In this document: in pieces, positions 1 to 64,000 of the stretch
Layout of the letters: each line of letters begins with the position of its first letter
Position numbering within the stretch: the stretch's first letter is position 1
Source: Candidatus Methanomethylophilaceae archaeon
GTDB taxonomy: Archaea; Thermoplasmatota; Thermoplasmata; Methanomassiliicoccales; Methanomethylophilaceae
Assembly: GCA_017540825.1 (NCBI GenBank)
Contig: JAFYAH010000049.1
Location: 1 to 64,000 of the forward strand
DNA: 64,000 nucleotides
Reading direction: 5' to 3'
The notes under the pieces: model-generated
What the model was told of the DNA's origin: nothing
Seen by the model: the letters and a program-made list of their open reading frames with translations, nothing else
The model's database searches: none
Program-made: the position numbers and the translations under genes

Positions 1-14
1 CCCTCAGAATCGCC

Positions 15-76
15 AACTGTCCAATGACTCATTTTCTTAATTTTTGCAGAATGCTGGCTAGCCTCATTGGACAGTT
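15..76. repeat. 13-bp perfect inverted repeat
   Basis: AACTGTCCAATGA at 15-27 is repeated in reverse complement at 64-76, with 36 bases between the arms. It lies in AT-rich DNA just before a truncated reading frame. It could be a regulator site or the trace of a mobile element end. No transposase is attached in the window. Confidence 0.6.
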
Positions 77-78
77 AG

Positions 79-240
79 TTTCATATATGGTGGTTTCACG
101 AAAAAACAGGTTCCGAAGCAAAGTCTGATGTCCAAGTCAAGTTAAACGGGTACCAAGTATATGTCTTCGCACTTATTTCAAAGAATATTAATGCTATTCA
201 AGATACTGTTTCAGATATTAAATTAATGCTAGGGCAATAA
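79..240 (+). pseudogene. 3' fragment of an unidentified gene
   Basis: The frame is open from the TAG at 76-78 to the TAA at 238-240, about 53 codons. Its only methionine is close to the end, so no complete gene starts here. The translated part (including VQVKLNGYQVYVF and INAIQDTVSDIKLML) looks like a real amphipathic protein tail, not random sequence. I do not recognise the family. It is probably the remnant of a gene cut off by rearrangement at the edge of the defence island, next to the inverted repeat at 15-76. Confidence 0.3.
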
Positions 241-286
241 CCGTCTTTTTAGCTTAAAGTCTGGCATGGTAGATAGTTTCAAAATC

Positions 287-655
287 TCAATCGTCTAATG
301 CTAAATCACTCTGACATGATTTATTATTCGAATATACCTTTTTCCACGCATCTATTACATCTTGATATAGGCATTTAAAATTAGTCTGGCAATAATAATT
401 CCATAATGTTTTAAAATCTGAACTAATATTTTCCCAACCAGTTTTTCCATCTTTTACATATTCAGGATCGACCGACAACAAATTGGACAACTTTGCTGCT
501 ATGCCCCCCACTGTACAATCGTACCCGTACAGGTTCAACAATGTACATAGATTAATCACTAACGGATTAGTTTTCGAGACGTTTCTTTTGTCTATTCTCT
601 TATAAAGGTCAATAATAAGAATCTCTTCTTCTTTAGAATAAGTATGGCCACTCAT
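287..655 (-). CDS. small protein resembling the N-terminal domain of HNH-type restriction proteins
   Basis: This 122-residue protein begins with YSKEEEILIIDLY and continues with NPLVINL, GGIAAKLSNL and SVDPEYV. That order resembles the DNA-binding N-terminal region of some HNH restriction endonucleases (pattern: E..L.L.LY..I ... NP.VI.L ... AVAMKLVNF..LDP). The nuclease part with the HNH motif is missing, so on its own it may only bind DNA. It is AT-rich and divergent from the defence operon that begins at about 813, sharing a 150-base promoter region with it. A role as regulator or accessory factor of that operon is inference. The family match comes from memory of motif patterns only. Confidence 0.6.
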   Translation of the reverse strand: MSGHTYSKEEEILIIDLYKRIDKRNVSKTNPLVINLCTLLNLYGYDCTVGGIAAKLSNLLSVDPEYVKDGKTGWENISSDFKTLWNYYCQTNFKCLYQDVIDAWKKVYSNNKSCQSDLALDD

Positions 656-812
656 AATTGATTATTGCTGACATATTGTATTAATCTTTCTATCAACTTT
701 TTAGTTGCATTTGATCATTGTCTTTATAATAATTTATAAACAAGAAGATGGATTCACTTGCAATCCTTTGATATAATCCAGCCATATAATACAAAGGTAA
801 TATTTGAACGAG
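656..812. promoter_or_regulatory. divergent promoter region of the defence island
   Basis: This AT-rich gap separates the small minus-strand gene from the plus-strand operon. An ATATAATA box at about 784-791 lies 25 bases before the ATG at 813, the spacing expected for a leaderless archaeal transcript. A second box, TTTATAATAATTTATAAA, lies near 730-750. AAAGGT at 792-797 could serve as a ribosome site for the TTG at 804. Confidence 0.45.
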
Positions 813-2264
813 ATGAGTTGTATGGATGAAATCAATTCTCCCCCGGCTGCGGCTGCGTTGATGGAATCGACAAGGTGCATCGGTTATTCTTTCGAGTCCG
901 CTCTCGCTGATATTCTAGATAACAGTATTAGTGCCAACGCCGATAACATCTGGATTTTTTCCAACCCGTCTTCTGATCCTTTTTTATCGATAATTGACGA
1001 TGGCAACGGTTTAATCAGATCAGAACTCATTGAAGCTATGCGTTACGGAACCAATCCCAACGATAGTCGTGATGAAAATGACCTAGGTAGATTCGGTCTC
1101 GGATTGAAGATGGCTTCCTTGTCTCAGTGCAGATGCCTCACAGTCATTTCGAAGACTTCGGAGGGCACTTCTTCTTGTAGGTGGGATCTCGATCGTGTTA
1201 TCGAAACAGACCAATGGACCCTTCAGATTCTATCGAATGAAGAAATAATAGATTTGCCTTATTATCATCATCTTGATTCCTTAGAACATGGAACCCTTGT
1301 GGTTTGGCAGAATCTGGATAAACTTAAGGAACGCGCTGTTGATGTAATAGAGCTGATGACGGAAACGCTATCTTCTTGTAAAAAACATCTGTCATTGGTG
1401 TTCCATCGTTTCATGGAACCGAGGACGGGCGGTCTTAGGATATTCCTCAATAACGACAAACTCGAGCCACTGGACCCGTTCTTTACATCTTCCACTCTTA
1501 CTGCATCCTTGCCGGAGCAGACCGTGCTGATTCAGGGACAAAAGGTCGTCGTCAAGCCTTACGTTTTACCGCCTGAATCCAAAATGAAACCAGCTGACAT
1601 TGAAAAGATAGGAGGCTTGCAACGCAATCTCCAAGGTTTCTGGGTGTATCGCAACAAACGTCTCATCATACCGGGAACATGGTTCAGGCTCAGCCGTAAC
1701 AAAGAGCTCAGCAAACTTGCAAGAGTGCGCGTTGACATTCCAAACTGCCTTGATTCCATATGGGACATAGACGTGAAAAAAAGCTCTGCATCCGTTCCAG
1801 TCGTCTTCCAACACGAGTTCGAAAAAGTCCTTGACAAAGTAATCGAAAAAAGCGAGTCCAAGTACAAATACCGCGGTCGCAAGGTTGCAGATTCCAAGAA
1901 ACAGTTCATTTGGGACAAGTACACGCTTAATGGCGGCTACCGGTATTCGATAAATAAGAACCATCCGTTAGTTAAATCTTGCCTTGATTCTACCGATGGG
2001 GAAGTCCGCGATGCAGTTTTAGAACTTATCAAATACGTGGAAGAATCAGTCCCATATAACGACATCTTTAACACCATGGCCGAAGCGAAGCTCGCTGTCC
2101 CTGAAACAAATGACGATGTGATTGAGGAGCTTATATCAAAAGGACACAGGTTGATCGAGATAGGATTTACGATTTCGGATTTCCGGATCACGGAACCATT
2201 CATGAATTATCCGCAAGTCCTTGAAAGCCTGAAGGGATACCTTTCGGAGGAGTGCAATGACTGA
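813..2264 (+). CDS. MutL/MORC-like GHKL ATPase of a Mza-type defence operon
   Basis: The protein has about 483 residues. The GHKL nucleotide-binding motifs are clear near the N-terminus: the N box in LADILDNSISA (about residues 31-41), DDGNG (62-66) and GRFGLGLKMAS (92-102). This is the arrangement seen in MutL, Hsp90 and MORC ATPases. Members next to Z1 helicase genes belong to phage-defence or restriction-like operons and probably act as ATP-driven clamps on DNA. It overlaps the Z1 gene by 8 bases, so translation is likely coupled. I chose ATG 813 because of the TATA-like box 25 bases upstream; TTG 804 and ATG 822 are also possible. Codon use is more AT-rich than in the core genes downstream, consistent with horizontal transfer. 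The broad family is firm; the mechanism is inference. Confidence 0.85.
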   Translation: MSCMDEINSPPAAAALMESTRCIGYSFESALADILDNSISANADNIWIFSNPSSDPFLSIIDDGNGLIRSELIEAMRYGTNPNDSRDENDLGRFGLGLKMASLSQCRCLTVISKTSEGTSSCRWDLDRVIETDQWTLQILSNEEIIDLPYYHHLDSLEHGTLVVWQNLDKLKERAVDVIELMTETLSSCKKHLSLVFHRFMEPRTGGLRIFLNNDKLEPLDPFFTSSTLTASLPEQTVLIQGQKVVVKPYVLPPESKMKPADIEKIGGLQRNLQGFWVYRNKRLIIPGTWFRLSRNKELSKLARVRVDIPNCLDSIWDIDVKKSSASVPVVFQHEFEKVLDKVIEKSESKYKYRGRKVADSKKQFIWDKYTLNGGYRYSINKNHPLVKSCLDSTDGEVRDAVLELIKYVEESVPYNDIFNTMAEAKLAVPETNDDVIEELISKGHRLIEIGFTISDFRITEPFMNYPQVLESLKGYLSEECND

Positions 2265-5046
2265 CAGATTGGATGCCGATTTCTCGACTTTATGCACCCT
2301 GTTGAAGAAGAGAAACAACTACGATGAAAAAACCGTGGAGGAATGCCTTCCCATACTGAGATTCGCCTCACCCGAACTCACCGACGACGACATCGAAGAG
2401 ATACGTAAGAGGGCGCTTGCAACGTTTGGCCACCATCTTGACATGGGAACAATGATAACCGACAACTCCCAGGAACCGTGGTTCATGGCCAGGATGAAGG
2501 AATGCAAGATGTTCTACTCCGACCGTAACCGTGAGTATCTTCTGATCTACAAATCCATCTCTCCGGATGTCGTCTCCAAGCTGGATGATATTACCGATGT
2601 TATCATGGATGGCTTCGGAGACCCCCGTTCCGATTCTTTCTCTCGTCGCGGGCTGGTGATGGGCGATGTGCAATCGGGAAAGACCAGCACCTACACCAGA
2701 CTATGCTGCAAGGCAGTCGATGTCGGATATAGGATGATCATCCTTCTGACCGGTACCATAGAATCTCTGCGCAGACAGACTCAAGGTCGTCTGGACGAGG
2801 AGCTGGTAGGCAAAGACAGCGCGGCGTTCATCAAGAAGAATACGACCAGGAGGATAGGTGTTGGAAACATAGATCCCAACGATGAGTTTTTTGTCTTCAC
2901 TCATACTGAAGGGGACTTCAAAGCCAAAACCGCCGAAGCACTCAACCTGCCTATAACGAATCTAAACAATCCCCTGCTCCTCGTCATCAAGAAGAATTCT
3001 AGGATAATAGAGAACCTCGCCAACTGGCTCGACTCCCACAGAGACGGCCGCCTTATCCGGTCCCCTCTTCTTCTGATAGATGACGAAGCTGATAACGCTT
3101 CCATCAATACCTCTAAGGATTCCGTTACTGCCATTAATTCCGGTATCAGGAAAGTCCTTTCTATGTTCAATAAGAACACCTATGTAGGATTTACGGCAAC
3201 CCCTTACGCCAATATATTCATTAATCCTGAAGACGACCAAGACCTGTATCCCAAGCATTTCATCTATTGCCTCAGATCCCCGACCAACTATATCGGCCCT
3301 AAGAGCGTGTATCAAGATGATGGCGTCCATCGCGATATGCTGAAGGTCATCTATATTCCTAAAGAAAGGCAGGATCTGGGCCTTGTCGAGCTGCCGTACA
3401 AGCATAAGAAAGACCATTGGCTCGTCAATCTGCCGGCTTCCATGCGCGAGGCGATCGATTGCTTTTTCGTTTCCTGTACGATCCGTGATCTGAGGGGTCA
3501 GAACCGCAGCCACATGTCCATGTTGATCAACGCCAGTAGGTTCACTGACGTGCAAGATGTTATCAGAGATCTAGTTCAGGAATATGTTTTCAAGATGAAG
3601 GCCGCGGTCGAGGTTAATTCTAAGCTTCCACCAGACGAAGCTCGCGAGAATAACTATATCGACGATCTTTACAGAGCATGGAATGACAACTATTCCAATC
3701 TCGAATTCGAATGGGATGCGGTGCAGTTTGCCCTTTCTTCAGCCATAAAACCGATTGCTGTAAGATCGGTTAACCAGAATAACGGAGCAAAGTCACTTAA
3801 CTATGACGAATACAAATCGGACGGATTGCGGCTGATCGCCGTTGGCGGCAACAGCCTTTCCAGGGGCTTGACTCTCGAAGGCCTTTGCGTGAGCTACTTC
3901 TACAGAAGGGCCCAGAGCTATGACACCTTGATGCAGATGGGACGCTGGTTCGGATATCGCGACGGCTATGATGACCTTTGTAGGATATGGATGACGGAAG
4001 AGAGCATATACTGGTACGAGCAGATCTCTGTTGCCACCGAAGAGTTGAAACGCGAATTCGCCATCATGTACAACCTCAAGAAGACCCCGGACGACTTCGG
4101 ATTCAGAGTAAGGAGCGACATCACAGGCCTTCTGGTGACAGCTCGCAACAAGATGAGACATGCCGGGGACGACATCGTTAGGAAAAGCCTCGACGGTACC
4201 CCTGTATGGACATCCAGCGTCTCGGTAGGGAAAAGGAAAATCGAACATAATGAGAAACTGATGTTCCAGATGTTCGACGATCTGATGAGGGAGAAAAAAC
4301 CAATCTTCAACAAAACTACTGGCAACTACGTGTTTCCAAATGTATCCTACATTCATGTCAGATCGTTCCTCAAGGAATATGCATATCCGGAAATGGAAAA
4401 CATTCTCTTCGATCGCGATGCCATATTAGACATGATAGATTCTGGCCTTCTGACAATGAATTGGGACATAGCGATACAGCACGGCGGAGGCGACAAGTAC
4501 CCAGAGGCCACCAAACGCGGGTTTTCCATCCAAAAGACCAAACGTTCCAGCTATTCCGTCAGAGGCCAATCTGACGATGATCTGAACGTTCGCTTTACTA
4601 GCGCCAGCATCATGTCCCCCTCCAACATGTCTGAGGGCATTTTCAACGATTACACTATCGACGGAAAGAAGCTTTCAATTCCGGATGATGAGATTAACGG
4701 CTCCCCTGAAAGGATAAAACTCCTTGGAGAGACATACCTGCAGAGACAACTGGAGGTGGGCAACACCGATATAAAGGACCCTCCAGCAAAGGCATACTTG
4801 CGGACATCAAACAGGAGGCCTCTGATGCTGCTCTTCCCTCTGCAACTTAGCCTAAAAACCGGTGATCCCAACACTGATAAAAAGGAACTTGTAACGTCTC
4901 TCGGCTCCTCTACACCTATTGGCGTAGCACTGGGATTCCCATTGTTCGGAGAAGATTCAGATGAACGCTTGATTATCAAATACAAAACCTCCGTAGTCTA
5001 CAGCAAGATGGGAGGCAACGACGACCTGGATGATGAGGATCTATGA
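2257..5046 (+). CDS. Z1 domain superfamily II helicase-like protein
   Basis: This is a 929-residue protein. It has a Walker A motif GDVQSGKTS (about 136-144), a Walker B DDEAD (275-279), GFTATPYA (311-318, helicase motif III-like) and, in the second half, GGNSLSRGLTLEG followed by QMGRWFGYR. The last two are the hallmark of the Z1 domain found with MutL/MORC-like ATPases. The protein should use ATP to move on or remodel DNA. It overlaps the ATPase gene by 8 bases and the DUF4420 gene by 4, so the three are probably made in fixed ratio. The length is normal for the family. Function in phage defence is inferred from the neighbourhood. Confidence 0.9.
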   Translation: MTDRLDADFSTLCTLLKKRNNYDEKTVEECLPILRFASPELTDDDIEEIRKRALATFGHHLDMGTMITDNSQEPWFMARMKECKMFYSDRNREYLLIYKSISPDVVSKLDDITDVIMDGFGDPRSDSFSRRGLVMGDVQSGKTSTYTRLCCKAVDVGYRMIILLTGTIESLRRQTQGRLDEELVGKDSAAFIKKNTTRRIGVGNIDPNDEFFVFTHTEGDFKAKTAEALNLPITNLNNPLLLVIKKNSRIIENLANWLDSHRDGRLIRSPLLLIDDEADNASINTSKDSVTAINSGIRKVLSMFNKNTYVGFTATPYANIFINPEDDQDLYPKHFIYCLRSPTNYIGPKSVYQDDGVHRDMLKVIYIPKERQDLGLVELPYKHKKDHWLVNLPASMREAIDCFFVSCTIRDLRGQNRSHMSMLINASRFTDVQDVIRDLVQEYVFKMKAAVEVNSKLPPDEARENNYIDDLYRAWNDNYSNLEFEWDAVQFALSSAIKPIAVRSVNQNNGAKSLNYDEYKSDGLRLIAVGGNSLSRGLTLEGLCVSYFYRRAQSYDTLMQMGRWFGYRDGYDDLCRIWMTEESIYWYEQISVATEELKREFAIMYNLKKTPDDFGFRVRSDITGLLVTARNKMRHAGDDIVRKSLDGTPVWTSSVSVGKRKIEHNEKLMFQMFDDLMREKKPIFNKTTGNYVFPNVSYIHVRSFLKEYAYPEMENILFDRDAILDMIDSGLLTMNWDIAIQHGGGDKYPEATKRGFSIQKTKRSSYSVRGQSDDDLNVRFTSASIMSPSNMSEGIFNDYTIDGKKLSIPDDEINGSPERIKLLGETYLQRQLEVGNTDIKDPPAKAYLRTSNRRPLMLLFPLQLSLKTGDPNTDKKELVTSLGSSTPIGVALGFPLFGEDSDERLIIKYKTSVVYSKMGGNDDLDDEDL

Positions 5047-5963
5047 ACGACGATTTTCTGATAGACATCAGTAACGATATCTTTAAGCGGGTGGACTCCA
5101 CCCATCCTATTGACTGGAGGCTCAACGATGCCGAGTCGCCTACTAAGTTGGCTCTGATCTCGAAGGAAAAGCCCTCTGATTTCACAGAGACGAACGGGAT
5201 TCATATATCGGTCATATCCCAGACCAACGGATTGTTTGCGGTCGTCTTCGTCCTCAAAGATTCTTTGTGCGCTGAGATCTTCAAGGCTTTCTGCAACGAC
5301 GTTATCGAATCCAGCAGGTCCATAGATCCGGAAGATGCCGTGAATTTCGCTTTCGAACGCTACGTCATGTGGATGTATCTTTTCAAACCCCGTTCCAGCA
5401 ACAGATTTTCCGAGAAGGAAATTAGGGGGCTTCTAGGCGAGCTGTATGTAATGAGGGAAGGGTTCATCCCAAAGTTCGGTCCTTCTTCAGCCCTGAAATC
5501 ATGGATGTTTCATCTTGGTGGCAAGCAGGACTTCATCGAGCATGACCAATGGTACGAGGTGAAAACCCTCCTAGAAGGCAATGATACCATCCACATAAGC
5601 TCACTCGAACAACTTGCCCGCAATGACAAAGGAGAACTCATCATCATAAGGCTCAGAAAAACCAGCCCTGAATCCAAAGAAGGCATGACCCTAATATCCC
5701 TATATTCCGATATTATGGGTTTGCTTCCTTCCTTCGATCTTAAGAAGCGCTTCTCCCAGATAATGCTCGACAGCGGATTCATCGTGGGCGATGACTACTA
5801 CAATGATTTCCGTTTCGAGGTTGTCAACATTAGAGGCTACGATGTCAGAGAGGGATTCCCCAAGCTCACCCCCGGCAACATCCCATATCCTGGCATAGTT
5901 AAGGCCGACTATGAAATATCTATCGATTCAATCAAACAATTCGAGGTGAAATCATGGATCTGA
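5043..5963 (+). CDS. PD-(D/E)XK (DUF4420) nuclease-like protein
   Basis: The protein has 306 residues. The central part has RGLLGELYVMRE (about 127-138) with the helix glutamate, then KQDF and, a few residues on, YEVKT. The aspartate plus E-x-K fit a PD-(D/E)XK nuclease core, as described for DUF4420 proteins. In this operon type it is the likely nuclease component. It starts 4 bases inside the Z1 gene and ends 10 bases inside the AIPR gene. No membrane segment or signal peptide is visible. The catalytic residues look intact, but whether the protein cuts DNA has to be inferred from the family. Confidence 0.8.
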   Translation: MNDDFLIDISNDIFKRVDSTHPIDWRLNDAESPTKLALISKEKPSDFTETNGIHISVISQTNGLFAVVFVLKDSLCAEIFKAFCNDVIESSRSIDPEDAVNFAFERYVMWMYLFKPRSSNRFSEKEIRGLLGELYVMREGFIPKFGPSSALKSWMFHLGGKQDFIEHDQWYEVKTLLEGNDTIHISSLEQLARNDKGELIIIRLRKTSPESKEGMTLISLYSDIMGLLPSFDLKKRFSQIMLDSGFIVGDDYYNDFRFEVVNIRGYDVREGFPKLTPGNIPYPGIVKADYEISIDSIKQFEVKSWI

Positions 5964-8017
5964 AGGAGTACCGTGCGGAGTACCTCAACACCATCGAGAT
6001 AGGTTCTAGCGTTAACCGCAACTTCAACCGCTCAGAATTTGTGGATGCTGTGATGAAAGAGCTTGTAGAATCTGAAGAGCTCTCAGACTTCACACCTGTG
6101 CATTACGATGGTACGATAGGACCGAAGAGAAAGAGAATAGAATTCGACGGCTACGACTATGATGATTATGACAATACCTTCACTTTGGTCGTGTGCAAAT
6201 ACTCGGGCATTCCGGACACTTCGGAAAAGATCACCAGGTCGGATATCGAGAGCATGGTCGATCGTGCTAAGACTTTCATCGAGGGTTCTATCTCCCGCAT
6301 TACCCAGGACAGTCTCGAAGAGAGCGAGAGGGCCGTCGAGGTCGCTGAGATGATTCACAGCATCTCTGACGAAATCGTGAGGTATCGCATCTTCGTTCTC
6401 TCTGACCTCGAGAAGAGCGACAGGATAAAGTCAGTGGAAATTGAGCCCATAGACGGCAAGCAGGTGCTACTTAAGCTTTGGGACATATCGAATCTGTACG
6501 AACTCAACGTGTCCAAGAAAGGCTATGACGATATTGAGATTAATCTCTCAGATTTCGGTTATGACGGTCTCCCTTGCATCCGCACATTCGAGAGTTCTGA
6601 AGATTTCAGCTACGACTCCTACCTCTGCGCGATTCCTGGGCGCCTCCTGTCAGACCTTTACGAAAAATACGGCAGCAGATTGTTGGATTCCAATGTCCGG
6701 TCGTTCCTCAAACTCACGACCAAGACCAACAAGAACATCCGTGCCACAATACTCAAAGAACCACACATGTTCTTCGCATACAACAACGGCATCACTACCA
6801 CCGCCACAGACATAATCGTGGAATCTGTCAAAGACTCGCTGCTCATCAAGGGTTTCACAGCCTTGCAGATCGTCAACGGTGGTCAGACGACGGTGACCCT
6901 GTATACTGTCGGCAAGTCTCGCGACAAGCCTGACCTCTCGAAGATATATGTCCCAATGAAGGTCTCCGTGGTAGATCGCGAGCATGCCGAAGAGATCATC
7001 CCTAAGATATCTCGTTCGGCAAACACCCAGAACAAGGTGAGCGAAGCTGACTTCTTCTCCAACAGCCCGTTCCACAAGACCATACAAGACCTTTCCCGGA
7101 GGACCATGACACCACAGGTGTCTGGCGTGCCCTATTCCACCCGCTGGTTCTACGAAAGGACCCGTGGCCAATACCAGCAGGAAATATCCAGGAGGACAGG
7201 ATCGGAAGCCTCCAAATTCAAGACAGAGAACCCGAAGTCCCAAATGTTTACCAAAACCGATCTCGCTAAGTACCGTCTCAGCTACGCAATGAGGCCTGAC
7301 ATCGTAAGTAAAGGGGCACAGTACGCGCTACTCGAATTCTCCAAGAGCGTCGATACTGAACATCTAGATGAATACAACGACCTCTACTTCAAGGAAACCA
7401 TTGCCCTCGCTATCATGTTCAGAAGGTTGGAGAAGATGGTCCCTGGTCAGCCATGGTACCAAGGAGGGTATAGAGCACAAATCGTCACCTATTCCATCGC
7501 ACGCCTTGTCGCCCTTGCCGAGTCGATGGGTGGAGTTATCGATTTAATGAAAATATGGGACATGCAGTCGCTACCAAAACCATTAGAGGAGCAACTGATT
7601 CTCATAATGGAATCGGTCAACGAATCGATAACTCAGGAGAACGAGGAAGCTAACGTCGCACAGTGGTGCAAGAAGGAGAAATGCTGGAAAAAAGTTAAGG
7701 AGGCCTATGTCGAGCAATGCGACTCTTTCACCAAATGCCTAGTTTCTAAGAAACATGAGAATTTCAATCAGAAGATTGCCCGCAGAGACAAACGCAACTC
7801 CCAGCTCATAAACGCACGCATAGAAGTCGTTAATCTTGGCGGAGCATTTTTCCAGGATGCCTATGACTGGGGGTGCGATCATGACATGCTGGACGGATAC
7901 CAGAAGAGTCAACTAAGAGTCGCTATTAATCAGGAAATCAGACTCCCGTCCGAAAAGCAGTCCAAAGAGATCATGAAAATACTGGAGATGCTGCGCGAAG
8001 GGGGCTACAACAGATAA
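5954..8017 (+). CDS. AIPR family abortive-infection protein
   Basis: This is a 687-residue protein. The AIPR core is recognisable near residues 270-315: FFAYNNGITTTA followed by GFTALQIVNGGQTT, then NTQNKVSEADFFSN. AIPR proteins are known from abortive-infection loci and from operons with Z1 helicases. The C-terminal 200 residues are charged and Cys-poor and are probably an extension specific to this group. The start overlaps the DUF4420 gene by 10 bases. The biochemical activity of the family is not something I can state from the sequence. Context makes it the fourth element of the ATPase/Z1/nuclease set. Confidence 0.88.
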   Translation: MDLKEYRAEYLNTIEIGSSVNRNFNRSEFVDAVMKELVESEELSDFTPVHYDGTIGPKRKRIEFDGYDYDDYDNTFTLVVCKYSGIPDTSEKITRSDIESMVDRAKTFIEGSISRITQDSLEESERAVEVAEMIHSISDEIVRYRIFVLSDLEKSDRIKSVEIEPIDGKQVLLKLWDISNLYELNVSKKGYDDIEINLSDFGYDGLPCIRTFESSEDFSYDSYLCAIPGRLLSDLYEKYGSRLLDSNVRSFLKLTTKTNKNIRATILKEPHMFFAYNNGITTTATDIIVESVKDSLLIKGFTALQIVNGGQTTVTLYTVGKSRDKPDLSKIYVPMKVSVVDREHAEEIIPKISRSANTQNKVSEADFFSNSPFHKTIQDLSRRTMTPQVSGVPYSTRWFYERTRGQYQQEISRRTGSEASKFKTENPKSQMFTKTDLAKYRLSYAMRPDIVSKGAQYALLEFSKSVDTEHLDEYNDLYFKETIALAIMFRRLEKMVPGQPWYQGGYRAQIVTYSIARLVALAESMGGVIDLMKIWDMQSLPKPLEEQLILIMESVNESITQENEEANVAQWCKKEKCWKKVKEAYVEQCDSFTKCLVSKKHENFNQKIARRDKRNSQLINARIEVVNLGGAFFQDAYDWGCDHDMLDGYQKSQLRVAINQEIRLPSEKQSKEIMKILEMLREGGYNR

Positions 8018-8060
8018 CGACCCCAACGGCCATCAAGCCTTCCCCGCTTCAAGCGGCAAC

Positions 8061-8070
8061 GATATAAACG
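8061..8070 (+). promoter_or_regulatory. TATA-like box before the cytosine methyltransferase
   Basis: GATATAAACG lies in the 61-base gap after the AIPR gene. Its centre is about 26 bases before the in-frame ATG at 8091, which would give a leaderless transcript starting at the fifth codon of the longer frame. It may give the methyltransferase its own promoter. Confidence 0.4.
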
Positions 8071-8078
8071 ATGCTACC

Positions 8079-9113
8079 ATGTCCGACTTGATGAGGGCAC
8101 GCCCAAACTACACATTCGGAAGCCTATTCGCCGGCATCGGAGGCATATGCCTCGGCTTCAGCCAGTCTGGCTTCACTGTGAAGTGGGCCAACGAACTGGA
8201 CAGACACGCCTGCATGACATACAGACTCAACGAGTCCCGCATCAGTCCTGACCTCGATATCACAGAAGGCGACGTCCGCGATTTCGTTCCCTCGTGCGAG
8301 GTCGACGTTTTGGGAGGAGGCTTCCCGTGTCAACCATATTCCGTCGCTGGACCCATGAGAGGGCTAGAGGACGAGCGGGGGCTCCCCATGTTCGAGGAGA
8401 TCATCAGGATTGCCAAGATCTGCAGACCACGCGCGCTATTTCTCGAGAACGTGGGGAACCTCAAAACCTTTGACGGAGGACGGACCTTCGAGACGCTGAT
8501 GGACAGGATTACGGAATCAGGATTCCGTGCTCCGCACCATTACATCCTCAACAGCAAGGACTATTCGGGCATCGCCCAGTTCAGGAACAGGATCTATATC
8601 GTCGCATTCAAGGACCAGGCCGACGAGGAGTCGTTCAATGAATTGATTGGAAGCGGCCTACAGAAACGCGAGATCGAGATCGGTTTCAACGAAATAGTCA
8701 GCGACTCGTGCATACCATTGAAGTATTACTACAGCTTAGACGATCGCAACAAATGCATCTCCAAGCGCTACTACGAGCACTTTGTTCCTGCGGTCACGGA
8801 GAAGGGGGTCTTCTATCAGTACCGCCGCGACAAGATGAGGAGGAACAAAAACGGCCTCTGTCCCGCTCTGACGGCCAGCATGGGCGGTGGCGGGCATAAT
8901 GTCCCCATTATACTCGACGACTACGGAATCAGGAAGCTCACCCCTCGGGAATGCCTCAATGCTCAGGGATTCCCTGATTGGTTCGGTTTCCCGGATGACA
9001 TGGCGGACAGCCACAAGTACAAGCAGGTGGGCAACTCCGTCACCATACCCGTGATACGTGAATTCGCCGATGTCATCCGCAGATCCTTCGAGCTCGCAGA
9101 TACGAGACAATAA
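8079..9113 (+). CDS. dcm: DNA (cytosine-5) methyltransferase
   Basis: The protein has 344 residues and a complete set of C5-methyltransferase motifs: FAGIGG (motif I, about 18-23), GGFPCQPYS with catalytic Cys84 (motif IV), ENVGN (motif VI, 123-127), QFRNRIYIV (motif VIII) and, near the end, LTPRECLNAQGFP and QVGNSV (IX-X). It transfers a methyl group from S-adenosylmethionine to cytosine in a recognition site that cannot be read from sequence. As last gene of the operon it probably marks host DNA so that the ATPase/Z1/nuclease module spares it. The start could be ATG 8079 or ATG 8091. The stop TAA (9111-9113) is partly inside the target duplication of an IS, but the protein is not truncated. 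Confidence 0.93.
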   Translation: MSDLMRARPNYTFGSLFAGIGGICLGFSQSGFTVKWANELDRHACMTYRLNESRISPDLDITEGDVRDFVPSCEVDVLGGGFPCQPYSVAGPMRGLEDERGLPMFEEIIRIAKICRPRALFLENVGNLKTFDGGRTFETLMDRITESGFRAPHHYILNSKDYSGIAQFRNRIYIVAFKDQADEESFNELIGSGLQKREIEIGFNEIVSDSCIPLKYYYSLDDRNKCISKRYYEHFVPAVTEKGVFYQYRRDKMRRNKNGLCPALTASMGGGGHNVPIILDDYGIRKLTPRECLNAQGFPDWFGFPDDMADSHKYKQVGNSVTIPVIREFADVIRRSFELADTRQ

Positions 9114-10922
9114 TAATTCTGAAATTCTGCGGTGTGTGGTAATCGCATCATGAGACCCTAACAGCTTTTCCGAGTCCCATCGACCTTCGAAGGTGTCGCC
9201 CTTCGCCACAGGATGGAGCAGCGCGGACAGGTCGAACATGTCCGCATGGTAGAGGGGAACGCTTGGAACGTCGAGATCGAAGACCTCCAGGATCCTGCGG
9301 ACGTTCTTGGTGACTTCCGACAGCCCTTTCCGTTCCCCGTATTCCAGGACGTTCAGGGTGCTGAGTGTCGCCAGGAGGCTCTGGACAGGATACCTGTCCG
9401 CGAGATCCTTCTCGCGGACCACTGCGCGGATCTCCGCGAGCATGATCTGCGAGACGAACTGGATCAGGTAGCGCCCCTCTAAGGTCACGCTGTTGCCGGA
9501 CCTCAGGCGGTCGTCCCGCTCCTTCTCGGAGTCGAAGGCCTGCTCCGTGAGCCTCCTGGCGTCGTACGCGGCCATCATAAGCTCCCAGGAGACGTCCTGC
9601 GAGCACAGCATCACGAACATGCCTGCGCGGTTGTCGACGAAGGAGCGGGCGTTCTTCTTCACGGTCAAGGCGACTCTGCGGCCGTCCATCTCTACCGAGA
9701 AGTACCTGATCGCCTTACCGGCGCGCTTCTTGAAAGCCTTCACAGGGTCTGCCTCGTCCATGTTTCTGGCGTACTCCATGAGGCTGTCTATGAGCAGCTC
9801 CCGGCTCTGCACCTCGTCGGAGTACTTCTTGCTGTCGTACACCACGTAGGCGGCCATGACGCCGTCGGCGGCATGCCCCTCCTCCCCCGGCGACGTTAGG
9901 TCGAACGCCGGGGAGCCGTCTGACAGCGTCCTTCCGGACGCCCTCAGGCCGACCTCCGTCCTCCATACGGTGTAGGCATGGCCGTCGAACACCCGGGACT
10001 CCTTCTCGGCGGACTTCCTGAACTCCGTCAGGGCCGTCTTGACAGCTTTGAATTCCAGCTTGGCCGGAACGACCATCCTCCTCTTGGCTTTCAGCATCCC
10101 ATGGAGGTTCCCTCCGGAGCAGAACCCCCTGTCCATGACGAACAGGGCGTCGTCCCTGCCGTACCTGCGGATGTCGTCTTCCAGCCTCTTGACCGTCGCG
10201 AGGTCTGACAGGGACCCTGGGTAGAACCTGAACATCAGCGGCACGCCCCTGAGGTCGGTGGCCATGGCCCTCTTCACCACGGGGAGGTTCTCCCCGTCCT
10301 TGTTCGGCGCCCATTCGGCCATGCCGTCCAGATCGCTATGCGTGCTGTTGGTGGTGGTGTCCCATGCGACCAGCCCGCCGCATCTGGTGATGCGGCAGGA
10401 GAAGAAGTCGTCAATGCACATGTCCGACTTGCCGATGTTGTTCGTGAACATGCTCATGTCCGGCGACGCCACGGGAATCTCGGTGCCGTAGAGGTCGCGG
10501 AGGTACGTGTTCTCGAACGTCGCCCCTATGGACGAGAACGGCCCGGGGTTCACGGTAAGCGCCATGGCGCAGGTCATTATCGCCTTCGCCGAAAGGCCGA
10601 AGGACCTGGACAGGTCCTCCCCCAGATGGATCCTGCGCTGGATCCCGTCCAGAAGATATACCCCACCGTAGCTCCTACTGCCCACCTTCGAGAAGTCTAT
10701 CGCAGGGTTCATCTCCGCCCTGATGCGCTCGTACTCTTCCCTGCTCTTCATGGGCTTCTTGGGGGTCACGGCTCCGGTTTCCGGATCGTATACGCCGAGG
10801 CACTCGTTGATGGTCTTCTTCTTGCCGTCGACCATCCTCGATGTGCTCTTGTAGGCGTAGTAATGCCCGTTCTTCTCGCGAATCTGCAGCTTCGGTCCGT
10901 TCGGACCCATCTTCCTTGCCAT
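8736..10922 (-). CDS. IS1634/IS4-type DDE transposase (frame runs out of the element)
   Basis: The first 601 codons (10922 down to 9119) lie in the element. They show a DDE fold with WDTTTNSTHSD (first Asp), FVMDRGFCSG (second Asp) and YDARRLTEQAFDSEK, which fits the Y-R-E-K signature around the catalytic Glu. The N-terminus is the zinc-free basic region usual in IS1634 proteins. There is no stop inside this copy of the element. The frame crosses the left inverted repeat and the duplication and continues 127 codons antisense to the methyltransferase, stopping at 8736. The real family C-terminus is probably near SEKLLG; a small frameshift or an element that borrows a flanking stop would explain the run-on. 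Internal GC is that of the core genome. Confidence 0.8.
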   Translation of the reverse strand: MARKMGPNGPKLQIREKNGHYYAYKSTSRMVDGKKKTINECLGVYDPETGAVTPKKPMKSREEYERIRAEMNPAIDFSKVGSRSYGGVYLLDGIQRRIHLGEDLSRSFGLSAKAIMTCAMALTVNPGPFSSIGATFENTYLRDLYGTEIPVASPDMSMFTNNIGKSDMCIDDFFSCRITRCGGLVAWDTTTNSTHSDLDGMAEWAPNKDGENLPVVKRAMATDLRGVPLMFRFYPGSLSDLATVKRLEDDIRRYGRDDALFVMDRGFCSGGNLHGMLKAKRRMVVPAKLEFKAVKTALTEFRKSAEKESRVFDGHAYTVWRTEVGLRASGRTLSDGSPAFDLTSPGEEGHAADGVMAAYVVYDSKKYSDEVQSRELLIDSLMEYARNMDEADPVKAFKKRAGKAIRYFSVEMDGRRVALTVKKNARSFVDNRAGMFVMLCSQDVSWELMMAAYDARRLTEQAFDSEKERDDRLRSGNSVTLEGRYLIQFVSQIMLAEIRAVVREKDLADRYPVQSLLATLSTLNVLEYGERKGLSEVTKNVRRILEVFDLDVPSVPLYHADMFDLSALLHPVAKGDTFEGRWDSEKLLGSHDAITTHRRISELLLSRICELEGSADDIGEFTYHGYGDGVAHLLVLVAVRHVIRETEPIRESLSIEAFPRGELPDSVVVEYNGDIMPATAHAGRQSGTEAVFVPPHLVAAVLIEDPLLRDRRNKVLVVALGDAFVAIV
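9112..9118. repeat. target-site duplication, left copy
   Basis: AATAATT immediately precedes the left end of the insertion sequence and is repeated exactly at 11031-11037 after the right end. It overlaps the last two bases of the methyltransferase stop codon. Confidence 0.85.
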
Positions 10923-11030
10923 CTGATTGCCCTATACTATTTAGTATGTGGTAATATGATATAAAGATAATCCAGATTACTTTCAGCGAATCAAAATCGA
11001 CTCAAATTACCGCACAAAATAGAGTTTCGG
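9119..11030 (-). mobile_element. IS1634-like insertion sequence, 1,912 bp
   Basis: The element is bounded by imperfect inverted repeats: CTGAAATTCTGCGGTGTGTG at 9119 and, in reverse complement, CCGAAACTCTATTTTGTGCG ending at 11030. They match at 18 of the first 25 positions, including a shared GGTAAT. A 7-bp duplication AATAATT flanks both ends. It carries one DDE transposase gene on the minus strand. Removing the element and one duplication restores the methyltransferase stop codon followed directly by 11038 onward, so the insertion is simple and fairly recent. Confidence 0.85.
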
Positions 11031-11037
11031 AATAATT
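11031..11037. repeat. target-site duplication, right copy
   Basis: AATAATT follows the right end of the IS and equals 9112-9118. Confidence 0.85.
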
Positions 11038-11123
11038 GTCTTGTACCGCAAGCGAGAGAACGCGTATATTATATTGTTGTCAATCAATTGCATAACTTTG
11101 ACCTGGACATCAGGCTCTGTTTC

Positions 11124-11163
11124 TTGTGGTTTCAGTGACAGGTGGGGGTCACTGAAACCACAA
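11124..11163. other. perfect 16-bp stem, 8-base loop hairpin
   Basis: TTGTGGTTTCAGTGAC (11124-11139) pairs perfectly with 11148-11163 around the loop AGGTGGGG. Before the IS inserted it lay about 90 bases after the methyltransferase stop, and it faces the 3' end of the Sel1-repeat gene, so it may be a two-way terminator. No T-run follows on either side. The rest of the 11038-11265 gap has no gene that I can see. Confidence 0.7.
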
Positions 11164-11265
11164 TGAGTACAGTATCATTATGAAACGTTATACTAGAAAA
11201 TAGGGGGCGATGTATTGACTGATGTGTCCGTCTTCGAAGTATGGAATTGGGAATAAATCCTAGCA

Positions 11266-12306
11266 TCATATGCTATAGATTTGCCCGAAGTTTTTCAATG
11301 CATTCTTGGCGTGTTTGTTTCCTTGCCTAGCCGCCTTCCTGTACCATTCCATGGCCTTCTTGCCAGACTGCTTTACACCCCTGCCGTTCTCATACAACGA
11401 CCCGAGGCTGTACTGCGCGTCAGCCTGTCCCTGCTCCGCGGCCTCCCTGTACCATTCCGCGGCCCTCTCGTCGGACTGCTCCACACCCTTTCCGGCCTCA
11501 TACAACGACCCGAGGCTGTACTGCGCGTCAGCATGACCCTGCTCCGCGGCCTCTCTGAACCATTCCGCGGCTATTTTGTACGACTGTCTCACACCTAAGC
11601 CTTGGGCATGCATGGATCCGAGGCTGTACTGTGCTTCAGCATCCCCTTGCTTCGCAGCCTTCCTGTACCACTTCGCTGCATCCTCGTCGGAATGAATCAC
11701 GCCTCTGCCTAGCTCATACATCAATCCGAGGCTGTACTGTGCACGAGCATCTTCCTGCTCCGCGGCCTCCCTGAACCATTCCGTAGCTTTCCTGTCGGAC
11801 TTCTTCACACCCCTGCCTTCCATGTACATAGTTCCGATACTATACTGCGCGTCAGCCTGGCCCTGCTCCGCGGCCTCCCTGTACCACTCCGCGGCCCTCT
11901 CGTCGGACTGCTCCACTCCCCTGCCGTCCATGTACATCTCTCCGAGATAGAACTGTGCATCGGCATCCCCTTGTCTCGCTGCCTTGCTGTACAATTCCAC
12001 GGCCCTCTCGTCGGACTGCTCCACTCCCCTACCGACCTTATACATCCAACCGAGAGTGCACTGTGCCATTAATTGTCCCAGTTCAGCCGCCCTAGTGTAC
12101 CATTCCGCGGCCCTCTCATCGGACTGCTCCACTCCCCTGCCGTTCATATACATACTTCCTAAGTAGAACTGTGCATCGGCGATTCCATATTCGGCAGCAA
12201 TTTTGAACAGCTCCGCGGCCTTGGAATAGGATTGTTCTACGCCATCTCCTTTGTAGTAAAGTTTGGCTAACTTGACTGCGGATTCTGCGTCTTCTTCTTC
12301 AGTCAT
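11266..12306 (-). CDS. Sel1-like repeat protein, nine repeats
   Basis: The 346-residue protein is almost wholly built of nine Sel1 repeats of 36 residues with the pattern ADAQYSLGxxYexGxGVxQSxxxAaeWyreAAeqG. It has no signal peptide and no membrane segment, so it is probably cytoplasmic. Such repeats form a curved alpha-helical scaffold for protein-protein contacts. The partner cannot be deduced; the gene sits between a defence operon and housekeeping genes. Neighbouring repeats (for example those around 11410-11530 and 11870-11940) are very similar at DNA level, so the gene may gain and lose repeats. A TATA-like box lies about 20 bases before the ATG. Confidence 0.88.
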   Translation of the reverse strand: MTEEEDAESAVKLAKLYYKGDGVEQSYSKAAELFKIAAEYGIADAQFYLGSMYMNGRGVEQSDERAAEWYTRAAELGQLMAQCTLGWMYKVGRGVEQSDERAVELYSKAARQGDADAQFYLGEMYMDGRGVEQSDERAAEWYREAAEQGQADAQYSIGTMYMEGRGVKKSDRKATEWFREAAEQEDARAQYSLGLMYELGRGVIHSDEDAAKWYRKAAKQGDAEAQYSLGSMHAQGLGVRQSYKIAAEWFREAAEQGHADAQYSLGSLYEAGKGVEQSDERAAEWYREAAEQGQADAQYSLGSLYENGRGVKQSGKKAMEWYRKAARQGNKHAKNALKNFGQIYSI

Positions 12307-12320
12307 ATCGTCGGAAATGT

Positions 12321-12333
12321 ATTTTGATTATAG
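12321..12333 (-). promoter_or_regulatory. TATA-like box of the Sel1-repeat gene
   Basis: On the minus strand TATAATCAAAAT precedes the ATG at 12306 by about 20-25 bases, which fits a leaderless archaeal transcript. Confidence 0.45.
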
Positions 12334-12675
12334 AATGATTCCTTAATAGAGGCTCTGCGGAAACCAACAATTTGCTAATAGATAACTTTCGCGCCTTTTT
12401 CGGAAAGCATCGACTGGACTTGAAGGATCTGAGCAGTTTCTGGCAGATCCTTACGGAGCACTTCAACCCGTACGTCCTCTCGATGTATTCCGACAGGGCA
12501 TGTCCCGTCAACGATCCGTATCTCAGAGGATCCGAATTATGGTAATAACGTCTTTAATTTCAGCAATTAGATAATCTGACAGCCTCTTCGGCCTCCCTGT
12601 CTTCTTCACAGCTCTCAGGCTAGAAAACCCTTTCACACATCGGCATACAGCCTGACCGCCGAAGAAGCACGGATG

Positions 12676-12684
12676 TTTAATTAT
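12676..12684 (+). promoter_or_regulatory. TATA-like box of the NIF3-cdc6-thiolase operon
   Basis: TTTAATTAT is centred 27 bases before ATG 12707. No ribosome site lies between them, so the transcript is probably leaderless. Confidence 0.55.
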
Positions 12685-12706
12685 CACAGTCATCGTTACA
12701 CCCGTC

Positions 12707-14260
12707 ATGAAGGTCTACGACGCCTACAGGATGGCCATTGAGGCCGGCATGTCCAAGGACCCGCGCCCCCGGTCCGAAGTCCGTAGGGTGCTCGACCGCG
12801 CCAAGGAGGCGTACGAGAGGCTCCCCGAGGACAGGAAGGAGCTGTTCGACCAGGAGCGCCTATGGAACCCGTACGCGGACTCCCGCTTCTCCGCCCTCGC
12901 GGAAGAGGCCATGAAGGCGGAGGCGGACACGATCATGTGGGGGATAGACGTCGGCCCGGCCGAGGTCCTGCTGGCCGACAGGCTGAGGGAGAAAGGCAGA
13001 ACCGTCTCCGCAGTCGCCGCCCACCATCCCATAGGGGTCGCCCGTACCTGCTTCCCCGAGGTCATGGACGTCATGCCGGACATGTTCCACTCCGTCGGGG
13101 TCCCGATAAACGTGGCCGAGGGCCTGATCGCCCCGCGCAGGGAGGAGGTCCTCCGCGGAGTGATGGGCTCCAACTACAACCAGGGCGCGGACGCCGCCAG
13201 GCTCCTGGGGATCCCGCTGTTCAACGTCCATTCCCCCGCCGACAACATGGTCCAGGACCACCTGTCCCGCCTCATGGAGTCGTCGTCCCCTTACAGGCTC
13301 AAGGACGTCGTGAACGCCCTCTACACGCAGCCGGAGATCAGGGAGGCCGCCAGATGCAACTCTCCTCCGAAGATAATGGTCGGCTCCGAGGAGTCCCGCT
13401 GCGGGAAGGTCATGTGCAAGATGACCGGAGGCACCTCCTTCTCCAAGGAGGCCTACGAGAAGCTGGCAGACGCCGGCGTAGGCACCGTCATAGCCATGCA
13501 CTTCCCCGAGAGCCACTTCGACGAGGCGAGGAAGAACAACGTCAACCTGGTGATCTCCGGGCACATGTCCTCCGACTCCATAGGCGTCAACCTGATATGC
13601 GACGTCTGGGAGAAGGAGGGGATAAAGGTGCTGCCGTGCTCGGGCTTCACCCGCTTCAGCAGGAATCGAGATGTACGAGCGCAGCTCCAAGATAATACGC
13701 GACGCGCGGGTGTTCGACTTCAACTACGTGCCTGCCAAGCTGATAGGCAGGAAGGAGCAGCTAGGCGCCATGGAGATGCTGTTCCGCCCGCTGGCCGAAT
13801 ACGGCAGGCCCTGCACGGCGATGCTCATGGGCCCGGTCGGGACCGGCAAGACCGTGGCTGCCAAATGCTTCTGCAGGGACCTCTCCGAGTACTGCGCGCT
13901 GAAGGGCTCCCCCATAGACGTCATCTTCGTGAACTGCCGCAACGAGAAGTCCGAGGCGGCCGTGCTGCTTCATCTGGTGCAGCACTTCGACAAAGGCTTC
14001 CCGGACAGGGGCTTCTCCCCGGACCAGATCTGGCGCGCGCTGAAGTCCCAGATCTCCAACAGGGGGAAGGACCTGGTGATCGTTCTGGACGAGGCCGACG
14101 TCCTGCTCAAGAAGGGCTCCATGGACCTCGTCTACCAGATATCGCGCTTCACCGAGGGGGACCCGAGCATCAGCCGCTCCATCTCACTCATCATGATCTC
14201 CCAGGAGCCCCTCCTCAGCCTTGTGGACGAGGCCTCGTTCTCCTCCTTCCGCCGCGCTAA
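12707..14260 (+). CDS. NIF3-like (DUF34) metal-binding protein; frame lacks its expected stop
   Basis: The first 320 residues are a NIF3-family protein: AAHHPIG (about 103-109), a second half with HFPESHFDEAR and ISGHMSS, and IKVLPCSGF as the last conserved element. The His and Glu residues of NIF3 proteins bind two metal ions; the cellular role of the family is not settled. Homology ends near 13668, just before the ATG of cdc6. The frame then runs on to 14260 over cdc6 in another phase, and that part looks like noise (Arg/Gln/Gly-rich). A one-base insertion or deletion near 13660-13670 would restore a normal end. It is the first gene of a likely operon with cdc6 and the thiolase. Confidence 0.8.
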   Translation: MKVYDAYRMAIEAGMSKDPRPRSEVRRVLDRAKEAYERLPEDRKELFDQERLWNPYADSRFSALAEEAMKAEADTIMWGIDVGPAEVLLADRLREKGRTVSAVAAHHPIGVARTCFPEVMDVMPDMFHSVGVPINVAEGLIAPRREEVLRGVMGSNYNQGADAARLLGIPLFNVHSPADNMVQDHLSRLMESSSPYRLKDVVNALYTQPEIREAARCNSPPKIMVGSEESRCGKVMCKMTGGTSFSKEAYEKLADAGVGTVIAMHFPESHFDEARKNNVNLVISGHMSSDSIGVNLICDVWEKEGIKVLPCSGFTRFSRNRDVRAQLQDNTRRAGVRLQLRACQADRQEGAARRHGDAVPPAGRIRQALHGDAHGPGRDRQDRGCQMLLQGPLRVLRAEGLPHRRHLRELPQREVRGGRAASSGAALRQRLPGQGLLPGPDLARAEVPDLQQGEGPGDRSGRGRRPAQEGLHGPRLPDIALHRGGPEHQPLHLTHHDLPGAPPQPCGRGLVLLLPPR

Positions 14261-14849
14261 CTCCGTCATGTTCGACAAGTACGACCGGGAGGAGCTCAGG
14301 GAGATCGTCATGCAGAGGGTCGCCCTGGGGATTATCCCCGGGAAGATAGGCGACGAGCCCGTGGACATGATAGCTGAGAGCTCCGCCGAGTACGGGGACG
14401 CCAGGATGGCGATAGAGCTTCTCGACGAGGCCGCCAACATGGCGGAGGGCGAGGGCGCCGACGAGATCGACGCGGAGCACGTGCGCGGCGCCGAGGCGAG
14501 GATATACAGCACCGTGTCCGAGTCCAAGCTCAAGACGCTGGACAGGAACAGGATGCTGACCCTCCTGGCTATATCAAGGGCGATCAAGAAGTCCCGCTAC
14601 ATCAACATCACCGCCGCGGAGAAGACCTACGCCGTCGTCTGCGAGGAGTACGACACGGCCCCGAGGAAGCACACCCAGTTCTGGACCTACGTCCAGGACA
14701 TCGAGAAGCTCGGTGTGATACAGACCATCGTCCTCAACGACTCCAGCGGGAGGACCACCCTGATCTCCCTCCCGGGCATCCCCTCGAAGGTGCTCTCCGA
14801 GAAGATGGAGTCCCTCCTGGAGAGCTCTTCGGGCAAGGAGGAGCGATGA
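13671..14849 (+). CDS. cdc6: Orc1/Cdc6 replication initiator
   Basis: This is a 392-residue AAA+ ATPase with Walker A GPVGTGKT (54-61), Walker B VIVLDEAD (137-144) and a C-terminal winged helix (about 300-392). It binds origin repeats and loads the MCM helicase. The length is typical for archaeal Orc1/Cdc6. It follows the NIF3-like gene directly and overlaps the thiolase gene by ATGA (14846-14849), so the three genes are probably one transcription unit. I could not find clear origin-recognition repeats near it, so the presence of an origin here is open. Confidence 0.92.
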   Translation: MYERSSKIIRDARVFDFNYVPAKLIGRKEQLGAMEMLFRPLAEYGRPCTAMLMGPVGTGKTVAAKCFCRDLSEYCALKGSPIDVIFVNCRNEKSEAAVLLHLVQHFDKGFPDRGFSPDQIWRALKSQISNRGKDLVIVLDEADVLLKKGSMDLVYQISRFTEGDPSISRSISLIMISQEPLLSLVDEASFSSFRRANSVMFDKYDREELREIVMQRVALGIIPGKIGDEPVDMIAESSAEYGDARMAIELLDEAANMAEGEGADEIDAEHVRGAEARIYSTVSESKLKTLDRNRMLTLLAISRAIKKSRYINITAAEKTYAVVCEEYDTAPRKHTQFWTYVQDIEKLGVIQTIVLNDSSGRTTLISLPGIPSKVLSEKMESLLESSSGKEER

Positions 14850-16228
14850 GGTGCGACCTCTGCCGCAGCGAGGCGGTCACGTTCGTCCGCTACAACGGGA
14901 CCCACCTCTGCCCCGAGCACTTCATGCGCTACGTGGACAAGCGGGTGAAGAGGGAGATCCGCAAGCAGATACGCGTCTACAGCGGCGACAGGATAGCGGT
15001 CGCCGTCTCCGGCGGGAAGGACAGCATGGTCGCGCTCAGGATGATAGCGTCCGTGTTCGGGCCCAGGAACGGCGTCGAGGTCCATGCGATAACGATAGAC
15101 GAGGGCATCGAGGGGTACCGCCCTCCCAGCGTCGACATCGTCCGCAGGTACTGCGAGGAGAGCGGGGTGGAGTTCCACCTGAGGTCGTTCTCTGAGCTTG
15201 GCGTCTCCATGGACGAGATCGCCCCTGTGTCCGGGAGCAGCAGCCCCTGCACCTACTGCGGGGTGTTCCGCAGGAGGCTGATGAACGACGAGGCCAGGAA
15301 GATAGAGGCGAGATACCTGGCGACCGGCCACAACCTCGACGACATGGCCCAGTCGGTGATGATGAACTTCGTCAGGGGGGACGTGGAGAGGCTGGCTCGC
15401 CTGGGCCCTCACGAGAAGGTCCAGCCCGGGCTCGTGCCGAGGTTCCTCCCGCTGAGGACCATACCGGAGAAGGAGACCCTGCTGTACGCAATAGTGTCCG
15501 GCATGGAGTACTGGGACGGGGAGTGCCCCTACTGGAAGGAGGCCCTCCGCAACCAGTACCGCGACATCGTCGACGAGCTGGAGGACCGCTCCCCGGGATC
15601 GAAGTTCAGCATCCTGTCCTCGTACGACGCGCTTCGCCCGATGCTTTACAAAGAGCTCCCGCCGTCGAATCTGACCCTGTGCTCGTGCGGGGAGCCTACG
15701 GTGGGCAGCAGGTGCAAGTCCTGCGAGCTCCTGGAGGAGGCCAGGTCCCGCATCGCCGCCCGCCGCGGGAGCCGAGGCCCTCAGACCTTCTTCCACTTGG
15801 CGCCGTCCGCGGAGTCCTCGAGGCGTATCCCGGCCTCGGCCAGCCTGTCGCGGATCATGTCGGCGAAGGCGTACATCTTGTTCTTCCTCATCTCGGCGCG
15901 GAGGTCCACCAGTATCGCCATCACGGCGTCCAGAGTCCCGTCGTCGGCGGACGGCCTGGGCTCGGGGATGATGTTCAGTATCCCGTTGAGCTCGTTTATC
16001 AGCCTTATGTGCCTCTCGGCGGCCTTCCTGGACAGCTTCTTCTCGCCCATGGACCTGTTGGTGGCCCTGGCCATCTGGAACAGGACCTCGATGGCCGCGC
16101 GGGTGTTGAAGTCGTCGTCCATGGCGTCCCTGAACGCCTGCCTGTACCCTTCGATGGCGTCGCAGCAGTCGTCCGCCTCCGCGTCGCCCTCCGGAGCCGT
16201 CTTGGCGTACGCCAGGAGGTCGGTGTAG
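14846..16228 (+). CDS. TtuA/Ncs6-type tRNA 2-thiolation enzyme (TIGR00269 group); frame runs on
   Basis: The N-terminus has a zinc site (C3, C6, C22, H25), then the PP-loop SGGKDS (55-60), a PCTYCG motif (about 132-137), ATGHNLDD and a second C-terminal zinc ribbon CSCGE...CKSCE. This is the layout of TtuA-type enzymes that adenylate and thiolate a uridine in tRNA and bind an Fe-S cluster through the central cysteines. Real homology ends around residue 310 (about 15775). The frame stays open for another 450 bases antisense to cysS, and that tail is probably not a true protein part. It starts within the cdc6 stop (ATGA). Confidence 0.85.
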   Translation: MRCDLCRSEAVTFVRYNGTHLCPEHFMRYVDKRVKREIRKQIRVYSGDRIAVAVSGGKDSMVALRMIASVFGPRNGVEVHAITIDEGIEGYRPPSVDIVRRYCEESGVEFHLRSFSELGVSMDEIAPVSGSSSPCTYCGVFRRRLMNDEARKIEARYLATGHNLDDMAQSVMMNFVRGDVERLARLGPHEKVQPGLVPRFLPLRTIPEKETLLYAIVSGMEYWDGECPYWKEALRNQYRDIVDELEDRSPGSKFSILSSYDALRPMLYKELPPSNLTLCSCGEPTVGSRCKSCELLEEARSRIAARRGSRGPQTFFHLAPSAESSRRIPASASLSRIMSAKAYILFFLISARRSTSIAITASRVPSSADGLGSGMMFSIPLSSFISLMCLSAAFLDSFFSPMDLLVALAIWNRTSMAARVLKSSSMASLNACLYPSMASQQSSASASPSGAVLAYARRSV

Positions 16229-17229
16229 TTGTTGACAATCCTGGACAGGGCGGTCCTGGACTCCTCGAGGATGGCCTCGCTGTACTCCAGCTCGCTCATG
16301 TAGTGGGCGTTGAGGAAGTAGAACCTGATCGTCTGGGCGTCGAACTTCTTGGAGACGTCCTTGACCGTGAAGAAGTTGCCCTTGGACTTGGACATCTTCT
16401 CGGCCTCGCTCATGCCCTGCCCGCGGACGATGAGCATGCCGTTGTGCATCCAGTAGTTCGCCAGGGGCGCCCCGGTGACCGCCTCGGTCTGGAGGATCTC
16501 GTTCTCGTGGTGCGGGAACACCAGGTCGTTGCCTCCGCCGTGGATGTCTATCGTCTTCCCAAGGTACTTGGCTATCATCGCGGAGCACTCGATGTGCCAT
16601 CCCGGCCTTCCGGGCCCCCAGGGGGAGTCCCAGGAGCATTCCCCGGGCTTGGCGGCCTTCCACACGGCGAAGTCCATGGGGTCCCTCTTGTTCTCGTCCA
16701 GCTTCTTGGCGCCCGACTGCACGCGCTCCGACTGCTGCATGTCGTCCAGCTTCCTCTTGCTGAGCTTCCCGTAGTCCTTCACCTTGCGGACCGAGAAGTA
16801 CACGCTCCCCTCGTCGGTGGCGTACCCGAACCCGCTGTCGATTATCTTCTGGACCATCTCTATGATGTCGCCTATGCACTCGCTGGCCTTGGGGTAGACG
16901 TCCGCCCTGTTTATCCCGAGCTTCTCCGCGTCCTCGAAGTACTTCTCGATGTACTCCGCGGAGAGCTGCAGAGGCTCGACTCCCCTCTCGGCCGCCCTCT
17001 TGATGATCTTGTCGTCCACGTCGGTGAAGTTGGTGACGTGGGTGACGTCGTACCCGAGGTACCTGAGGTAGCGCGCCACGGTGTCGAAGACGATCATGCT
17101 CCTGGCGTGCCCCATGTGGATGTCGTCGTATACGGTGACCCCGCAGACGTACATCCGGACCTTCCCGGGCTCTACGGTCACGAACTCTTCCTTGGAATTG
17201 GTCAGCGTGTTGTGGATTACCAGCGACAT
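15781..17229 (-). CDS. cysS: cysteinyl-tRNA synthetase
   Basis: The 482-residue class I synthetase has the zinc cysteine C29, HMGH at 38-41 (HIGH motif) and KMSKSK at about 277-282. It charges tRNA-Cys with cysteine. Its size is normal. Many methanogens lack CysS and use the SepRS/SepCysS route, so its presence says that this organism charges cysteine directly. I chose ATG 17229 over ATG 17241 because a TATA-like box at 17251-17260 lies 26 bases upstream, which would place the transcript start at this codon. Its 3' end faces the thiolase gene, whose open frame overlaps it. Confidence 0.95.
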
Positions 17230-17250
17230 CGTGCCGCCCATGGAAAGGAA

Positions 17251-17260
17251 TGATAAATAA
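17251..17260. promoter_or_regulatory. TATA-like box of cysS
   Basis: On the minus strand TTATTTATCA is centred about 26 bases before the chosen cysS ATG. The same AT-rich stretch may also serve the divergent flavin reductase gene, whose ATG has a GAGGAGG ribosome site. Confidence 0.5.
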
Positions 17261-17319
17261 GGTTGCACCCGGTTCCGCGCCTGCGGGCGTCCGCCTGGGA
17301 CGGCCGAGGAGGAACATCG

Positions 17320-17883
17320 ATGAGGAAGGATTTCGGAGCGAAGCCGTGCGTCTACCCGATGCCGGTTTTCATAATATCCACATACGACGAGGACGGGGTC
17401 CCGAACGCCATGAACGCCGCCTGGGGCGGAATAGCGGAGGAGAACAGGATCTCCATCTGCCTGGACACGACCCACAAGACGACGGCCAACATACGGAAGA
17501 GGAAGGCGTTCGTGGTCAGCATGGCCACCGAGGACCATGTGCCGGAGTGCGACTACGTGGGGATCGTGTCGGGGAACGACGTCCCGGACAAGTTCGCCAG
17601 AGCGGGGTTCCACGCCGAGAGGAGCGCCAACGTGGACGCCCCTCTCATAAAGGAACTCCCGATGGCCGTCGAGTGCAGGCTGGTCAGCTACGACGAGCCG
17701 ACATGCCTGCTCATTGGCGAGATCGTCAACGTATGCGCCGACGAGAGCGTCCTCACCGACGGGAAGATCGACCCGAAGAAGCTGAGGCCCATCGTCTACG
17801 ACACCGTGGGCAAAGACTACTACGCCTTCGGGGAGAAGGTTGGGAAGGCCTTCAGCGACGGGAACAGGATACGCAAGGCATGA
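17320..17883 (+). CDS. flavin reductase-like FMN-binding protein
   Basis: The 187-residue protein has the split-barrel fold signature of flavin reductase-like proteins: YPMPVFIISTYDEDG at the N-terminus, NAMNAAWGG, and a central region with IVSGNDVPDKF. Such proteins bind FMN and act as oxidoreductases or flavin-binding partners, usually in anaerobes. A GAGGAGG sequence 7 bases upstream supports ATG 17320. A run of eight T follows directly after the stop, so the gene is probably transcribed alone. The substrate is not known. Confidence 0.85.
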   Translation: MRKDFGAKPCVYPMPVFIISTYDEDGVPNAMNAAWGGIAEENRISICLDTTHKTTANIRKRKAFVVSMATEDHVPECDYVGIVSGNDVPDKFARAGFHAERSANVDAPLIKELPMAVECRLVSYDEPTCLLIGEIVNVCADESVLTDGKIDPKKLRPIVYDTVGKDYYAFGEKVGKAFSDGNRIRKA

Positions 17884-17891
17884 TTTTTTTT
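17884..17891 (+). terminator. T8 run, archaeal-type terminator
   Basis: Eight T residues follow the TGA of the flavin reductase-like gene without a hairpin, as in archaeal oligo-T termination. Confidence 0.6.
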
Positions 17892-17916
17892 AGATGAGCG
17901 GATACGGAGGAGCGCT

Positions 17917-18714
17917 ATGCCATACGCCGAGATAAACGGGATAAGGATGCATTACGAGGAGGAAGGGGAAGGCACCCCGGTGGTCCTGGTGACGGGGTTC
18001 TCCGGAGACACCACGTTCTTCAAGCAGATGGTCCCGGAGCTGTCGCAGAAGTACAGGGTCCTGGTCTTCGACAACAGGGGCGCCGGGACCACGGAATACA
18101 GCAAGGACACGATAGACTGCCAGGACTTCGTGGACGACGTCCTCGCGCTGATGGACCACCTCCGCATGTTCAGGGTCCATATGCTGGGCTGGTCGATGGG
18201 CGGGCACATCGCCCAGGAGTTCGCGATCCAGCACCCCGAGAGGCTCCTGACACTCACCCTCGTTTCCGCATACCCGTACAGGCCGGCCAGGTCCAGCTAC
18301 TTCATGAACGGCATCGTCGACTGCGCCCTCCGCGGAGGGGACCCCGAGTACATCAGCATGATGACCAACGCGTTCTGCTTCACGGAGGACTTCTTCTCCG
18401 GCCTCGAATCCAAGGGGAAGACCCTCAGGTCGCTGAAAGGGCTCGACCCCAGGGGGCTCAAGCACCAGATGCACGCCCTGGACCAGTTCGACACCAGGGA
18501 GAAGCTGTCTTCGATCAGGGTCCCCACGCTCTCGGTCCACGGCCTCAGCGACATAATGGTCGAGCCGAAGCTCGGGGACTACATCTCCGACAGGATACCT
18601 GGGTGCAAGGTGCTGAGGATACCCAACACCGGCCACATCGTGAAGCCCTCCCTCTACCAGGACGCCTTCATGGAGCACATGGCCGCCCATGAGAACGGCC
18701 GCGGCTCGAATTAA
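17917..18714 (+). CDS. alpha/beta hydrolase
   Basis: The 265-residue protein carries the full hydrolase triad: nucleophile Ser in GWSMGG (about residues 91-96), an acid in HGLSDIMV and His in NTGHIVK near the end. The oxyanion region VTGFSG lies near residue 24. It hydrolyses an ester, lactone or similar bond of unknown substrate in the cytoplasm. No signal peptide is present. A CGGAGGAG ribosome site lies before ATG 17917. A GC hairpin with a T-rich tail (18727-18768) closes the unit. Confidence 0.88.
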   Translation: MPYAEINGIRMHYEEEGEGTPVVLVTGFSGDTTFFKQMVPELSQKYRVLVFDNRGAGTTEYSKDTIDCQDFVDDVLALMDHLRMFRVHMLGWSMGGHIAQEFAIQHPERLLTLTLVSAYPYRPARSSYFMNGIVDCALRGGDPEYISMMTNAFCFTEDFFSGLESKGKTLRSLKGLDPRGLKHQMHALDQFDTREKLSSIRVPTLSVHGLSDIMVEPKLGDYISDRIPGCKVLRIPNTGHIVKPSLYQDAFMEHMAAHENGRGSN

Positions 18715-18726
18715 AAGAAGAAGGAT

Positions 18727-18768
18727 GCAGGGTCCGGCCTTTCCGACCCGGGCCCTGCTGTTTTGTTT
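18727..18768 (+). terminator. GC hairpin with T-rich tail
   Basis: GCAGGG at 18727-18732 pairs with CCCTGC at 18753-18758, with further GC pairing inside, and TGTTTTGTTT follows. It lies between the convergent hydrolase and surface-protein genes and may stop both. Confidence 0.5.
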
Positions 18769-18781
18769 CTCGGTCTTCGCC

Positions 18782-21262
18782 TCAGGCGCCGCTTCCGCGC
18801 TTCTTCATCAGGAAGTACGCGACGAGCGCGATGAGGACGAGGGCTATGACGGCTATCGCGACGTAGAGCATCGTGCTGTCGCCACTGCCCCCGTTAGATG
18901 GGGCGGGCGCGCCCTGGGTGTTGAACACAGGGATGCTGGACCCGGCAGGCTTGTCGGTGGCGACGTCGTAGTATCCGGCCTCGTTCTTCACGAGGTACGC
19001 GACGGAGTCGACGTCGGAGGCCTTGGTGTACTTGACGTCCTTCCCGTCGACGACGGTCTCGGTGCCGGCCATGTGCAGGGACTCGGCTCCGGCGGCGTCG
19101 AACTTGTACTCGTAGGAGGCGCCCTTGATCCTGCTGCTGCTGTCTGCCTTGGCGACGACGTCGGCGAAGCTCTTCATGTCGACGCTCCCGCGGTCGGAGA
19201 CCTTGTAGGAGTCTATCGCCAGGGAGTCCCCGTGGGACGCGGGGAGCTCTGCCGTCGGGAGGCCGGCCAGTTCCACGATGTTCGTGTCGAAGGCCGCCTT
19301 GCCCATGCTGACCCTCTCGGCGTAGGCGGTCGTGCCGGATCCGGTGGACCAGGAGTTCTTCTCCACGTTCGCCTTGAGGGAGACCTTCATGTCGATGCCG
19401 GCTGCGAGCTTGCTGAGGTCCTTGATGTCGTCTAGCGCTGTCTCCACCTTGAGGGGCTGGACGTCCATCTTGATGTTCTTCATGGTGATCTCGTCCCCTT
19501 CGACGCCGCTGGAGCCGGAGGAGACGACCTTGCTGTACCCGACCGCTGAGTCGGAGAACTGCGGGGTGAGGGTCCCGGCGAGGGTTATCCTCTCGGTGGC
19601 CTTGTCGGTGGAGAACTTGACGTCCACGGCGGACTTGAAGTTCGCCTTGTCGCTTCCGGTCATAGAGGCCTTGGTCTCCCTGAAGTCAGCGCCCTCGGTG
19701 CCTACGGTCAGGACCTGGTCGAGGGTCCCGATGCTGACGCTGCCCTTCACGGTCATCCCGTCGAGGAGGTCGAGCGCGGCGGCCTTGTAGTCGGCGTCTA
19801 CCGGGATTCCGGCCCCTTCGGGGTCCTGCGCCTTCTCCTCGAACTTGACGAACTTGAGTATGCTGAAGACGTTCTTCTCGCTGGTGGTGATGTCCTCGCT
19901 GAAATCGGTGAGCCTCAGGCTCTGCTTGACGCCCTTCCCCTCAACATGGTAGCTCAGCTCGGAGGTGGAGCCCCTGACGGAGGTGCCGGTCTTGCTGTCC
20001 ACGTCGGCGTGGTACTCCATCCCCTCGGCCTGGAAGGAGAAGCTGGCGGGGACCCCCTCGGAAGCGGAGGACCCGGATCCCTTCACGGACCCAGCCTGGA
20101 AGTTGGAGGTCCCGGAGATGGCGGCGTCGGAGTCGGTGAGCGCGTCGACGACAGCTTGGGGGCCGTCGAAGATGTTGGCGGCCACGACCTCGACCAGCTT
20201 GTCACCTCTGGAGGAGAAGTCGAACTTGAGGTCCTTGATCTCGACGCTGTTCTCGCTGGCGCCGATGCCCGTGCGCATGTTCTTGAGGACGAGAGTGCCT
20301 GCGCTTCCGGACACCTCCGCCTTGAGGAGGGAGAAGCTGGCGTTCAGGACGAGCTTGTCGCAGGCCGTGTCCCCCTCGCCGGAGCCGATGCTCACGCCGA
20401 GGCTCATGCTCTTGCTGGCCTGGCTGGAGGCGAAGGTCACGGTCGAGTCGGAGACGGTGGTTCCGTCGTAGGAGGCCTTGGCGACCTTGGCGACGAAGCT
20501 GACGTCGGGGTAGACCATCTTGTTGTACAGGTAGTCGACGAGCTTGGCGGTAGAGGACTTGTCCAGGACGACCCCGTCCAGGTTGTCCTTCAGGCTCTTG
20601 TAGAAGCCGCCGAGGTCGTAGCTGGCGCTCATCTCGACGGCGACGGAGCCGCTGCCGGGATAGAGCCTGAGGTCCTTCGCTCCGGAGAGGCCGAGGAATC
20701 CGTCGGTGCTGATCTTGGCGCTGGCGGAGCCCTTGATGCCCTTGGAGGGATCGAAGGTCACGGAGTCGGGGTCGAAGAAGCCGGAGCTCTCCAGCTTCGC
20801 GTCGATGGAGACGGATTTGTCGGTGTAGATCCTGACGTCGTCCTTGGAGCACTTGACGCCTGCGACGTAGACGCTGCCGGCGAGGATGCCGATGTCGGAT
20901 CCGTCCTTGTTGACCAGCTTGACGTTGCCCTCGACGAAGAGGTCGTCCACGGTCATCAGGGCGGAATTGGAGAAGTTCAAGACCGCCCCGTCCTTGAGGA
21001 CGAGGTCGTCGAGGACTTCGTTCGCGCCGACGTCGTATTCGCCGGATATCTCCTTGGCGCCTTCGGAAGGCTCTTTGCTGAGCAGGGCGGAGGCGAGCAT
21101 GAGGACGTTGGTGAACGTCTCGTCGACGTCTATCGTATTGGCCTCCTCCCCTTCGGCCGCAGAGGCCGTGTCGGAGCAGACCGCCGCGGCCGAAAGGACG
21201 AATATCATGGCGATGGCCGCCGCGATCCACTTGGGATGGCTGTTGTTCGCATTTGCTGTCAT
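18782..21262 (-). CDS. large membrane-anchored surface protein
   Basis: The protein has 826 residues. Residues 10-36 form a signal peptide (lysine, then a hydrophobic stretch ending in A-x-A before an acidic mature start). A transmembrane segment lies near the C-terminus and is followed by MKKRGSGA. The middle is rich in Ser, Asp, Lys and Val with alternating beta-strand patterns and no cysteine pairs beyond two Cys, so it is probably a beta-rich extracellular protein. I recognise no named domain. The last 35 residues (GDSTMLY then a hydrophobic span and KK) match those of the two Big_2 proteins at 36.6 and 40.9 kb. A GGTGA ribosome site precedes ATG 21262. Confidence 0.8.
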   Translation of the reverse strand: MTANANNSHPKWIAAAIAMIFVLSAAAVCSDTASAAEGEEANTIDVDETFTNVLMLASALLSKEPSEGAKEISGEYDVGANEVLDDLVLKDGAVLNFSNSALMTVDDLFVEGNVKLVNKDGSDIGILAGSVYVAGVKCSKDDVRIYTDKSVSIDAKLESSGFFDPDSVTFDPSKGIKGSASAKISTDGFLGLSGAKDLRLYPGSGSVAVEMSASYDLGGFYKSLKDNLDGVVLDKSSTAKLVDYLYNKMVYPDVSFVAKVAKASYDGTTVSDSTVTFASSQASKSMSLGVSIGSGEGDTACDKLVLNASFSLLKAEVSGSAGTLVLKNMRTGIGASENSVEIKDLKFDFSSRGDKLVEVVAANIFDGPQAVVDALTDSDAAISGTSNFQAGSVKGSGSSASEGVPASFSFQAEGMEYHADVDSKTGTSVRGSTSELSYHVEGKGVKQSLRLTDFSEDITTSEKNVFSILKFVKFEEKAQDPEGAGIPVDADYKAAALDLLDGMTVKGSVSIGTLDQVLTVGTEGADFRETKASMTGSDKANFKSAVDVKFSTDKATERITLAGTLTPQFSDSAVGYSKVVSSGSSGVEGDEITMKNIKMDVQPLKVETALDDIKDLSKLAAGIDMKVSLKANVEKNSWSTGSGTTAYAERVSMGKAAFDTNIVELAGLPTAELPASHGDSLAIDSYKVSDRGSVDMKSFADVVAKADSSSRIKGASYEYKFDAAGAESLHMAGTETVVDGKDVKYTKASDVDSVAYLVKNEAGYYDVATDKPAGSSIPVFNTQGAPAPSNGGSGDSTMLYVAIAVIALVLIALVAYFLMKKRGSGA

Positions 21263-21301
21263 TTTTTCACCTTAACAGTGATGGTCTGCAATCGGCTAGA
21301 T

Positions 21302-21313
21302 GTTATTTTAATC
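21302..21313 (-). promoter_or_regulatory. TATA-like box of the surface protein
   Basis: On the minus strand GATTAAAATAAC lies about 45 bases before ATG 21262. It would leave a 20-base leader that holds the GGTGA ribosome site. An AATATTTAGA box further upstream is an alternative. Confidence 0.4.
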
Positions 21314-21430
21314 TGTTCTAAATATTCATCAGTCTATCCAACTGGAGCCCCAGGCGCCGGCCGGACAGCCTCGGAAGCGCGGCAGGACGATGGCTCAGCT
21401 CCCGGATCGCCCTTCGGCTCCCCGCGACAG

Positions 21431-21438
21431 TTATTAAA
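21431..21438 (+). promoter_or_regulatory. TATA-like box of the zinc-ribbon membrane protein
   Basis: TTATTAAA is centred 28 bases before ATG 21463, consistent with a leaderless transcript. Confidence 0.5.
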
Positions 21439-21462
21439 GCCTTAGACGATACCTTCTCCAGA

Positions 21463-21924
21463 ATGTCGTACACCATGTTCTGCCCAAACTGCAACAAGAA
21501 CGTGCAGGTCAAGGAGGTCTGGGACTCGAAATCCCTTCTGACGATGATCCTCCTCCTCTGTTTGGGACTGATCCCGGGGGTGGTGTACATTCTGATGAAG
21601 ACCGTGAAAGGGGACGAGTGCCCCGACTGCGGGTACGCCATAAACATGATGAAGCCGCCCGTGGTCAAAGAGGACGGAACGGTCGAGGAGAAGCCCCAGG
21701 ACATCAAGTTCTGCATATTCTGCGACGCCGCCATCGACAGATACGCTGAAATCTGCCCCAAATGCAAGAACAGGGTCCGCAGGCGATGCGGGAACCCGGG
21801 CGTTTCTCTCCAAGCAACGCTAATAAACTTGGATGCTCTGTCCACCCCTATGCTAGTTTTTTCAGTTGATGGCGCAAGCAAGCCCGATTCGGACCAGGCC
21901 GTCGCCCGGGAGGCCCTGCTATGA
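21463..21924 (+). CDS. membrane protein with two zinc-ribbon pairs
   Basis: The protein is up to 153 residues long. CPNC (7-10) and CPDC (about 49-52) bracket a single transmembrane segment LLTMILLLCLGLIPGVVYIL, and a second ribbon CIFC...CPKC lies at about 87-104. The ribbons probably bind zinc on the cytoplasmic side. The function is unknown. The last 45 residues, after RRRC, lose this character and contain a TATA-like sequence (21820-21828), so the natural end may be earlier. The frame ends in the first codons of cbiH (21921-21924 overlap). Confidence 0.65.
   Translation: MSYTMFCPNCNKNVQVKEVWDSKSLLTMILLLCLGLIPGVVYILMKTVKGDECPDCGYAINMMKPPVVKEDGTVEEKPQDIKFCIFCDAAIDRYAEICPKCKNRVRRRCGNPGVSLQATLINLDALSTPMLVFSVDGASKPDSDQAVAREALL
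21820..21828 (+). promoter_or_regulatory. possible promoter of the tetrapyrrole operon
   Basis: CTAATAAAC lies about 95 bases before the cbiH ATG. If it is used, the transcript would have a leader of about 70 bases. It lies inside the 3' part of the zinc-ribbon frame. Confidence 0.3.
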
Positions 21925-22682
21925 AAGGGAAGCTCTCCGTGGTGGGGTTCGGGCCGGGGGCTCTGGAGAACATGACCATACGCGCCGAGAGGACCATCCG
22001 CGAGGCGGACAAGGTCATCGGCTACACCGCTTACATAGACATGATCAGGGGGTTCTTCCCCGAGGACACCCAGTACATATCCACCGGAATGATGAGGGAG
22101 GTCGAGCGCTGCAAGATGGCCGTAGAGGAGGCCATGAAGGGCCAGAGCGTCGCGATGGTCAGCAGCGGGGACTCCGGGATCTACGGGATGGCCGGGATAG
22201 TGTACGAGGTCGCGGCGGAGATGGGGGCGGACATCGACATAGACGTCGTTCCCGGCATGACCGCTGCATCCACTGCGGCGTCCGTCCTGGGCGCCCCCCT
22301 GATGCACGACCTCGCCATAATCAGCCTCTCGGACCTCATGACGCCCATAGACCTCATCATGAAGAGGGTCGACTGCGCCGGCCAGGGGGACTTCATCGTT
22401 GCCCTGTACAACCCCAAGAGCAAGAAGAGGACGGACCACCTGGAGAGGGCCGCGGACATACTGATGAAGTACCGCTCCGCCGACACCCCCGTAGGGGTGG
22501 TCCGGAACGCCGGGAGGGAAGGGGAGCAGAAACAGCTCACCACCCTCGGAGGCCTCAAGGACGCGGACGTGGACATGTTCTCCATAGTCATCATAGGGAA
22601 CAGCAACACCTACGTGCGCGACGGCCTGATGATCACCCCCCGCGGATACCGCGAGAAAGGCCGCATGGAGGGCGTGCTTTGA
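21921..22682 (+). CDS. cbiH: cobalt-precorrin-3B C17-methyltransferase
   Basis: The 253-residue tetrapyrrole methylase has GFGPGALENMT at the N-terminus, GDSGIYGMAG (about 78-87) and VVPGMTAAS, with VALYNPKSKKR, which is typical of CbiH/CobJ. It methylates C17 and drives ring contraction of the corrin ring, with S-adenosylmethionine as donor. It overlaps cbiL by 4 bases. The pathway here is the cobalt-early one, as shown by the cbiD and cbiG genes downstream. Confidence 0.92.
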   Translation: MKGKLSVVGFGPGALENMTIRAERTIREADKVIGYTAYIDMIRGFFPEDTQYISTGMMREVERCKMAVEEAMKGQSVAMVSSGDSGIYGMAGIVYEVAAEMGADIDIDVVPGMTAASTAASVLGAPLMHDLAIISLSDLMTPIDLIMKRVDCAGQGDFIVALYNPKSKKRTDHLERAADILMKYRSADTPVGVVRNAGREGEQKQLTTLGGLKDADVDMFSIVIIGNSNTYVRDGLMITPRGYREKGRMEGVL

Positions 22683-23392
22683 GCAAAGGCAAGCTCTACG
22701 GCATCGGGGTGGGGCCCGGCGACCCCGAGCTCCTGACCCTGAAGGCCAAGAGGCTGATAGAGACGAACGACGTCCTGGCCAACCCCGTGAAGAAGGAAGG
22801 GGAAGTCAGCACCGCGTTCAGCATCGTCAAGCCGGTGGTGGACCTGAGCGGGGTCGAGGTGATAGACCTCGTGTTCGGGATGACCGGCAACAGCGGCGAC
22901 TACTGGGAGTTCGGAAGGGTCGCCGGCGACGAGATCATAAAATACCTCTCGCAGGGGAAGAACGTGTCCCTGGTGACCCTCGGGGACGTGTCCATCTACA
23001 GCACATTCATGTACCTCGAGGAGTACGTCCGCGGCAAAGGCTACGAGACCGAGATCGTCCCAGGGATTCCTTCGTTCTGCGGAGGGGCGGCCAAGGCCCG
23101 CATACCCCTCACCCTGGGGGACCAGTGCCTGGCGATAGTCCCCTCCGCCAAGGACAACCCCATGGTCGCAGAGGCCCTGGACAGGTTCGACAACGTCGTC
23201 GTCATGAAGGCGGGGAAGAGCGTCGGGAAGATACTGGAAATGATGAGGGAGCGCGGGATCGGAAGCGACCGCATGACCGTCATCAGCAACGTCGGCATGC
23301 CGGACGAGTACGTCGGGCCCGTGGCCGAAGGCAGGGAGTACGGCTACTTCACCACGCTGATAATCAAGAAGAACGCCGAGAAGGGCGAGTGA
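22679..23392 (+). CDS. cbiL: cobalt-factor II C20-methyltransferase
   Basis: The 237-residue tetrapyrrole methylase has YGIGVGPGDPELLTLKA at the N-terminus, GDVSIYSTFMY (about 103-113) and IVPGIPSFCG, the CbiL/CobI pattern. It methylates C20 of cobalt-factor II. No ATG is in range; the TTG at 22679 overlaps the cbiH stop as TTGA, and the first codons after it fit the family, so TTG is the likely start. This implies translation coupled to cbiH. Confidence 0.92.
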   Translation: MSKGKLYGIGVGPGDPELLTLKAKRLIETNDVLANPVKKEGEVSTAFSIVKPVVDLSGVEVIDLVFGMTGNSGDYWEFGRVAGDEIIKYLSQGKNVSLVTLGDVSIYSTFMYLEEYVRGKGYETEIVPGIPSFCGGAAKARIPLTLGDQCLAIVPSAKDNPMVAEALDRFDNVVVMKAGKSVGKILEMMRERGIGSDRMTVISNVGMPDEYVGPVAEGREYGYFTTLIIKKNAEKGE

Positions 23393-23393
23393 G

Positions 23394-24017
23394 ATGGCCC
23401 GGATGGCGCCGATATACATCGCCCCGGGGGACAGGACCGTAACCGTGTTCGGCGGGGGGAACGTCGCCCTCAGGAAGATCAGGCACTTCGATGGGTTCCG
23501 CATACGCGTGGTCGCCAGGGAGGTGCTCCCGGAAATAGAGGGGCTGGCCGACGAGGTCGTGCTCTGCGAGATCGCGCCCGAGACGGTCATGCGGGAGGCC
23601 CCGGGATCGTTCATCGTGATGGCCGCCACGGACAGCAAGCAGCTCAACGCCATGATCCGCGACACCGCCCTGGAGATGGGCATCCTGGTCAACTCCGCCC
23701 ACGGCGGCGGGGACGTCCTCATACCCTCGACCATAAGGAGGAAGGACTACTCCGTCTGCGTATCCTCCGAAGGCAAGGTCCCGGCCTTCCCGCCCTACGT
23801 AGCGGACCTGATCGAGCCGCTGCTGGACGAGAGCCTGGACAGGATGATGGAGCTGATGATCCGCATAAGGCCGGTGGTGATGGACTCGATTCCTCAGCAG
23901 AAGGACCGCGCGAAGGCCCTGTACGACATCCTGCACGACGAGGGCGTCTGGGACGCGATCCGCTCCGGCGACCCCGAATCGGCGTACGAGATGGCCGAAA
24001 AGAAGGTGAAGGCATGA
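23394..24017 (+). CDS. precorrin-2 dehydrogenase / sirohydrochlorin-forming protein (Met8-like)
   Basis: The 207-residue protein has a Rossmann site VFGGGNVALRKIRHF (about 18-32), then AATDSKQLN (about 82-90) and IPSTIRRKDYSVCVSSEG. This is the N-terminal part of CysG/Met8. It oxidises precorrin-2 to sirohydrochlorin with NAD; Met8 also inserts the metal, and the family aspartate region is preserved, so a ferro- or cobaltochelatase role is possible. It lacks the methylase half of CysG, which is supplied by cobA at 28.4 kb. It overlaps hemA by ATGA. Confidence 0.88.
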   Translation: MARMAPIYIAPGDRTVTVFGGGNVALRKIRHFDGFRIRVVAREVLPEIEGLADEVVLCEIAPETVMREAPGSFIVMAATDSKQLNAMIRDTALEMGILVNSAHGGGDVLIPSTIRRKDYSVCVSSEGKVPAFPPYVADLIEPLLDESLDRMMELMIRIRPVVMDSIPQQKDRAKALYDILHDEGVWDAIRSGDPESAYEMAEKKVKA

Positions 24018-25258
24018 TAGTCAGCTTCCATGTGACGCACGCCTCAGCAGGGGGCGTGGAAGGCCTGAACAGCATAATAACCAAGCTGGAGAAGTCTGCC
24101 GACGAGGCCATGAAGGGCTGCGAGGCGGTCAACGAGTACCTGGTCGTGCGGACATGCAACCGCTTCGAGGTCTACACGGCTACCGAGGACAACCCCACCG
24201 TGAAGGACGTGTTCAAGGAGCTGGCTGCGGGATGCATACCCCCGGAGGCCGGGAACGTCCACTTCGTGGAGGAGGACCAGAGGAGCATAAAGCACCTGTT
24301 CCGCGTCATCTGCGGCCTGGAGTCCCTCATCGTCGGGGAGGACCAGATCCAGCACCAGATAAGGGACAGCTACATCAGCGCCCGCGCCGAGGGGCACGTC
24401 GGCAGCATGCTCTCGTACCTGTTCGACCACGCCCTCGTGGTGGGGAAGCGCGTCAGGTCCGAGACCGCCCTCAACAAAGGCGCAGTCTCGGTGGGCTCCG
24501 CCGCCGTCGAGCTCGCCGAGCAGAGGTTCGGGACCCTGGACGGCAAGACCGTGGCCATCCTCGGAGCGGGAGACATGGCGACCGTCATAGCGAAGAACCT
24601 CGCGGGGAAGAGCCCGAAGGCCGTCATAGTCTCCAACCGCACGTTCAACAACGCCACCATACTGGCTGAGCAGCTCAACGGGACGGCCATGACCTGGGAC
24701 CGCATGCACGAGGTCGTCGCCGACAGCGACCTGGTCCTCGTGGCCACCTCCGCGCCCCACTGCGTCGTCCACTACGGCAACGTGCTGGAGGCGATGGCGT
24801 CCAGGCAGGACAGGCAGCTCCTGTTCATCGACGTCTCCGTGCCACGCAACGTGGAGAAGGAGGTCGGCGACATACCCAACGTCTCCCTCGAGACCATGGA
24901 CTCGCTCCAGAACATAGCCATGGAGAACGTCGCCAAGAGGACGGCGGAGATCAAGGAAGCCGAGCACATAATCAGGGAGGAGCTGGAGAAGATCGAGAAG
25001 GAGCGCGCGGAGTCCACCGCCAACGAGCTCATACGCGCCCTCAGCATCAAGCTCGGGAAGATAAAGGAGCGCGAGCTGGCCACGGCCAAGACCCGCATGA
25101 AGAGCGCCGAGCCCGAGCAGGTCCTGGACGACTTCTCGCGCGCCCTGCTAAACAACCTTACTTCAGAGCTATACATTAACATGAGAAAGGCATCAAGGAA
25201 CGGGGACTGGGACACGTGCAGAGCTGTCAGGGTCCTGTTCGGCCTGGAAGGTGATTGA
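24014..25258 (+). CDS. hemA: glutamyl-tRNA reductase
   Basis: This is a 414-residue protein. The catalytic cysteine is Cys48 in VVRTCNRFEVY, the NADPH domain has VAILGAGDMA (about 177-186), and a long C-terminal helix with many charged residues forms the dimerisation domain. It reduces glutamyl-tRNA to glutamate-1-semialdehyde, the entry step to all tetrapyrroles. The start overlaps the previous stop (ATGA). In many organisms this step is feedback regulated; nothing in the sequence shows that here. Confidence 0.95.
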   Translation: MIVSFHVTHASAGGVEGLNSIITKLEKSADEAMKGCEAVNEYLVVRTCNRFEVYTATEDNPTVKDVFKELAAGCIPPEAGNVHFVEEDQRSIKHLFRVICGLESLIVGEDQIQHQIRDSYISARAEGHVGSMLSYLFDHALVVGKRVRSETALNKGAVSVGSAAVELAEQRFGTLDGKTVAILGAGDMATVIAKNLAGKSPKAVIVSNRTFNNATILAEQLNGTAMTWDRMHEVVADSDLVLVATSAPHCVVHYGNVLEAMASRQDRQLLFIDVSVPRNVEKEVGDIPNVSLETMDSLQNIAMENVAKRTAEIKEAEHIIREELEKIEKERAESTANELIRALSIKLGKIKERELATAKTRMKSAEPEQVLDDFSRALLNNLTSELYINMRKASRNGDWDTCRAVRVLFGLEGD

Positions 25259-25259
25259 G

Positions 25260-26240
25260 ATGATGTTTCCGCAGGTGCGCATGAGAAGGCTCAGGACGAG
25301 CGAGAGGATGAGAGGCTTGGTGGCCGAGACGAGGCTGGACCCGGCGGAGCTGGTGCTCCCGCTGTTCTTCGACGCGAACATATCCGAGCCGCACACGACC
25401 GACTCCATGCCCGGGGTGGTTACCTACCCGCTTTCCGGATACATGGAGATCGCGAAGGAGATCGAGGACTCCGGCGTGGGCGCCGTCCTGGTGTTTGGGG
25501 TCCCCGCCAAGAAGGACGCGAAAGGGAGCGACGCCTACTCGGACGAAGGGGTGGTCCAGAAGGCCATAAGGGGCCTCAAGGCCGCCTCCGGCCTGCTGGT
25601 GATCGCCGACCTCTGCATGTGCGAGTACACCGACCACGGGCACTGCGGCGTCCTCGGGGTGGACGGGGCGGTCGACAACGACAAGACCCTGGAGCTCTAC
25701 AAGAGAATCGCGGTCTCCCAAGCGGCGGCAGGGGCCGACATTATCGCCCCCAGCGGCATGATGGACGGCCAGATAGCCGCCATTCGCCAGGCCCTGGACG
25801 AGGCCGGGTTCGACGAGGTCCCCATCATGGCGTACAGCGCCAAGTTCTACAGCGCCTACTACGGGCCGTTCAGGGACGTCGCGTGCTCCGCCCCCGGAAA
25901 GGGGAACCGCTCCGGGTACCAGATGCCGTGCGGCAACAGGCGCGAAGCCATGCGCGAGATCGACCTGGACGTCGCCGAAGGCTGCGACATAATAATGGTA
26001 AAGCCCGCCGGCCCGTACCTCGACATCGTCCGCGAGGCCGCCGACGCGTACGACCTGCCCATAGCGGCGTACCAGGTGTCCGGGGAGTACGCGATGATCA
26101 AGGCGGCGGCCGCCAACGGATGGATCGACGAGGAGAGGGTCATGATGGAGTCCCTCCTCGGCATCAAGAGGGCCGGAGCGGACATAATAATCACGTACTA
26201 CGCCAAAGAGGCTGCAAGGCTGCTGAGGGATAGGAGATGA
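25260..26240 (+). CDS. hemB: 5-aminolevulinate dehydratase (porphobilinogen synthase)
   Basis: The protein has about 326 residues. A zinc-type cysteine cluster DLCMCEYTDHGHCG lies at about 117-130, and the two active-site lysines lie in MAYSAKFYSAYYGPF and IIMVKPAGPY. It joins two aminolevulinate molecules to porphobilinogen. I chose ATG 25260 because GGAAGGTGAT lies about 6 bases upstream; GTG 25251, which overlaps the hemA stop, is an alternative. The last codons overlap hemL by ATGA. Confidence 0.95.
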   Translation: MMFPQVRMRRLRTSERMRGLVAETRLDPAELVLPLFFDANISEPHTTDSMPGVVTYPLSGYMEIAKEIEDSGVGAVLVFGVPAKKDAKGSDAYSDEGVVQKAIRGLKAASGLLVIADLCMCEYTDHGHCGVLGVDGAVDNDKTLELYKRIAVSQAAAGADIIAPSGMMDGQIAAIRQALDEAGFDEVPIMAYSAKFYSAYYGPFRDVACSAPGKGNRSGYQMPCGNRREAMREIDLDVAEGCDIIMVKPAGPYLDIVREAADAYDLPIAAYQVSGEYAMIKAAAANGWIDEERVMMESLLGIKRAGADIIITYYAKEAARLLRDRR

Positions 26241-27505
26241 GGGGGCCCAGGTCCGAGGAGCTGTACTCGCGCTCGAAGAGGCTCACCCCCGGAGGGGTGT
26301 CCAGCCCCGTCAGGGCGTTCTCTCCTAACCCCCTGTTCATCAGCGAGGGTCGCGGCTCCCGCATCAGGGACGTCGACAGCAACGAGTACGTGGACCTCTG
26401 CATGGCCTACGGCCCGCTGATAGCCGGCCATGCCTGCCCGGAGGTCGTCGAGGCGGCGGAGAAGGCCGTCGCCAAAGGGACGGTCTACGGCGCGCCGTCG
26501 GAGCCCGAGCTGGAGCTGATAGAAACCATCACCAGCCAGATGCCCAGCTGCGATATGGTCCGCCTCGCCTGCTCCGGCACGGAGGCCACCATGCACGCCA
26601 TCAGGCTCGCTAGAGGATACACCGGGAAGGACGGGATCGTGAAGATCAACGGAGGGTTCCACGGGGCCCACGACGCAGTCCTGATCGCGGCCGGCTCCGG
26701 GTCGGCGCAGGGAGTCCCAGGGTCCGCCGGAGTCCCCGCCGACGCCGTCAGGAACACCTACGCGGTGGAGTACAACGACGCCTCCATGCTGGAGTCCCTC
26801 CTGGACGGGAACGAGGACGTAGCCGCAGTCATAATGGAGCCCGTCCTCGGGAACGTGGGGGTCGTCCCCCCGCAGAAAGGGTACCTGGAGGACGTGAGGA
26901 GGATCACCAGGGAGCACGGGGTGCTCCTGATCTTCGACGAGGTCATCACCGGGTTCAGGCTGTCCGACGGAGGCGCCCAGAAGATGCTCGGCGTCACCCC
27001 CGACCTCACCACCATGGGCAAGATAATCGGAGGGGGCTTCCCCGCGGGAGCCTTCGGCGGGAGGAAGGACATAATGGAGAACGTCGCGCCCGCAGGGAAG
27101 GTCTACGCCGCAGGGACGTTCGCCGGGAACCCCGTGAGCGCCGCCGCCGGATGCGCGCTGCTGAAGCACATGCGCGGAAGGTACGACGCCCTGAACGCCG
27201 CCACGGCCAGGCTGGTCGCCTCTCTGAGGGACTCCCTGGAGGACAGCGGGGCGGAAGGGTGCATAAACAGCGTCGGGTCCATGTTCTCCATCGGGATCGG
27301 GGCGGAGAGCATCCGCAACGGGACCGAGGCCCAGGGAGTAGACAGGAAGGCGTTCGCATCCTTGTTCGCCCACATGCTGGACAGCGGGGTGTACCTGCCC
27401 CCGTCCGCGCTGGAGGTCGAGTTCATGTCCTCCGCGCACACCGACGACGACGCCAGGATCGTCTCCGAGGCCTTCGACGCGTTCTTCAGGGGGCGGAAGG
27501 CATGA
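26237..27505 (+). CDS. hemL: glutamate-1-semialdehyde 2,1-aminomutase
   Basis: The 422-residue class III aminotransferase-like enzyme has LTPGGVSSPVRAF at the N-terminus, LIFDEVITGFR (PLP aspartate) and TTMGKIIGGGFPAGAFGG with the PLP lysine. It moves the amino group of glutamate-1-semialdehyde to give 5-aminolevulinate. It sits between hemB and hemC with 4-base overlaps on both sides. Confidence 0.95.
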   Translation: MRGPRSEELYSRSKRLTPGGVSSPVRAFSPNPLFISEGRGSRIRDVDSNEYVDLCMAYGPLIAGHACPEVVEAAEKAVAKGTVYGAPSEPELELIETITSQMPSCDMVRLACSGTEATMHAIRLARGYTGKDGIVKINGGFHGAHDAVLIAAGSGSAQGVPGSAGVPADAVRNTYAVEYNDASMLESLLDGNEDVAAVIMEPVLGNVGVVPPQKGYLEDVRRITREHGVLLIFDEVITGFRLSDGGAQKMLGVTPDLTTMGKIIGGGFPAGAFGGRKDIMENVAPAGKVYAAGTFAGNPVSAAAGCALLKHMRGRYDALNAATARLVASLRDSLEDSGAEGCINSVGSMFSIGIGAESIRNGTEAQGVDRKAFASLFAHMLDSGVYLPPSALEVEFMSSAHTDDDARIVSEAFDAFFRGRKA

Positions 27506-28371
27506 AGGTGGGGTCGAGGGAGAGCGCCCTCGCCATGCGGCAGACGGAGATGTTCGTCGACGCCATGCGCAGGGCCGGATACGACGGCGATCTCGAGATA
27601 GTCGGCATAAAGTCGCTGGGAGACATAGACCTCACGTCGTCCCTGGACAAGATGAGCGTGGTCGGAGCCTTCGTCAGAGAGCTGGACGCAGCCATCAAGA
27701 GCAGGGCTATCGACGTCTCCGTGAACTCGCTGAAGGACGTCCCCATAAACATGGAGGACGGGCTCACCATAGGCGCGGTAATGAGGAGGGACCCGGTGGA
27801 GGACGTCATGCTCCCCTATTCCATAGACTCCCTCCCCAAGGGCGCCAAGGTCGGGACGTCGTCCATCCGTCGCATATCCCTGATAAAGGAGGCCAGGCCG
27901 GACGTCGAGTGCGTCCCCATGAGGGGGAACATACACACCCGGATGGAGAAGCTGGACCGCGGGGACTGCGACGCGCTGGTCCTGGCGAAGGCCGGCCTGC
28001 ACCGCATGGGCATAGACAGGGAGGCCCATCCTCTGGACCCCTCGTTCTTCATACCCGCCCCGGCGCAGGGAGCGGTGGCCATCGAGTGCAGGTCGGACGA
28101 CGAGGAGGCCCTCAGGCTGCTCTCCGCCATAGACGACAAGGTCACCAGGGAATGCGTGACGATAGAGCGCTCGATAATGAGGGCGCTGAAGGCGGGATGC
28201 TCGTCCCCGGTCGGGATACACGTCAGGAAGATGGTCTCCGGCTTCGACGTCAACGCCGTCTCGTACGCGTTCACAGAGAAGCCGATGCGGGTCCGCGAGA
28301 GGATTCCCCACGAGTACAGCGAAAGCGACATCGAAGGCATAGCCTCAAAGCTGAAAGGAGGAAGAGAATGA
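27502..28371 (+). CDS. hemC: hydroxymethylbilane synthase (porphobilinogen deaminase)
   Basis: The 289-residue protein begins VGSRESALAM and has NSLKDVP, GTSSIRR, MRGNIHTRM and ALKAGCSSPVG, whose cysteine carries the dipyrromethane cofactor. It joins four porphobilinogens into hydroxymethylbilane. It overlaps hemL (ATGA) and cobA (ATG at 28368), so it is translated in a chain with them. Confidence 0.95.
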   Translation: MKVGSRESALAMRQTEMFVDAMRRAGYDGDLEIVGIKSLGDIDLTSSLDKMSVVGAFVRELDAAIKSRAIDVSVNSLKDVPINMEDGLTIGAVMRRDPVEDVMLPYSIDSLPKGAKVGTSSIRRISLIKEARPDVECVPMRGNIHTRMEKLDRGDCDALVLAKAGLHRMGIDREAHPLDPSFFIPAPAQGAVAIECRSDDEEALRLLSAIDDKVTRECVTIERSIMRALKAGCSSPVGIHVRKMVSGFDVNAVSYAFTEKPMRVRERIPHEYSESDIEGIASKLKGGRE

Positions 28372-29111
28372 CAGGCAAAGTCTATCTCGTAGGAGCGGGC
28401 CCCGGCGACCCCGGTCTGCTCACGGTAAAAGCTGCGGACCTCATAAGGAAGGCCGACGTCGTCGTGTACGACGCCCTGGCCAACCACGAGATCCTGGACA
28501 GCTGCAAGGAAGGGGTCGTCCTGATAGACGCTGGGAAGAGGGGAGGGAACCACACCATGACCCAGGACCAGACCAACGCGAAGCTCGTGGAGCTGGCGGA
28601 GGCCGGCAAGGTCGTCGTCCGCCTCAAAGGGGGAGACCCGTTCATGTTCGGGCGCGGGGCCGAGGAGGCCGAGGAGCTCAGGAAAGCCGGCCTCGAGGTC
28701 CACGTGGTCCCCGGCATATCCTCCACCATCTCAGTCCCGGAGCTGTGCGGGATACCTGTCACCCACAGGGACCACACCCCTCTGGTGACCTTCCTGACCG
28801 GCCACGAGAAGGCCGACAGGGACGAGGACCGCATCAACTGGAAGGCCCTGGTCGGAGGCCACGGCACCCTGGTCATCCTCATGGGAATGGGCAACGCGGA
28901 GCACATCTCGTCCGAGCTGTTGGCCGGAGGCATGGACCCCCAGACCCCCGCCGCCATAATCACCAACGGGTCCACCCCGCAGCAGAGGATAGAGCGCACC
29001 GTCGTCTCCAGGCTGAAGGAGACCATAGACTCCAAGGGCCTCAGCGCGCCCGGGATCATGGTCATAGGCAGCGTAGCCACCCTCCACGACGTGCTCGGGG
29101 ACCTCAGATGA
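28368..29111 (+). CDS. cobA: uroporphyrinogen-III C-methyltransferase
   Basis: The 247-residue protein has VGAGPGDPGLLTVKA (about 6-20), RLKGGDPFMFGRG (about 84-96) and VVPGISSTIS, the pattern of SUMT. It methylates C2 and C7 of uroporphyrinogen III to give precorrin-2, which the Met8-like protein then oxidises. The ATG at 28368 has an AGGAGGAAGAG ribosome site. The frame extends upstream without a better start. It overlaps hemD by ATGA. Confidence 0.95.
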   Translation: MTGKVYLVGAGPGDPGLLTVKAADLIRKADVVVYDALANHEILDSCKEGVVLIDAGKRGGNHTMTQDQTNAKLVELAEAGKVVVRLKGGDPFMFGRGAEEAEELRKAGLEVHVVPGISSTISVPELCGIPVTHRDHTPLVTFLTGHEKADRDEDRINWKALVGGHGTLVILMGMGNAEHISSELLAGGMDPQTPAAIITNGSTPQQRIERTVVSRLKETIDSKGLSAPGIMVIGSVATLHDVLGDLR

Positions 29112-29878
29112 CCATTAGGATGGCCTTCACCCGCCCTGCGGACAAGATCGCCGAGTCGGTGGAGCTGGCCGAGTCCCTCGGGATGTCGGCCATGGCCGCC
29201 CCTTCGCTCAGGATCCTGGAAGGGACCGACGCCGTGTACGAGGCCGCGGAGTCCGCCCTGACCTCGGGGTTCGTCGACTACGCCGTGTTCGGATCCGGGA
29301 CCGCCGTCGAGTCCTGCTGCGCGAGATGGGGGGACGAGAAGTTCTCCACGATCTTCCTCGGGTGCTCGATAGTGTCCATAGGGCCGCACACCTCGGAGGT
29401 CCTGAGGGCGCACGGGCTCGCGGCCGGCCTGATGCCCCAGGACGACTACAGCTCCTACGGCGTCGTGGACATGCTCTCCGGCAAGGTCGCCCGCAAGACG
29501 GTCATGCTTGTGAGGTCCGATTCCGGGACCGACGTCCTCCGCGACGGCCTGGCCAAGGCGGGCGCGAAGGTCATAGAGTTCGCGGCGTACCGCCTCGTGA
29601 AGGCCGGGACGACGGAAGAGCTCGCCAGGATCATGGACGCCGTCGAGTCCGGGAGCCTGGACGTCATGGCGTTCACCAGCCCCATGTCCGCGACCATGTT
29701 CCTGGAGGAGATGAGGGGCAGGTTCGGAGACAGAGCCGACCCGCTCCTGGGCAGGATGAAGCTGGCCGCCATAGGGAGGCCCACCGCCCAGAGGCTCTCC
29801 GAGCTGGGGCATCCCCCGGACATAGTGCCGGAGAAGACCACCTTCAAGGACATGCTGGAAGCCATATCCAGGTCATAA
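29108..29878 (+). CDS. hemD: uroporphyrinogen-III synthase
   Basis: The 256-residue protein has the two-domain HemD layout. It begins IRMAFTRPADK, has LVRSDSGTDVLRDGLAKAGA around residue 138 and ends AIGRPTAQRLSELG then KTTFKDML. It closes hydroxymethylbilane to uroporphyrinogen III with inversion of ring D. Sequence conservation in this family is low, but the position between cobA and the corrinoid genes supports the call. It is the last gene of the 4-base-overlap chain. Confidence 0.88.
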   Translation: MTIRMAFTRPADKIAESVELAESLGMSAMAAPSLRILEGTDAVYEAAESALTSGFVDYAVFGSGTAVESCCARWGDEKFSTIFLGCSIVSIGPHTSEVLRAHGLAAGLMPQDDYSSYGVVDMLSGKVARKTVMLVRSDSGTDVLRDGLAKAGAKVIEFAAYRLVKAGTTEELARIMDAVESGSLDVMAFTSPMSATMFLEEMRGRFGDRADPLLGRMKLAAIGRPTAQRLSELGHPPDIVPEKTTFKDMLEAISRS

Positions 29879-29903
29879 ACGAGTTCAGACAGAGGCGAGA
29901 GAC

Positions 29904-30665
29904 ATGACGATAGCGGACCTTCTGAGGATGGAGCACGAGCCTGTAGCCATATACAGAACGAAGAGCATGCCCGAGGGGGCGCACGTTCCCAGCGGCCACT
30001 GCAGCATACCCCCGCTGTTCCTGATGGCCTTCAGGAAGGGCGAGACCTGCGCCGCCGACAGGGAGCACGTCTTCTGCCACGGAGGCGTCAGCGGCCTCGG
30101 CTTCGGGCCCATACCCAGCAGGCAGCGCACGGCGTGGTCCTGCTCGGTCGTCCCGGAGGATGTCCGCAAGGACATGCACCACGCCGGAAGCGGAGGGCAG
30201 AGGGAGTACGCCGACTGCGAGGCCGCCCTCGCCCAGATGTCCGAGATAAAGGACTTCCCCGACCTGGGGGACGCCATCGTGTTCGAGCCGCTGTCGGTCG
30301 CCGAGGCGAAAGGCGCTCCGATAGAGGTTGTCGCGCTCCTCGCCGACCCCACCCGCATCTCTGCGCTGATCGTCCTGGCGGGGTACGACAAGAGGACGCC
30401 GGGATCCGCCGTCAAGATCCTGCACGCCCATGCCTGCCAGGAGATATACGTCATACCCAAGGGGGAGGGGGAGTCCGACGACCCCCACGCCGTGCTAGGG
30501 ATGACCGACCTGTACGCCAGGAGGTTCGTCGAGCCCTGCGAGATGTCGTTCGCCGCTCCCTACGGGATGTGGAGGCGCATGGAGTCCAACGCCGGCTCGT
30601 CCTTCCTGACCATGGAGAAGTGGGAGAAGGCCCTGGCCGCGTCCGAGAGGCGCTCCGACCGATGA
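29904..30665 (+). CDS. DUF169 family protein
   Basis: The 253-residue protein fits DUF169: it starts with LLRMEHEPVAIYR and has many conserved-looking cysteines (CSIPP, ETCAAD, VFCHGG, WSCSV, HAHACQE, EPCEMSF). Such a cysteine set could bind a metal or an Fe-S cluster. The family has no firm function that I know. It follows hemD by 25 bases, so it probably belongs to the tetrapyrrole operon. A link to metal insertion or to tetrapyrrole handling is a guess from context. No membrane segment is visible. An A-rich stretch follows its stop. Confidence 0.75.
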   Translation: MTIADLLRMEHEPVAIYRTKSMPEGAHVPSGHCSIPPLFLMAFRKGETCAADREHVFCHGGVSGLGFGPIPSRQRTAWSCSVVPEDVRKDMHHAGSGGQREYADCEAALAQMSEIKDFPDLGDAIVFEPLSVAEAKGAPIEVVALLADPTRISALIVLAGYDKRTPGSAVKILHAHACQEIYVIPKGEGESDDPHAVLGMTDLYARRFVEPCEMSFAAPYGMWRRMESNAGSSFLTMEKWEKALAASERRSDR

Positions 30666-30702
30666 AAAAAAAAACAAATAATCAAAAACCGTCGAAATCG
30701 GC

Positions 30703-31053
30703 ATGGGGCTTACCGACACCTGGACCAGGACGGCGTGGATCCTCCTGACAGCGACCGTTGTGGCTTTGGCCTGCGGAGCGGGGCTGGGGACGATGTTCCG
30801 GGAAGGCAGCTTCGGGGACGGCCTGAGATGGGTCGGCGACTGGATGCTGCCGCAGATCGTCGTCATCATAGCCACGATAATCGCCGTGATAGCCCTCCGC
30901 GGAAAGCTGGAAAAGCGATTCCTCGTGCGAGTTCCAGGGCCGTTTCTCGGCTTCTGCGATGCCTGTCCGCCTCGCATAGCACGCCTATTCGGGCCGAACG
31001 CTTACTTAATATATGGACTAGGTATCCATTCACCATGGATGGCGGAAACGTAG
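30703..31053 (+). CDS. small membrane protein before cbiD
   Basis: The frame of 116 residues has two transmembrane stretches (about 10-30, ILLTATVVALACGAGLGTMF, and about 49-65, LPQIVVIIATIIAVIAL) joined by a short acidic loop. After RGKLEKR the sequence is Pro/Arg-rich and holds the cbiD promoter, so the true end may be shorter. Own TATA-like box CAAATAATC lies about 22 bases upstream. It sits between the DUF169 gene and cbiD, so a role in transport or assembly for corrinoid synthesis is possible, but nothing in the sequence proves it. Confidence 0.45.
   Translation: MGLTDTWTRTAWILLTATVVALACGAGLGTMFREGSFGDGLRWVGDWMLPQIVVIIATIIAVIALRGKLEKRFLVRVPGPFLGFCDACPPRIARLFGPNAYLIYGLGIHSPWMAET
31005..31014 (+). 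promoter_or_regulatory. TATA-like box of cbiD
   Basis: CTTAATATAT is centred 25 bases before the cbiD ATG, so the cbiD-cbiA unit may be a leaderless transcript of its own. Confidence 0.5.
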
Positions 31054-32183
31054 AGCCCGATGGCAATTATATCCAAGTCGGCACCCGCCGCATGAGGTGC
31101 GGGCACACCACCGGGACCTGCGCGGCAGCCGCCACGAAGGCTTCGGCGATAGCGCTCCTCTCTGGAAGCTTCCCTGAGACCGTCGAGATACTCACGCCCA
31201 AGGGCATACTCCTGCACCTCCCGATCGAGTCCCCCTCTATGGACGGCAGGAGGGCGTCCTGCGCCGTCAGGAAGGACGGAGGGGACGACCAGGACGCCAC
31301 CCACGGCACCCTGGTGTTCTCGGATGTCTCCCTGACCGACAGCGGGATTTCCATCGACGGCGGAAGAGGCGTCGGAAGGGTCACCAGGAAGGGCCTGGAC
31401 CAGCCTCCGGGGAACGCCGCCATCAACAAGGTTCCCAGGAGCATGATGCGCGAGTCCCTCGAGGACGTCGCCCTCGCGTTCGGATACAAGGGAGGGTTCT
31501 CGGTGGTCGTGTCGGTCCCGGAAGGCGAGGAGATAGCGTCAAGGACCTTCAACCCCCGCCTGGGCATAGTCGACGGCATATCCATACTCGGCACCAGCGG
31601 GATCGTCGAACCGATGAGCGAGAGGGCCCTGGTGGCTTCCATACACAAGGAGATGGACGTCCATGCGGCCGCCGGCGAGAAGGTCCTGATAGTGGTCCCT
31701 GGCAACTACGGCAAGGAGTTCAGCGACTCCATACCCGGGATCGACGACGGGATGTGCGTCAAATGCAGCAACTTCGTCGGAGAGATGCTGGACCACGCCG
31801 TGGCTCTCGGGACGGACGTCGTCCTGATATCCAACATCGGCAAGATCGTCAAGGTCGCCGGAGGGATAATGAACACGCACTCCCGGAACGCGGACTGCAG
31901 GATGGAGATCATAGCCTCGAACGCGGCGCTTTCCGGAGCCGACATAGAGACTGTCAGGGGCATCCTGGGGTGCATATCCACCGACGACGCGCTGAGCCTG
32001 CTGTCCGATCCCGAGGTCAAGGACAGGACGTGCCGGCTGCTGATGGAGAAGATACAGTTCTACATGAACCACCGCACCGCAGGGAAGATACGCACGGGCG
32101 CGGTGATGTTCTCGTCCGTCTACGGGCTTCTGGGCAAGACCGACCTGGCTGACGAGCTGATAGAGGAGGCGACCGCAAGATGA
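31035..32183 (+). CDS. cbiD: cobalt-precorrin-5B C1-methyltransferase
   Basis: The 382-residue protein has RCGHTTGTCAAAA (about 19-31), GRVTRKGLDQPPGNAAIN, LGIVDGISILGTSGIVEPMS and HSRNAD, as in CbiD. It methylates C1 during ring contraction and extrusion of the C20 fragment, a step unique to the cobalt-early route. It overlaps cbiG by ATGA. The start is the ATG 25 bases after the TATA-like box. Confidence 0.95.
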   Translation: MDGGNVEPDGNYIQVGTRRMRCGHTTGTCAAAATKASAIALLSGSFPETVEILTPKGILLHLPIESPSMDGRRASCAVRKDGGDDQDATHGTLVFSDVSLTDSGISIDGGRGVGRVTRKGLDQPPGNAAINKVPRSMMRESLEDVALAFGYKGGFSVVVSVPEGEEIASRTFNPRLGIVDGISILGTSGIVEPMSERALVASIHKEMDVHAAAGEKVLIVVPGNYGKEFSDSIPGIDDGMCVKCSNFVGEMLDHAVALGTDVVLISNIGKIVKVAGGIMNTHSRNADCRMEIIASNAALSGADIETVRGILGCISTDDALSLLSDPEVKDRTCRLLMEKIQFYMNHRTAGKIRTGAVMFSSVYGLLGKTDLADELIEEATAR

Positions 32184-33205
32184 GGATTTCTATTATAGCG
32201 TTCACTGCCAACGGATGCAGAACGGCGATAAGGGTGGCCGAAGCCCTCGAAGGGGAGGACGTCTCCGTCCAGTGCAAGACCACCCACGACGTCGACGGCG
32301 TGGACAGGATAAGGTGCACGTCCGACCAGTGGACCCGCGACAGGTTCGCGGACAGCGACGCGATAGTTTTCGTAGGGGCGACAGGCATCGCCGTACGCCT
32401 AATAGCCCCGTACGTCAAGTCAAAGGACGTGGACCCGGCGGTGGTGTGCATAGACGAGCACGGCAGGTTCACGATAGCCCTGCTGTCCGGGCACATCGGC
32501 GGCTGCAACAAGCTGGCCAGCAGGATAGCCGCAGGCATCGGCTCCACCCCTGTGGTCACGACGGCCACGGACATCAACGGGAAGTTCTCGGTCGACGTGT
32601 TCGCCACCGAGAACAAGCTGAGGATAACCAGCCTCCTAGAGGCGCAGACCACCTCCTCCAGGGTGCTGGCCGACAGGTTCGTGGGGCTCTCTTCGGAGAT
32701 CCCGATCGAAGGGGACGTCCCCAGAGGCGTCACGATGGCGGATTCCGGCGAGTTCGGGATACGCATATCCCGCGACCCGACGGAGCATCCCTTCGATGAC
32801 ACGTTCAACCTAGTCCCCATGGACATATCCGTAGGGGTGGGATGCAAGCGCGGAACGGACCCCGCCAGGATGCGGGAGTTCGTCAGGAAGGTGCTGGAAG
32901 AGGAAGGCATAGCCCCTGAGAGGGTCGGCTCGGTGTCCAGCGTCGACCTGAAGTCAGACGAGAGGGCGGTCCTCGAGCTCGCGACCGAGTTCAGATGCCC
33001 GGTCATGTTCTTCAGCGCGGAGGAGCTGATGAGCCTGGAAGGGAAGTTCTCGTCGTCCAGCTTCGTCAGGTCGGTGACCGCCGTGGACTGCGTCTGCGAG
33101 CGCTCGGCGGTGAAGGCCCGCGGAGGCCGCCTGATACGCCGCAAAACCGTTTCCGATGGGATGACCGTCGCCCTGTGCATGACGGATCTCGAGCTGAGGT
33201 TCTGA
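32180..33205 (+). CDS. cbiG: cobalt-precorrin-5A hydrolase
   Basis: The 341-residue protein has AIVFVGATGIAVRLIAPYV, LLSGHIGGCNKLA and TTATDINGKFSVDVFA, and then the C-terminal domain with VGVGCKRGT, as in CbiG. It opens the lactone of cobalt-precorrin-5A and releases acetaldehyde. It overlaps cbiD by 4 bases and is followed within one base by the triple-fusion gene. Confidence 0.95.
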   Translation: MRISIIAFTANGCRTAIRVAEALEGEDVSVQCKTTHDVDGVDRIRCTSDQWTRDRFADSDAIVFVGATGIAVRLIAPYVKSKDVDPAVVCIDEHGRFTIALLSGHIGGCNKLASRIAAGIGSTPVVTTATDINGKFSVDVFATENKLRITSLLEAQTTSSRVLADRFVGLSSEIPIEGDVPRGVTMADSGEFGIRISRDPTEHPFDDTFNLVPMDISVGVGCKRGTDPARMREFVRKVLEEEGIAPERVGSVSSVDLKSDERAVLELATEFRCPVMFFSAEELMSLEGKFSSSSFVRSVTAVDCVCERSAVKARGGRLIRRKTVSDGMTVALCMTDLELRF

Positions 33206-33206
33206 G

Positions 33207-35168
33207 ATGAAGGATGTTCTTGTTTTTTCTGGGACCACCGAAGGGAGGTCCATATCGAGGATGCTGAAGGCTGCAGGAGCCGCCGTGCATGTCCGCGTGG
33301 CGACGGGGTACGGCGCGGAAGCAATGTCCGGGGACGGGATAGATGACGTCCAGGTCGGAAGCTGCGGCGGGGCAGAGGGGATCGCCAGGGAGATCCGCAC
33401 GAAAGGATGCTCCGTCGTCGTGGATGCCACCCACCCTTACGCGTCCGTCATATCCGAGCACATAAGGCAGGCGTGCGAAGAGACCGGCACGGAGCTTGTG
33501 AGGATACTCAGGGACGCCTCCTCGCAGGACGGCATGGTGGTCGTCGGCAGCGTGAAGGAGGCCGTGGAGTTCCTCACGGGAACGGAAGGGACCGTGCTCG
33601 TCACCACCGGCTCCAAAGAGGCCGAGGAATACACCCGCATGCCCGATTACAAGAGCAGGGTCGTCATCCGCGTCCTTTCCACCCTCCAGTCCGTGGAGAA
33701 GTGCGCTTCTCTAGGATTCGAGGGGAAGGGGCTCGTATGCGCCCAGGGGCCTTTCACGGAGGAGTCCAACATAGCCCTGATCAACCAGACCGGGGCAAGA
33801 TGGGTCGTGACGAAGGACTCAGGGCCTTCGGGAGGGTTCCCCGAGAAGGTCTCGGCGGCCGAGAAGACCGGCGCGAGGATCGTCCTGGTCGCAAGGCCGC
33901 CGGACAGCGGCATGGGATTCGCGGAGGCCGTCCGCAGGCTGGAGGAGACCCTCGGCCTGGAGATCGCGGACGCCTGCAGAAGGAGGGTCAGCCTGATAGG
34001 CATAGGCATGGGGGAGGACGGGATGACCGTCAGATCCTCCAAGATAGTGGAGAGGGCCGACCTCGTAATAGGGGCGGAGAGGATGCTCCGCACTGCCGGG
34101 GTCAGCGGGAAGGACACCCTAGTCGAGTACCGCGCGGCTGAGATCGCGGAGTATCTGGAGAACAACCCGGGATACAGGGACGTGGCCGTGCTGCTCTCGG
34201 GGGACATAGGCTTCTACAGCGGCGCAAAGAAGCTGCTGGAAGCGCTGAAAGGCTACGACGTCGACGTCGAATGCGGCATATCCACGGTAGCGTACCTGTG
34301 CTCGAAGATGGGGGTCCCCTGGCAGGACGTCCGCCTCACCAGCGCCCACGGACGCGACTTCAACGTCACGGGGAGCGTCCGCACCAGCCGCAGGACATTC
34401 GCCCTCCTCAACGGCAGGGCAGGTGCTCGCGCCCTCTGCCAGGAGCTGGACGAATACCTTCCCGGCGTCAGGGTGACCATAGGCCAGAACCTCGGCTACC
34501 CGGACGAGAAGGTCGTCAGCGGCTCCCCGAAGGAGCTCCTGGACGCGGAATTGGGGGAGCTGTGCGCGGCGGTGATAGAGAACCCGTCCCCCGACGATTC
34601 GTGCCCCGTATGGATCCCGGACGAGGACTTCACCAGAGGCGACGCCCCGATGACCAAGAGCGACGTCAGGTCCCTGTCGGTCGCCAAGCTCAGGCTGTCC
34701 CCCGGCTCGATCGCCTACGACGTAGGGGCAGGCACAGGATCCGTGTCCGTCGCGATGGCATTATGCTGCCCCGAGGGAAAGGTCTACGCCATAGAGAAGG
34801 AGGAAGCGGCCGCCGACCTGATAGAGATCAACAAGAGGAAGCTGTGCGCCCCCAACGTGGAGGTGATCAGAGGCCTCGCCCCCGATGCCATGAGGGACCT
34901 TCCGGCTCCCACCCACGCCTTCATCGGAGGCTCGTCTGGAAACCTGAAGGAGATAGTGGACTGCCTTCTGGATAAGAACCCCGACGTCCGCATGGTGATC
35001 AACTCCGTCACGATAGAGACCCTGTCCGAGACCATGGACGTCATACGCGAGGCGGGGCTTGTCGAGGAGGAGACCGTGTGCGTCAACGTCTCCAAGGCCA
35101 GGCGCGCAGGCAGGTACCACCTCATGACGGCCCAGAACCCGGTCTACATATCGGTGGTGAGGAGATGA
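33207..35168 (+). CDS. CbiJ-CbiE-CbiT fusion (precorrin-6A reductase and C5/C15 methylase-decarboxylase)
   Basis: The 653-residue protein joins three enzymes. Residues 1-250 are CbiJ (VLVFSGTTEGRSI, DATHPYA, RWVVTKDSGPSGGF). Residues 260-455 are CbiE (SLIGIGMGEDGMTVRS, VLLSGDIGFYSGAK). Residues 470-653 are CbiT (MTKSDVRSLSVAKL, AYDVGAGTGSVSVAMA, FIGGSSGNL). CbiJ reduces cobalt-precorrin-6A, CbiE methylates C5 and CbiT methylates C15 and removes the carboxyl group. CbiE-CbiT fusions (CobL) are common; having CbiJ at the N-terminus is less usual. All three have their motifs, so all should be active. It overlaps cbiA by ATGA. Confidence 0.92.
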   Translation: MKDVLVFSGTTEGRSISRMLKAAGAAVHVRVATGYGAEAMSGDGIDDVQVGSCGGAEGIAREIRTKGCSVVVDATHPYASVISEHIRQACEETGTELVRILRDASSQDGMVVVGSVKEAVEFLTGTEGTVLVTTGSKEAEEYTRMPDYKSRVVIRVLSTLQSVEKCASLGFEGKGLVCAQGPFTEESNIALINQTGARWVVTKDSGPSGGFPEKVSAAEKTGARIVLVARPPDSGMGFAEAVRRLEETLGLEIADACRRRVSLIGIGMGEDGMTVRSSKIVERADLVIGAERMLRTAGVSGKDTLVEYRAAEIAEYLENNPGYRDVAVLLSGDIGFYSGAKKLLEALKGYDVDVECGISTVAYLCSKMGVPWQDVRLTSAHGRDFNVTGSVRTSRRTFALLNGRAGARALCQELDEYLPGVRVTIGQNLGYPDEKVVSGSPKELLDAELGELCAAVIENPSPDDSCPVWIPDEDFTRGDAPMTKSDVRSLSVAKLRLSPGSIAYDVGAGTGSVSVAMALCCPEGKVYAIEKEEAAADLIEINKRKLCAPNVEVIRGLAPDAMRDLPAPTHAFIGGSSGNLKEIVDCLLDKNPDVRMVINSVTIETLSETMDVIREAGLVEEETVCVNVSKARRAGRYHLMTAQNPVYISVVRR

Positions 35169-36502
35169 ACCGTCCCAGGTTCATGATAGCGGCCCCAGCC
35201 AGCGGGAGCGGGAAGACCCTCGTCACCTGCGGGGTGCTCCAGGCTCTGGTCAACAGAGGGATCAGGACCGCCTCGTTCAAGTGCGGGCCGGACTACATAG
35301 ACCCGATGTTCCACAGCCGCATCATCGGCACCAGATCGAAGAACCTCGACGCATTCTTCACCGACGAGGACGCCCTGAGGTACCTTTTCGCCAAGGGATC
35401 GGAAGGATGCGAGATCTCTGTCATAGAGGGCGTCATGGGGTTCTACGACGGATTCAAGATAGACAGCTCTGAGGCCAGCTCGTACGACGTCTCGATGAAG
35501 ACCGGGACTCCCGTCGTCCTTCTGATAGACTGCCGCGGGGCCAGCCTCTCCGTGCTGCCGGTGCTGAAAGGGTTCCTTGGGTTCAGGAAGAACAACATAA
35601 AGGGAGTCATATTCAACAGGATGTCCAAGCGCGTCTTCGAGACCATAGCTCCGGAAGCGGAGAGGATGGGCGTGAAGGCGATAGGCTACGTCCCCAAGGT
35701 GAGCGACCTGGTCCTGGAGAGCAGGCATCTCGGCCTTGTCCTCCCCAGCGAGGTCATGGACCTGAAGGACAAGCTCAACAGGCTCGCCGCGGTGTTGGAG
35801 GACACCTTGGACATAGACTCTCTGATAGAGATGGCCAGCGAGGCGCCGGATCTGACCTATGCCGTCCCAGAGGTCCCTCGCGCGTTCGAGGGGCTGAGGA
35901 TCGGCGTTGCGGACGACGAGGCCTTCTGCTTCATCTACGAGGACAACATGGACATCCTGAGGAGGATGGGAGCGGAGATCGTCCCGTTCTCCCCTCTGGC
36001 GGACAGCCATCTCCCCGACGTGGACGGCATAATACTCCCCGGAGGGTATCCGGAGCTCCATGCCGCCAGGCTGCAGGACAACGAGTCCATGAGGGCCGAC
36101 ATCAGGACGAAACTGGAGGGCGGGCTGCCATGCATGGCGGAATGCGGCGGGTTCATGTACCTCCACTCGCTGATGACCGACAGGGAAGGAAACACATATC
36201 GCATGTGCGGCGTGTTCGACGGGAACAGCGAGAACACGAACAAGCTCGTCAGGTTCGGGTACGCCACGTTCAGATCGGAGAAGACCGGCCTCTGGTGCAA
36301 GGGGCACGAGTTCCATTACTGGGAGAGCGACACCTGCGGGGACGACTGGACCGCGACCAAGCCGACGGGCGCGTCCTACAGGTGCATCCATGACGACGGG
36401 CGCGTGATCGCAGGGTTCCCCCATCTCTACTACTATTCCAACAAAGAGCTCCCGATGGAGTTCCTCAGAAGATGCCAGAGCTACAGGAACAGGCGAGCCT
36501 GA
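35165..36502 (+). CDS. cbiA: cobyrinate a,c-diamide synthase
   Basis: The 445-residue protein has a P-loop IAAPASGSGKT (about 7-17), the DYIDPMFH motif and a glutamine amidotransferase half with ILPGGYPELHA and the nucleophile in MAECGGFMYL. It amidates the a and c side chains of cobyrinic acid with glutamine or ammonia and ATP. The ATG at 35165 overlaps the previous stop. A near relative, CfbB, makes the coenzyme F430 precursor; the surrounding corrin genes favour CbiA, but a dual role in a methanogen cannot be excluded. Confidence 0.9.
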   Translation: MNRPRFMIAAPASGSGKTLVTCGVLQALVNRGIRTASFKCGPDYIDPMFHSRIIGTRSKNLDAFFTDEDALRYLFAKGSEGCEISVIEGVMGFYDGFKIDSSEASSYDVSMKTGTPVVLLIDCRGASLSVLPVLKGFLGFRKNNIKGVIFNRMSKRVFETIAPEAERMGVKAIGYVPKVSDLVLESRHLGLVLPSEVMDLKDKLNRLAAVLEDTLDIDSLIEMASEAPDLTYAVPEVPRAFEGLRIGVADDEAFCFIYEDNMDILRRMGAEIVPFSPLADSHLPDVDGIILPGGYPELHAARLQDNESMRADIRTKLEGGLPCMAECGGFMYLHSLMTDREGNTYRMCGVFDGNSENTNKLVRFGYATFRSEKTGLWCKGHEFHYWESDTCGDDWTATKPTGASYRCIHDDGRVIAGFPHLYYYSNKELPMEFLRRCQSYRNRRA

Positions 36503-36614
36503 CCCTTCTGCATCGAAACCGCTTACCTTCTTCCTGCCTATCAGTCTTCAGCGGAGCCGGCTCATACAAACAGAAACGAAGGGACGGCCCGGAAGCCCGG
36601 ACCGATGTTTGGAT

Positions 36615-36630
36615 GGGGGCCGGAGCCCCC
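36615..36630. terminator. GC hairpin between convergent genes
   Basis: GGGGGC (36615-36620) pairs with GCCCCC (36625-36630) around CGGA. It lies in the 144-base gap between cbiA and the convergent Big_2 gene. A terminator role is likely but there is no strong T-run. Confidence 0.4.
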
Positions 36631-36646
36631 TTGAGGTTTCTCCCGA

Positions 36647-39600
36647 TCAGGACCTTCTCATCAGGATGGCCGCCACGAGGATCACTATGATGATCGCGGC
36701 TGCGATTCCGATGTAGAGGAGGGTGTTGTCGCTCGCGGGAGCGGGTGCGGGAGTGGTGACGGTTACCTCGCAGGTCGAGGTGTAGCCGCCGTCCTCGGTG
36801 GTCACGGTTATGGTCGCTTTCCCGTCCGCGACAGCCTTCACGACGCCGTTGATGACGGTCGCGACCTTGCTGTTGCTGGAGGACCAGGAGACGTTCTTGT
36901 TGGTGGCGTCGTCGGGGATGACGGTGGCGGTGAGGGCCAGGGACTCTCCGACCTTGAGGGATGCGGAGGTCTTGTCGAGCTTGACTCCGGTCACAGGGGT
37001 GACGTCCTTCTTGACGACGGAGACGACGCAGTCGGCGGTGTAGCCGCCGTCCTCGGTGGTGACGGTGATGGTCGCGGTCCCTATTGCGATACCGGTGACG
37101 ACCCCGTTCTTGTCGACGGATGCTATGGTGGCATCGCTGGATGACCAGGAGACGTTCTGGTTGGTGGCGTCGGCAGGGATCACGGACGCGATCAGGGTGA
37201 CGGTCTCGCCGACGTACACCGACGTGGAGGTGGGTCCGACGGTTACCCCGGTCACGGGGATGGGAGCGGCGACGACGGTTACCTCGCAGGTCGCGGTGTA
37301 GGCTCCGTCGGCGGTGGTGACGGAGATCTCGGTGGTTCCGAGCCCGACTCCTCTGACGACTCCGTTCGAGACGGTCGCCACGGACGAGTCCTTGGACAGC
37401 CAGTAGACGGTCTTGTCGGTGGCGTTGGCGGGCAGGACGGTGGCGACCAGGGTGAACTCCTCTGCCAGGACGATCGTCTTGGAGGTCTCGCTGAGAGTCA
37501 CTCCGGTGACGTGTATGACAGGGGAGACCACGGTCACCTTACATTCGGCGGTAAATCCTCCGTCGGCGGTGAGCACGGTGATGGTCGCGGTTCCGGGGGC
37601 TACTCCGGTCACGACGCCGTTGCTGACGGTGGCGATCCTCGAGTCGCTGCTGGACCATATGACGGTCTTGTCGGTGGCGTTGGCGGGCAGGACGGTGGCC
37701 ACAAGGGTGCCGGTGCTGCCTACGTTCACGGTCATGGCGTCCTTGTCGAGAGTGACTCCGGTGACGGAGACGTACACCACGGTGACGTCGCAGGTCGCGG
37801 TGAATCCTCCGTCGACCGTGGTCACGGTGATGGTCGCGGTTCCGGGGGCGACTCCGGTCACGACGCCGTTGTTGACGGTGGCGATGCTGGCGTCGCTGGT
37901 GGACCAGATGACGGCCTTGTTGGTAGCATCGGCAGGCAGGACGGTAGCCACGAGGGCAAAGGTCTTGCCGACGTCCACGGTTGCGCTGCTGGCGTTGAGG
38001 GTGACTCCGGTGACGCTGATGACTCCCTCGCCTACGACCTCGATCACGCAAGTGGCGGTTATTCCCTGGGTGACGGTGGTCGCGGTAATGGTCGTGAAAC
38101 CAGCGGAGAGAGCCCTGACGACGCCGTGGTAGACGGTGGCGACGGACTCGTTGCTGGAGGTCCACGTGACCCTGTCGTAGGCGCCCTCGGGGGTGAAGAT
38201 GGGCTCGAGGACGAGCACATGCCCGACCTTCATGACGGCCGAGTCCATGTTGAGCTTCATGGATGTGACCGGGATGTAGTCGACGACGTTGACTGTACAG
38301 GAAGCGCTGTATCCTCCGTCGACGGTGGTGACGGTTATCGTCACGACGCCGGTCTTGTAAGTGGACACCACGCCGTTGTTGACGGTGGCGATGCTGGAGT
38401 TGCTGGTGGTCCAGATCACGCTCTTGTCGTCGGCGTCGCTGGGAATGACGGTGGCGCTGAGCGTAACGCTCTTGCCTACCAGAACGGTGACTGAGCTCTT
38501 GTCGAGGACGACGCCGGTCACGTGGACGACGCCGGTCTTGGAGACCTTGACTTCGACGGAAGCGTTGTCGGTGAGCTCGATGACCTTGGTCTCGGTGATG
38601 TCGTAGACGCCGTCTCCCATCCTGACGATGAGGGAGTCCAGCTGGTAGCCTTCGTCGGGAATCACGACGAAAGCGACCTTGGTCGGGTCGATTCCGGGGA
38701 CGACGATGACCGTCGCGTGATCGACTTCTCCCACGTCGACGCTGTAGGGGCGGTCGGCGAGGTCGAGCTGTCCGCCGACTGGGATGGAGACGTCGGGGAT
38801 TCCGAACTCGGCAGGGAAGGATATGTTGACGCTGCCGTCGACGACGAAGGATCCGGTGGAGAGGTCGTAGAAGTCGGATATGGGGACGTCCCATCCGCTC
38901 TCGTATCCCGCGGGGCTGTCGTCGATGCTGTCGAAGATGCCTCTGATGAGCTTCTGGAAGGGATCGGCTCCCTCTCCGGGCTTGAAGTCCCTCAAGGCGA
39001 TCTTGTACTGCTTGCCATCGAGGTTCCAGACGATGGACGCGTTGTCGTTGGCGAAGGCGGATCCGCCGCCGAGGAGCTTGTCGCAGATCATGTTGATGGC
39101 GTTGACGAACCTGTCGTCGAAGATCTGCCTCGCGGTGGTGTTGCTGTAGATGAAGGCGAGCTTCCTGGCGGTGAGGCTGGGGTCGGCTCCGTAGAGGGTC
39201 AGGCCCACGTCGATGGTGCCGGTCTCAGGATCGATGCTGAATATGCTCGTGACATAGTTGGCGAAGTCGATGGAGAACTGGTCGAGGTCGGCGGAGAGCG
39301 AGATGGCCTCGTTGTACGGAGCGCAGTTGCTCTTCGTCACAGCGAAGGAGTCCGACATGAAGACCTGGACGTGTCCGGGAGTCGCGTTGCGGACGTTGTT
39401 CACCATCTCTCCGAATACGAACAGGAGCTGGTAGGCGGAGGACCTGACGGGCGTCCCGTCGATGACGTAGTCCACGCCGTTGACCGAGAAGAGGTCGTAG
39501 CTGGAGAGGATGCTCTTGGCCATCTTCTCGATGACCTCGTCGATGTTTATCCTGCCGTCGTAGGACTTGTAGTCCGCATAGAACTGGAGGCAGTCGTCCG

Positions 39601-40708
39601 TGTAGGTTCCGTGAATGATGTTCTCCCCGAGGGTAGCGTCGAAGAACCTGTTCATGTCGGCGACGAAGGCCTTTCCGGAATTCTCGTAGCCGGGGAAGAT
39701 CTTGGCGTCGTACCTCACGCTGACGGTGATGAAGGTGCCGTCCTTGTCGTAGGTAGCGAGAGCGTCTCCGGTGGAGAAGTAGTATCCCTCGACAGGGTCC
39801 TTGAAGGCGCTGATGGGCTCGTCCCATCCGTTGTTGTAGCCCGGGAGAGGGTCCGCGATGCTGTTGTAGAGCCCGCTGACGAGCCTCTGGAAGGCGTCGG
39901 CGCCTTCGCCGGGCTCGAATCCGTCGACTGCGACCATGTAGTACTCGCCGTCGACATCCCAGACGAAGCTGACAGCGCTGATTGCGTTGGGGGCCTTGAC
40001 GGCCTTCTCGCAGACGGTGTTGATCATCCCGGCGTATTCGCTGCCGAAGAACTGGTCGGCGGTCAGGGTGGCTGTGTGCCCCAGGACCTCGCGGATGGTG
40101 GAATACTCGTCGACGCCCGTGTAAGTGAAGGACACCGATACCGAGCCGGTCGTGGTGTCGAGGACAACATATTCGCTGACGAATTTCGCGAAATCGATGG
40201 ACTTCTGGTCGGCGATGACCTTGACGACCAGGCTGCCGTTGTAGGGCTCGAACCCGTCCTTCAGAATGTCGACGGGGGAATCCACGACGGTGATGACCCC
40301 GGGCTCAGAAGAGCACAGCGCGTCCATAGCCTTCCCGGCGAGGATGACGCCGGCGGCCGGTCCTTCGGACAGGTTGATGTTATGGTTGCTCACGTAGTAG
40401 ACACCGTCCAGATAGAAGGTGTCGTACGTTACGAAGACAGCGTTCAGGATCGCTTTGAACTCCCCAGTGTTGATGGAGAGAAGCGAGAAGTTCGAGGAAT
40501 CGGCTATCACCTCGATGACATCGCCTTTGTACGATACTTCGACGATGCCATCGCCTACAGCTTTTTCCAGGAGCGCGTTGGCATCCGCGACGAAAGCCTC
40601 GCCCGAATTGGACGGGACCGCTTCGGAGTCGTCCGCGAAGCAGACGAAACCTGCCGCGGCGACGACGGATACCAGCACGGCGATGATAAACACGTTGCTG
40701 TATTTCAT
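36647..40708 (-). CDS. giant surface protein with seven Big_2 repeats
   Basis: The protein has 1,353 residues. A signal peptide (residues 1-30, ending in FADDSEA) is followed by two related modules of about 300 residues each (both start with an (E/K)AFVAD motif), then seven Big_2 immunoglobulin-like repeats of about 85 residues (motif VTGVxLdkxsxtvxVGxs ... VTVVdGGytAxCxVtVV), then a transmembrane anchor ending LMRRS. It should be exported and anchored with the repeats as a stalk. I chose ATG 40708 (GTG 40717 is the alternative) because the hydrophobic core follows directly and a GTGAT ribosome site lies upstream. The ligand is not known; Big_2 repeats are typical of adhesins. Confidence 0.88.
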   Translation of the reverse strand: MKYSNVFIIAVLVSVVAAAGFVCFADDSEAVPSNSGEAFVADANALLEKAVGDGIVEVSYKGDVIEVIADSSNFSLLSINTGEFKAILNAVFVTYDTFYLDGVYYVSNHNINLSEGPAAGVILAGKAMDALCSSEPGVITVVDSPVDILKDGFEPYNGSLVVKVIADQKSIDFAKFVSEYVVLDTTTGSVSVSFTYTGVDEYSTIREVLGHTATLTADQFFGSEYAGMINTVCEKAVKAPNAISAVSFVWDVDGEYYMVAVDGFEPGEGADAFQRLVSGLYNSIADPLPGYNNGWDEPISAFKDPVEGYYFSTGDALATYDKDGTFITVSVRYDAKIFPGYENSGKAFVADMNRFFDATLGENIIHGTYTDDCLQFYADYKSYDGRINIDEVIEKMAKSILSSYDLFSVNGVDYVIDGTPVRSSAYQLLFVFGEMVNNVRNATPGHVQVFMSDSFAVTKSNCAPYNEAISLSADLDQFSIDFANYVTSIFSIDPETGTIDVGLTLYGADPSLTARKLAFIYSNTTARQIFDDRFVNAINMICDKLLGGGSAFANDNASIVWNLDGKQYKIALRDFKPGEGADPFQKLIRGIFDSIDDSPAGYESGWDVPISDFYDLSTGSFVVDGSVNISFPAEFGIPDVSIPVGGQLDLADRPYSVDVGEVDHATVIVVPGIDPTKVAFVVIPDEGYQLDSLIVRMGDGVYDITETKVIELTDNASVEVKVSKTGVVHVTGVVLDKSSVTVLVGKSVTLSATVIPSDADDKSVIWTTSNSSIATVNNGVVSTYKTGVVTITVTTVDGGYSASCTVNVVDYIPVTSMKLNMDSAVMKVGHVLVLEPIFTPEGAYDRVTWTSSNESVATVYHGVVRALSAGFTTITATTVTQGITATCVIEVVGEGVISVTGVTLNASSATVDVGKTFALVATVLPADATNKAVIWSTSDASIATVNNGVVTGVAPGTATITVTTVDGGFTATCDVTVVYVSVTGVTLDKDAMTVNVGSTGTLVATVLPANATDKTVIWSSSDSRIATVSNGVVTGVAPGTATITVLTADGGFTAECKVTVVSPVIHVTGVTLSETSKTIVLAEEFTLVATVLPANATDKTVYWLSKDSSVATVSNGVVRGVGLGTTEISVTTADGAYTATCEVTVVAAPIPVTGVTVGPTSTSVYVGETVTLIASVIPADATNQNVSWSSSDATIASVDKNGVVTGIAIGTATITVTTEDGGYTADCVVSVVKKDVTPVTGVKLDKTSASLKVGESLALTATVIPDDATNKNVSWSSSNSKVATVINGVVKAVADGKATITVTTEDGGYTSTCEVTVTTPAPAPASDNTLLYIGIAAAIIIVILVAAILMRRS

Positions 40709-40789
40709 TTGAATCACTGAACCAGGCTCGAAGACCTCGCGGCCCCGGGGCTCTGATGCTGTCAGTATGCTGTCACATAATAAAAGCTA

Positions 40790-40825
40790 TGGGTCGCTCT
40801 ATATAATTAATTAAATAATAGGAAA
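40790..40825 (-). promoter_or_regulatory. AT-rich promoter region of the Big_2 gene
   Basis: On the minus strand ATTATTTAATTAATTATATAG lies about 90-115 bases before ATG 40708, directly downstream of a run of 12 C. It is the only strong TATA-like stretch in the gap. Confidence 0.4.
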
Positions 40826-40839
40826 GCGCGGCCCGAAAA

Positions 40840-40851
40840 GGGGGGGGGGGG
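40840..40851. repeat. 12-G homopolymer in a promoter region
   Basis: Twelve G in a row (C on the transcribed sense) lie in the 212-base gap between two surface-protein genes, beside the AT-rich promoter of the 36,647-40,708 gene. Such tracts change length easily by slippage. Confidence 0.8.
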
Positions 40852-40920
40852 AGCCTAGCTTAAGGAGCCCTGCTAGGGCAGGGGAGCAGGAGGCCGGCTC
40901 TTACCTCCTCCCGCTCCCGC

Positions 40921-43900
40921 TCAGATCGTCTTCCTCCTCATCAGGAGGACGACTGCGAGGATGGCTAGCACGGCCCCTATGGCGATTGCCGCATACAGGA
41001 GCGCGTTGCCGTCCCCGGCCGGAAGGGGCTCGACGGTGACCTCGCAGGCAGCCGTCACCCCGCCCTCCGCAGTGACCGTTATGGTCGCCGTCCCGGGGGT
41101 TATCGCCTTCAGCGAGCCGCCGCTGACGGAGACGACCCTGCTGTCGCTGCTGGACCAAACAAGACTCCTGTCGGACGCGTCCGGTGGGAGAATTGTAGCG
41201 CTGAGATACGAGGAGTCCCCGACCTTCATGGTGACGGACGTCTTGTCCAGCGATACGGACGTGACGTGTATGACAGGAGGGAGCACGTCCACGTTGCAGC
41301 TGGCGCTGTAGCCGCCGTCGTACGTGATGACGGTTATCACGACGCTGCCGGCAGAGACTCCTGAGACCGTGCCGCCGTCCACCGAGGCGATGTCGGGGTC
41401 GCTGCTGTACCATCTCACGGACTTGTTGGTGGCTTCGGCTGGGGCCACGTTGGCATGCAGCTCTAGGATCTCGCCGACATGGACCGCTGCGTCGGTCTTG
41501 TCCAAAGAGACGCCGGTGACCTCTATGGCGTCGTCCACCACCGTGACCACGCACCTGCCCTCGTGGCCGTCCATGGTCTTGGCCGTTATGGTGGCGACGC
41601 CCTCGGACACCGCGACGACCGTCCCGTCAGAGACTGTGGCGACGCTTGAATCGCTTGTCTCCCATTGGACAGTTTTGTAAGTAGCGTTGGACGGTAACAC
41701 GGTGGCTATCAATGTTGTCTCGCTTCCGACGCTGAGAGTGGCCTCGGATTTGTCCAGCACGACGCTCTCGACCGGGACGGTCCTGTCGGTCACGACCACG
41801 GTGCAGACGTCCTGGACGCCGTCCACGGCCAGTGTTATGGAGGCCGTCCCTGCGGAGACCCCTGTTACCGTCCCGTCTTTCACGGCGGCGACCGAGCTGT
41901 CGGAGGAGGACCACTCCAATGACTTCCATGAAGCGCCGACAGGCAGGACCGTATATTTCAGGACCGCAGTTTCCCCTGCCTCCATGCTTATGAACTCGTC
42001 GTCGAGCAGAACGGAGGAGACGGGGACCTCGGCTTTCGTGACCTTCACCTGGCACGAGTCCTTGAACTCCCCGCCGGAAGTGGCCACCTGGACGTCCGTG
42101 ACTCCTGAGGACACCGCATGGAGGTTCCCGTCGGAATCCACGGTCACGACAGCGAGGTTCATGCTGTACCAGATCACCTGCCTGTTTGTGGCGTCGGAAG
42201 GAAGCACGGTGGCGATCAGCTTGTCGTCCGTCCCCTGCTTCATCTCCAGAGCGTGCCTGTCCAGGCTTATCCCGGTGACCTCTATCACGCTGCGCTCCAC
42301 GACCACCTCGCAGGTGTCGGAGAAGCCCCCGTCCTTTGTGGTGACTGTTATCGCCGCCCTCCCCTCGGACTTGGACGTCAGCACGCCGAACGACACCGAC
42401 ACGACCGAGGGGTCGCTGGACTTCCAGGTTACTTCGGTGTCGGTGGCGTCCGCGGGCAGGACCTCGTAGGACAGCATCTGCGTCTTTCCGACTGCCATCG
42501 TCACCTGCGGGTCCTTGAACTTCACTCCGGTGACCTTGACGACGGAGCTGACGACGGTGACCTCGCATGTCTTGGAGAAGCCCCCGTCTGCAGAAGTGGC
42601 TGTGACTGTCGTGGTTCCGACGGACTTGCCCGTGACGACCCCGCCGACGACCGTCGCGATGCCGCTGTCCTCGGAGGACCAGCTGACGGCCTTGTTGGTG
42701 GCGTTGGAGGGGATGACCGATGCGACTAGAGATGCGCTCTCGCCTTCCTTCAGAGAGAGGCTGCTCTTGCTGATCGTTATGCCGGTGACCTTGACCAGGG
42801 GCGCGGAGACTGTGACGACGCATGTGGCCTTGTAGCCGCCGTCGGCGGTCGTGGCGGTGATCGTGGCCTTCCCTGCGGACAACCCCGTGACCTTCCCGTT
42901 GACCACGGTAGCGACCTTGGGGCTGCTGGTGCTCCAGTTGACGGTCTTGTTCGTCGCGTCGCTCGGGGAGACGGTGGCCTTAAGCGTGACGCTCCCGCCC
43001 ACGTCAATGGCGGCGGAGGTCTTGTCCAGGGTGACGCCCTTGACGACGACAGGCCCTTGAACGGTCACTACGCACGTCGCCTTGAAGCCGCCGTCGACGG
43101 TGGTGGCGGTGATCGTGGCCTTCCCTGCGGACACGCCCGTGACCTTCCCGTTGGACACTGTGGCGACCTTGGGGCTGCTGGTGCTCCAGCTGACGGTCTT
43201 GTTCGTCGCGTCGCTCGGGGAGACGGTGGCCTTAAGCGTGACGCTCCCGCCCACGTCAATGGCGGCGGAGGTCTTGTCCAGAACCACCCCGGTGACAGGA
43301 GACAAGGCCTTCCAAACGGCGTATAGCGTGACGTTGGAGTTTACCTGCATCTTCTGTCCTTGGACGTACACCGTCCCGGCGCCTTTGGAGCTGGTGGACC
43401 AGCCCGTGAAGCGGTATCCGTCCTTGGAGAGGCCGTTCTGCCCCAGGATGGAGGCGTATTCGCCAGCCTCGTACCTGTTCAGGTCCTTCGGAGCCTCTCC
43501 CGTCCCGCCGTTGGCGCTGTATCTGACGCTGAAGGTCCCGGTGGACCAGGATCCGTTAACAGCCTGGTCCAAGGCTATCGTCACGAGCTTGCCCGTCTCG
43601 GGGCTGTAGCACTTGTACGAGGCGAGGACGTGCTCCGAGCTGTTGAACGAAGTGTACGTCTTTCCGGCCACGAGGTCGAACTCCTTGCCGTACCCGTCCA
43701 TGGCGAACGCGCGGAGGTCCATCTTGGACAGGTTGTCGATTAGTTCAGACCTGCCCTGCATCTTGCCTTTGGCCCCGTACGGCTGCTCCTTCAGGAAAAG
43801 GGTAGCGCCGGGATCTATGGAGACCGTACCTCCGGACGCCGTGCACTGCACGAGCCCTGTGAACGTTCCTTTGATGTTAAGCGTCCCGTTTACGATCATC

Positions 43901-45138
43901 CCTGCGATCTTGCTGTAATACTGGCTGTTGTTCCCCAGGATCTCCGTGGTGGGATAGTACTTGTCCCTGAACGCCTTGTCGAATAGACCGTCGTAGACCA
44001 GCAGGGCCCCTGTGACGGTCAGGTCCGCCCCCTTCGCCACAGCCAGCCTGGACCCGGGAAGGAACCGTATCTTCTTGTCTATGAGGTAAGAGCCGTCCAG
44101 CAGCGTTATATCGAAGTTGTACGGGACCGAGAAGATCGTCTTGGACGAGTCCGCTTGCCGTCCCTGGAAGCTTGGGACTATCTTTCCGAAGGATGCCCCG
44201 CCGGTTATCCGGATGTACTTCTTGTCGATGTCTGGATAGATGTTGCTCGCCCACGCCTTGTCCTTCTCCGCATCGCTCAGATCGTCCCTGGTGTATGCGG
44301 TGAGATGCGCGTTCGCGTTGTACGAGGACGTCAGCGTAGCTCCCTTCGACAGGATTATGAGCCCTTCGGAATCCGAAACCAGAGGCAGCACGACCTTGTT
44401 GTACTTGCTGTCGGCGTACAGGTTCAGCAACCCGAAGACGGTCGCCCCAGAAGTCATGGAGAACTTGCACTGAATGTTAGGCACGGCATACCTGTTGAAG
44501 AACGACTGGCCGTTCTCGTAAGCTACATAGGTCGAATCCCCTCCCACATAATCCGTTACGACCAGCGGCTCGTATACCTCTGCGCCGTCCTGGAGGCTCA
44601 GCGTGCCCCCTCCTATTATGGAACCGTAGCAGTAGAGGCGCCCTCCGTCCGCTATGTTGACCGTGCCGGAGATCTGCATGCGGGCGAAATTGCCCGACGT
44701 GTGCCCCTGGTAATCGAAGGTGAACTTCTTGGACAGAACCCCGCCAACCACGAGCTCCCCCTCGACGTTCAACGTTGCTCCCGGCTCGACTCTGAACACG
44801 AGATAGCGATAGTCATTGTCTGCGATCTTCGGCTCCGCTTTTTCGCCCCCGTCCTCCGTCCCGCTGGCATTCTTCTTCTCCGAATACTGCAGGACCAGCC
44901 TGACGCCTTTTTTCACAGTGGCGTCAGAGCCGAGATGGATATGCATCTCGCTGTCGGGAACGAGGAACACGACGTCTCCCGAGACGCTCGCGGCGAGGGC
45001 TTCGGAGACCGACGCGTATTCAGTGCTGCCGATGACTGCACCCCCCGTGTCTGCGTCGGAACTGGGATCCGACAGGAGCGGCATGAGGCACAAAGCTACG
45101 GCTAAGGCTGACAACAGGACTAGGACATAACGGTTCAA
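40921..45138 (-). CDS. giant surface protein with nine Big_2 repeats and an InlB-type repeat
   Basis: The protein has 1,405 residues. A signal peptide begins NRYVLVLLSALAVALC. It is followed by a Gly/Asp-rich region of about 550 residues with recurrent GTLxI/GxLxL turns (probably a beta-helix), an InlB B-type repeat (ANGGTG ... YRFTGWST ... VTLYAVWK) near residues 560-635, nine Big_2 repeats of 84 residues and a C-terminal membrane anchor ending LMRRKTI. I chose TTG 45138: it puts the signal peptide at the N-terminus and lies about 35 bases after a TATA-like box. The frame is open to 45225, but that part is Arg/Ser-rich and improbable. It is a likely adhesin or cell-wall protein. Confidence 0.87.
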   Translation of the reverse strand: MNRYVLVLLSALAVALCLMPLLSDPSSDADTGGAVIGSTEYASVSEALAASVSGDVVFLVPDSEMHIHLGSDATVKKGVRLVLQYSEKKNASGTEDGGEKAEPKIADNDYRYLVFRVEPGATLNVEGELVVGGVLSKKFTFDYQGHTSGNFARMQISGTVNIADGGRLYCYGSIIGGGTLSLQDGAEVYEPLVVTDYVGGDSTYVAYENGQSFFNRYAVPNIQCKFSMTSGATVFGLLNLYADSKYNKVVLPLVSDSEGLIILSKGATLTSSYNANAHLTAYTRDDLSDAEKDKAWASNIYPDIDKKYIRITGGASFGKIVPSFQGRQADSSKTIFSVPYNFDITLLDGSYLIDKKIRFLPGSRLAVAKGADLTVTGALLVYDGLFDKAFRDKYYPTTEILGNNSQYYSKIAGMIVNGTLNIKGTFTGLVQCTASGGTVSIDPGATLFLKEQPYGAKGKMQGRSELIDNLSKMDLRAFAMDGYGKEFDLVAGKTYTSFNSSEHVLASYKCYSPETGKLVTIALDQAVNGSWSTGTFSVRYSANGGTGEAPKDLNRYEAGEYASILGQNGLSKDGYRFTGWSTSSKGAGTVYVQGQKMQVNSNVTLYAVWKALSPVTGVVLDKTSAAIDVGGSVTLKATVSPSDATNKTVSWSTSSPKVATVSNGKVTGVSAGKATITATTVDGGFKATCVVTVQGPVVVKGVTLDKTSAAIDVGGSVTLKATVSPSDATNKTVNWSTSSPKVATVVNGKVTGLSAGKATITATTADGGYKATCVVTVSAPLVKVTGITISKSSLSLKEGESASLVASVIPSNATNKAVSWSSEDSGIATVVGGVVTGKSVGTTTVTATSADGGFSKTCEVTVVSSVVKVTGVKFKDPQVTMAVGKTQMLSYEVLPADATDTEVTWKSSDPSVVSVSFGVLTSKSEGRAAITVTTKDGGFSDTCEVVVERSVIEVTGISLDRHALEMKQGTDDKLIATVLPSDATNRQVIWYSMNLAVVTVDSDGNLHAVSSGVTDVQVATSGGEFKDSCQVKVTKAEVPVSSVLLDDEFISMEAGETAVLKYTVLPVGASWKSLEWSSSDSSVAAVKDGTVTGVSAGTASITLAVDGVQDVCTVVVTDRTVPVESVVLDKSEATLSVGSETTLIATVLPSNATYKTVQWETSDSSVATVSDGTVVAVSEGVATITAKTMDGHEGRCVVTVVDDAIEVTGVSLDKTDAAVHVGEILELHANVAPAEATNKSVRWYSSDPDIASVDGGTVSGVSAGSVVITVITYDGGYSASCNVDVLPPVIHVTSVSLDKTSVTMKVGDSSYLSATILPPDASDRSLVWSSSDSRVVSVSGGSLKAITPGTATITVTAEGGVTAACEVTVEPLPAGDGNALLYAAIAIGAVLAILAVVLLMRRKTI
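42845..43282. repeat. near-identical 252-bp tandem repeats inside a Big_2 gene
   Basis: Two neighbouring Big_2 units, about 42845-43030 and 43097-43282, match almost base for base over some 185 bases at a period of 252 (84 codons); other units of the gene are far more diverged. This indicates recent duplication or gene conversion. Confidence 0.75.
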
Positions 45139-45167
45139 TAGGACACCGGCGGAGCGATGGGTTTCAG

Positions 45168-45177
45168 TTCTTAAATC
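45168..45177 (-). promoter_or_regulatory. TATA-like box of the nine-repeat surface protein
   Basis: On the minus strand GATTTAAGAA lies about 35 bases before the TTG at 45138. It supports that start over the upstream TTG at 45225. Confidence 0.4.
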
Positions 45178-45232
45178 TGTTGTCGACGAACTCCTTCGTC
45201 TCCTGCGAGAGCCCTCTTTTTCCAAGCATTTG

Positions 45233-45242
45233 TTTTAACATA
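45233..45242 (+). promoter_or_regulatory. TATA-like box of the membrane GTPase-like gene
   Basis: TTTTAACATA is centred 24 bases before ATG 45261 and points to a leaderless transcript. Confidence 0.45.
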
Positions 45243-45260
45243 CGTGCGCATACCCCCTTC

Positions 45261-46703
45261 ATGAACGGAACGAACAAGGCGATCATCGCAGCGGTCTACG
45301 GGACGGCCGTAGCCTACACCGCCGCGGCGTTCGTGCTCACGGTCCTGAGCTTCGAGGGCGACGCAGGCACGGTTCTTCCCGGCATAGCCGTCCTGCACGG
45401 CCCCTACAGCGACTTCGTGGCTCCTCTGTCCATCAACTTCGCAGTGGCTCTGGCCGGCATAGCCCTCTCCCTGGCAGGCATGGCCACCAGCGAGCCTCTG
45501 GACGTGGCCGGGAGGACCAATCCCGCCCAGTACCTGTGGACGCACAGGCCCAACGCGTTCCTCCGCTGCATCGGGGCGCCCTGGGGGCTGATGACCACCG
45601 CCTTGAAGAAGAACCTCGCGCTGTCCGTAGTGCCCATAGCGCTGCTCCCTCTGTACGCCGTCTGGTCCGCCATACTCTCGGTCGCCCTGATAGTTCCGTT
45701 CCTGGTAGCCAAGGCCGTCGTCTCCGCGATGATCTCCTCGGAAGCGAAGAAGGAGAGGACGCAGTACAGGAAGGACACGGGGTTCATGGTGTGCCCCGGG
45801 TGCAAGAGCGTGTTCGCCCGCCCGCTGGTGGTGTGCAGATGCGGACTCACCCTGGACTACCCGGTGCCCGGAATATACGGCATAAAGAAGCAGATGTGCA
45901 ACAACGGGGACGAGATCGGCTGCACCGCCGGCAGCAGAACGGAGCTGAGGACGTCCTGCCCGCACTGCCACGAGGAGATAGAGACGCAGGAGGCCAATCC
46001 CATCTGCATCGCGCTCGCGGGAGCCGTCGGCTCCGGGAAGACCACGCTGATGCTGGCGGGAGTGGAGGGGATCGTCGAAAGGGCCAAGCGCTCCACGATA
46101 CCCACCCAGGCGGCGACCGACGGGGTCTCTGCCGAGGCTAGGAAATCGAAAGACTACGTCGGCCGCACCACGCCGGGCGAGAAGGATTCCCAGTGCCTCT
46201 TCCTCAAGCCGATGAACAGGCACGAGACGGAGCTGGTGATAAACGACGTCTCCGGCTTCGAGTTCAAGCCCAGCGCGACCAAGTCCCTGTTCGAGGACTA
46301 CTACGAGTACGTGGACGGGGTGGTCTTCGTCCTGGACCCCACCCGCCTGGGCGCCGCCGAAGGGCAGGACCTGCTGGAGACGTTCAACAGCTTCTACGGG
46401 ATGTACTCTAAGGTGAAGGGCGCCAGGCCCGGGACCGTCTTCGGCTCCAGGATGGCGATCGTGGCGACGAGGAAGGACGTCACCGGCCTGGAGGACGACG
46501 ACGTCAGAGGATTCATCTCCAACAAAGGGAAGGAGGCGTTCGTCAGGACCGTGGAGGCGGTGTTCGAGGACGTCCGCTACTTCTCCGTGTGCGCCACGGG
46601 GACGGGCTCGTACGAAGCCGCCAGGCCGTTCATATGGATAATCGAGAGCGCGGACGAGGAGCTCGCGAGGATGCTCGATCCCTCCGATTCTGCGAACAGA
46701 TGA
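45261..46703 (+). CDS. membrane-anchored GTPase-like protein with zinc ribbons
   Basis: This is a 480-residue protein. Transmembrane stretches lie at about 8-30, 55-75 and 118-155. A Cys-rich domain follows (C178, C181, C192, C194, C213, C221, C233, C236), probably two zinc ribbons. The C-terminal half is a P-loop GTPase: GAVGSGKT (254-261), NDVSGFEF (about 328-335, like the G3 D-x-x-G), VFVLDPTRLG and ATRKD (G4-like). This resembles the double-GTPase/DO-GTPase2 group of conflict-associated GTPases, but here it is single and membrane-bound. Its position between a surface protein and glycosyltransferases suggests an envelope role; neither is certain. Confidence 0.6.
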   Translation: MNGTNKAIIAAVYGTAVAYTAAAFVLTVLSFEGDAGTVLPGIAVLHGPYSDFVAPLSINFAVALAGIALSLAGMATSEPLDVAGRTNPAQYLWTHRPNAFLRCIGAPWGLMTTALKKNLALSVVPIALLPLYAVWSAILSVALIVPFLVAKAVVSAMISSEAKKERTQYRKDTGFMVCPGCKSVFARPLVVCRCGLTLDYPVPGIYGIKKQMCNNGDEIGCTAGSRTELRTSCPHCHEEIETQEANPICIALAGAVGSGKTTLMLAGVEGIVERAKRSTIPTQAATDGVSAEARKSKDYVGRTTPGEKDSQCLFLKPMNRHETELVINDVSGFEFKPSATKSLFEDYYEYVDGVVFVLDPTRLGAAEGQDLLETFNSFYGMYSKVKGARPGTVFGSRMAIVATRKDVTGLEDDDVRGFISNKGKEAFVRTVEAVFEDVRYFSVCATGTGSYEAARPFIWIIESADEELARMLDPSDSANR

Positions 46704-49026
46704 AATATCGCCGCCACCATCGAGAGTGCGTCACATGGCCAACGCCGAGAAAGAACCGACCGGGACCCGCCCCAGAGTCAGCGTAATTATATGCGTGCTG
46801 AACGGGGAGAGGTTCGTCGAGACGATCTGCGAGTACACGATGAAGCAGACGTTCAAGGACATAGAGGTCCTGCTCATAGTCTCCGACAAGAGCGTGGACA
46901 GGACGCTGGAGGCTTCCGAGGAGATGGCCGCGAAGATGCCTCGCGCGACGGTGTACAAGTATCGCGACGTGGGCGAGCTCGGCGGCTCCAAGAACCACGG
47001 GCTGGAGCATGCCAAAGGGGATTTCCTGTGGTTCCTCGACGTGGACGACGAGCCGTCCCTGCACTACCTGGAGGAGCTCGTCGGGATAGCGGACGCGGAA
47101 GGCGCCGACATAGTCGGATGCAACTTCAGGTACTCCACCGTCCGCACCCCCCTGGAGGAGGACGACAGGAAGTACAAGGTCTGCTCCATGACCGGCGTCG
47201 AGGCGGCCAAGCTTAGGGCCACCGAGAGGTACCCCGTAGCCTCCTGGTCGATGCTCTACAGCAGGAAGATGGTCTTGGAGAACGGGATACGCTTCGAGGA
47301 GGGGATATGCGAGGACATATCGTTCACGTACAAGTCCCTGCTCCATGCGAAGAAGGTCTGCTTCTGCTACAAGCCCCTGTACAAGTACATGATAACTCCA
47401 GGCTCCGTGTGCAACGACAAGAAGAACAAGGACCGCAGGGGCCTGACCGAGCTGGTCAGGTACGACAACCTGGAGAGATACATCGACGGATTTCCCGAGG
47501 AGACGTTCTTCCGCAACCGGTTCGCGCTGCTCCGCATCAGGTCGTCCGGCCACCTGACTTTCTTGACCTTCTGCAGGTACGTCTGCGGCGAGGACCACAG
47601 GCAGATGCTGAAGAGGACCCCTGGCGCCATGGCCGTCCTGGAAGGCCTCTTCCAGCGCATGTTCCCGCCGGTGTACTACCTCATGATGAGGACGTGGTTC
47701 AAGCTGGTCTTCTACAGGTCCGGGAGATCGTACGTGCCCGTCTAGCTCGAGAAGGACCGATCGCGCCGAGTTCATCTTGGCGATGACGTCCGTTATCAGC
47801 TTCTTGGCCAGGAACTTTGCGTCGCGGACGGTCGGTATCAAGGGGGACCAGTCCGAATGGTCCGGCCCGGACGCCCATTTTATCCCGTCCAGTATGGGGC
47901 GGTACCTGCTCCTGGAGTCGGCCGACAGCATGGACCAGCTCGTGACTGCGTCGTATCCCATCGGCGGCAGATGGTCGCCGAACACCGACCTCAGGGCCCT
48001 GGCGTAGTCGCACTCCCCCTCCGTAATGCCTCCGTACATCTCGCAGCGGCTCCTCTCCCATGGCGGGACGTCCTCCATGTACACGGGGCTGCCGTCCTTC
48101 CAGCCCATCACGGGCGGCTCGGGGGAGCTCATGAAGAACTCCGGGACGTTTATGCGGGACCATCCGAAGACGAACCTGTCGCGGTAGTGGAAGGAGTCGT
48201 AGTCCAGGTCGGCGTCCGCCAGGCTCACGAAGTAATGGCCCTTGACCTTCCTCCCTGACATCTCCTCTATGAGCTTCTGCGAGGTGAACTTCATCGTGGT
48301 GCAGTCCACCAGATGGACGCCGTCGCCATTCACCAGGGACCTGGCGTACTCGGAGTAGGCGGCTCCCGCCTTCCTGCGCATCGCGTCTATCTCGTCGACG
48401 CGGCTGTTGTACAGGTCCACCATCTGCGCCGGGTCCTCGGGGATGGCGTCGAGGCCGAGGTCGTCCTTGAAGTATATGAGGAGGTAGCTCACCCATCTGA
48501 CAACCTTCTGATGGTCGAACCTGTGGAACGCCTTCCCGAGGAGGACCATGGGGCCGAACGGGATGTGTATGTCGGTGAAGATGTATGCCAGAAGCCTCTG
48601 GGCGTGTACGTAGTGCAGGTCCTTCCTCCCAGGATCCAGGGCCGACATGACCCTCATGAGGTTGTAGCCGTCCCTGGAGACGAAGAGCGCGCGAGAGGAC
48701 GCCGGCACCTTGCCGATGAGATAGGACGCGTAAGAAGCCATCATAGGCCCGCCGTAGCGGAATCCGAGCTCGTGCACGTCGTCGCTAGCCTCGCCGAGGG
48801 CGCCGCACCAGCGCAGGACGTCCATCCCCAGTATCGTGGAGCGGTCCAGATCGTCGCCGCGGCCTATGAACCCCTTTGCCATGGGATGGGCCTCGAAGTA
48901 CCTGTCGGTCTGGCGCGGATAGAGGATCCCCCTGATCCCGTGGCGCCTGGCCATGTCCACGTCCGCGCGCCTGTTGTCGCCTATATGGACGATGTCGTCC
49001 GGAGAAGCCCCTAGAGCGTCCAGGAC
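46630..49026 (-). CDS. HAD-like hydrolase, C-terminal part after the in-frame TAG
   Basis: The frame continues the N-terminal part: HIGDNRRADVDMARRHG completes the HAD active site, and a domain of about 400 residues follows (GLDAIPEDP, FTSQKLIEEMSG, FVFGWSRINVPEF). Proteins of this make-up sit in capsule and cell-wall loci. Conserved-looking sequence ends near 47750 (NSARSVLLEL). Below that the frame runs antisense through the whole glycosyltransferase gene to 46630; that part is probably not real. A lost stop or a frameshift near 47745 is likely. If TAG is not read through, translation would have to restart at ATG 48960, without the nucleophile motif. Confidence 0.6.
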   Translation of the reverse strand, partial: VLDALGASPDDIVHIGDNRRADVDMARRHGIRGILYPRQTDRYFEAHPMAKGFIGRGDDLDRSTILGMDVLRWCGALGEASDDVHELGFRYGGPMMASYASYLIGKVPASSRALFVSRDGYNLMRVMSALDPGRKDLHYVHAQRLLAYIFTDIHIPFGPMVLLGKAFHRFDHQKVVRWVSYLLIYFKDDLGLDAIPEDPAQMVDLYNSRVDEIDAMRRKAGAAYSEYARSLVNGDGVHLVDCTTMKFTSQKLIEEMSGRKVKGHYFVSLADADLDYDSFHYRDRFVFGWSRINVPEFFMSSPEPPVMGWKDGSPVYMEDVPPWERSRCEMYGGITEGECDYARALRSVFGDHLPPMGYDAVTSWSMLSADSRSRYRPILDGIKWASGPDHSDWSPLIPTVRDAKFLAKKLITDVIAKMNSARSVLLELDGHVRSPGPVEDQLEPRPHHEVVHRREHALEEAFQDGHGARGPLQHLPVVLAADVPAEGQESQVAGRPDAEQREPVAEERLLGKSVDVSLQVVVPDQLGQAPAVLVLLVVAHGAWSYHVLVQGLVAEADLLRMEQGLVRERYVLAYPLLEAYPVLQDHLPAVEHRPGGYGVPLGGPKLGRLDAGHGADLVLPVVLLQGGADGGVPEVASDYVGAFRVRYPDELLQVVQGRLVVHVEEPQEIPFGMLQPVVLGAAELAHVAILVHRRARHLRGHLLGSLQRPVHALVGDYEQDLYVLERLLHRVLADRLDEPLPVQHAYNYADSGAGPGRFFLGVGHVTHSRWWRRYFICSQNRRDRASSRAPRPRSRLSI
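46735..47745 (+). CDS. family 2 glycosyltransferase
   Basis: The 336-residue protein has the GT-A pattern RVSVIICVLNGERF (about 14-27), GGSKNHGLEHAKGDF and the metal site FLDVDDEPS (about 101-109). It transfers a sugar from a nucleotide donor, probably onto a surface glycan. It has no membrane segment. The stop is TAG, the only clear TAG stop in a confident gene of this window. The start is ATG 46735, with GTG 46726 as alternative. It lies just downstream of the GTPase-like gene (31 bases) and converges on the HAD gene. Confidence 0.85.
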   Translation: MANAEKEPTGTRPRVSVIICVLNGERFVETICEYTMKQTFKDIEVLLIVSDKSVDRTLEASEEMAAKMPRATVYKYRDVGELGGSKNHGLEHAKGDFLWFLDVDDEPSLHYLEELVGIADAEGADIVGCNFRYSTVRTPLEEDDRKYKVCSMTGVEAAKLRATERYPVASWSMLYSRKMVLENGIRFEEGICEDISFTYKSLLHAKKVCFCYKPLYKYMITPGSVCNDKKNKDRRGLTELVRYDNLERYIDGFPEETFFRNRFALLRIRSSGHLTFLTFCRYVCGEDHRQMLKRTPGAMAVLEGLFQRMFPPVYYLMMRTWFKLVFYRSGRSYVPV

Positions 49027-49521
49027 CTACGGGTAGATGTCCCCGCAGAACTTGCTGGCGCCCATGTCGTTCGACACGAAGACCTCGCTGAGGCAGTCGA
49101 TGCCGCAGCTATCTAGGATGGACAACACCACGCTTTTGGGAAGATACATGTCAGAGACCGCGACAGCCTTCCCGCCGCGACGGACTATCTCCGATGCCAG
49201 ATCGGCGGTCTCCGGATTCCTGCGGCATACCGCTATCTCCTGCTGGACCTCCAGGTCGGCCAGCTGCATGTCCGGGCCCATCAGCTCGTAGATCTCGTCA
49301 AGGACTATCTCCCTGCGATGCAGCCTCCTGGCCTCGGCCTCCGCCTTCACGCGCGCCTTGGCGAACCCTTCCGGCGCCATGCCGGTCGCCTCCATGTGCT
49401 TGAACAGGTCCGTCGGCCTGAGGAACGGCCTCAGCACCAAGGTGTCGAAGATGTCGAACGTGACGTACTCCGGCAGGCTGTCCAGGTCCAGGCCCTGGAA
49501 CGGGGCGCGGACGGAGGTCAA
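49027..49521 (-). CDS. HAD-like hydrolase, N-terminal part, ends at an in-frame TAG
   Basis: This 164-codon part has the HAD nucleophile motif VTFDIFDTLVLRP (about 18-30), a helical cap, then GKAVAVSDMYLPKS (second HAD motif) and ends ...FCGDIYP before TAG at 49027-49029. Directly after the TAG, in the same frame and without gap, comes VLDALGASPDDIVHIGDN, the third and fourth HAD motifs. The TAG therefore stands inside one continuous gene. In an organism that decodes TAG as pyrrolysine the protein could be made in full; otherwise the gene is broken. The start is TTG 49521 with an AGGAGG-like site upstream. Confidence 0.75.
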   Translation of the reverse strand: MTSVRAPFQGLDLDSLPEYVTFDIFDTLVLRPFLRPTDLFKHMEATGMAPEGFAKARVKAEAEARRLHRREIVLDEIYELMGPDMQLADLEVQQEIAVCRRNPETADLASEIVRRGGKAVAVSDMYLPKSVVLSILDSCGIDCLSEVFVSNDMGASKFCGDIYP

Positions 49522-49825
49522 GGACGGACGCCTCCTGAGACGATGCTCGCACTCGGATGCAAGCCATAAAGATCGGACCCCACGCTGAACACCTCGGCCG
49601 TCATACGGCGGCGGACTGTCCGACTACATGCGAACTCCGATAAAAACAATGCCGTACCGCGAGCGTCCCTCCGCTGCCGCGGCCACGCTCCCGCCTCTTA
49701 ATCCGGCATGCATATAATGCGATGCGCCTGCTCGAATCCGAATCTTTCCACGAAAGCTGGTGCTGTCCGTGACACAATAAAATACGATGAACTGCTTATC
49801 CAGATAAAGGAGAAAGAACCGTAAC
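49522..49825. other. gene-free stretch with one promoter
   Basis: No coding frame can be supported here. AATAAAATA at 49776-49784 followed by AAAGGAGAAAG near 49806-49816 is the likely promoter and ribosome site of the leucine-rich-repeat gene at 49826. The left part probably holds the promoter of the minus-strand HAD gene; GATAAAAAC near 49640 is the only AT-rich spot. Confidence 0.4.
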
Positions 49826-51373
49826 ATGACCGACTTCATTACGACAGACAACCTCAGATGGAGGATAGAGGACAACACGCTGTACATCGAGGCAGTCGAT
49901 GACGGGGAAATGAAGGACTACGTCAAGGACAACCAATGTTTCAGCCCCTGGTACACCGAAAGGAGCAAGATAACAGAGGCGATCATATCGGACGGGATCA
50001 CGAGGATAGGGGCCGGCGCGTTCTACGACTGCTACAAGATGGAGCGCGTCACCATCCCCGAATCCGTCAAGTCCGTGGGGTTCCAGTCGTTCCACAACTG
50101 CGAGAAGCTCAAGAACCTGACCTTCCCCAGCGGCCTGGAGAGCATCGGCGACTACGCGTTCACCTTCTGCGCCTCCTTGAAATCCATCACGTTCACGTCC
50201 ACTCAGCCCCCTGCGGTCGGGAAGAACCTCTTCGAGACGTTCGCCGAATCTGAAGACATGGTTACCCTGTACGGACAAGGAATCGACTCGGACGTCTTCA
50301 ACGACGACACCATCGGACCGAACGGCAAGATAACGTTCGAGATCGGCGGCAGGAGCGACAACATAACGTGGTCCATCGCTGAAGGGATACTGAAGCTCTC
50401 CATGAGCAGGGACAAGGACGCCAAGTACAAGCCCTACGTCGAGGACAACGTATGCTCGGCACCGTGGCACAAGTACCGCACCGGCATACACGTGGCGACT
50501 CTGAGCACCGGGTTCAAGAACCTCAACGACGGCCTCTTCTTCGACTGCACCTTCCTCAAGAGGGTGGAGATCCCGGAGGTCGAGTCGATAGGGCGCCAGA
50601 CGTTCCACAACTGCAGGAGCCTCGAATCGCTCGTCCTGCCCTCCACCGTGAAGAAGATCGGAGACTTCGCGTTCACATTCTGCACCTCCCTCAGGCTCAT
50701 CCACCTGGGGACACCTTGGACCCCCGAGCTCGGGTACCACATGTTCGACACCGTCCCCGGAGCAGGCATCATCACCCTGAAAGGGACGGGCTGGAACGAT
50801 GCCGAGTCCCTGAACGAGAAGACCTTGGGGGACAACGCCAGGGTCACGTTCGATGTCAACGGCAGCTCGGACAACATCGAATGGGTCATGAGGGACGGCG
50901 TCCTGACGGTGAGGCCCATCATGGGCGGCGACGGGACCATGGACCAGATGGTCGAGAACAACGTCTGCTCGGCCCCGTGGCACAAGTACGCGATCGGCAT
51001 CTTCTCGGCGATATTGGAGCCGGGAGTGAAGAACATAGGAGCGGGAGCCTTCTACGACTGCATCAACATGAGCGACATAGACATCCCCCTTTCGGTGGAG
51101 ACGGTCGGCTTCCAGGCGTTCCACAACTGCAGGAGCCTTCGCAACATAACATTCCAGATGAACGTCCGCGAGATCGGCGACTTCGCGTTCACCTTCTGCA
51201 CCTCTCTAAAGAGCCTTTACTTCCTTTCCATAGAGAGCCCCGAGTTCGGCATAGGCCTGTTCGACGGGTGCCCTGACGACGAGGAGATCAGGATACACAG
51301 GCTCGGATGGATGCCCAAGAACAGCAACATAAGAAACTACAAGATGGTGAAGTTCGTCAAGATAGGCGAATGA
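49826..51373 (+). CDS. BspA-like leucine-rich-repeat protein, three modules
   Basis: This 515-residue protein has BspA-type (LRR_5) repeats of the kind IGAGAFYDC..M..V.IP.SV..VGFQ.FHNC..L. It consists of three modules of about 165 residues. Each opens with a W-x-(I/V) strand and an acidic D(N/Q)xC(F/S)(S/A)PW motif, carries three or four repeats, and ends with FTFC.SL. It has no signal peptide or anchor, which is unusual since BspA proteins are mostly surface proteins. It may be cytoplasmic or leave the cell by another route. It starts a short operon with two genes of the glycan region. Confidence 0.82.
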   Translation: MTDFITTDNLRWRIEDNTLYIEAVDDGEMKDYVKDNQCFSPWYTERSKITEAIISDGITRIGAGAFYDCYKMERVTIPESVKSVGFQSFHNCEKLKNLTFPSGLESIGDYAFTFCASLKSITFTSTQPPAVGKNLFETFAESEDMVTLYGQGIDSDVFNDDTIGPNGKITFEIGGRSDNITWSIAEGILKLSMSRDKDAKYKPYVEDNVCSAPWHKYRTGIHVATLSTGFKNLNDGLFFDCTFLKRVEIPEVESIGRQTFHNCRSLESLVLPSTVKKIGDFAFTFCTSLRLIHLGTPWTPELGYHMFDTVPGAGIITLKGTGWNDAESLNEKTLGDNARVTFDVNGSSDNIEWVMRDGVLTVRPIMGGDGTMDQMVENNVCSAPWHKYAIGIFSAILEPGVKNIGAGAFYDCINMSDIDIPLSVETVGFQAFHNCRSLRNITFQMNVREIGDFAFTFCTSLKSLYFLSIESPEFGIGLFDGCPDDEEIRIHRLGWMPKNSNIRNYKMVKFVKIGE

Positions 51374-51385
51374 AGAGGTGGTAAG

Positions 51386-51919
51386 ATAATCGACAGGGCG
51401 CTGTTCAACGGGCACATCTGGAACACCAACATCCAGTGCCGCGAAGGGAGGAAGGTCTACGAGAGGTTCAGCTCCGAGCTGGAGGACGGCGTCAAGATGG
51501 CCCTGTTCCCGGACGAGGACGGCAAGGTGAACTACTACGGGCTCCTGTACCTCGACGAGCATCTCGTCAGGAACCTGACGAAGGAAGCGCTCATAGTGAC
51601 CAGCTGTCCCGGGGTCGTGAAGGTCGCGAACCTGTTCACGCCGAAGATCAGGGACATAGTCCTGATCACGGAATCCGAGATGGACGCCCTCATAGCCTAT
51701 CTGAAGCTGACCGAGAACGAGTCCAAGTTCGTGATAGTGTCGCTGAGCAAGCCTGCCACCCGCAACGCGAAGAACCTGGTGGGCGTGAAGGATCTGACTG
51801 TAGAGCAGATCGTGGCCGTCGGAATCTATTTCATAATCCCTTACAGGCAGATAATACGCAGGTTCGACTACTCCAGCAGCGACCCGTCGGCGATGGAGAT
51901 AATGAAGGAGGCCCCGTGA
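51386..51919 (+). CDS. hypothetical protein, possible AUA start
   Basis: The frame codes for up to 177 residues and ends 3 bases inside the next gene (TGATG). Coding character continues upstream of the ATG at 51497: IDRALFNGHIW, NIQCREGRKVYE. No ATG, GTG or TTG exists between the previous gene and 51497, but GAGGTGG at 51375-51381 lies just before an ATA at 51386, where family members would be expected to start M-I-D. The protein has no signal peptide or membrane segment, and I do not recognise a family. The safe minimum is 51497-51919. Confidence 0.55.
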   Translation: MIDRALFNGHIWNTNIQCREGRKVYERFSSELEDGVKMALFPDEDGKVNYYGLLYLDEHLVRNLTKEALIVTSCPGVVKVANLFTPKIRDIVLITESEMDALIAYLKLTENESKFVIVSLSKPATRNAKNLVGVKDLTVEQIVAVGIYFIIPYRQIIRRFDYSSSDPSAMEIMKEAP

Positions 51920-52953
51920 TGGCAGAGAAGCTCAAGTACAGGCTCATCAGGAAATACAAGGATTTCATGCTCACGGACTCCTCTAACCTGCTGCAGCATG
52001 TGTTCTTCAAATACCAGACCTACAACTGGTGGAAGCTGTACTCCAAGGTCGCCAACAAGAACGAGGGCGGGATGACCTACATATGCCCCTATAACGGAAC
52101 TGGGGACGTGTTCATCTCCACCGGGCTACTGGCTGCGAAGATAGGGCCGGACCGCGTGAAGGAGTCCACCGTCTGCGTCATAGGAAAAGGGGCGGCAAAG
52201 GTCGTCAAGCTCTTCGGATTCCAGGACGTGAGGTCGATCCAGCAGGGAGAGATGAACAACCTGATGCGCCTGTGCGACATGGTGAACCCGGGTTATCTGG
52301 ACATCGCCATAATCCATCAGGGCCCGTTCGGCATCACCGGACGCATGATGGACAACATGAGGAACTACAACGGCTTCAACTTCATGGACATGTACAGCGC
52401 CGGAGTTTTCAACGACCCGTATCTCAGGATGATCCAGCCGAAGTTCAACGATGCGAAGGAGAGCGTCGCCAAGTTCTTCGAGGAGAACGGCCTCCAGCGC
52501 GGCAAGACCGTTCTGCTGGCCCCTTACGTGAACACCCTCGACCAGCTCCCGCAGTGGTTCTGGATCGAGCTGGTGCACGACCTCAAGATGATGGGGTTCA
52601 GCGTGTGCACCAACTGCGGTAACGAAAAGGAGAAGCCTGTGGTCGGAACCCTCGAGGTATGCCCGTTCTACGGAGACATGAAGGACTTCTGCGAGTACGG
52701 CGGCTACTTCATCTCGTCTCGCAGCGGCCTGTGCGACATCGTGAGCAGCTTCAACATGTGCAAGATCATAGTCTATCAGCCGTACGAGTTCTGGGGCGAA
52801 GGGCGCAACATCGACTACTTCAGCCTGAACGTCATGGGCCTGTGCGACGACGCCATCGAGATAGAGTACGAGGGAGTCGAGTTCCTGAAGCTGAAGGACA
52901 TTATATTGAAGCACGTCCGCGAATGGGAGAACAGGCACAAGGTCGAGGAATGA
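51919..52953 (+). CDS. glycosyltransferase-like protein (GT9-like GT-B fold)
   Basis: This is a 344-residue protein. TYICPYNGTGDVFIS near residue 52 and GKTVLLAPYVNTLDQLPQWF at about 195 resemble the N- and C-terminal nucleotide-sugar sites of the GT9/heptosyltransferase type (G-x-G-D, then P-x-x-x.....W). FISSRSGLCDIVSS matches the late acceptor/donor loop. It therefore probably transfers a sugar to a glycan. Similarity is weak and seen only by motif shape. It starts at ATG 51919, overlapping the previous stop, and converges with the HAD-phosphatase gene, one base away. Confidence 0.55.
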   Translation: MAEKLKYRLIRKYKDFMLTDSSNLLQHVFFKYQTYNWWKLYSKVANKNEGGMTYICPYNGTGDVFISTGLLAAKIGPDRVKESTVCVIGKGAAKVVKLFGFQDVRSIQQGEMNNLMRLCDMVNPGYLDIAIIHQGPFGITGRMMDNMRNYNGFNFMDMYSAGVFNDPYLRMIQPKFNDAKESVAKFFEENGLQRGKTVLLAPYVNTLDQLPQWFWIELVHDLKMMGFSVCTNCGNEKEKPVVGTLEVCPFYGDMKDFCEYGGYFISSRSGLCDIVSSFNMCKIIVYQPYEFWGEGRNIDYFSLNVMGLCDDAIEIEYEGVEFLKLKDIILKHVREWENRHKVEE

Positions 52954-53340
52954 TCAGAGGCTGTCGTCGATCTCGTACTCGAGGTCGAAGGGCGCGTCCC
53001 TGACGAGGTCGACGGCAACCGACACCTTGAGGCCTGACGGCTTCATGTCGTTGACCACGATCCTCTCGCCGTACGGGAGGCCACATATCATCTCGTCCCA
53101 GCGGATGCCGGCGTCCCTGAGGAACCTCTCGGTCTCAGGGATGTAGCGCTCCTGGCGAGACGTGAGGAAGACTATCCTGTCCGTGTCCGGGATGGAGAGG
53201 AGGAACTCGCGCGCTCCCTCCAGGAACGTGTCGTGCCCGTCTATCTTGTAGCCGTTGTGCTTGACGATTGTGCCGTCGATGTCGAACAGCCAGGTCTTCC
53301 CCAGAGGGGAGAGGACGAGCTTATCCTTTCCTTGCCGCAT
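52954..53340 (-). CDS. small HAD phosphatase
   Basis: The 128-residue protein has the nucleophile motif WLFDIDGTIV (about 17-26), FLTSRQE (motif II) and a late acidic NDMKPSG. The cap is minimal, as in phosphatases that act on small sugar phosphates (KdsC/GmhB size class). It overlaps the SIS gene by 20 bases and is the last of three coupled minus-strand genes, so it is likely to dephosphorylate an intermediate made by its neighbours. Confidence 0.78.
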   Translation of the reverse strand: MRQGKDKLVLSPLGKTWLFDIDGTIVKHNGYKIDGHDTFLEGAREFLLSIPDTDRIVFLTSRQERYIPETERFLRDAGIRWDEMICGLPYGERIVVNDMKPSGLKVSVAVDLVRDAPFDLEYEIDDSL

Positions 53341-53905
53341 CCCCTATCGCCCCGCCGGGATGGTTCCTTATGAAGTCCTCATAGGTGACCCCCATCCTGT
53401 CCGAGACCTGCATGGCCAGCGCCTGGAGCACTATGAGGTACAGGGTGGTGGAGTTGTTGGGGACCTTGTTCCACTTGTCCCCTTCGTGCTCCATCTTTAT
53501 TACGAGGGAGTTCGGAGCGCCCTTCGCGAGGGGGCTGTCGGCGTTGAACGTCATGGACCACAGCTTGCATTTGCGCTTCTTCAGATGGTCCAAGAGGTAG
53601 ATCGATTCCGCGGTGCTCCCGCTCTTGGAAAGGATTATGACTATGTCGTCGTCGCGGACGGTCCCCAGATCGCCGTGGACGGCGGTGTTGGTGTGCAGGA
53701 AGGTGGACTCCAGGCCGAAGGACAGCATGGTCCCCACGAACTTCTCGCAGATGGGGGCGTTCTTCCCCAGCCCCGTGATGACGACCTTTCCCTTCCCCTT
53801 CAGTATCTCGACGACGTCGTCCACCAGCCTGTCGAACGTCTCGATGTCCAGATCCTCTATCGCCTTGTTGACGACGTCCATTATGCCTTTGAAATAATCG
53901 TTCAT
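53321..53905 (-). CDS. SIS-domain sugar-phosphate isomerase (KdsD/GmhA-like)
   Basis: The 194-residue protein is a single SIS domain: VVITGLGKNAPICEKF (about 40-55), HGDLGTVRDDD, ILSKSGSTAE and late HPGGAIGD. The last motif is typical of arabinose-5-phosphate isomerases (KdsD/KpsF), but the CBS domains are absent. It would convert an aldose or ketose phosphate. It overlaps the nucleotidyltransferase gene (53902-53905) and the HAD gene. Confidence 0.82.
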   Translation of the reverse strand: MNDYFKGIMDVVNKAIEDLDIETFDRLVDDVVEILKGKGKVVITGLGKNAPICEKFVGTMLSFGLESTFLHTNTAVHGDLGTVRDDDIVIILSKSGSTAESIYLLDHLKKRKCKLWSMTFNADSPLAKGAPNSLVIKMEHEGDKWNKVPNNSTTLYLIVLQALAMQVSDRMGVTYEDFIRNHPGGAIGDAARKG

Positions 53906-55401
53906 AGAACTTCCTCCAGATACCAGATTCCGTTATAGAATGCGCCGCATATGGAGTCGTAGTCCTCCCATGCGTAAGTCGTCAGCGAGAGCCAGATGAC
54001 AGCATGAAGCAGCTTGATCTTCTCGGGAGAGACCTCGTCCTTCAGAAGGTCGAAGTACTCGTCCTCCATGTCCTCCCAGCCGTTGGATTCTATAGTAAGG
54101 GTGATGTCGTCCTTTATTTCGAGGTCGAACTTGCGGATGTTGAACTTGTCGTAGTTGCCTTTGAGGGAGTAGTACATCTTCGCCCAGTCGTAGTCTGGGT
54201 CTCCGTACAGCTCGGTTCTGCCGAAGTAGCCGCGAGGGTCGATGAACACGGGGTCCTCCCCTTCGCGCAGCATCATGTTGGAGAAGGTGCAGTCGCCGTG
54301 GATGAGCCTGAAGTCCTCGCACTTGAGGCCTTCGATCTTCTTCTTGAGCTCGTCCAGATGGAAGAACACGTTGCGGCAGCTCCTGCCGTTGACCGTAATG
54401 CGCTCCTGGTCCGCGTACGGCACCAGATTCCTGACCTTCTTAAGGCGGTCCACGGTCTTGTCGTAGTAAGCGCCCATGATGCTCACGTCGTCCTTAGGGA
54501 CGCTGGCGAGGGAATGCAGATGCTTCAGGGCCGCCACCATCTTCCCTAGGACGCGGCGCTTCGTGTCCTTGTCGAAGTCGTAGGCGTATATGTTGCGGCC
54601 GTTGATCATCTCCATCTCCAGCGGGTCGTACCCGTATATCCTGGGGGTCGCGACCTCTCCGAACTGGCTCACGAACTTGTACCACGCCCTCTCGCGCTCG
54701 CCCAGCTTGACTCCCTGGGCGTCTATCCCCCTCTTGATGAGCCTGCCGTCCTTGACCACGACCTCGTTGAACGGCCTGCACTTCCCTCCTTCGGACTTGG
54801 GGATCCTGTCCTCCAGGCCGTATTCCCTGCTGTCCCCGATGAAGAACGGTTCCAAGGCGATGCCGGACTGGGAGAGCCAGCGGACGAACTCGCCCTCCTC
54901 CGGCACGTCTGCGAGGACGCTCTTGTCCTTGAAGACGAAGACGCCTGCGATGCCGCGCTCGGAGCTGGCCTCCTCCACGAGCCTGCCGTCCTTGTAGGAC
55001 CACCTGCACTCGAACCTGTCGGAGAGGCCGATGAGGTTGCCCTCGCTGTCGGGTATCTCGAGCTCGGGGTCGAGCACCAGGTCGCACCAGATCAACATGA
55101 TCCTCTTGCCCTCGGGGATGTTCGCGAGAGCCTCCTTGATGCCTGAGCACGTGCCCCCTTTGCCACCGGTACCCACGATCGTGCAGTCTGCGCTGGAGAA
55201 TGCGTCCAGATACTTCCTCAGGACGTCCATCTTGTAGTCGCCTATTATCTCGAACTTGGCTCCCTCGAACTTGTCAAACAGATGGAACACCATCGGCTTG
55301 TTGTAGATGGGGACGATGGCCTTGGGCCTGTTCCTGGTGTATCTTCTGAGACGGGTTCCCTTTCCACCCGCCTGGACAATCACGTGCTCGAGCGCACCCA
55401 T
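53902..55401 (-). CDS. nucleotidyltransferase-kinase fusion for an activated sugar or alcohol
   Basis: The 499-residue protein has two parts. Residues 1-240 are a nucleotidyltransferase with VIVQAGGKGTRLRRYT, RPKAIVPI and WCDLVLD. Residues 260-499 are a choline-kinase/aminoglycoside-phosphotransferase fold with LIHGDCTFSNMML and VFIDPRGYFG (catalytic Asp). It probably phosphorylates and nucleotidylates the same small molecule. I chose ATG 55401 because the family N-terminus begins here and a TATA-like box lies 26 bases upstream; the open frame starts at 55449. Together with the SIS and HAD genes it forms a cassette like those for nucleotide heptose or phosphocholine-type donors. Confidence 0.78.
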   Translation of the reverse strand: MGALEHVIVQAGGKGTRLRRYTRNRPKAIVPIYNKPMVFHLFDKFEGAKFEIIGDYKMDVLRKYLDAFSSADCTIVGTGGKGGTCSGIKEALANIPEGKRIMLIWCDLVLDPELEIPDSEGNLIGLSDRFECRWSYKDGRLVEEASSERGIAGVFVFKDKSVLADVPEEGEFVRWLSQSGIALEPFFIGDSREYGLEDRIPKSEGGKCRPFNEVVVKDGRLIKRGIDAQGVKLGERERAWYKFVSQFGEVATPRIYGYDPLEMEMINGRNIYAYDFDKDTKRRVLGKMVAALKHLHSLASVPKDDVSIMGAYYDKTVDRLKKVRNLVPYADQERITVNGRSCRNVFFHLDELKKKIEGLKCEDFRLIHGDCTFSNMMLREGEDPVFIDPRGYFGRTELYGDPDYDWAKMYYSLKGNYDKFNIRKFDLEIKDDITLTIESNGWEDMEDEYFDLLKDEVSPEKIKLLHAVIWLSLTTYAWEDYDSICGAFYNGIWYLEEVL

Positions 55402-55422
55402 GTCCATGCGTATCATATCTTT

Positions 55423-55431
55423 GGTTATAAT
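55423..55431 (-). promoter_or_regulatory. TATA-like box of the nucleotidyltransferase-kinase operon
   Basis: On the minus strand ATTATAACC is centred 26 bases before ATG 55401; the box lies inside the longer open frame, which argues against the upstream start at 55449. Confidence 0.5.
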
Positions 55432-55514
55432 TGTATTTCTCCTACTCATGGAACACCTGTCACCAGACGTCTTTCACGGCAGATGGCAGATACTTCCAAA
55501 GGCTTCCGGGACGC

Positions 55515-57485
55515 TCAGAAGCTCAGCCCCAGCGTCCTGCGGGCCTCCCTGTGCCCCTTGGCGGCGGCGCGCTTCAGGTACTTCTGAGCCTGCTCGTCGT
55601 TCTTCTCCACGCCCTTCCCGTCCCTGTACATGAGGTACATGCGATAACACCTGGCAGAATCCAGGAGGTAGGAGGTGTCCAGGTATAGCTCGGCGGCCTT
55701 GGCGTAGTCCTGTTCGAACAGCTCGCCTTCGTAGTACATGTCGCCGAGGACCAGACGCGGAGCCCCGGGAATCTCCGCCGCCTTGATGTAGCATTCCTTG
55801 GCGCGCGAGATGTCGGAGATCTTGGAACCTCCCGACCTGTAGATCGATGCCAGCTCGGTGATCGCCTTGGGGTTGTACGCCATCGCCGACTTCATCACCA
55901 GAGCGTCAGGGTCGACGTCTATCCCGGGACGCTTCCTTATGATCTCGGACACCGACATCTGGTACATCGAGATTATCGCATGGGAATAGATGTGGAACCA
56001 CTTGTCGGACTTCTCCTTGTCCGGCTCTACGCCTATGCCGTCCCTGAGCATGCAGGCCACGCGGTACTGGCCGGATGTGCTCCCGTTCCTGGCGCACTTC
56101 ATGTACAGCTCGAACGCCTTCTTGTCGTCCGGCTCCAGCAGCTTGCCTTCGCGGTATATCGAGGCCAGCTCGCCCATCGCCTTGATATGGCCGGCGTCGG
56201 AAGCCTTCTGCAGCATCTCGAGGTACCCGGAAGTGCTCTTCTTCGTCCCGACTCCGTCCTTGCGCATCTGGGCCAGCTGGTAATAGACGTCCGGGTTCCC
56301 GTCCTCGGACGCCTGCATGTACTTCTCGTAGGAGAGCCTGCGGTCGTCCTCGGTCCATGCGGTCTTGAGGAGGATGGCCGCGTAGCGGGCCACGTCGGAA
56401 GGGGCCCCGGACTCCGCCAGCTGCCTGCAGATCTCCAGGATCTCCTCCCTGTCCGGGTCAGCTTCTCCGCCTCCGACCATCGCGGATATCTTCATGCGGG
56501 CCGTCGAGTCGCCCTTGTCGGCAGCCGACTGGTAGAGCACCATGGCCTCGGAGACGTCTTCGTCGGAACCGGACTCCATGAGGATGTCGGCATAGGCCAC
56601 CTGGGCGTCGACATGACCCTGGTCAGAGGCCCTCTTGATCCATTCGCGGTACAGCTCGTCGCTGGGCTCGACGTCCTTTCCGTCCCTGTACATCAGCGCC
56701 AGCTTGTACTGCGCGGAGACCACGCCTGACTGGGCCTGGTCGTATATGACGTCGAAGGACTCCGACATCGTCTTCGAATACTTGGCGCATACGATCTTCG
56801 GCTTCCCTTCGGCGACTATCTTCCCCTTCTCTATCCAGATGGCGCGGGTGCACAGCTCCGTGACAGCGGACATGCTGTGGGATACGAAGACCACGGTCTT
56901 GCCCTGCTTGATGATGTTCCTGAATGCGGTCCCGGCCTTCGCGGAGAAGCTGGCGTCGCCGGTGCTCAGGACCTCGTCCACGAGCATGACGTCCGCGTTG
57001 ACATGAAGCATTATGGAGAAGGCCAGCCTTCCGGACATTCCGGAGGAGTACGTCTTGATGGGGTTGTCGATGTACTTCCTTATCCCCGAGAAGTCTATGA
57101 TCTCCTCGACCTTGGCGTCCATCTCCTTCCGGCTGAAGCCGTAGAGCTCGCCCTTGAGGTAGATGTTCTCCCTGCCGGACATCTCGTGCTGGAACCCCAT
57201 CCCCAGAGAGAGGATGCTGACCACCTTCCCGTTGACTTCCACGGTGCCGGTGTCAGGCTCCAGGATCTTGGCCATGATGCTCAGGAGGGTGCTCTTTCCG
57301 CTTCCGTTCCTTCCGAGGACGCCCAGCACCTCCCCCTTCTTGACCTCCAGGCTCAGGTCGTCGAAGACCACGTGCGACGTCGTGACGGTCTTCTTGGAGA
57401 ACAACCCCTTCTCTTCGGACCTGACCTCGAGCTTGAATGACTTGCTGACGTTCTTGAGCTCGATTGCGTTTCCCTTCTTCATCAT
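55515..57485 (-). CDS. polysaccharide ABC exporter ATPase fused to Sel1 repeats
   Basis: The protein has 656 residues. Residues 1-240 are an ABC ATPase of the Wzt/TagH type: GRNGSGKST (about 57-65), signature YSSGMSGRL, Walker B VMLVDEVLS and switch VFVSHS. The remaining 400 residues are about ten Sel1 repeats, some degenerate (AQYKLALMYRDGKDVEPSD ... KAMGELASIYREGKLLEPDD). Wzt proteins usually carry a glycan-binding domain there; a Sel1 scaffold is unusual. It pairs with the permease gene upstream, whose stop overlaps its ATG. Confidence 0.85.
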   Translation of the reverse strand: MMKKGNAIELKNVSKSFKLEVRSEEKGLFSKKTVTTSHVVFDDLSLEVKKGEVLGVLGRNGSGKSTLLSIMAKILEPDTGTVEVNGKVVSILSLGMGFQHEMSGRENIYLKGELYGFSRKEMDAKVEEIIDFSGIRKYIDNPIKTYSSGMSGRLAFSIMLHVNADVMLVDEVLSTGDASFSAKAGTAFRNIIKQGKTVVFVSHSMSAVTELCTRAIWIEKGKIVAEGKPKIVCAKYSKTMSESFDVIYDQAQSGVVSAQYKLALMYRDGKDVEPSDELYREWIKRASDQGHVDAQVAYADILMESGSDEDVSEAMVLYQSAADKGDSTARMKISAMVGGGEADPDREEILEICRQLAESGAPSDVARYAAILLKTAWTEDDRRLSYEKYMQASEDGNPDVYYQLAQMRKDGVGTKKSTSGYLEMLQKASDAGHIKAMGELASIYREGKLLEPDDKKAFELYMKCARNGSTSGQYRVACMLRDGIGVEPDKEKSDKWFHIYSHAIISMYQMSVSEIIRKRPGIDVDPDALVMKSAMAYNPKAITELASIYRSGGSKISDISRAKECYIKAAEIPGAPRLVLGDMYYEGELFEQDYAKAAELYLDTSYLLDSARCYRMYLMYRDGKGVEKNDEQAQKYLKRAAAKGHREARRTLGLSF

Positions 57486-58297
57486 AACCTCTCCACGAAT
57501 CCGCGCTTAAGATAGTTGAAAACGATGATCCCGATTAGCATGAACACGATCGGCAGGAGGAAGCACATCCCCAGCACGAACATGTCCGGGATCTCTTTGA
57601 AATAGATTATGGAATGGAACGACTCCAGATAATAAGTGAATGGATTCAGCCAGAACACTGTCGCCCTGATTCCCTCGGCCTCTGCCGCCAGAGTGCGTAT
57701 GGGGCTGAAGACGAAGAACACAAGGCCCATGGAGCTGAGCAGGTACTGGAGGTCGCGGACATACACGTTGATGGACGACAGTATCAGCATGCACCCCACG
57801 CTGAAGAAGAACAATGCCACGAACAGCAGCGGCAGGAACAGCAGGGCCAGCGGATTGATGCCGTAGCCGGATATGCCCACTATCGCTATGATCACGACAT
57901 ATCCTATCATGAGGACGATGAGATGCACGATCGTGCGGGAGTAGACCAGAAGCTCCTTCGGGATGTACATCTTCTTCAGTATGCCAGCGTTCCCGGTAAA
58001 ACACGTGGTCCCGCCTGCGACAGACGAGGTCAGCATATGGAAGACCATTATCCCGCTGGCGACCAGCACCCAGTAATACTCTGCCCTTTCCCTGACCTCT
58101 GTGTTTATGAAGAAGCAGAGGACCACGTAGATCAGCGGCATAGCGAAATGCCACAGGAACCCTAGGGCCGAGTTCTTGTACTTGCCGAACAGGCCCTTCT
58201 CCACCATGGACCTGAGGACGTTCCTGTATGCGTAGTACTCCTCCAGCTTTCCTTTCAACGTTTGCCTGGACGGCCGAGGGGCTGGCGGAGAATCCAT
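57482..58297 (-). CDS. polysaccharide ABC exporter permease
   Basis: The 271-residue membrane protein fits the Wzm/TagG (ABC-2) family. An amphipathic N-terminal helix (YYAYRNVLRSMVEKGLFGKYKN) precedes six hydrophobic segments, with LNPFTYYLESFHSI as the late conserved loop. It forms the channel that exports a lipid-linked glycan. ATG 58297 lies about 27 bases after a TATA-like box, so it is probably leaderless. It overlaps the ATPase start by 4 bases. Confidence 0.88.
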   Translation of the reverse strand: MDSPPAPRPSRQTLKGKLEEYYAYRNVLRSMVEKGLFGKYKNSALGFLWHFAMPLIYVVLCFFINTEVRERAEYYWVLVASGIMVFHMLTSSVAGGTTCFTGNAGILKKMYIPKELLVYSRTIVHLIVLMIGYVVIIAIVGISGYGINPLALLFLPLLFVALFFFSVGCMLILSSINVYVRDLQYLLSSMGLVFFVFSPIRTLAAEAEGIRATVFWLNPFTYYLESFHSIIYFKEIPDMFVLGMCFLLPIVFMLIGIIVFNYLKRGFVERL

Positions 58298-58319
58298 GGC
58301 TATGCATCATCGGATGACC

Positions 58320-58328
58320 ATATTTAAC
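58320..58328 (-). promoter_or_regulatory. TATA-like box of the ABC exporter operon
   Basis: On the minus strand TTAAATATG is centred 27 bases before ATG 58297. Confidence 0.5.
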
Positions 58329-58425
58329 CCTAACCAGTGGATGAACAGCATGGTCTCAGGGCACGAGCGGCACTGGAAGCGGCCGAAGGCTCCGCGGCTG
58401 AAGACGGCTTCCCGGGGGCGACCAT

Positions 58426-58434
58426 CTTATAAAT
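58426..58434 (+). promoter_or_regulatory. TATA-like box of galE
   Basis: TTATAAATA lies about 61 bases before ATG 58491 and implies a leader of about 33 bases with a GGGGG ribosome site; it rules out the earlier ATG 58455 as start. Confidence 0.5.
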
Positions 58435-58490
58435 AAAGGCCTAGCACTCGCAGGATGCATGCCGGCAGCCGGACATTGGCGGGGGATGAC

Positions 58491-59516
58491 ATGAAGCGCG
58501 TAGTCATGGTCACCGGAGGCGGAGGGTACATAGGCTCGCATTGTGTCGTGCGTCTCCTAGAGGAAGGCTGCGACATCGTGATCCTGGACGACCTGTCCAC
58601 CGGATCCCTCCAAACCATCAGGACGCTCCAAGGGATCGACTCCAGAGGCAGGGTCCTGGACTGCGTCCAGGGGAGCGTCCTGGATGAGGCCTGCCTCGAC
58701 GAGGCGTTTGCGAGCCACGACATAGACGCCGTCATGCATTTCGCGGCGCTATCGCAAGTCGGGGAATCCGCCGTCGACCCTGGAAGATATTATCGGAACA
58801 ACGTCGCGGGAACGATGTGCCTGCTGGATTCCATGCGGAGGCACGGGGTGTCAGACATCGTACTGTCTTCTTCCGCCGCAGTGTATGGGAATCCAGTTTA
58901 CACCCCCATGGACGAGGAGCACCCCAAGCTGCCCGTCAACCCGTACGGAAGGACCAAGCTTGCCATGGAGCGGATGGTGGAGGACTACAGCGCCGCCTAC
59001 GGGATCAGAGGCGTGAGCCTGAGGTACTTCAACGCCGCGGGAGCCGACTCGAAGGGCAGGATAGGGGAATGCCACGACCCTGAGACGCACCTGATCCCTA
59101 GCATCCTGAAGTCTTCGCTGAAAGGAGATGCAAAGCTCAGAATCTTTGGGACGGACTACGACACCAGGGACGGCACCTGCATAAGGGACTACGTGCACGT
59201 CGAAGACCTGGCTGAAGCCCATTCGCTCGCCTTGAGGTACCTCGAGGACGGCGGAGCGACCGACAGCCTCAACATCGGCACCAGCGAGGGCTACACTGTG
59301 AAGGAGGTGCTCGCCGCCTGCGAGTCCGTCACGGGCGAAGCCATCCCCTGGGAGGCCTCGGGACGGCGCCCAGGAGACCCTGCGATCCTCCTCGCGGACA
59401 GCAGGAAGGCCGACAGGATCCTCGGATGGAGGCCTCGCAGGACCTTGGAGGACAGCATCCGCACTGCTTACGAGTGGGAGAAGAAGAAGCTCACATCCTC
59501 TCGATGTAGTCCTTGA
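58491..59516 (+). CDS. galE: UDP-glucose 4-epimerase (GalE-type)
   Basis: The 341-residue short-chain dehydrogenase-like enzyme has TGGGGYIGSH (about 8-17), LSSSAAVYG with the catalytic Ser and YGRTKLAME (YxxxK). RYFNAAGAD and the late RRPGDPA fit GalE. It interconverts UDP-glucose and UDP-galactose, or their N-acetyl forms, using bound NAD. It supplies precursor for surface glycans. Its 3' end overlaps the convergent rmlA-like gene by 26 bases. Confidence 0.9.
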   Translation: MKRVVMVTGGGGYIGSHCVVRLLEEGCDIVILDDLSTGSLQTIRTLQGIDSRGRVLDCVQGSVLDEACLDEAFASHDIDAVMHFAALSQVGESAVDPGRYYRNNVAGTMCLLDSMRRHGVSDIVLSSSAAVYGNPVYTPMDEEHPKLPVNPYGRTKLAMERMVEDYSAAYGIRGVSLRYFNAAGADSKGRIGECHDPETHLIPSILKSSLKGDAKLRIFGTDYDTRDGTCIRDYVHVEDLAEAHSLALRYLEDGGATDSLNIGTSEGYTVKEVLAACESVTGEAIPWEASGRRPGDPAILLADSRKADRILGWRPRRTLEDSIRTAYEWEKKKLTSSRCSP

Positions 59517-60381
59517 TGCCGAGGAAGTAGGAGTTGTCCTTGTTGGAAGCGACCCAGTCCAGCATCTTCTCCTTGGACACGTACCCCTTCTTCACGGCCA
59601 CGATCTCGGGGCACAGCACCAGGGAGCCGGTCTCCTTCTCCTTCCTCCTTATGTAGTCGGCCGACTCGAAGAGGGAGTCGAACGTCCCGGCGTCCTTCCA
59701 GAATATGTCCTCCCCGAACACCCTGACGTTCAGCCTGCCCTCCTCCAGGTACATGCGGTTGAGGTCGGTGATCTCCAGCTCCCCCCTCGCGGAAGGGGTG
59801 AGCCTCTTGGCCTTGGAGGAGACGTCTCCCGGCAGATAGTACAGCCCCACGACGGCATAGTTGGACTTAGGCTCCTTCGGCTTCTCCTCGAGGGATATGA
59901 CCTTTCCCTCCGAATCGAACTCGGCGATGCCGAACCTCTTCGGGTCGGGAACCCAGCGGGCGAACACGTTGGAGTTCTCGGTGTCCTTGCTGGCCTCCTC
60001 CATCAGCGCCTGGAACCCGTCGCCATGGAAAATGTTGTCGCCGAGCATGAGGACGCAGGGGTCCCCGTCGATGAAGTCCTCGGCGATTATGAAGGCGTCG
60101 GAGATCCCGCGCTGCACATGCTGGATCTCGTAGGAAATCCTGATCCCGAGATGGGACCCGTCCTTCAGCGTCCTCTCGAAGTTGTGCCTGTCGGCCTCGC
60201 TAGTGATCACCAGGATGTCGCGTATCCCTGCGGACATGAGAGTGGATATCGAGCAGTAGATCATCGGGCGGTCGTAGACAGGAAGCAGAGCCTTGGATAT
60301 CGGAAAGGTCGTCGGAGACAGCCCGGTTCCGGCGCCGGCAACAAGTATTATGCCCTTGGACGTATCCTTCGAAGACGCCAT
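59491..60381 (-). CDS. rmlA: RmlA/GalU-type glucose-1-phosphate nucleotidyltransferase
   Basis: The 296-residue protein has the pyrophosphorylase motif IILVAGAGTGLSPTTFPISKALLP in altered form (normally G-G-x-G-T-R-L; here GAGTGLSP), then MLGDNIFHG and SLEEKPKEPKSN as in RmlA. It makes dTDP- or UDP-glucose from the sugar phosphate. The arginine that follows the glycine loop in most members is missing, so activity or donor choice may be changed. ATG 60381 lies about 26 bases after a TATA-like box. Confidence 0.82.
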   Translation of the reverse strand: MASSKDTSKGIILVAGAGTGLSPTTFPISKALLPVYDRPMIYCSISTLMSAGIRDILVITSEADRHNFERTLKDGSHLGIRISYEIQHVQRGISDAFIIAEDFIDGDPCVLMLGDNIFHGDGFQALMEEASKDTENSNVFARWVPDPKRFGIAEFDSEGKVISLEEKPKEPKSNYAVVGLYYLPGDVSSKAKRLTPSARGELEITDLNRMYLEEGRLNVRVFGEDIFWKDAGTFDSLFESADYIRRKEKETGSLVLCPEIVAVKKGYVSKEKMLDWVASNKDNSYFLGIKDYIERM

Positions 60382-60400
60382 AGGTGCTGATTGACAACTG

Positions 60401-60412
60401 GTTTATAAATAT
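60401..60412 (-). promoter_or_regulatory. TATA-like box of the rmlA-like gene
   Basis: On the minus strand ATATTTATAAAC is centred about 26 bases before ATG 60381. Confidence 0.55.
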
Positions 60413-60531
60413 GATGCAACTCCGATCAACATCTGAGAACTCTGCACAATAATAAAATAATGCAGCGGCATCCGCATTGGAAGAAAGCTTCCAGCCGCAT
60501 GCTCGTCCGTTAGGGCGGCATATTCAGCCGA

Positions 60532-61497
60532 GTGGTCAACGTGAGGCCCGACATGCATCTAACCGACATCAGACAGGTGCTCGATTTCCCAGAGCTCATA
60601 GAGAAGGGCCTCGCTATAAAAGCCCCGATGAGGCATGAATCGAGGGAAGCGTGCGTGTTCGCCTCAGGCCCCGCATCGGTTTCGGCGCAGTTCGCCTCGG
60701 ACGTGTCTGCTAGGACCCCTTTTCGCGTGATCCCGGCCTTGGACGAGCGCGTTCCCGGATGGCTTGCCGAAGGGAAGGATGCGATAGTGGTCTCGTACTC
60801 GGGCGATGAGGCGAGGATGATAGAGGCGTACAGGACCCTGAAGGGTCGCGGATGCGCAGTCCACTGCATAACGTCCGGGGGGACCCTCGGGGACATGTGC
60901 AGGGAAGACGGGAACGACCTGGTGAGGATGCCTGCCGGAATGACCCCGCGCAGCGCCGTAGGGATGGAGATAGGCGCCATCGCATCGCTTCTGAGATCCG
61001 CCGGCGCGCCTTTCGTCTATGACTCGCTGAAGAGGACGACAGACGCCCTGAAGGAGCGCCGCGACAGGCAGGCCGAGGACACAGAGGAAGCGTCTCGCAT
61101 CGCAGGCCTGCTCTACGGCAAGACCCCGGCCATCTACTCTCCCATAGACTCCATAGCGGCGGCCAGAAGGTGGAAGTACTCGCTGGACGAGGATTCCGGG
61201 TCGCTGTCGATCTTCGGAGAGATGCCGGACTTCGACCATAACGAGATAGTTGGATGGGCGGACCTCGGCGCTCAGACGAAGGACGTCAGGCTCGTCCTCC
61301 TGAGGATGGCCACAGGGATCCCGGAATACGAGTACAACATCCGCTGCATGGAAGAGGTCCTGCACGAATACAGACGCGACATCACGGTCATAGACTATCG
61401 CGACAAGGAAATGGTCCTTGCCGAGCTCGAGGCGATGCTGTTCGGCGACATGGTGTCGCTCGAGATTAGAAAACGCAGGGAGGCCGGAGGCCCGTGA
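60532..61497 (+). CDS. phosphoglucose/phosphomannose isomerase-like protein, copy 1 (motif-poor)
   Basis: The 321-residue double-SIS protein belongs to the bifunctional PGI/PMI family. It keeps the second-half signature FDHNEIVGW (about 232-240) with the catalytic-type His, and SYSGD near 85. It has lost the Gly-rich phosphate site (ASGPASV in place of G-x-G-G-S) and the N-E-N-x-K motif (DEDSG). Its C-terminus lacks the G-x-D-P element. It overlaps copy 2 by 4 bases. The start is GTG 60532 or GTG 60541; ATG 60553 is possible. It may work only with copy 2. Confidence 0.75.
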   Translation: MVNVRPDMHLTDIRQVLDFPELIEKGLAIKAPMRHESREACVFASGPASVSAQFASDVSARTPFRVIPALDERVPGWLAEGKDAIVVSYSGDEARMIEAYRTLKGRGCAVHCITSGGTLGDMCREDGNDLVRMPAGMTPRSAVGMEIGAIASLLRSAGAPFVYDSLKRTTDALKERRDRQAEDTEEASRIAGLLYGKTPAIYSPIDSIAAARRWKYSLDEDSGSLSIFGEMPDFDHNEIVGWADLGAQTKDVRLVLLRMATGIPEYEYNIRCMEEVLHEYRRDITVIDYRDKEMVLAELEAMLFGDMVSLEIRKRREAGGP

Positions 61498-62519
61498 CGA
61501 AGAAGAGCGTGATGGAGCAGGTCCGCAGCTTCCCGGACGACCTCAGGAAGGCGCTGAGATGGAAGCCTGACCCGATCGAGTGCGACAGCGTCATCCTGTG
61601 CGGGATGGGGGGATCGGCCATCAGCGGAGCCATTGCGGCGGACCTGCTGATGGAAAGCTCCAGGATACCGCTGGTGACGGTGAGGGACTTCTCGATCCCA
61701 GCATGGGCGGGGGAGAGGACGCTTGCGATCGTGTCCAGCTACTCGGGGAACACCCTGGAGAGCCTGATGATGTACGATGCCGCGAGAAGGTCCGGATGCC
61801 AAATGATCGCCATAACATCCGGTGGGAAGCTCAAGGCGAAGAGCGTCGAGGACGGAGTCCCCGTCAGGTCCCTTCCCGAAGAGATGCAGCCTCGCCATTC
61901 CATCGGGTTCATGATAGGGTACACGATGTCGATACTGGAAGCATGCGGGTGCCGGTGCCCTGACATGGACAGGGTGCTGGACTCGCTGTCCGCGTACAGG
62001 GAGCACCTGGAGTCGGAAGAGGGCGCCAGAATGGTGGACGATATGGCCGAGTCCATAATGGGGACGGTCCCAGCCATAACCTGCTACAGCTCGCTGCAGT
62101 CTGTAGCTTTCAGATGGAAGTCGCAGCTGAACGAGAACTCGAAGATGGTTGCGTTCCGCGACATATCCTCCGACCTCAACGACGAGGCCATCGAGAGCGT
62201 GTCCGCAGCCGACAGGAACACCATAAGGGTGCTGGCTGTCGGAAACGCAGACAGCAAGCTGCTCTCCTTCGACACCGGTCCCGCCGACGTCGTCGACAGC
62301 ACGTTCCGCTCCATCATGCTCGGCGACTACATATCTATCAGGATCGCCGAGAAGCGCGGCATCGACCCGGAGTCGGTAGCCCCGATCAAGAGCCTCAAAG
62401 AGAAGCTGTCGAGGATGCGATCGCGTCTCGGGACGACGAATGATCCTATCAGCGATCCCCTTCGACGCTCTCTTTCGCGTCGGAAGCCATGGCCAGGAAC
62501 CTCTCGGAGCGCTCCTTAG
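61494..62519 (+). CDS. phosphoglucose/phosphomannose isomerase-like protein, copy 2
   Basis: The 341-codon frame has the substrate motifs of the PGI/PMI family: CGMGGSAISG (about 36-45), SYSGNTLES (about 82-90), the catalytic-type Glu in LNENSK and the C-terminal LGDYIS...GIDPESV. In place of the H-N-E-I-V-G-W element it has NDEAIES, so the usual histidine is missing. It starts at GTG 61494. Homology ends near 62425; the last 30 codons run antisense to the mutase gene and end on TAG. It probably interconverts fructose-6-phosphate with glucose- or mannose-6-phosphate, possibly as a heterodimer with copy 1. Confidence 0.82.
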   Translation: MTKKSVMEQVRSFPDDLRKALRWKPDPIECDSVILCGMGGSAISGAIAADLLMESSRIPLVTVRDFSIPAWAGERTLAIVSSYSGNTLESLMMYDAARRSGCQMIAITSGGKLKAKSVEDGVPVRSLPEEMQPRHSIGFMIGYTMSILEACGCRCPDMDRVLDSLSAYREHLESEEGARMVDDMAESIMGTVPAITCYSSLQSVAFRWKSQLNENSKMVAFRDISSDLNDEAIESVSAADRNTIRVLAVGNADSKLLSFDTGPADVVDSTFRSIMLGDYISIRIAEKRGIDPESVAPIKSLKEKLSRMRSRLGTTNDPISDPLRRSLSRRKPWPGTSRSAP

Positions 62520-63813
62520 CGACTTTTTCGTCCCTTGACTCGGAATAGACGCGGAACTTGGGCTCGGTTCCCGACGGACGCAGGAGCACCCAGCCGTCGT
62601 CGTAGTCTATGCGGAGGCCGTCTTTCTGATTGAGCCTGCCGCCCTCGCAGCGACGAGCAATCTCCTTTATAACGGCACCCTTCAGGTCGTCCGGGCATTC
62701 GACCGCTGCCTTGATGGTATAGAACCTGGGAAGGGAGTCCACCTGCTCGTCCAGGGATCCGCCGGACGCGACGGCCTCCAGCATCTTCGCGGCGGACATT
62801 GCCCCGTCGCGACAGAACTGATGGTCTGCGAAGATCAGCCCGCCATTCTCCTCTCCGCCGAAAATCGATCCGCCTTCGATCATCCTGCGCGCCACGACAG
62901 GCGACCCCACGGCGGTGTACGCCACATTCCCTCCGACGGACTTGACGGCCTCCTCGACGACGCACGAGGTGGCGACCGTCGTGACGACCTCCCCGCCGCC
63001 GTTCCTCTTCACAGCGGACCGGCCGAGGATGGCGAGCGACAGGTCGCCTGGGACGAACCTGCCAGAGCCTGTGACGAACACGCACCTGTCCGCGTCGCCG
63101 TCGTGCGCTATCCCAAGATCGCTGCCGGTCTCTACGACCAAGCGCTTGAGGTCTTCGAGGTTGCTCTCCGTGGGCTCCGAGTAATGGCCTGGGAACCTCC
63201 CGTCCTGGGAGGCGTTGATGGCGACGGCCCTGACCCCCAGCCTCTTCATCAGAAGCGGAGTCGTCTGCGATGCGGCGCCGTTAGAGCAGTCCAGACAGAC
63301 CTTGAGGCCGGCCTCTCTGACAGCGCGGACGTCGACGTTCCTCACGACTGCATCGACGTAGGCTTCTCCTGCATCCGATACGCGCCTGACAGAGCCGACT
63401 CCGTCCCATCCTGGGCAGGCTATCTCCGACTCGTAGGCGTCCTCTATGGCGGCCTCCTCCTCGTGGGAGCATTCCGTCCCGTCGGAGGAGACGCATTTGA
63501 TCCCGTTGAACTCGGGAGGGTTGTGGGACGCGGTTATCATCACTCCCGCCACCACGTCCGGGTGCGTCTTGACGTAGTACTGGAGAGCCGGCGTCGGAAC
63601 CATGCCCAGGTCGGCTACGTCCGCGCCCATCGACAGAAGCCCGGCCTCCACGGCGCAGGAGACCATGTCGGCAGAGGTCCTCGTGTCCTTGGCAACCGCT
63701 ATCGTCCCTGGGCCGAGAACCTTGGCGATGGATTTTCCGACCTTCAGCGCGAGCTCCGCGGTCATGTAGCCGTTGACTACTCCGCGTATGCCGTTGGTTC
63801 CGAACATCTTCAT
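62449..63813 (-). CDS. glmM: phosphoglucosamine/phosphomannomutase
   Basis: The 454-residue alpha-D-phosphohexomutase has MFGTNGIRG at the N-terminus, the phosphoserine loop TASHNPPEFNG (about 95-105), the metal site HDGDADRC (about 239-246), ENGGLI and the phosphate loop RPSGTEPKFRVY. It moves a phosphate between C6 and C1 of glucosamine, mannose or glucose. Archaeal members are often bifunctional, so the precise substrate is open. ATG 63813 lies about 26 bases after a TATA-like box; the frame extends upstream to 63951 without conserved sequence. Confidence 0.9.
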   Translation of the reverse strand: MKMFGTNGIRGVVNGYMTAELALKVGKSIAKVLGPGTIAVAKDTRTSADMVSCAVEAGLLSMGADVADLGMVPTPALQYYVKTHPDVVAGVMITASHNPPEFNGIKCVSSDGTECSHEEEAAIEDAYESEIACPGWDGVGSVRRVSDAGEAYVDAVVRNVDVRAVREAGLKVCLDCSNGAASQTTPLLMKRLGVRAVAINASQDGRFPGHYSEPTESNLEDLKRLVVETGSDLGIAHDGDADRCVFVTGSGRFVPGDLSLAILGRSAVKRNGGGEVVTTVATSCVVEEAVKSVGGNVAYTAVGSPVVARRMIEGGSIFGGEENGGLIFADHQFCRDGAMSAAKMLEAVASGGSLDEQVDSLPRFYTIKAAVECPDDLKGAVIKEIARRCEGGRLNQKDGLRIDYDDGWVLLRPSGTEPKFRVYSESRDEKVAKERSERFLAMASDAKESVEGDR

Positions 63814-63834
63814 GGAGGACGGACAGAGAAGAGC

Positions 63835-63844
63835 ACATAATAAA
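63835..63844 (-). promoter_or_regulatory. TATA-like box of the phosphohexomutase gene
   Basis: On the minus strand TTTATTATG is centred about 26 bases before ATG 63813. The remaining 155 bases to the end of the window show no gene that I can support. Confidence 0.5.
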
Positions 63845-64000
63845 GGATGCTGAAGACTTCGAAAAAGGACAGAAGGCGACGCGTCCGGCTTAAACCCGAA
63901 GGCCGTCAGCACGTCATAACGCAAAGGCTTCGCAGGACGGGCTAGATGCATCCTAGGCTGAGCCTAAAGAGAAAGACGAGGGGTCTCCCCCTGGTTTTCA

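Follow-up and report, generated by a model that had tools for sequence, protein, structure and literature searches.

Two overlapping genes of the window (the whole stretch of 64,000 nucleotides analysed here, part of a 2.37-Mb draft genome, G000) encode tandem paralogues, A and B, of the archaeal phosphoglucose/phosphomannose isomerase (PGI/PMI) family, and the catalytic residues of this family are divided between them. The best explanation, which is considered quite probable, is that A and B form a heterodimer with one composite active site, so that probably neither would be active without the other. As judged from the sequences, this putative enzyme would act as a phosphoglucose isomerase and probably also as a phosphomannose isomerase.

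Organisation of the locus

Gene A (60532-61497, forward strand), which would encode the His-donor subunit, is an open reading frame of 321 amino acids with a GTG start, although its true start may be other than GTG 60532, as the ATG at 60553 fits the homologues better. Gene B (61494-62519, forward strand; GTG start, 341 amino acids) is the paralogue without the catalytic His and would encode the substrate-binding subunit carrying Glu and Lys. The stop codon of A and the start codon of B share four base pairs (GTGA, 61494-61497), and a Shine-Dalgarno-like GGGAGG (61478-61483) lies within the 3' end of A, the whole coupling region occupying 61478-61497 of the forward strand. The gene overlap suggests translational coupling of A and B. 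In most of the pair loci, the stop codon of A likewise overlaps or abuts the start codon of B, with a GGAGG-like motif, so that balanced translation of the two proteins is favoured.

The neighbouring gene on the reverse strand (62449-63951) encodes a phosphoglucosamine mutase, GlmM (TIGR03990, 533 bits, above the cut-off), which is not a part of the enzyme. It adjoins the pair in the window and in 19 of the 22 other pair loci, a context that would fit the supply of fructose-6-phosphate to amino-sugar synthesis. The last 25 or so codons of B (62430-62519) lie outside the region homologous to the family and overlap the 3' end of glmM in antiparallel orientation; this C-terminal extension is probably a read-through tail that followed the loss of the original stop codon.

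Family membership and fold

Both proteins match PF10432 (A, 76.3 bits; B, 76.7 bits) above the gathering cut-off of 24.5, and both match TIGR02128, the archaeal bifunctional PGI/PMI (111.4 and 187.9 bits, respectively), below the equivalog cut-off of 213.9. Two overlapping copies of this family are therefore present, as the initial annotation had proposed. In sequence searches, B matched the PGI/PMI of P. aerophilum (1tzb; phmmer, 9e-13), and no match to 1tzb was obtained for A. Single-chain AlphaFold models of A (pLDDT 91.9) and B (pLDDT 87.5) both had 1tzb as the top PDB match, with a TM-score of 0.72-0.76 for A, and the double-SIS fold of 1tzb is present in both models (TM 0.6-0.76).

The complete catalytic set (the GGS loop, Thr92, Arg135, Glu203, His219 and Lys298; numbering here and below is that of 1tzb, unless a residue of a particular gene is named) is found in neither chain and is complete only in the sum of A and B: A is without the loop, Thr92 and Lys298, and B is without His219. 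Since the residues are not all in one chain and the equivalog cut-off is missed, neither A nor B is to be classified as a PGI/PMI in its own right.

Catalytic residues of subunits A and B

The His element of A, PDFDHNEIVGW (residues 232-242; 61225-61257, forward strand), contains His236 (codon 61237-61239), which corresponds to His219. His219 and Asn220 are invariant in all 24 tandem A proteins and in all 55 proteins of the A-lineage described below. The phosphate loop of A (residues 44-48; 60661-60675, forward strand) is degenerate, GMGGS being replaced by ASGPA. Gly47 is retained in one of 24 tandem A and one of 55 A-lineage proteins (G010), versus 70 of 71 single-copy enzymes. Thr92 and the C-terminal segment with Lys298 are also absent from the A of the window; the lack of that segment had been overlooked in the initial annotation. 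The initial annotation, which described A as keeping HNEIVGW and losing GGS and the NENxK motif, was right on these points, but the loss of the catalytic Glu that it implied was not borne out: alignment places Glu220 of A (61189-61191, forward strand; DEDSG for NENSK) at Glu203. Glu is found at this position in five of the 24 A copies, the others having Gln, Lys, Asp, Ser, Thr, Asn, Gly or a gap. The A of the window also retains Arg135 and Ser87/89 beside Glu203, and these residues count against a composite site.

The losses of B are of the opposite kind. It carries the phosphate loop GMGGS (Gly46-Gly47-Ser48; 61602-61616, forward strand), found in 23 of 23 B proteins, and NENSK (62130-62144, forward strand) with the putative catalytic base Glu214, equivalent to Glu203, which is present in 23/23 B and 71/71 single-copy enzymes. 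Lys302 (62397-62399, forward strand) corresponds to the catalytic Lys298, which is retained in 23/23 B and 0/24 A. SSYSGNT, Ser89, Thr92 and Arg135 are also present in the B of the window. At the site of the lost His and Asn, the alignment places Asp230-Glu231 (62181-62186, forward strand), with SDLNDEA for the family motif PExNHNx. Thus, the motifs assigned at first reading to B (GMGGS, SYSGNT and NENSK kept, the His element lost) agree with its alignment to 1tzb. A His at 219 was found in only one of 23 B proteins (G020, followed by Cys), which also counts against a composite site, the others having Tyr, Cys, Ser, Ala, Val, Asp or Ile.

Next to Arg135, residue 135 of B itself (column 136 in the numbering of P. 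aerophilum; 61896-61898) is His in 15, Tyr in seven and Phe in one of the 23 tandem B proteins. This column is Ala in 96% of the single-copy enzymes of the order, and the change to an aromatic residue or His is specific to B. It might be proposed from this that A and B are separate homodimers of shifted specificity, in which the residue at 136 has replaced the His of B; such an arrangement is very unlikely, given that an AA dimer without the phosphate loop, Lys298 and, mostly, Glu would lack the known chemistry, and that dispersed His-less B copies are without the change at 136 (PRSA, PRCA, PRNA).

Complementarity among the pairs

Reference residues were defined as those at least 93% conserved among 71 single-copy enzymes. 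Gly46, Gly47, Thr92, Pro134, Arg135, Glu203, Asn204 and Lys298 are retained in 100% of B and in 0-33% of A, and a wider set, additionally including Gly44, Ser48, Ser89, Glu94, Ala281 and Pro288, is kept in B (83-100%) and eroded in A (0-58%). Conversely, His219 and Asn220 are retained in 100% of A, and in 4% and 9% of B, respectively. Conserved in both are the Lys77 column (Pro in the single-copy enzymes), Ser87, Tyr88, Gly90, Gly116, Pro129, Arg196 and the Trp at 197. Of the 15 residues invariant among 19 A proteins, seven belong to the His element, which is 11 residues long (p about 3e-8), and the 60 residues around the His site contain not one of the 33 that are invariant among 18 B proteins (p about 0.001). 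From this clustering, the split of the motifs is not due to chance. Complementary and conserved losses of catalytic residues were found in 23 tandem pairs, so they are not a quirk of one genome; with 23 independent pairs, sequencing error was rejected too.

The disappearance of nearly all substrate residues from A would also be expected if B were the enzyme and A a dead allosteric or scaffold partner of the prozyme type, its His being conserved for structure. There is a precedent in deoxyhypusine synthase of trypanosomatids, whose activity is raised 3000-fold by a paralogue that is itself catalytically dead (PMC3663545). This alternative is considered unlikely: A retains exactly the catalytic His element (55/55) and B loses exactly that element, and the repeated loss of His from B is not predicted for a purely structural partner.

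Ordinary decay after duplication, with A becoming a pseudogene and B drifting, might account for the faster evolution of A than of B and for the A of G011 (L065), whose divergence is extreme (a branch of 2.4 changes per site). That protein has nevertheless kept the HN element. With dN/dS values of 0.17-0.31 for A, decay is already contradicted by purifying selection on this gene; the reading frames of A are open in nearly all genomes, and the invariant His element and the conserved gene order and coupling also speak against it, making it hardly credible. The values for B are 0.09-0.41, so this gene too is under purifying selection, and a pair of pseudogenes was rejected on the dN/dS of the two genes.

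Distribution

Among 60 relatives searched, 22 genomes of the genus besides that of the window were found to have the order A-then-B, and a further A, cut by the contig end, was found in G017. The close relatives are metagenome-assembled genomes of Methanomassiliicoccales / Candidatus Methanomethylophilaceae, several of them from rumen or colon. Two to three copies of the gene are common in Methanomethylophilaceae. Outside the family, about 110 genomes of the class with a match have one copy each, except for one genome in which the gene is cut between contigs. The split pattern was never seen in the single-copy enzymes elsewhere in the class, which have both His (50/50) and Glu (50/50), and none of 21 single-copy enzymes from other families of the order is without His. 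His-less single-copy homologues, which had been named at the outset as possible counter-evidence, were thus not found in either set, and the prediction of a heterodimer with a composite site, made before these comparisons, is supported by them. A biased choice of the single-copy enzymes was rejected as an explanation, as the HMM search used does not require the His.

In the pair-bearing genomes searched, classical PGI (PF00342), cupin PGI (PF06560) and type I PMI (PF01238) were absent from every one, and control genomes were matched. Redundancy with another PGI was rejected for these genomes. Two genomes, G026 and G011, have one extra copy of the single type beside the pair, which counts against the composite-site reading. 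Some members of the genus (G065, G068, G069, G071, G074, G028, G029 and G026) carry, instead of the pair or in addition to it, otherwise intact single-copy proteins that form a separate clade with GMGAS for GMGGS (L200, L201, L197, L198, L203, L068, L067 and L037). Five other genomes of the genus (G001, G002, G003, G008 and G024), some of which are incomplete drafts, had only weak SIS similarity to the PGI/PMI family and no other PGI family was found in them.

An additional TIGR02128 match in the genome of the window, on contig C39 (L003, 1198-2301), was rejected as a PGI. It is one open reading frame in which a GmhA-like SIS domain is joined to a HAD phosphatase domain, and it may represent an archaeal fusion of a heptose-phosphate isomerase with a phosphatase.

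Phylogeny and the repeated loss of His

In the trees, A forms one clade (support 100/99), as does tandem B (n=23; 99/97). Together with unlinked copies from other genera, A makes up an A-lineage of 55 members, in which Gly47 is lost in 54 and Lys298 in most, while Glu203 is still present in the unlinked copies, G078 excepted. A second, unlinked B-type clade exists beside tandem B, and His219 has been lost in five of its genomes: G121 (Tyr), G066 (Tyr), G101 (Pro), G078 (Arg) and G092 (Arg). All five also hold an A-lineage copy. The losses in G066 and G101 may represent one common event. In G078, A has shrunk to little beyond the His element and B is without His; the two are fully complementary and lie on separate contigs, so physical linkage of A and B is not required.

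Whole-tree parsimony gave six changes, which correspond to about five losses, that on the stem of tandem B included, and one regain. The His is lost in 27 of 64 non-A proteins of A-bearing genomes versus 0 of 90 proteins of genomes without A (n=154; Fisher p 9e-13, which ignores relatedness). As A-bearing genomes account for a share of 0.39 of the tree length, all five losses would fall there by chance with a probability of about 0.009, a moderate value. B-type copies thus appear to have lost the His on at least five independent occasions, each time in a genome that also contains A. These losses could stem from relaxed selection after duplication, although such relaxation would not be expected to leave all the other active-site residues of B untouched. 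The broader proposal, that of a heteromeric PGI, an isomerase of glycolysis and gluconeogenesis, with its Glu/His/Lys triad and substrate site split between paralogues, arising family-wide in Methanomethylophilaceae with at least five recurrent His losses from two B lineages, is regarded as fairly likely.

Possible mechanism and comparison with known enzymes

The composite-site heterodimer might have arisen as follows. In a homodimeric ancestor, each subunit would have given the ring-opening His to the site of its partner; in 1tzb, His219 presumably crosses the dimer interface. After duplication, B would have retained the full substrate site (the phosphate loop, Thr92, Arg135, the base Glu203 and Lys298), and the site of A would have decayed, with the fold and the His element being kept and the latter inserted into the site of B. 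The His element of B, useful only to the dead site of A, could have decayed next. The resulting AB dimer would possess one complete active site, made of the loop, Arg, Glu and Lys of B and the His of A, and the reciprocal site would be dead.

In conventional PGI, the His required to open the ring comes from the dimer partner (PMC8354745), and by analogy A is predicted to donate its His to the site of B. Conventional PGI (PF00342), unlike AB, is a homodimer, and its family is absent from the pair-bearing genomes searched. The enzyme of P. aerophilum (1tzb; TIGR02128, PF10432) shares the fold and domain family, and A and B jointly hold every one of its catalytic residues; in the known enzymes of that type, however, all of them are in one polypeptide, whereas here they are divided between two paralogues. 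The isomerase domain of GlmS has, like A and B, a SIS-SIS fold and a Glu/His/Lys triad, which is Glu488/His504/Lys603 in its isomerisation reaction (PMC9272926), with the Glu and His spaced by 16 residues, the same as Glu203 and His219. GlmS differs in being an aminotransferase with a single type of subunit. The closest analogue in kind, although an unrelated enzyme, is the DHSc/DHSp deoxyhypusine synthase, in which duplicated paralogues form a heteromer with one dead subunit and half of the sites working (PMC3663545, PMC7581365). There, one subunit is dead, whereas here the losses of catalytic residues affect A and B alike, are reciprocal, and have happened repeatedly within a single family.

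The literature searched, most subscription journals being outside its coverage, yielded no description of a heteromeric PGI, and the AB enzyme, if true, would be of a sort absent from that literature. It would also provide a natural series of replicates for the transition from a homodimer to an obligate heterodimer, as one archaeal lineage still contains intact ancestors with a single copy, unlinked pairs that are half decayed and coupled pairs that are fully complementary. The idea of a ratchet, in which a residue donated by the partner is followed by reciprocal decay, would then become directly testable. Metabolic models of gut methanogens would also be led astray if both proteins were automatically labelled as a bifunctional PGI/PMI.
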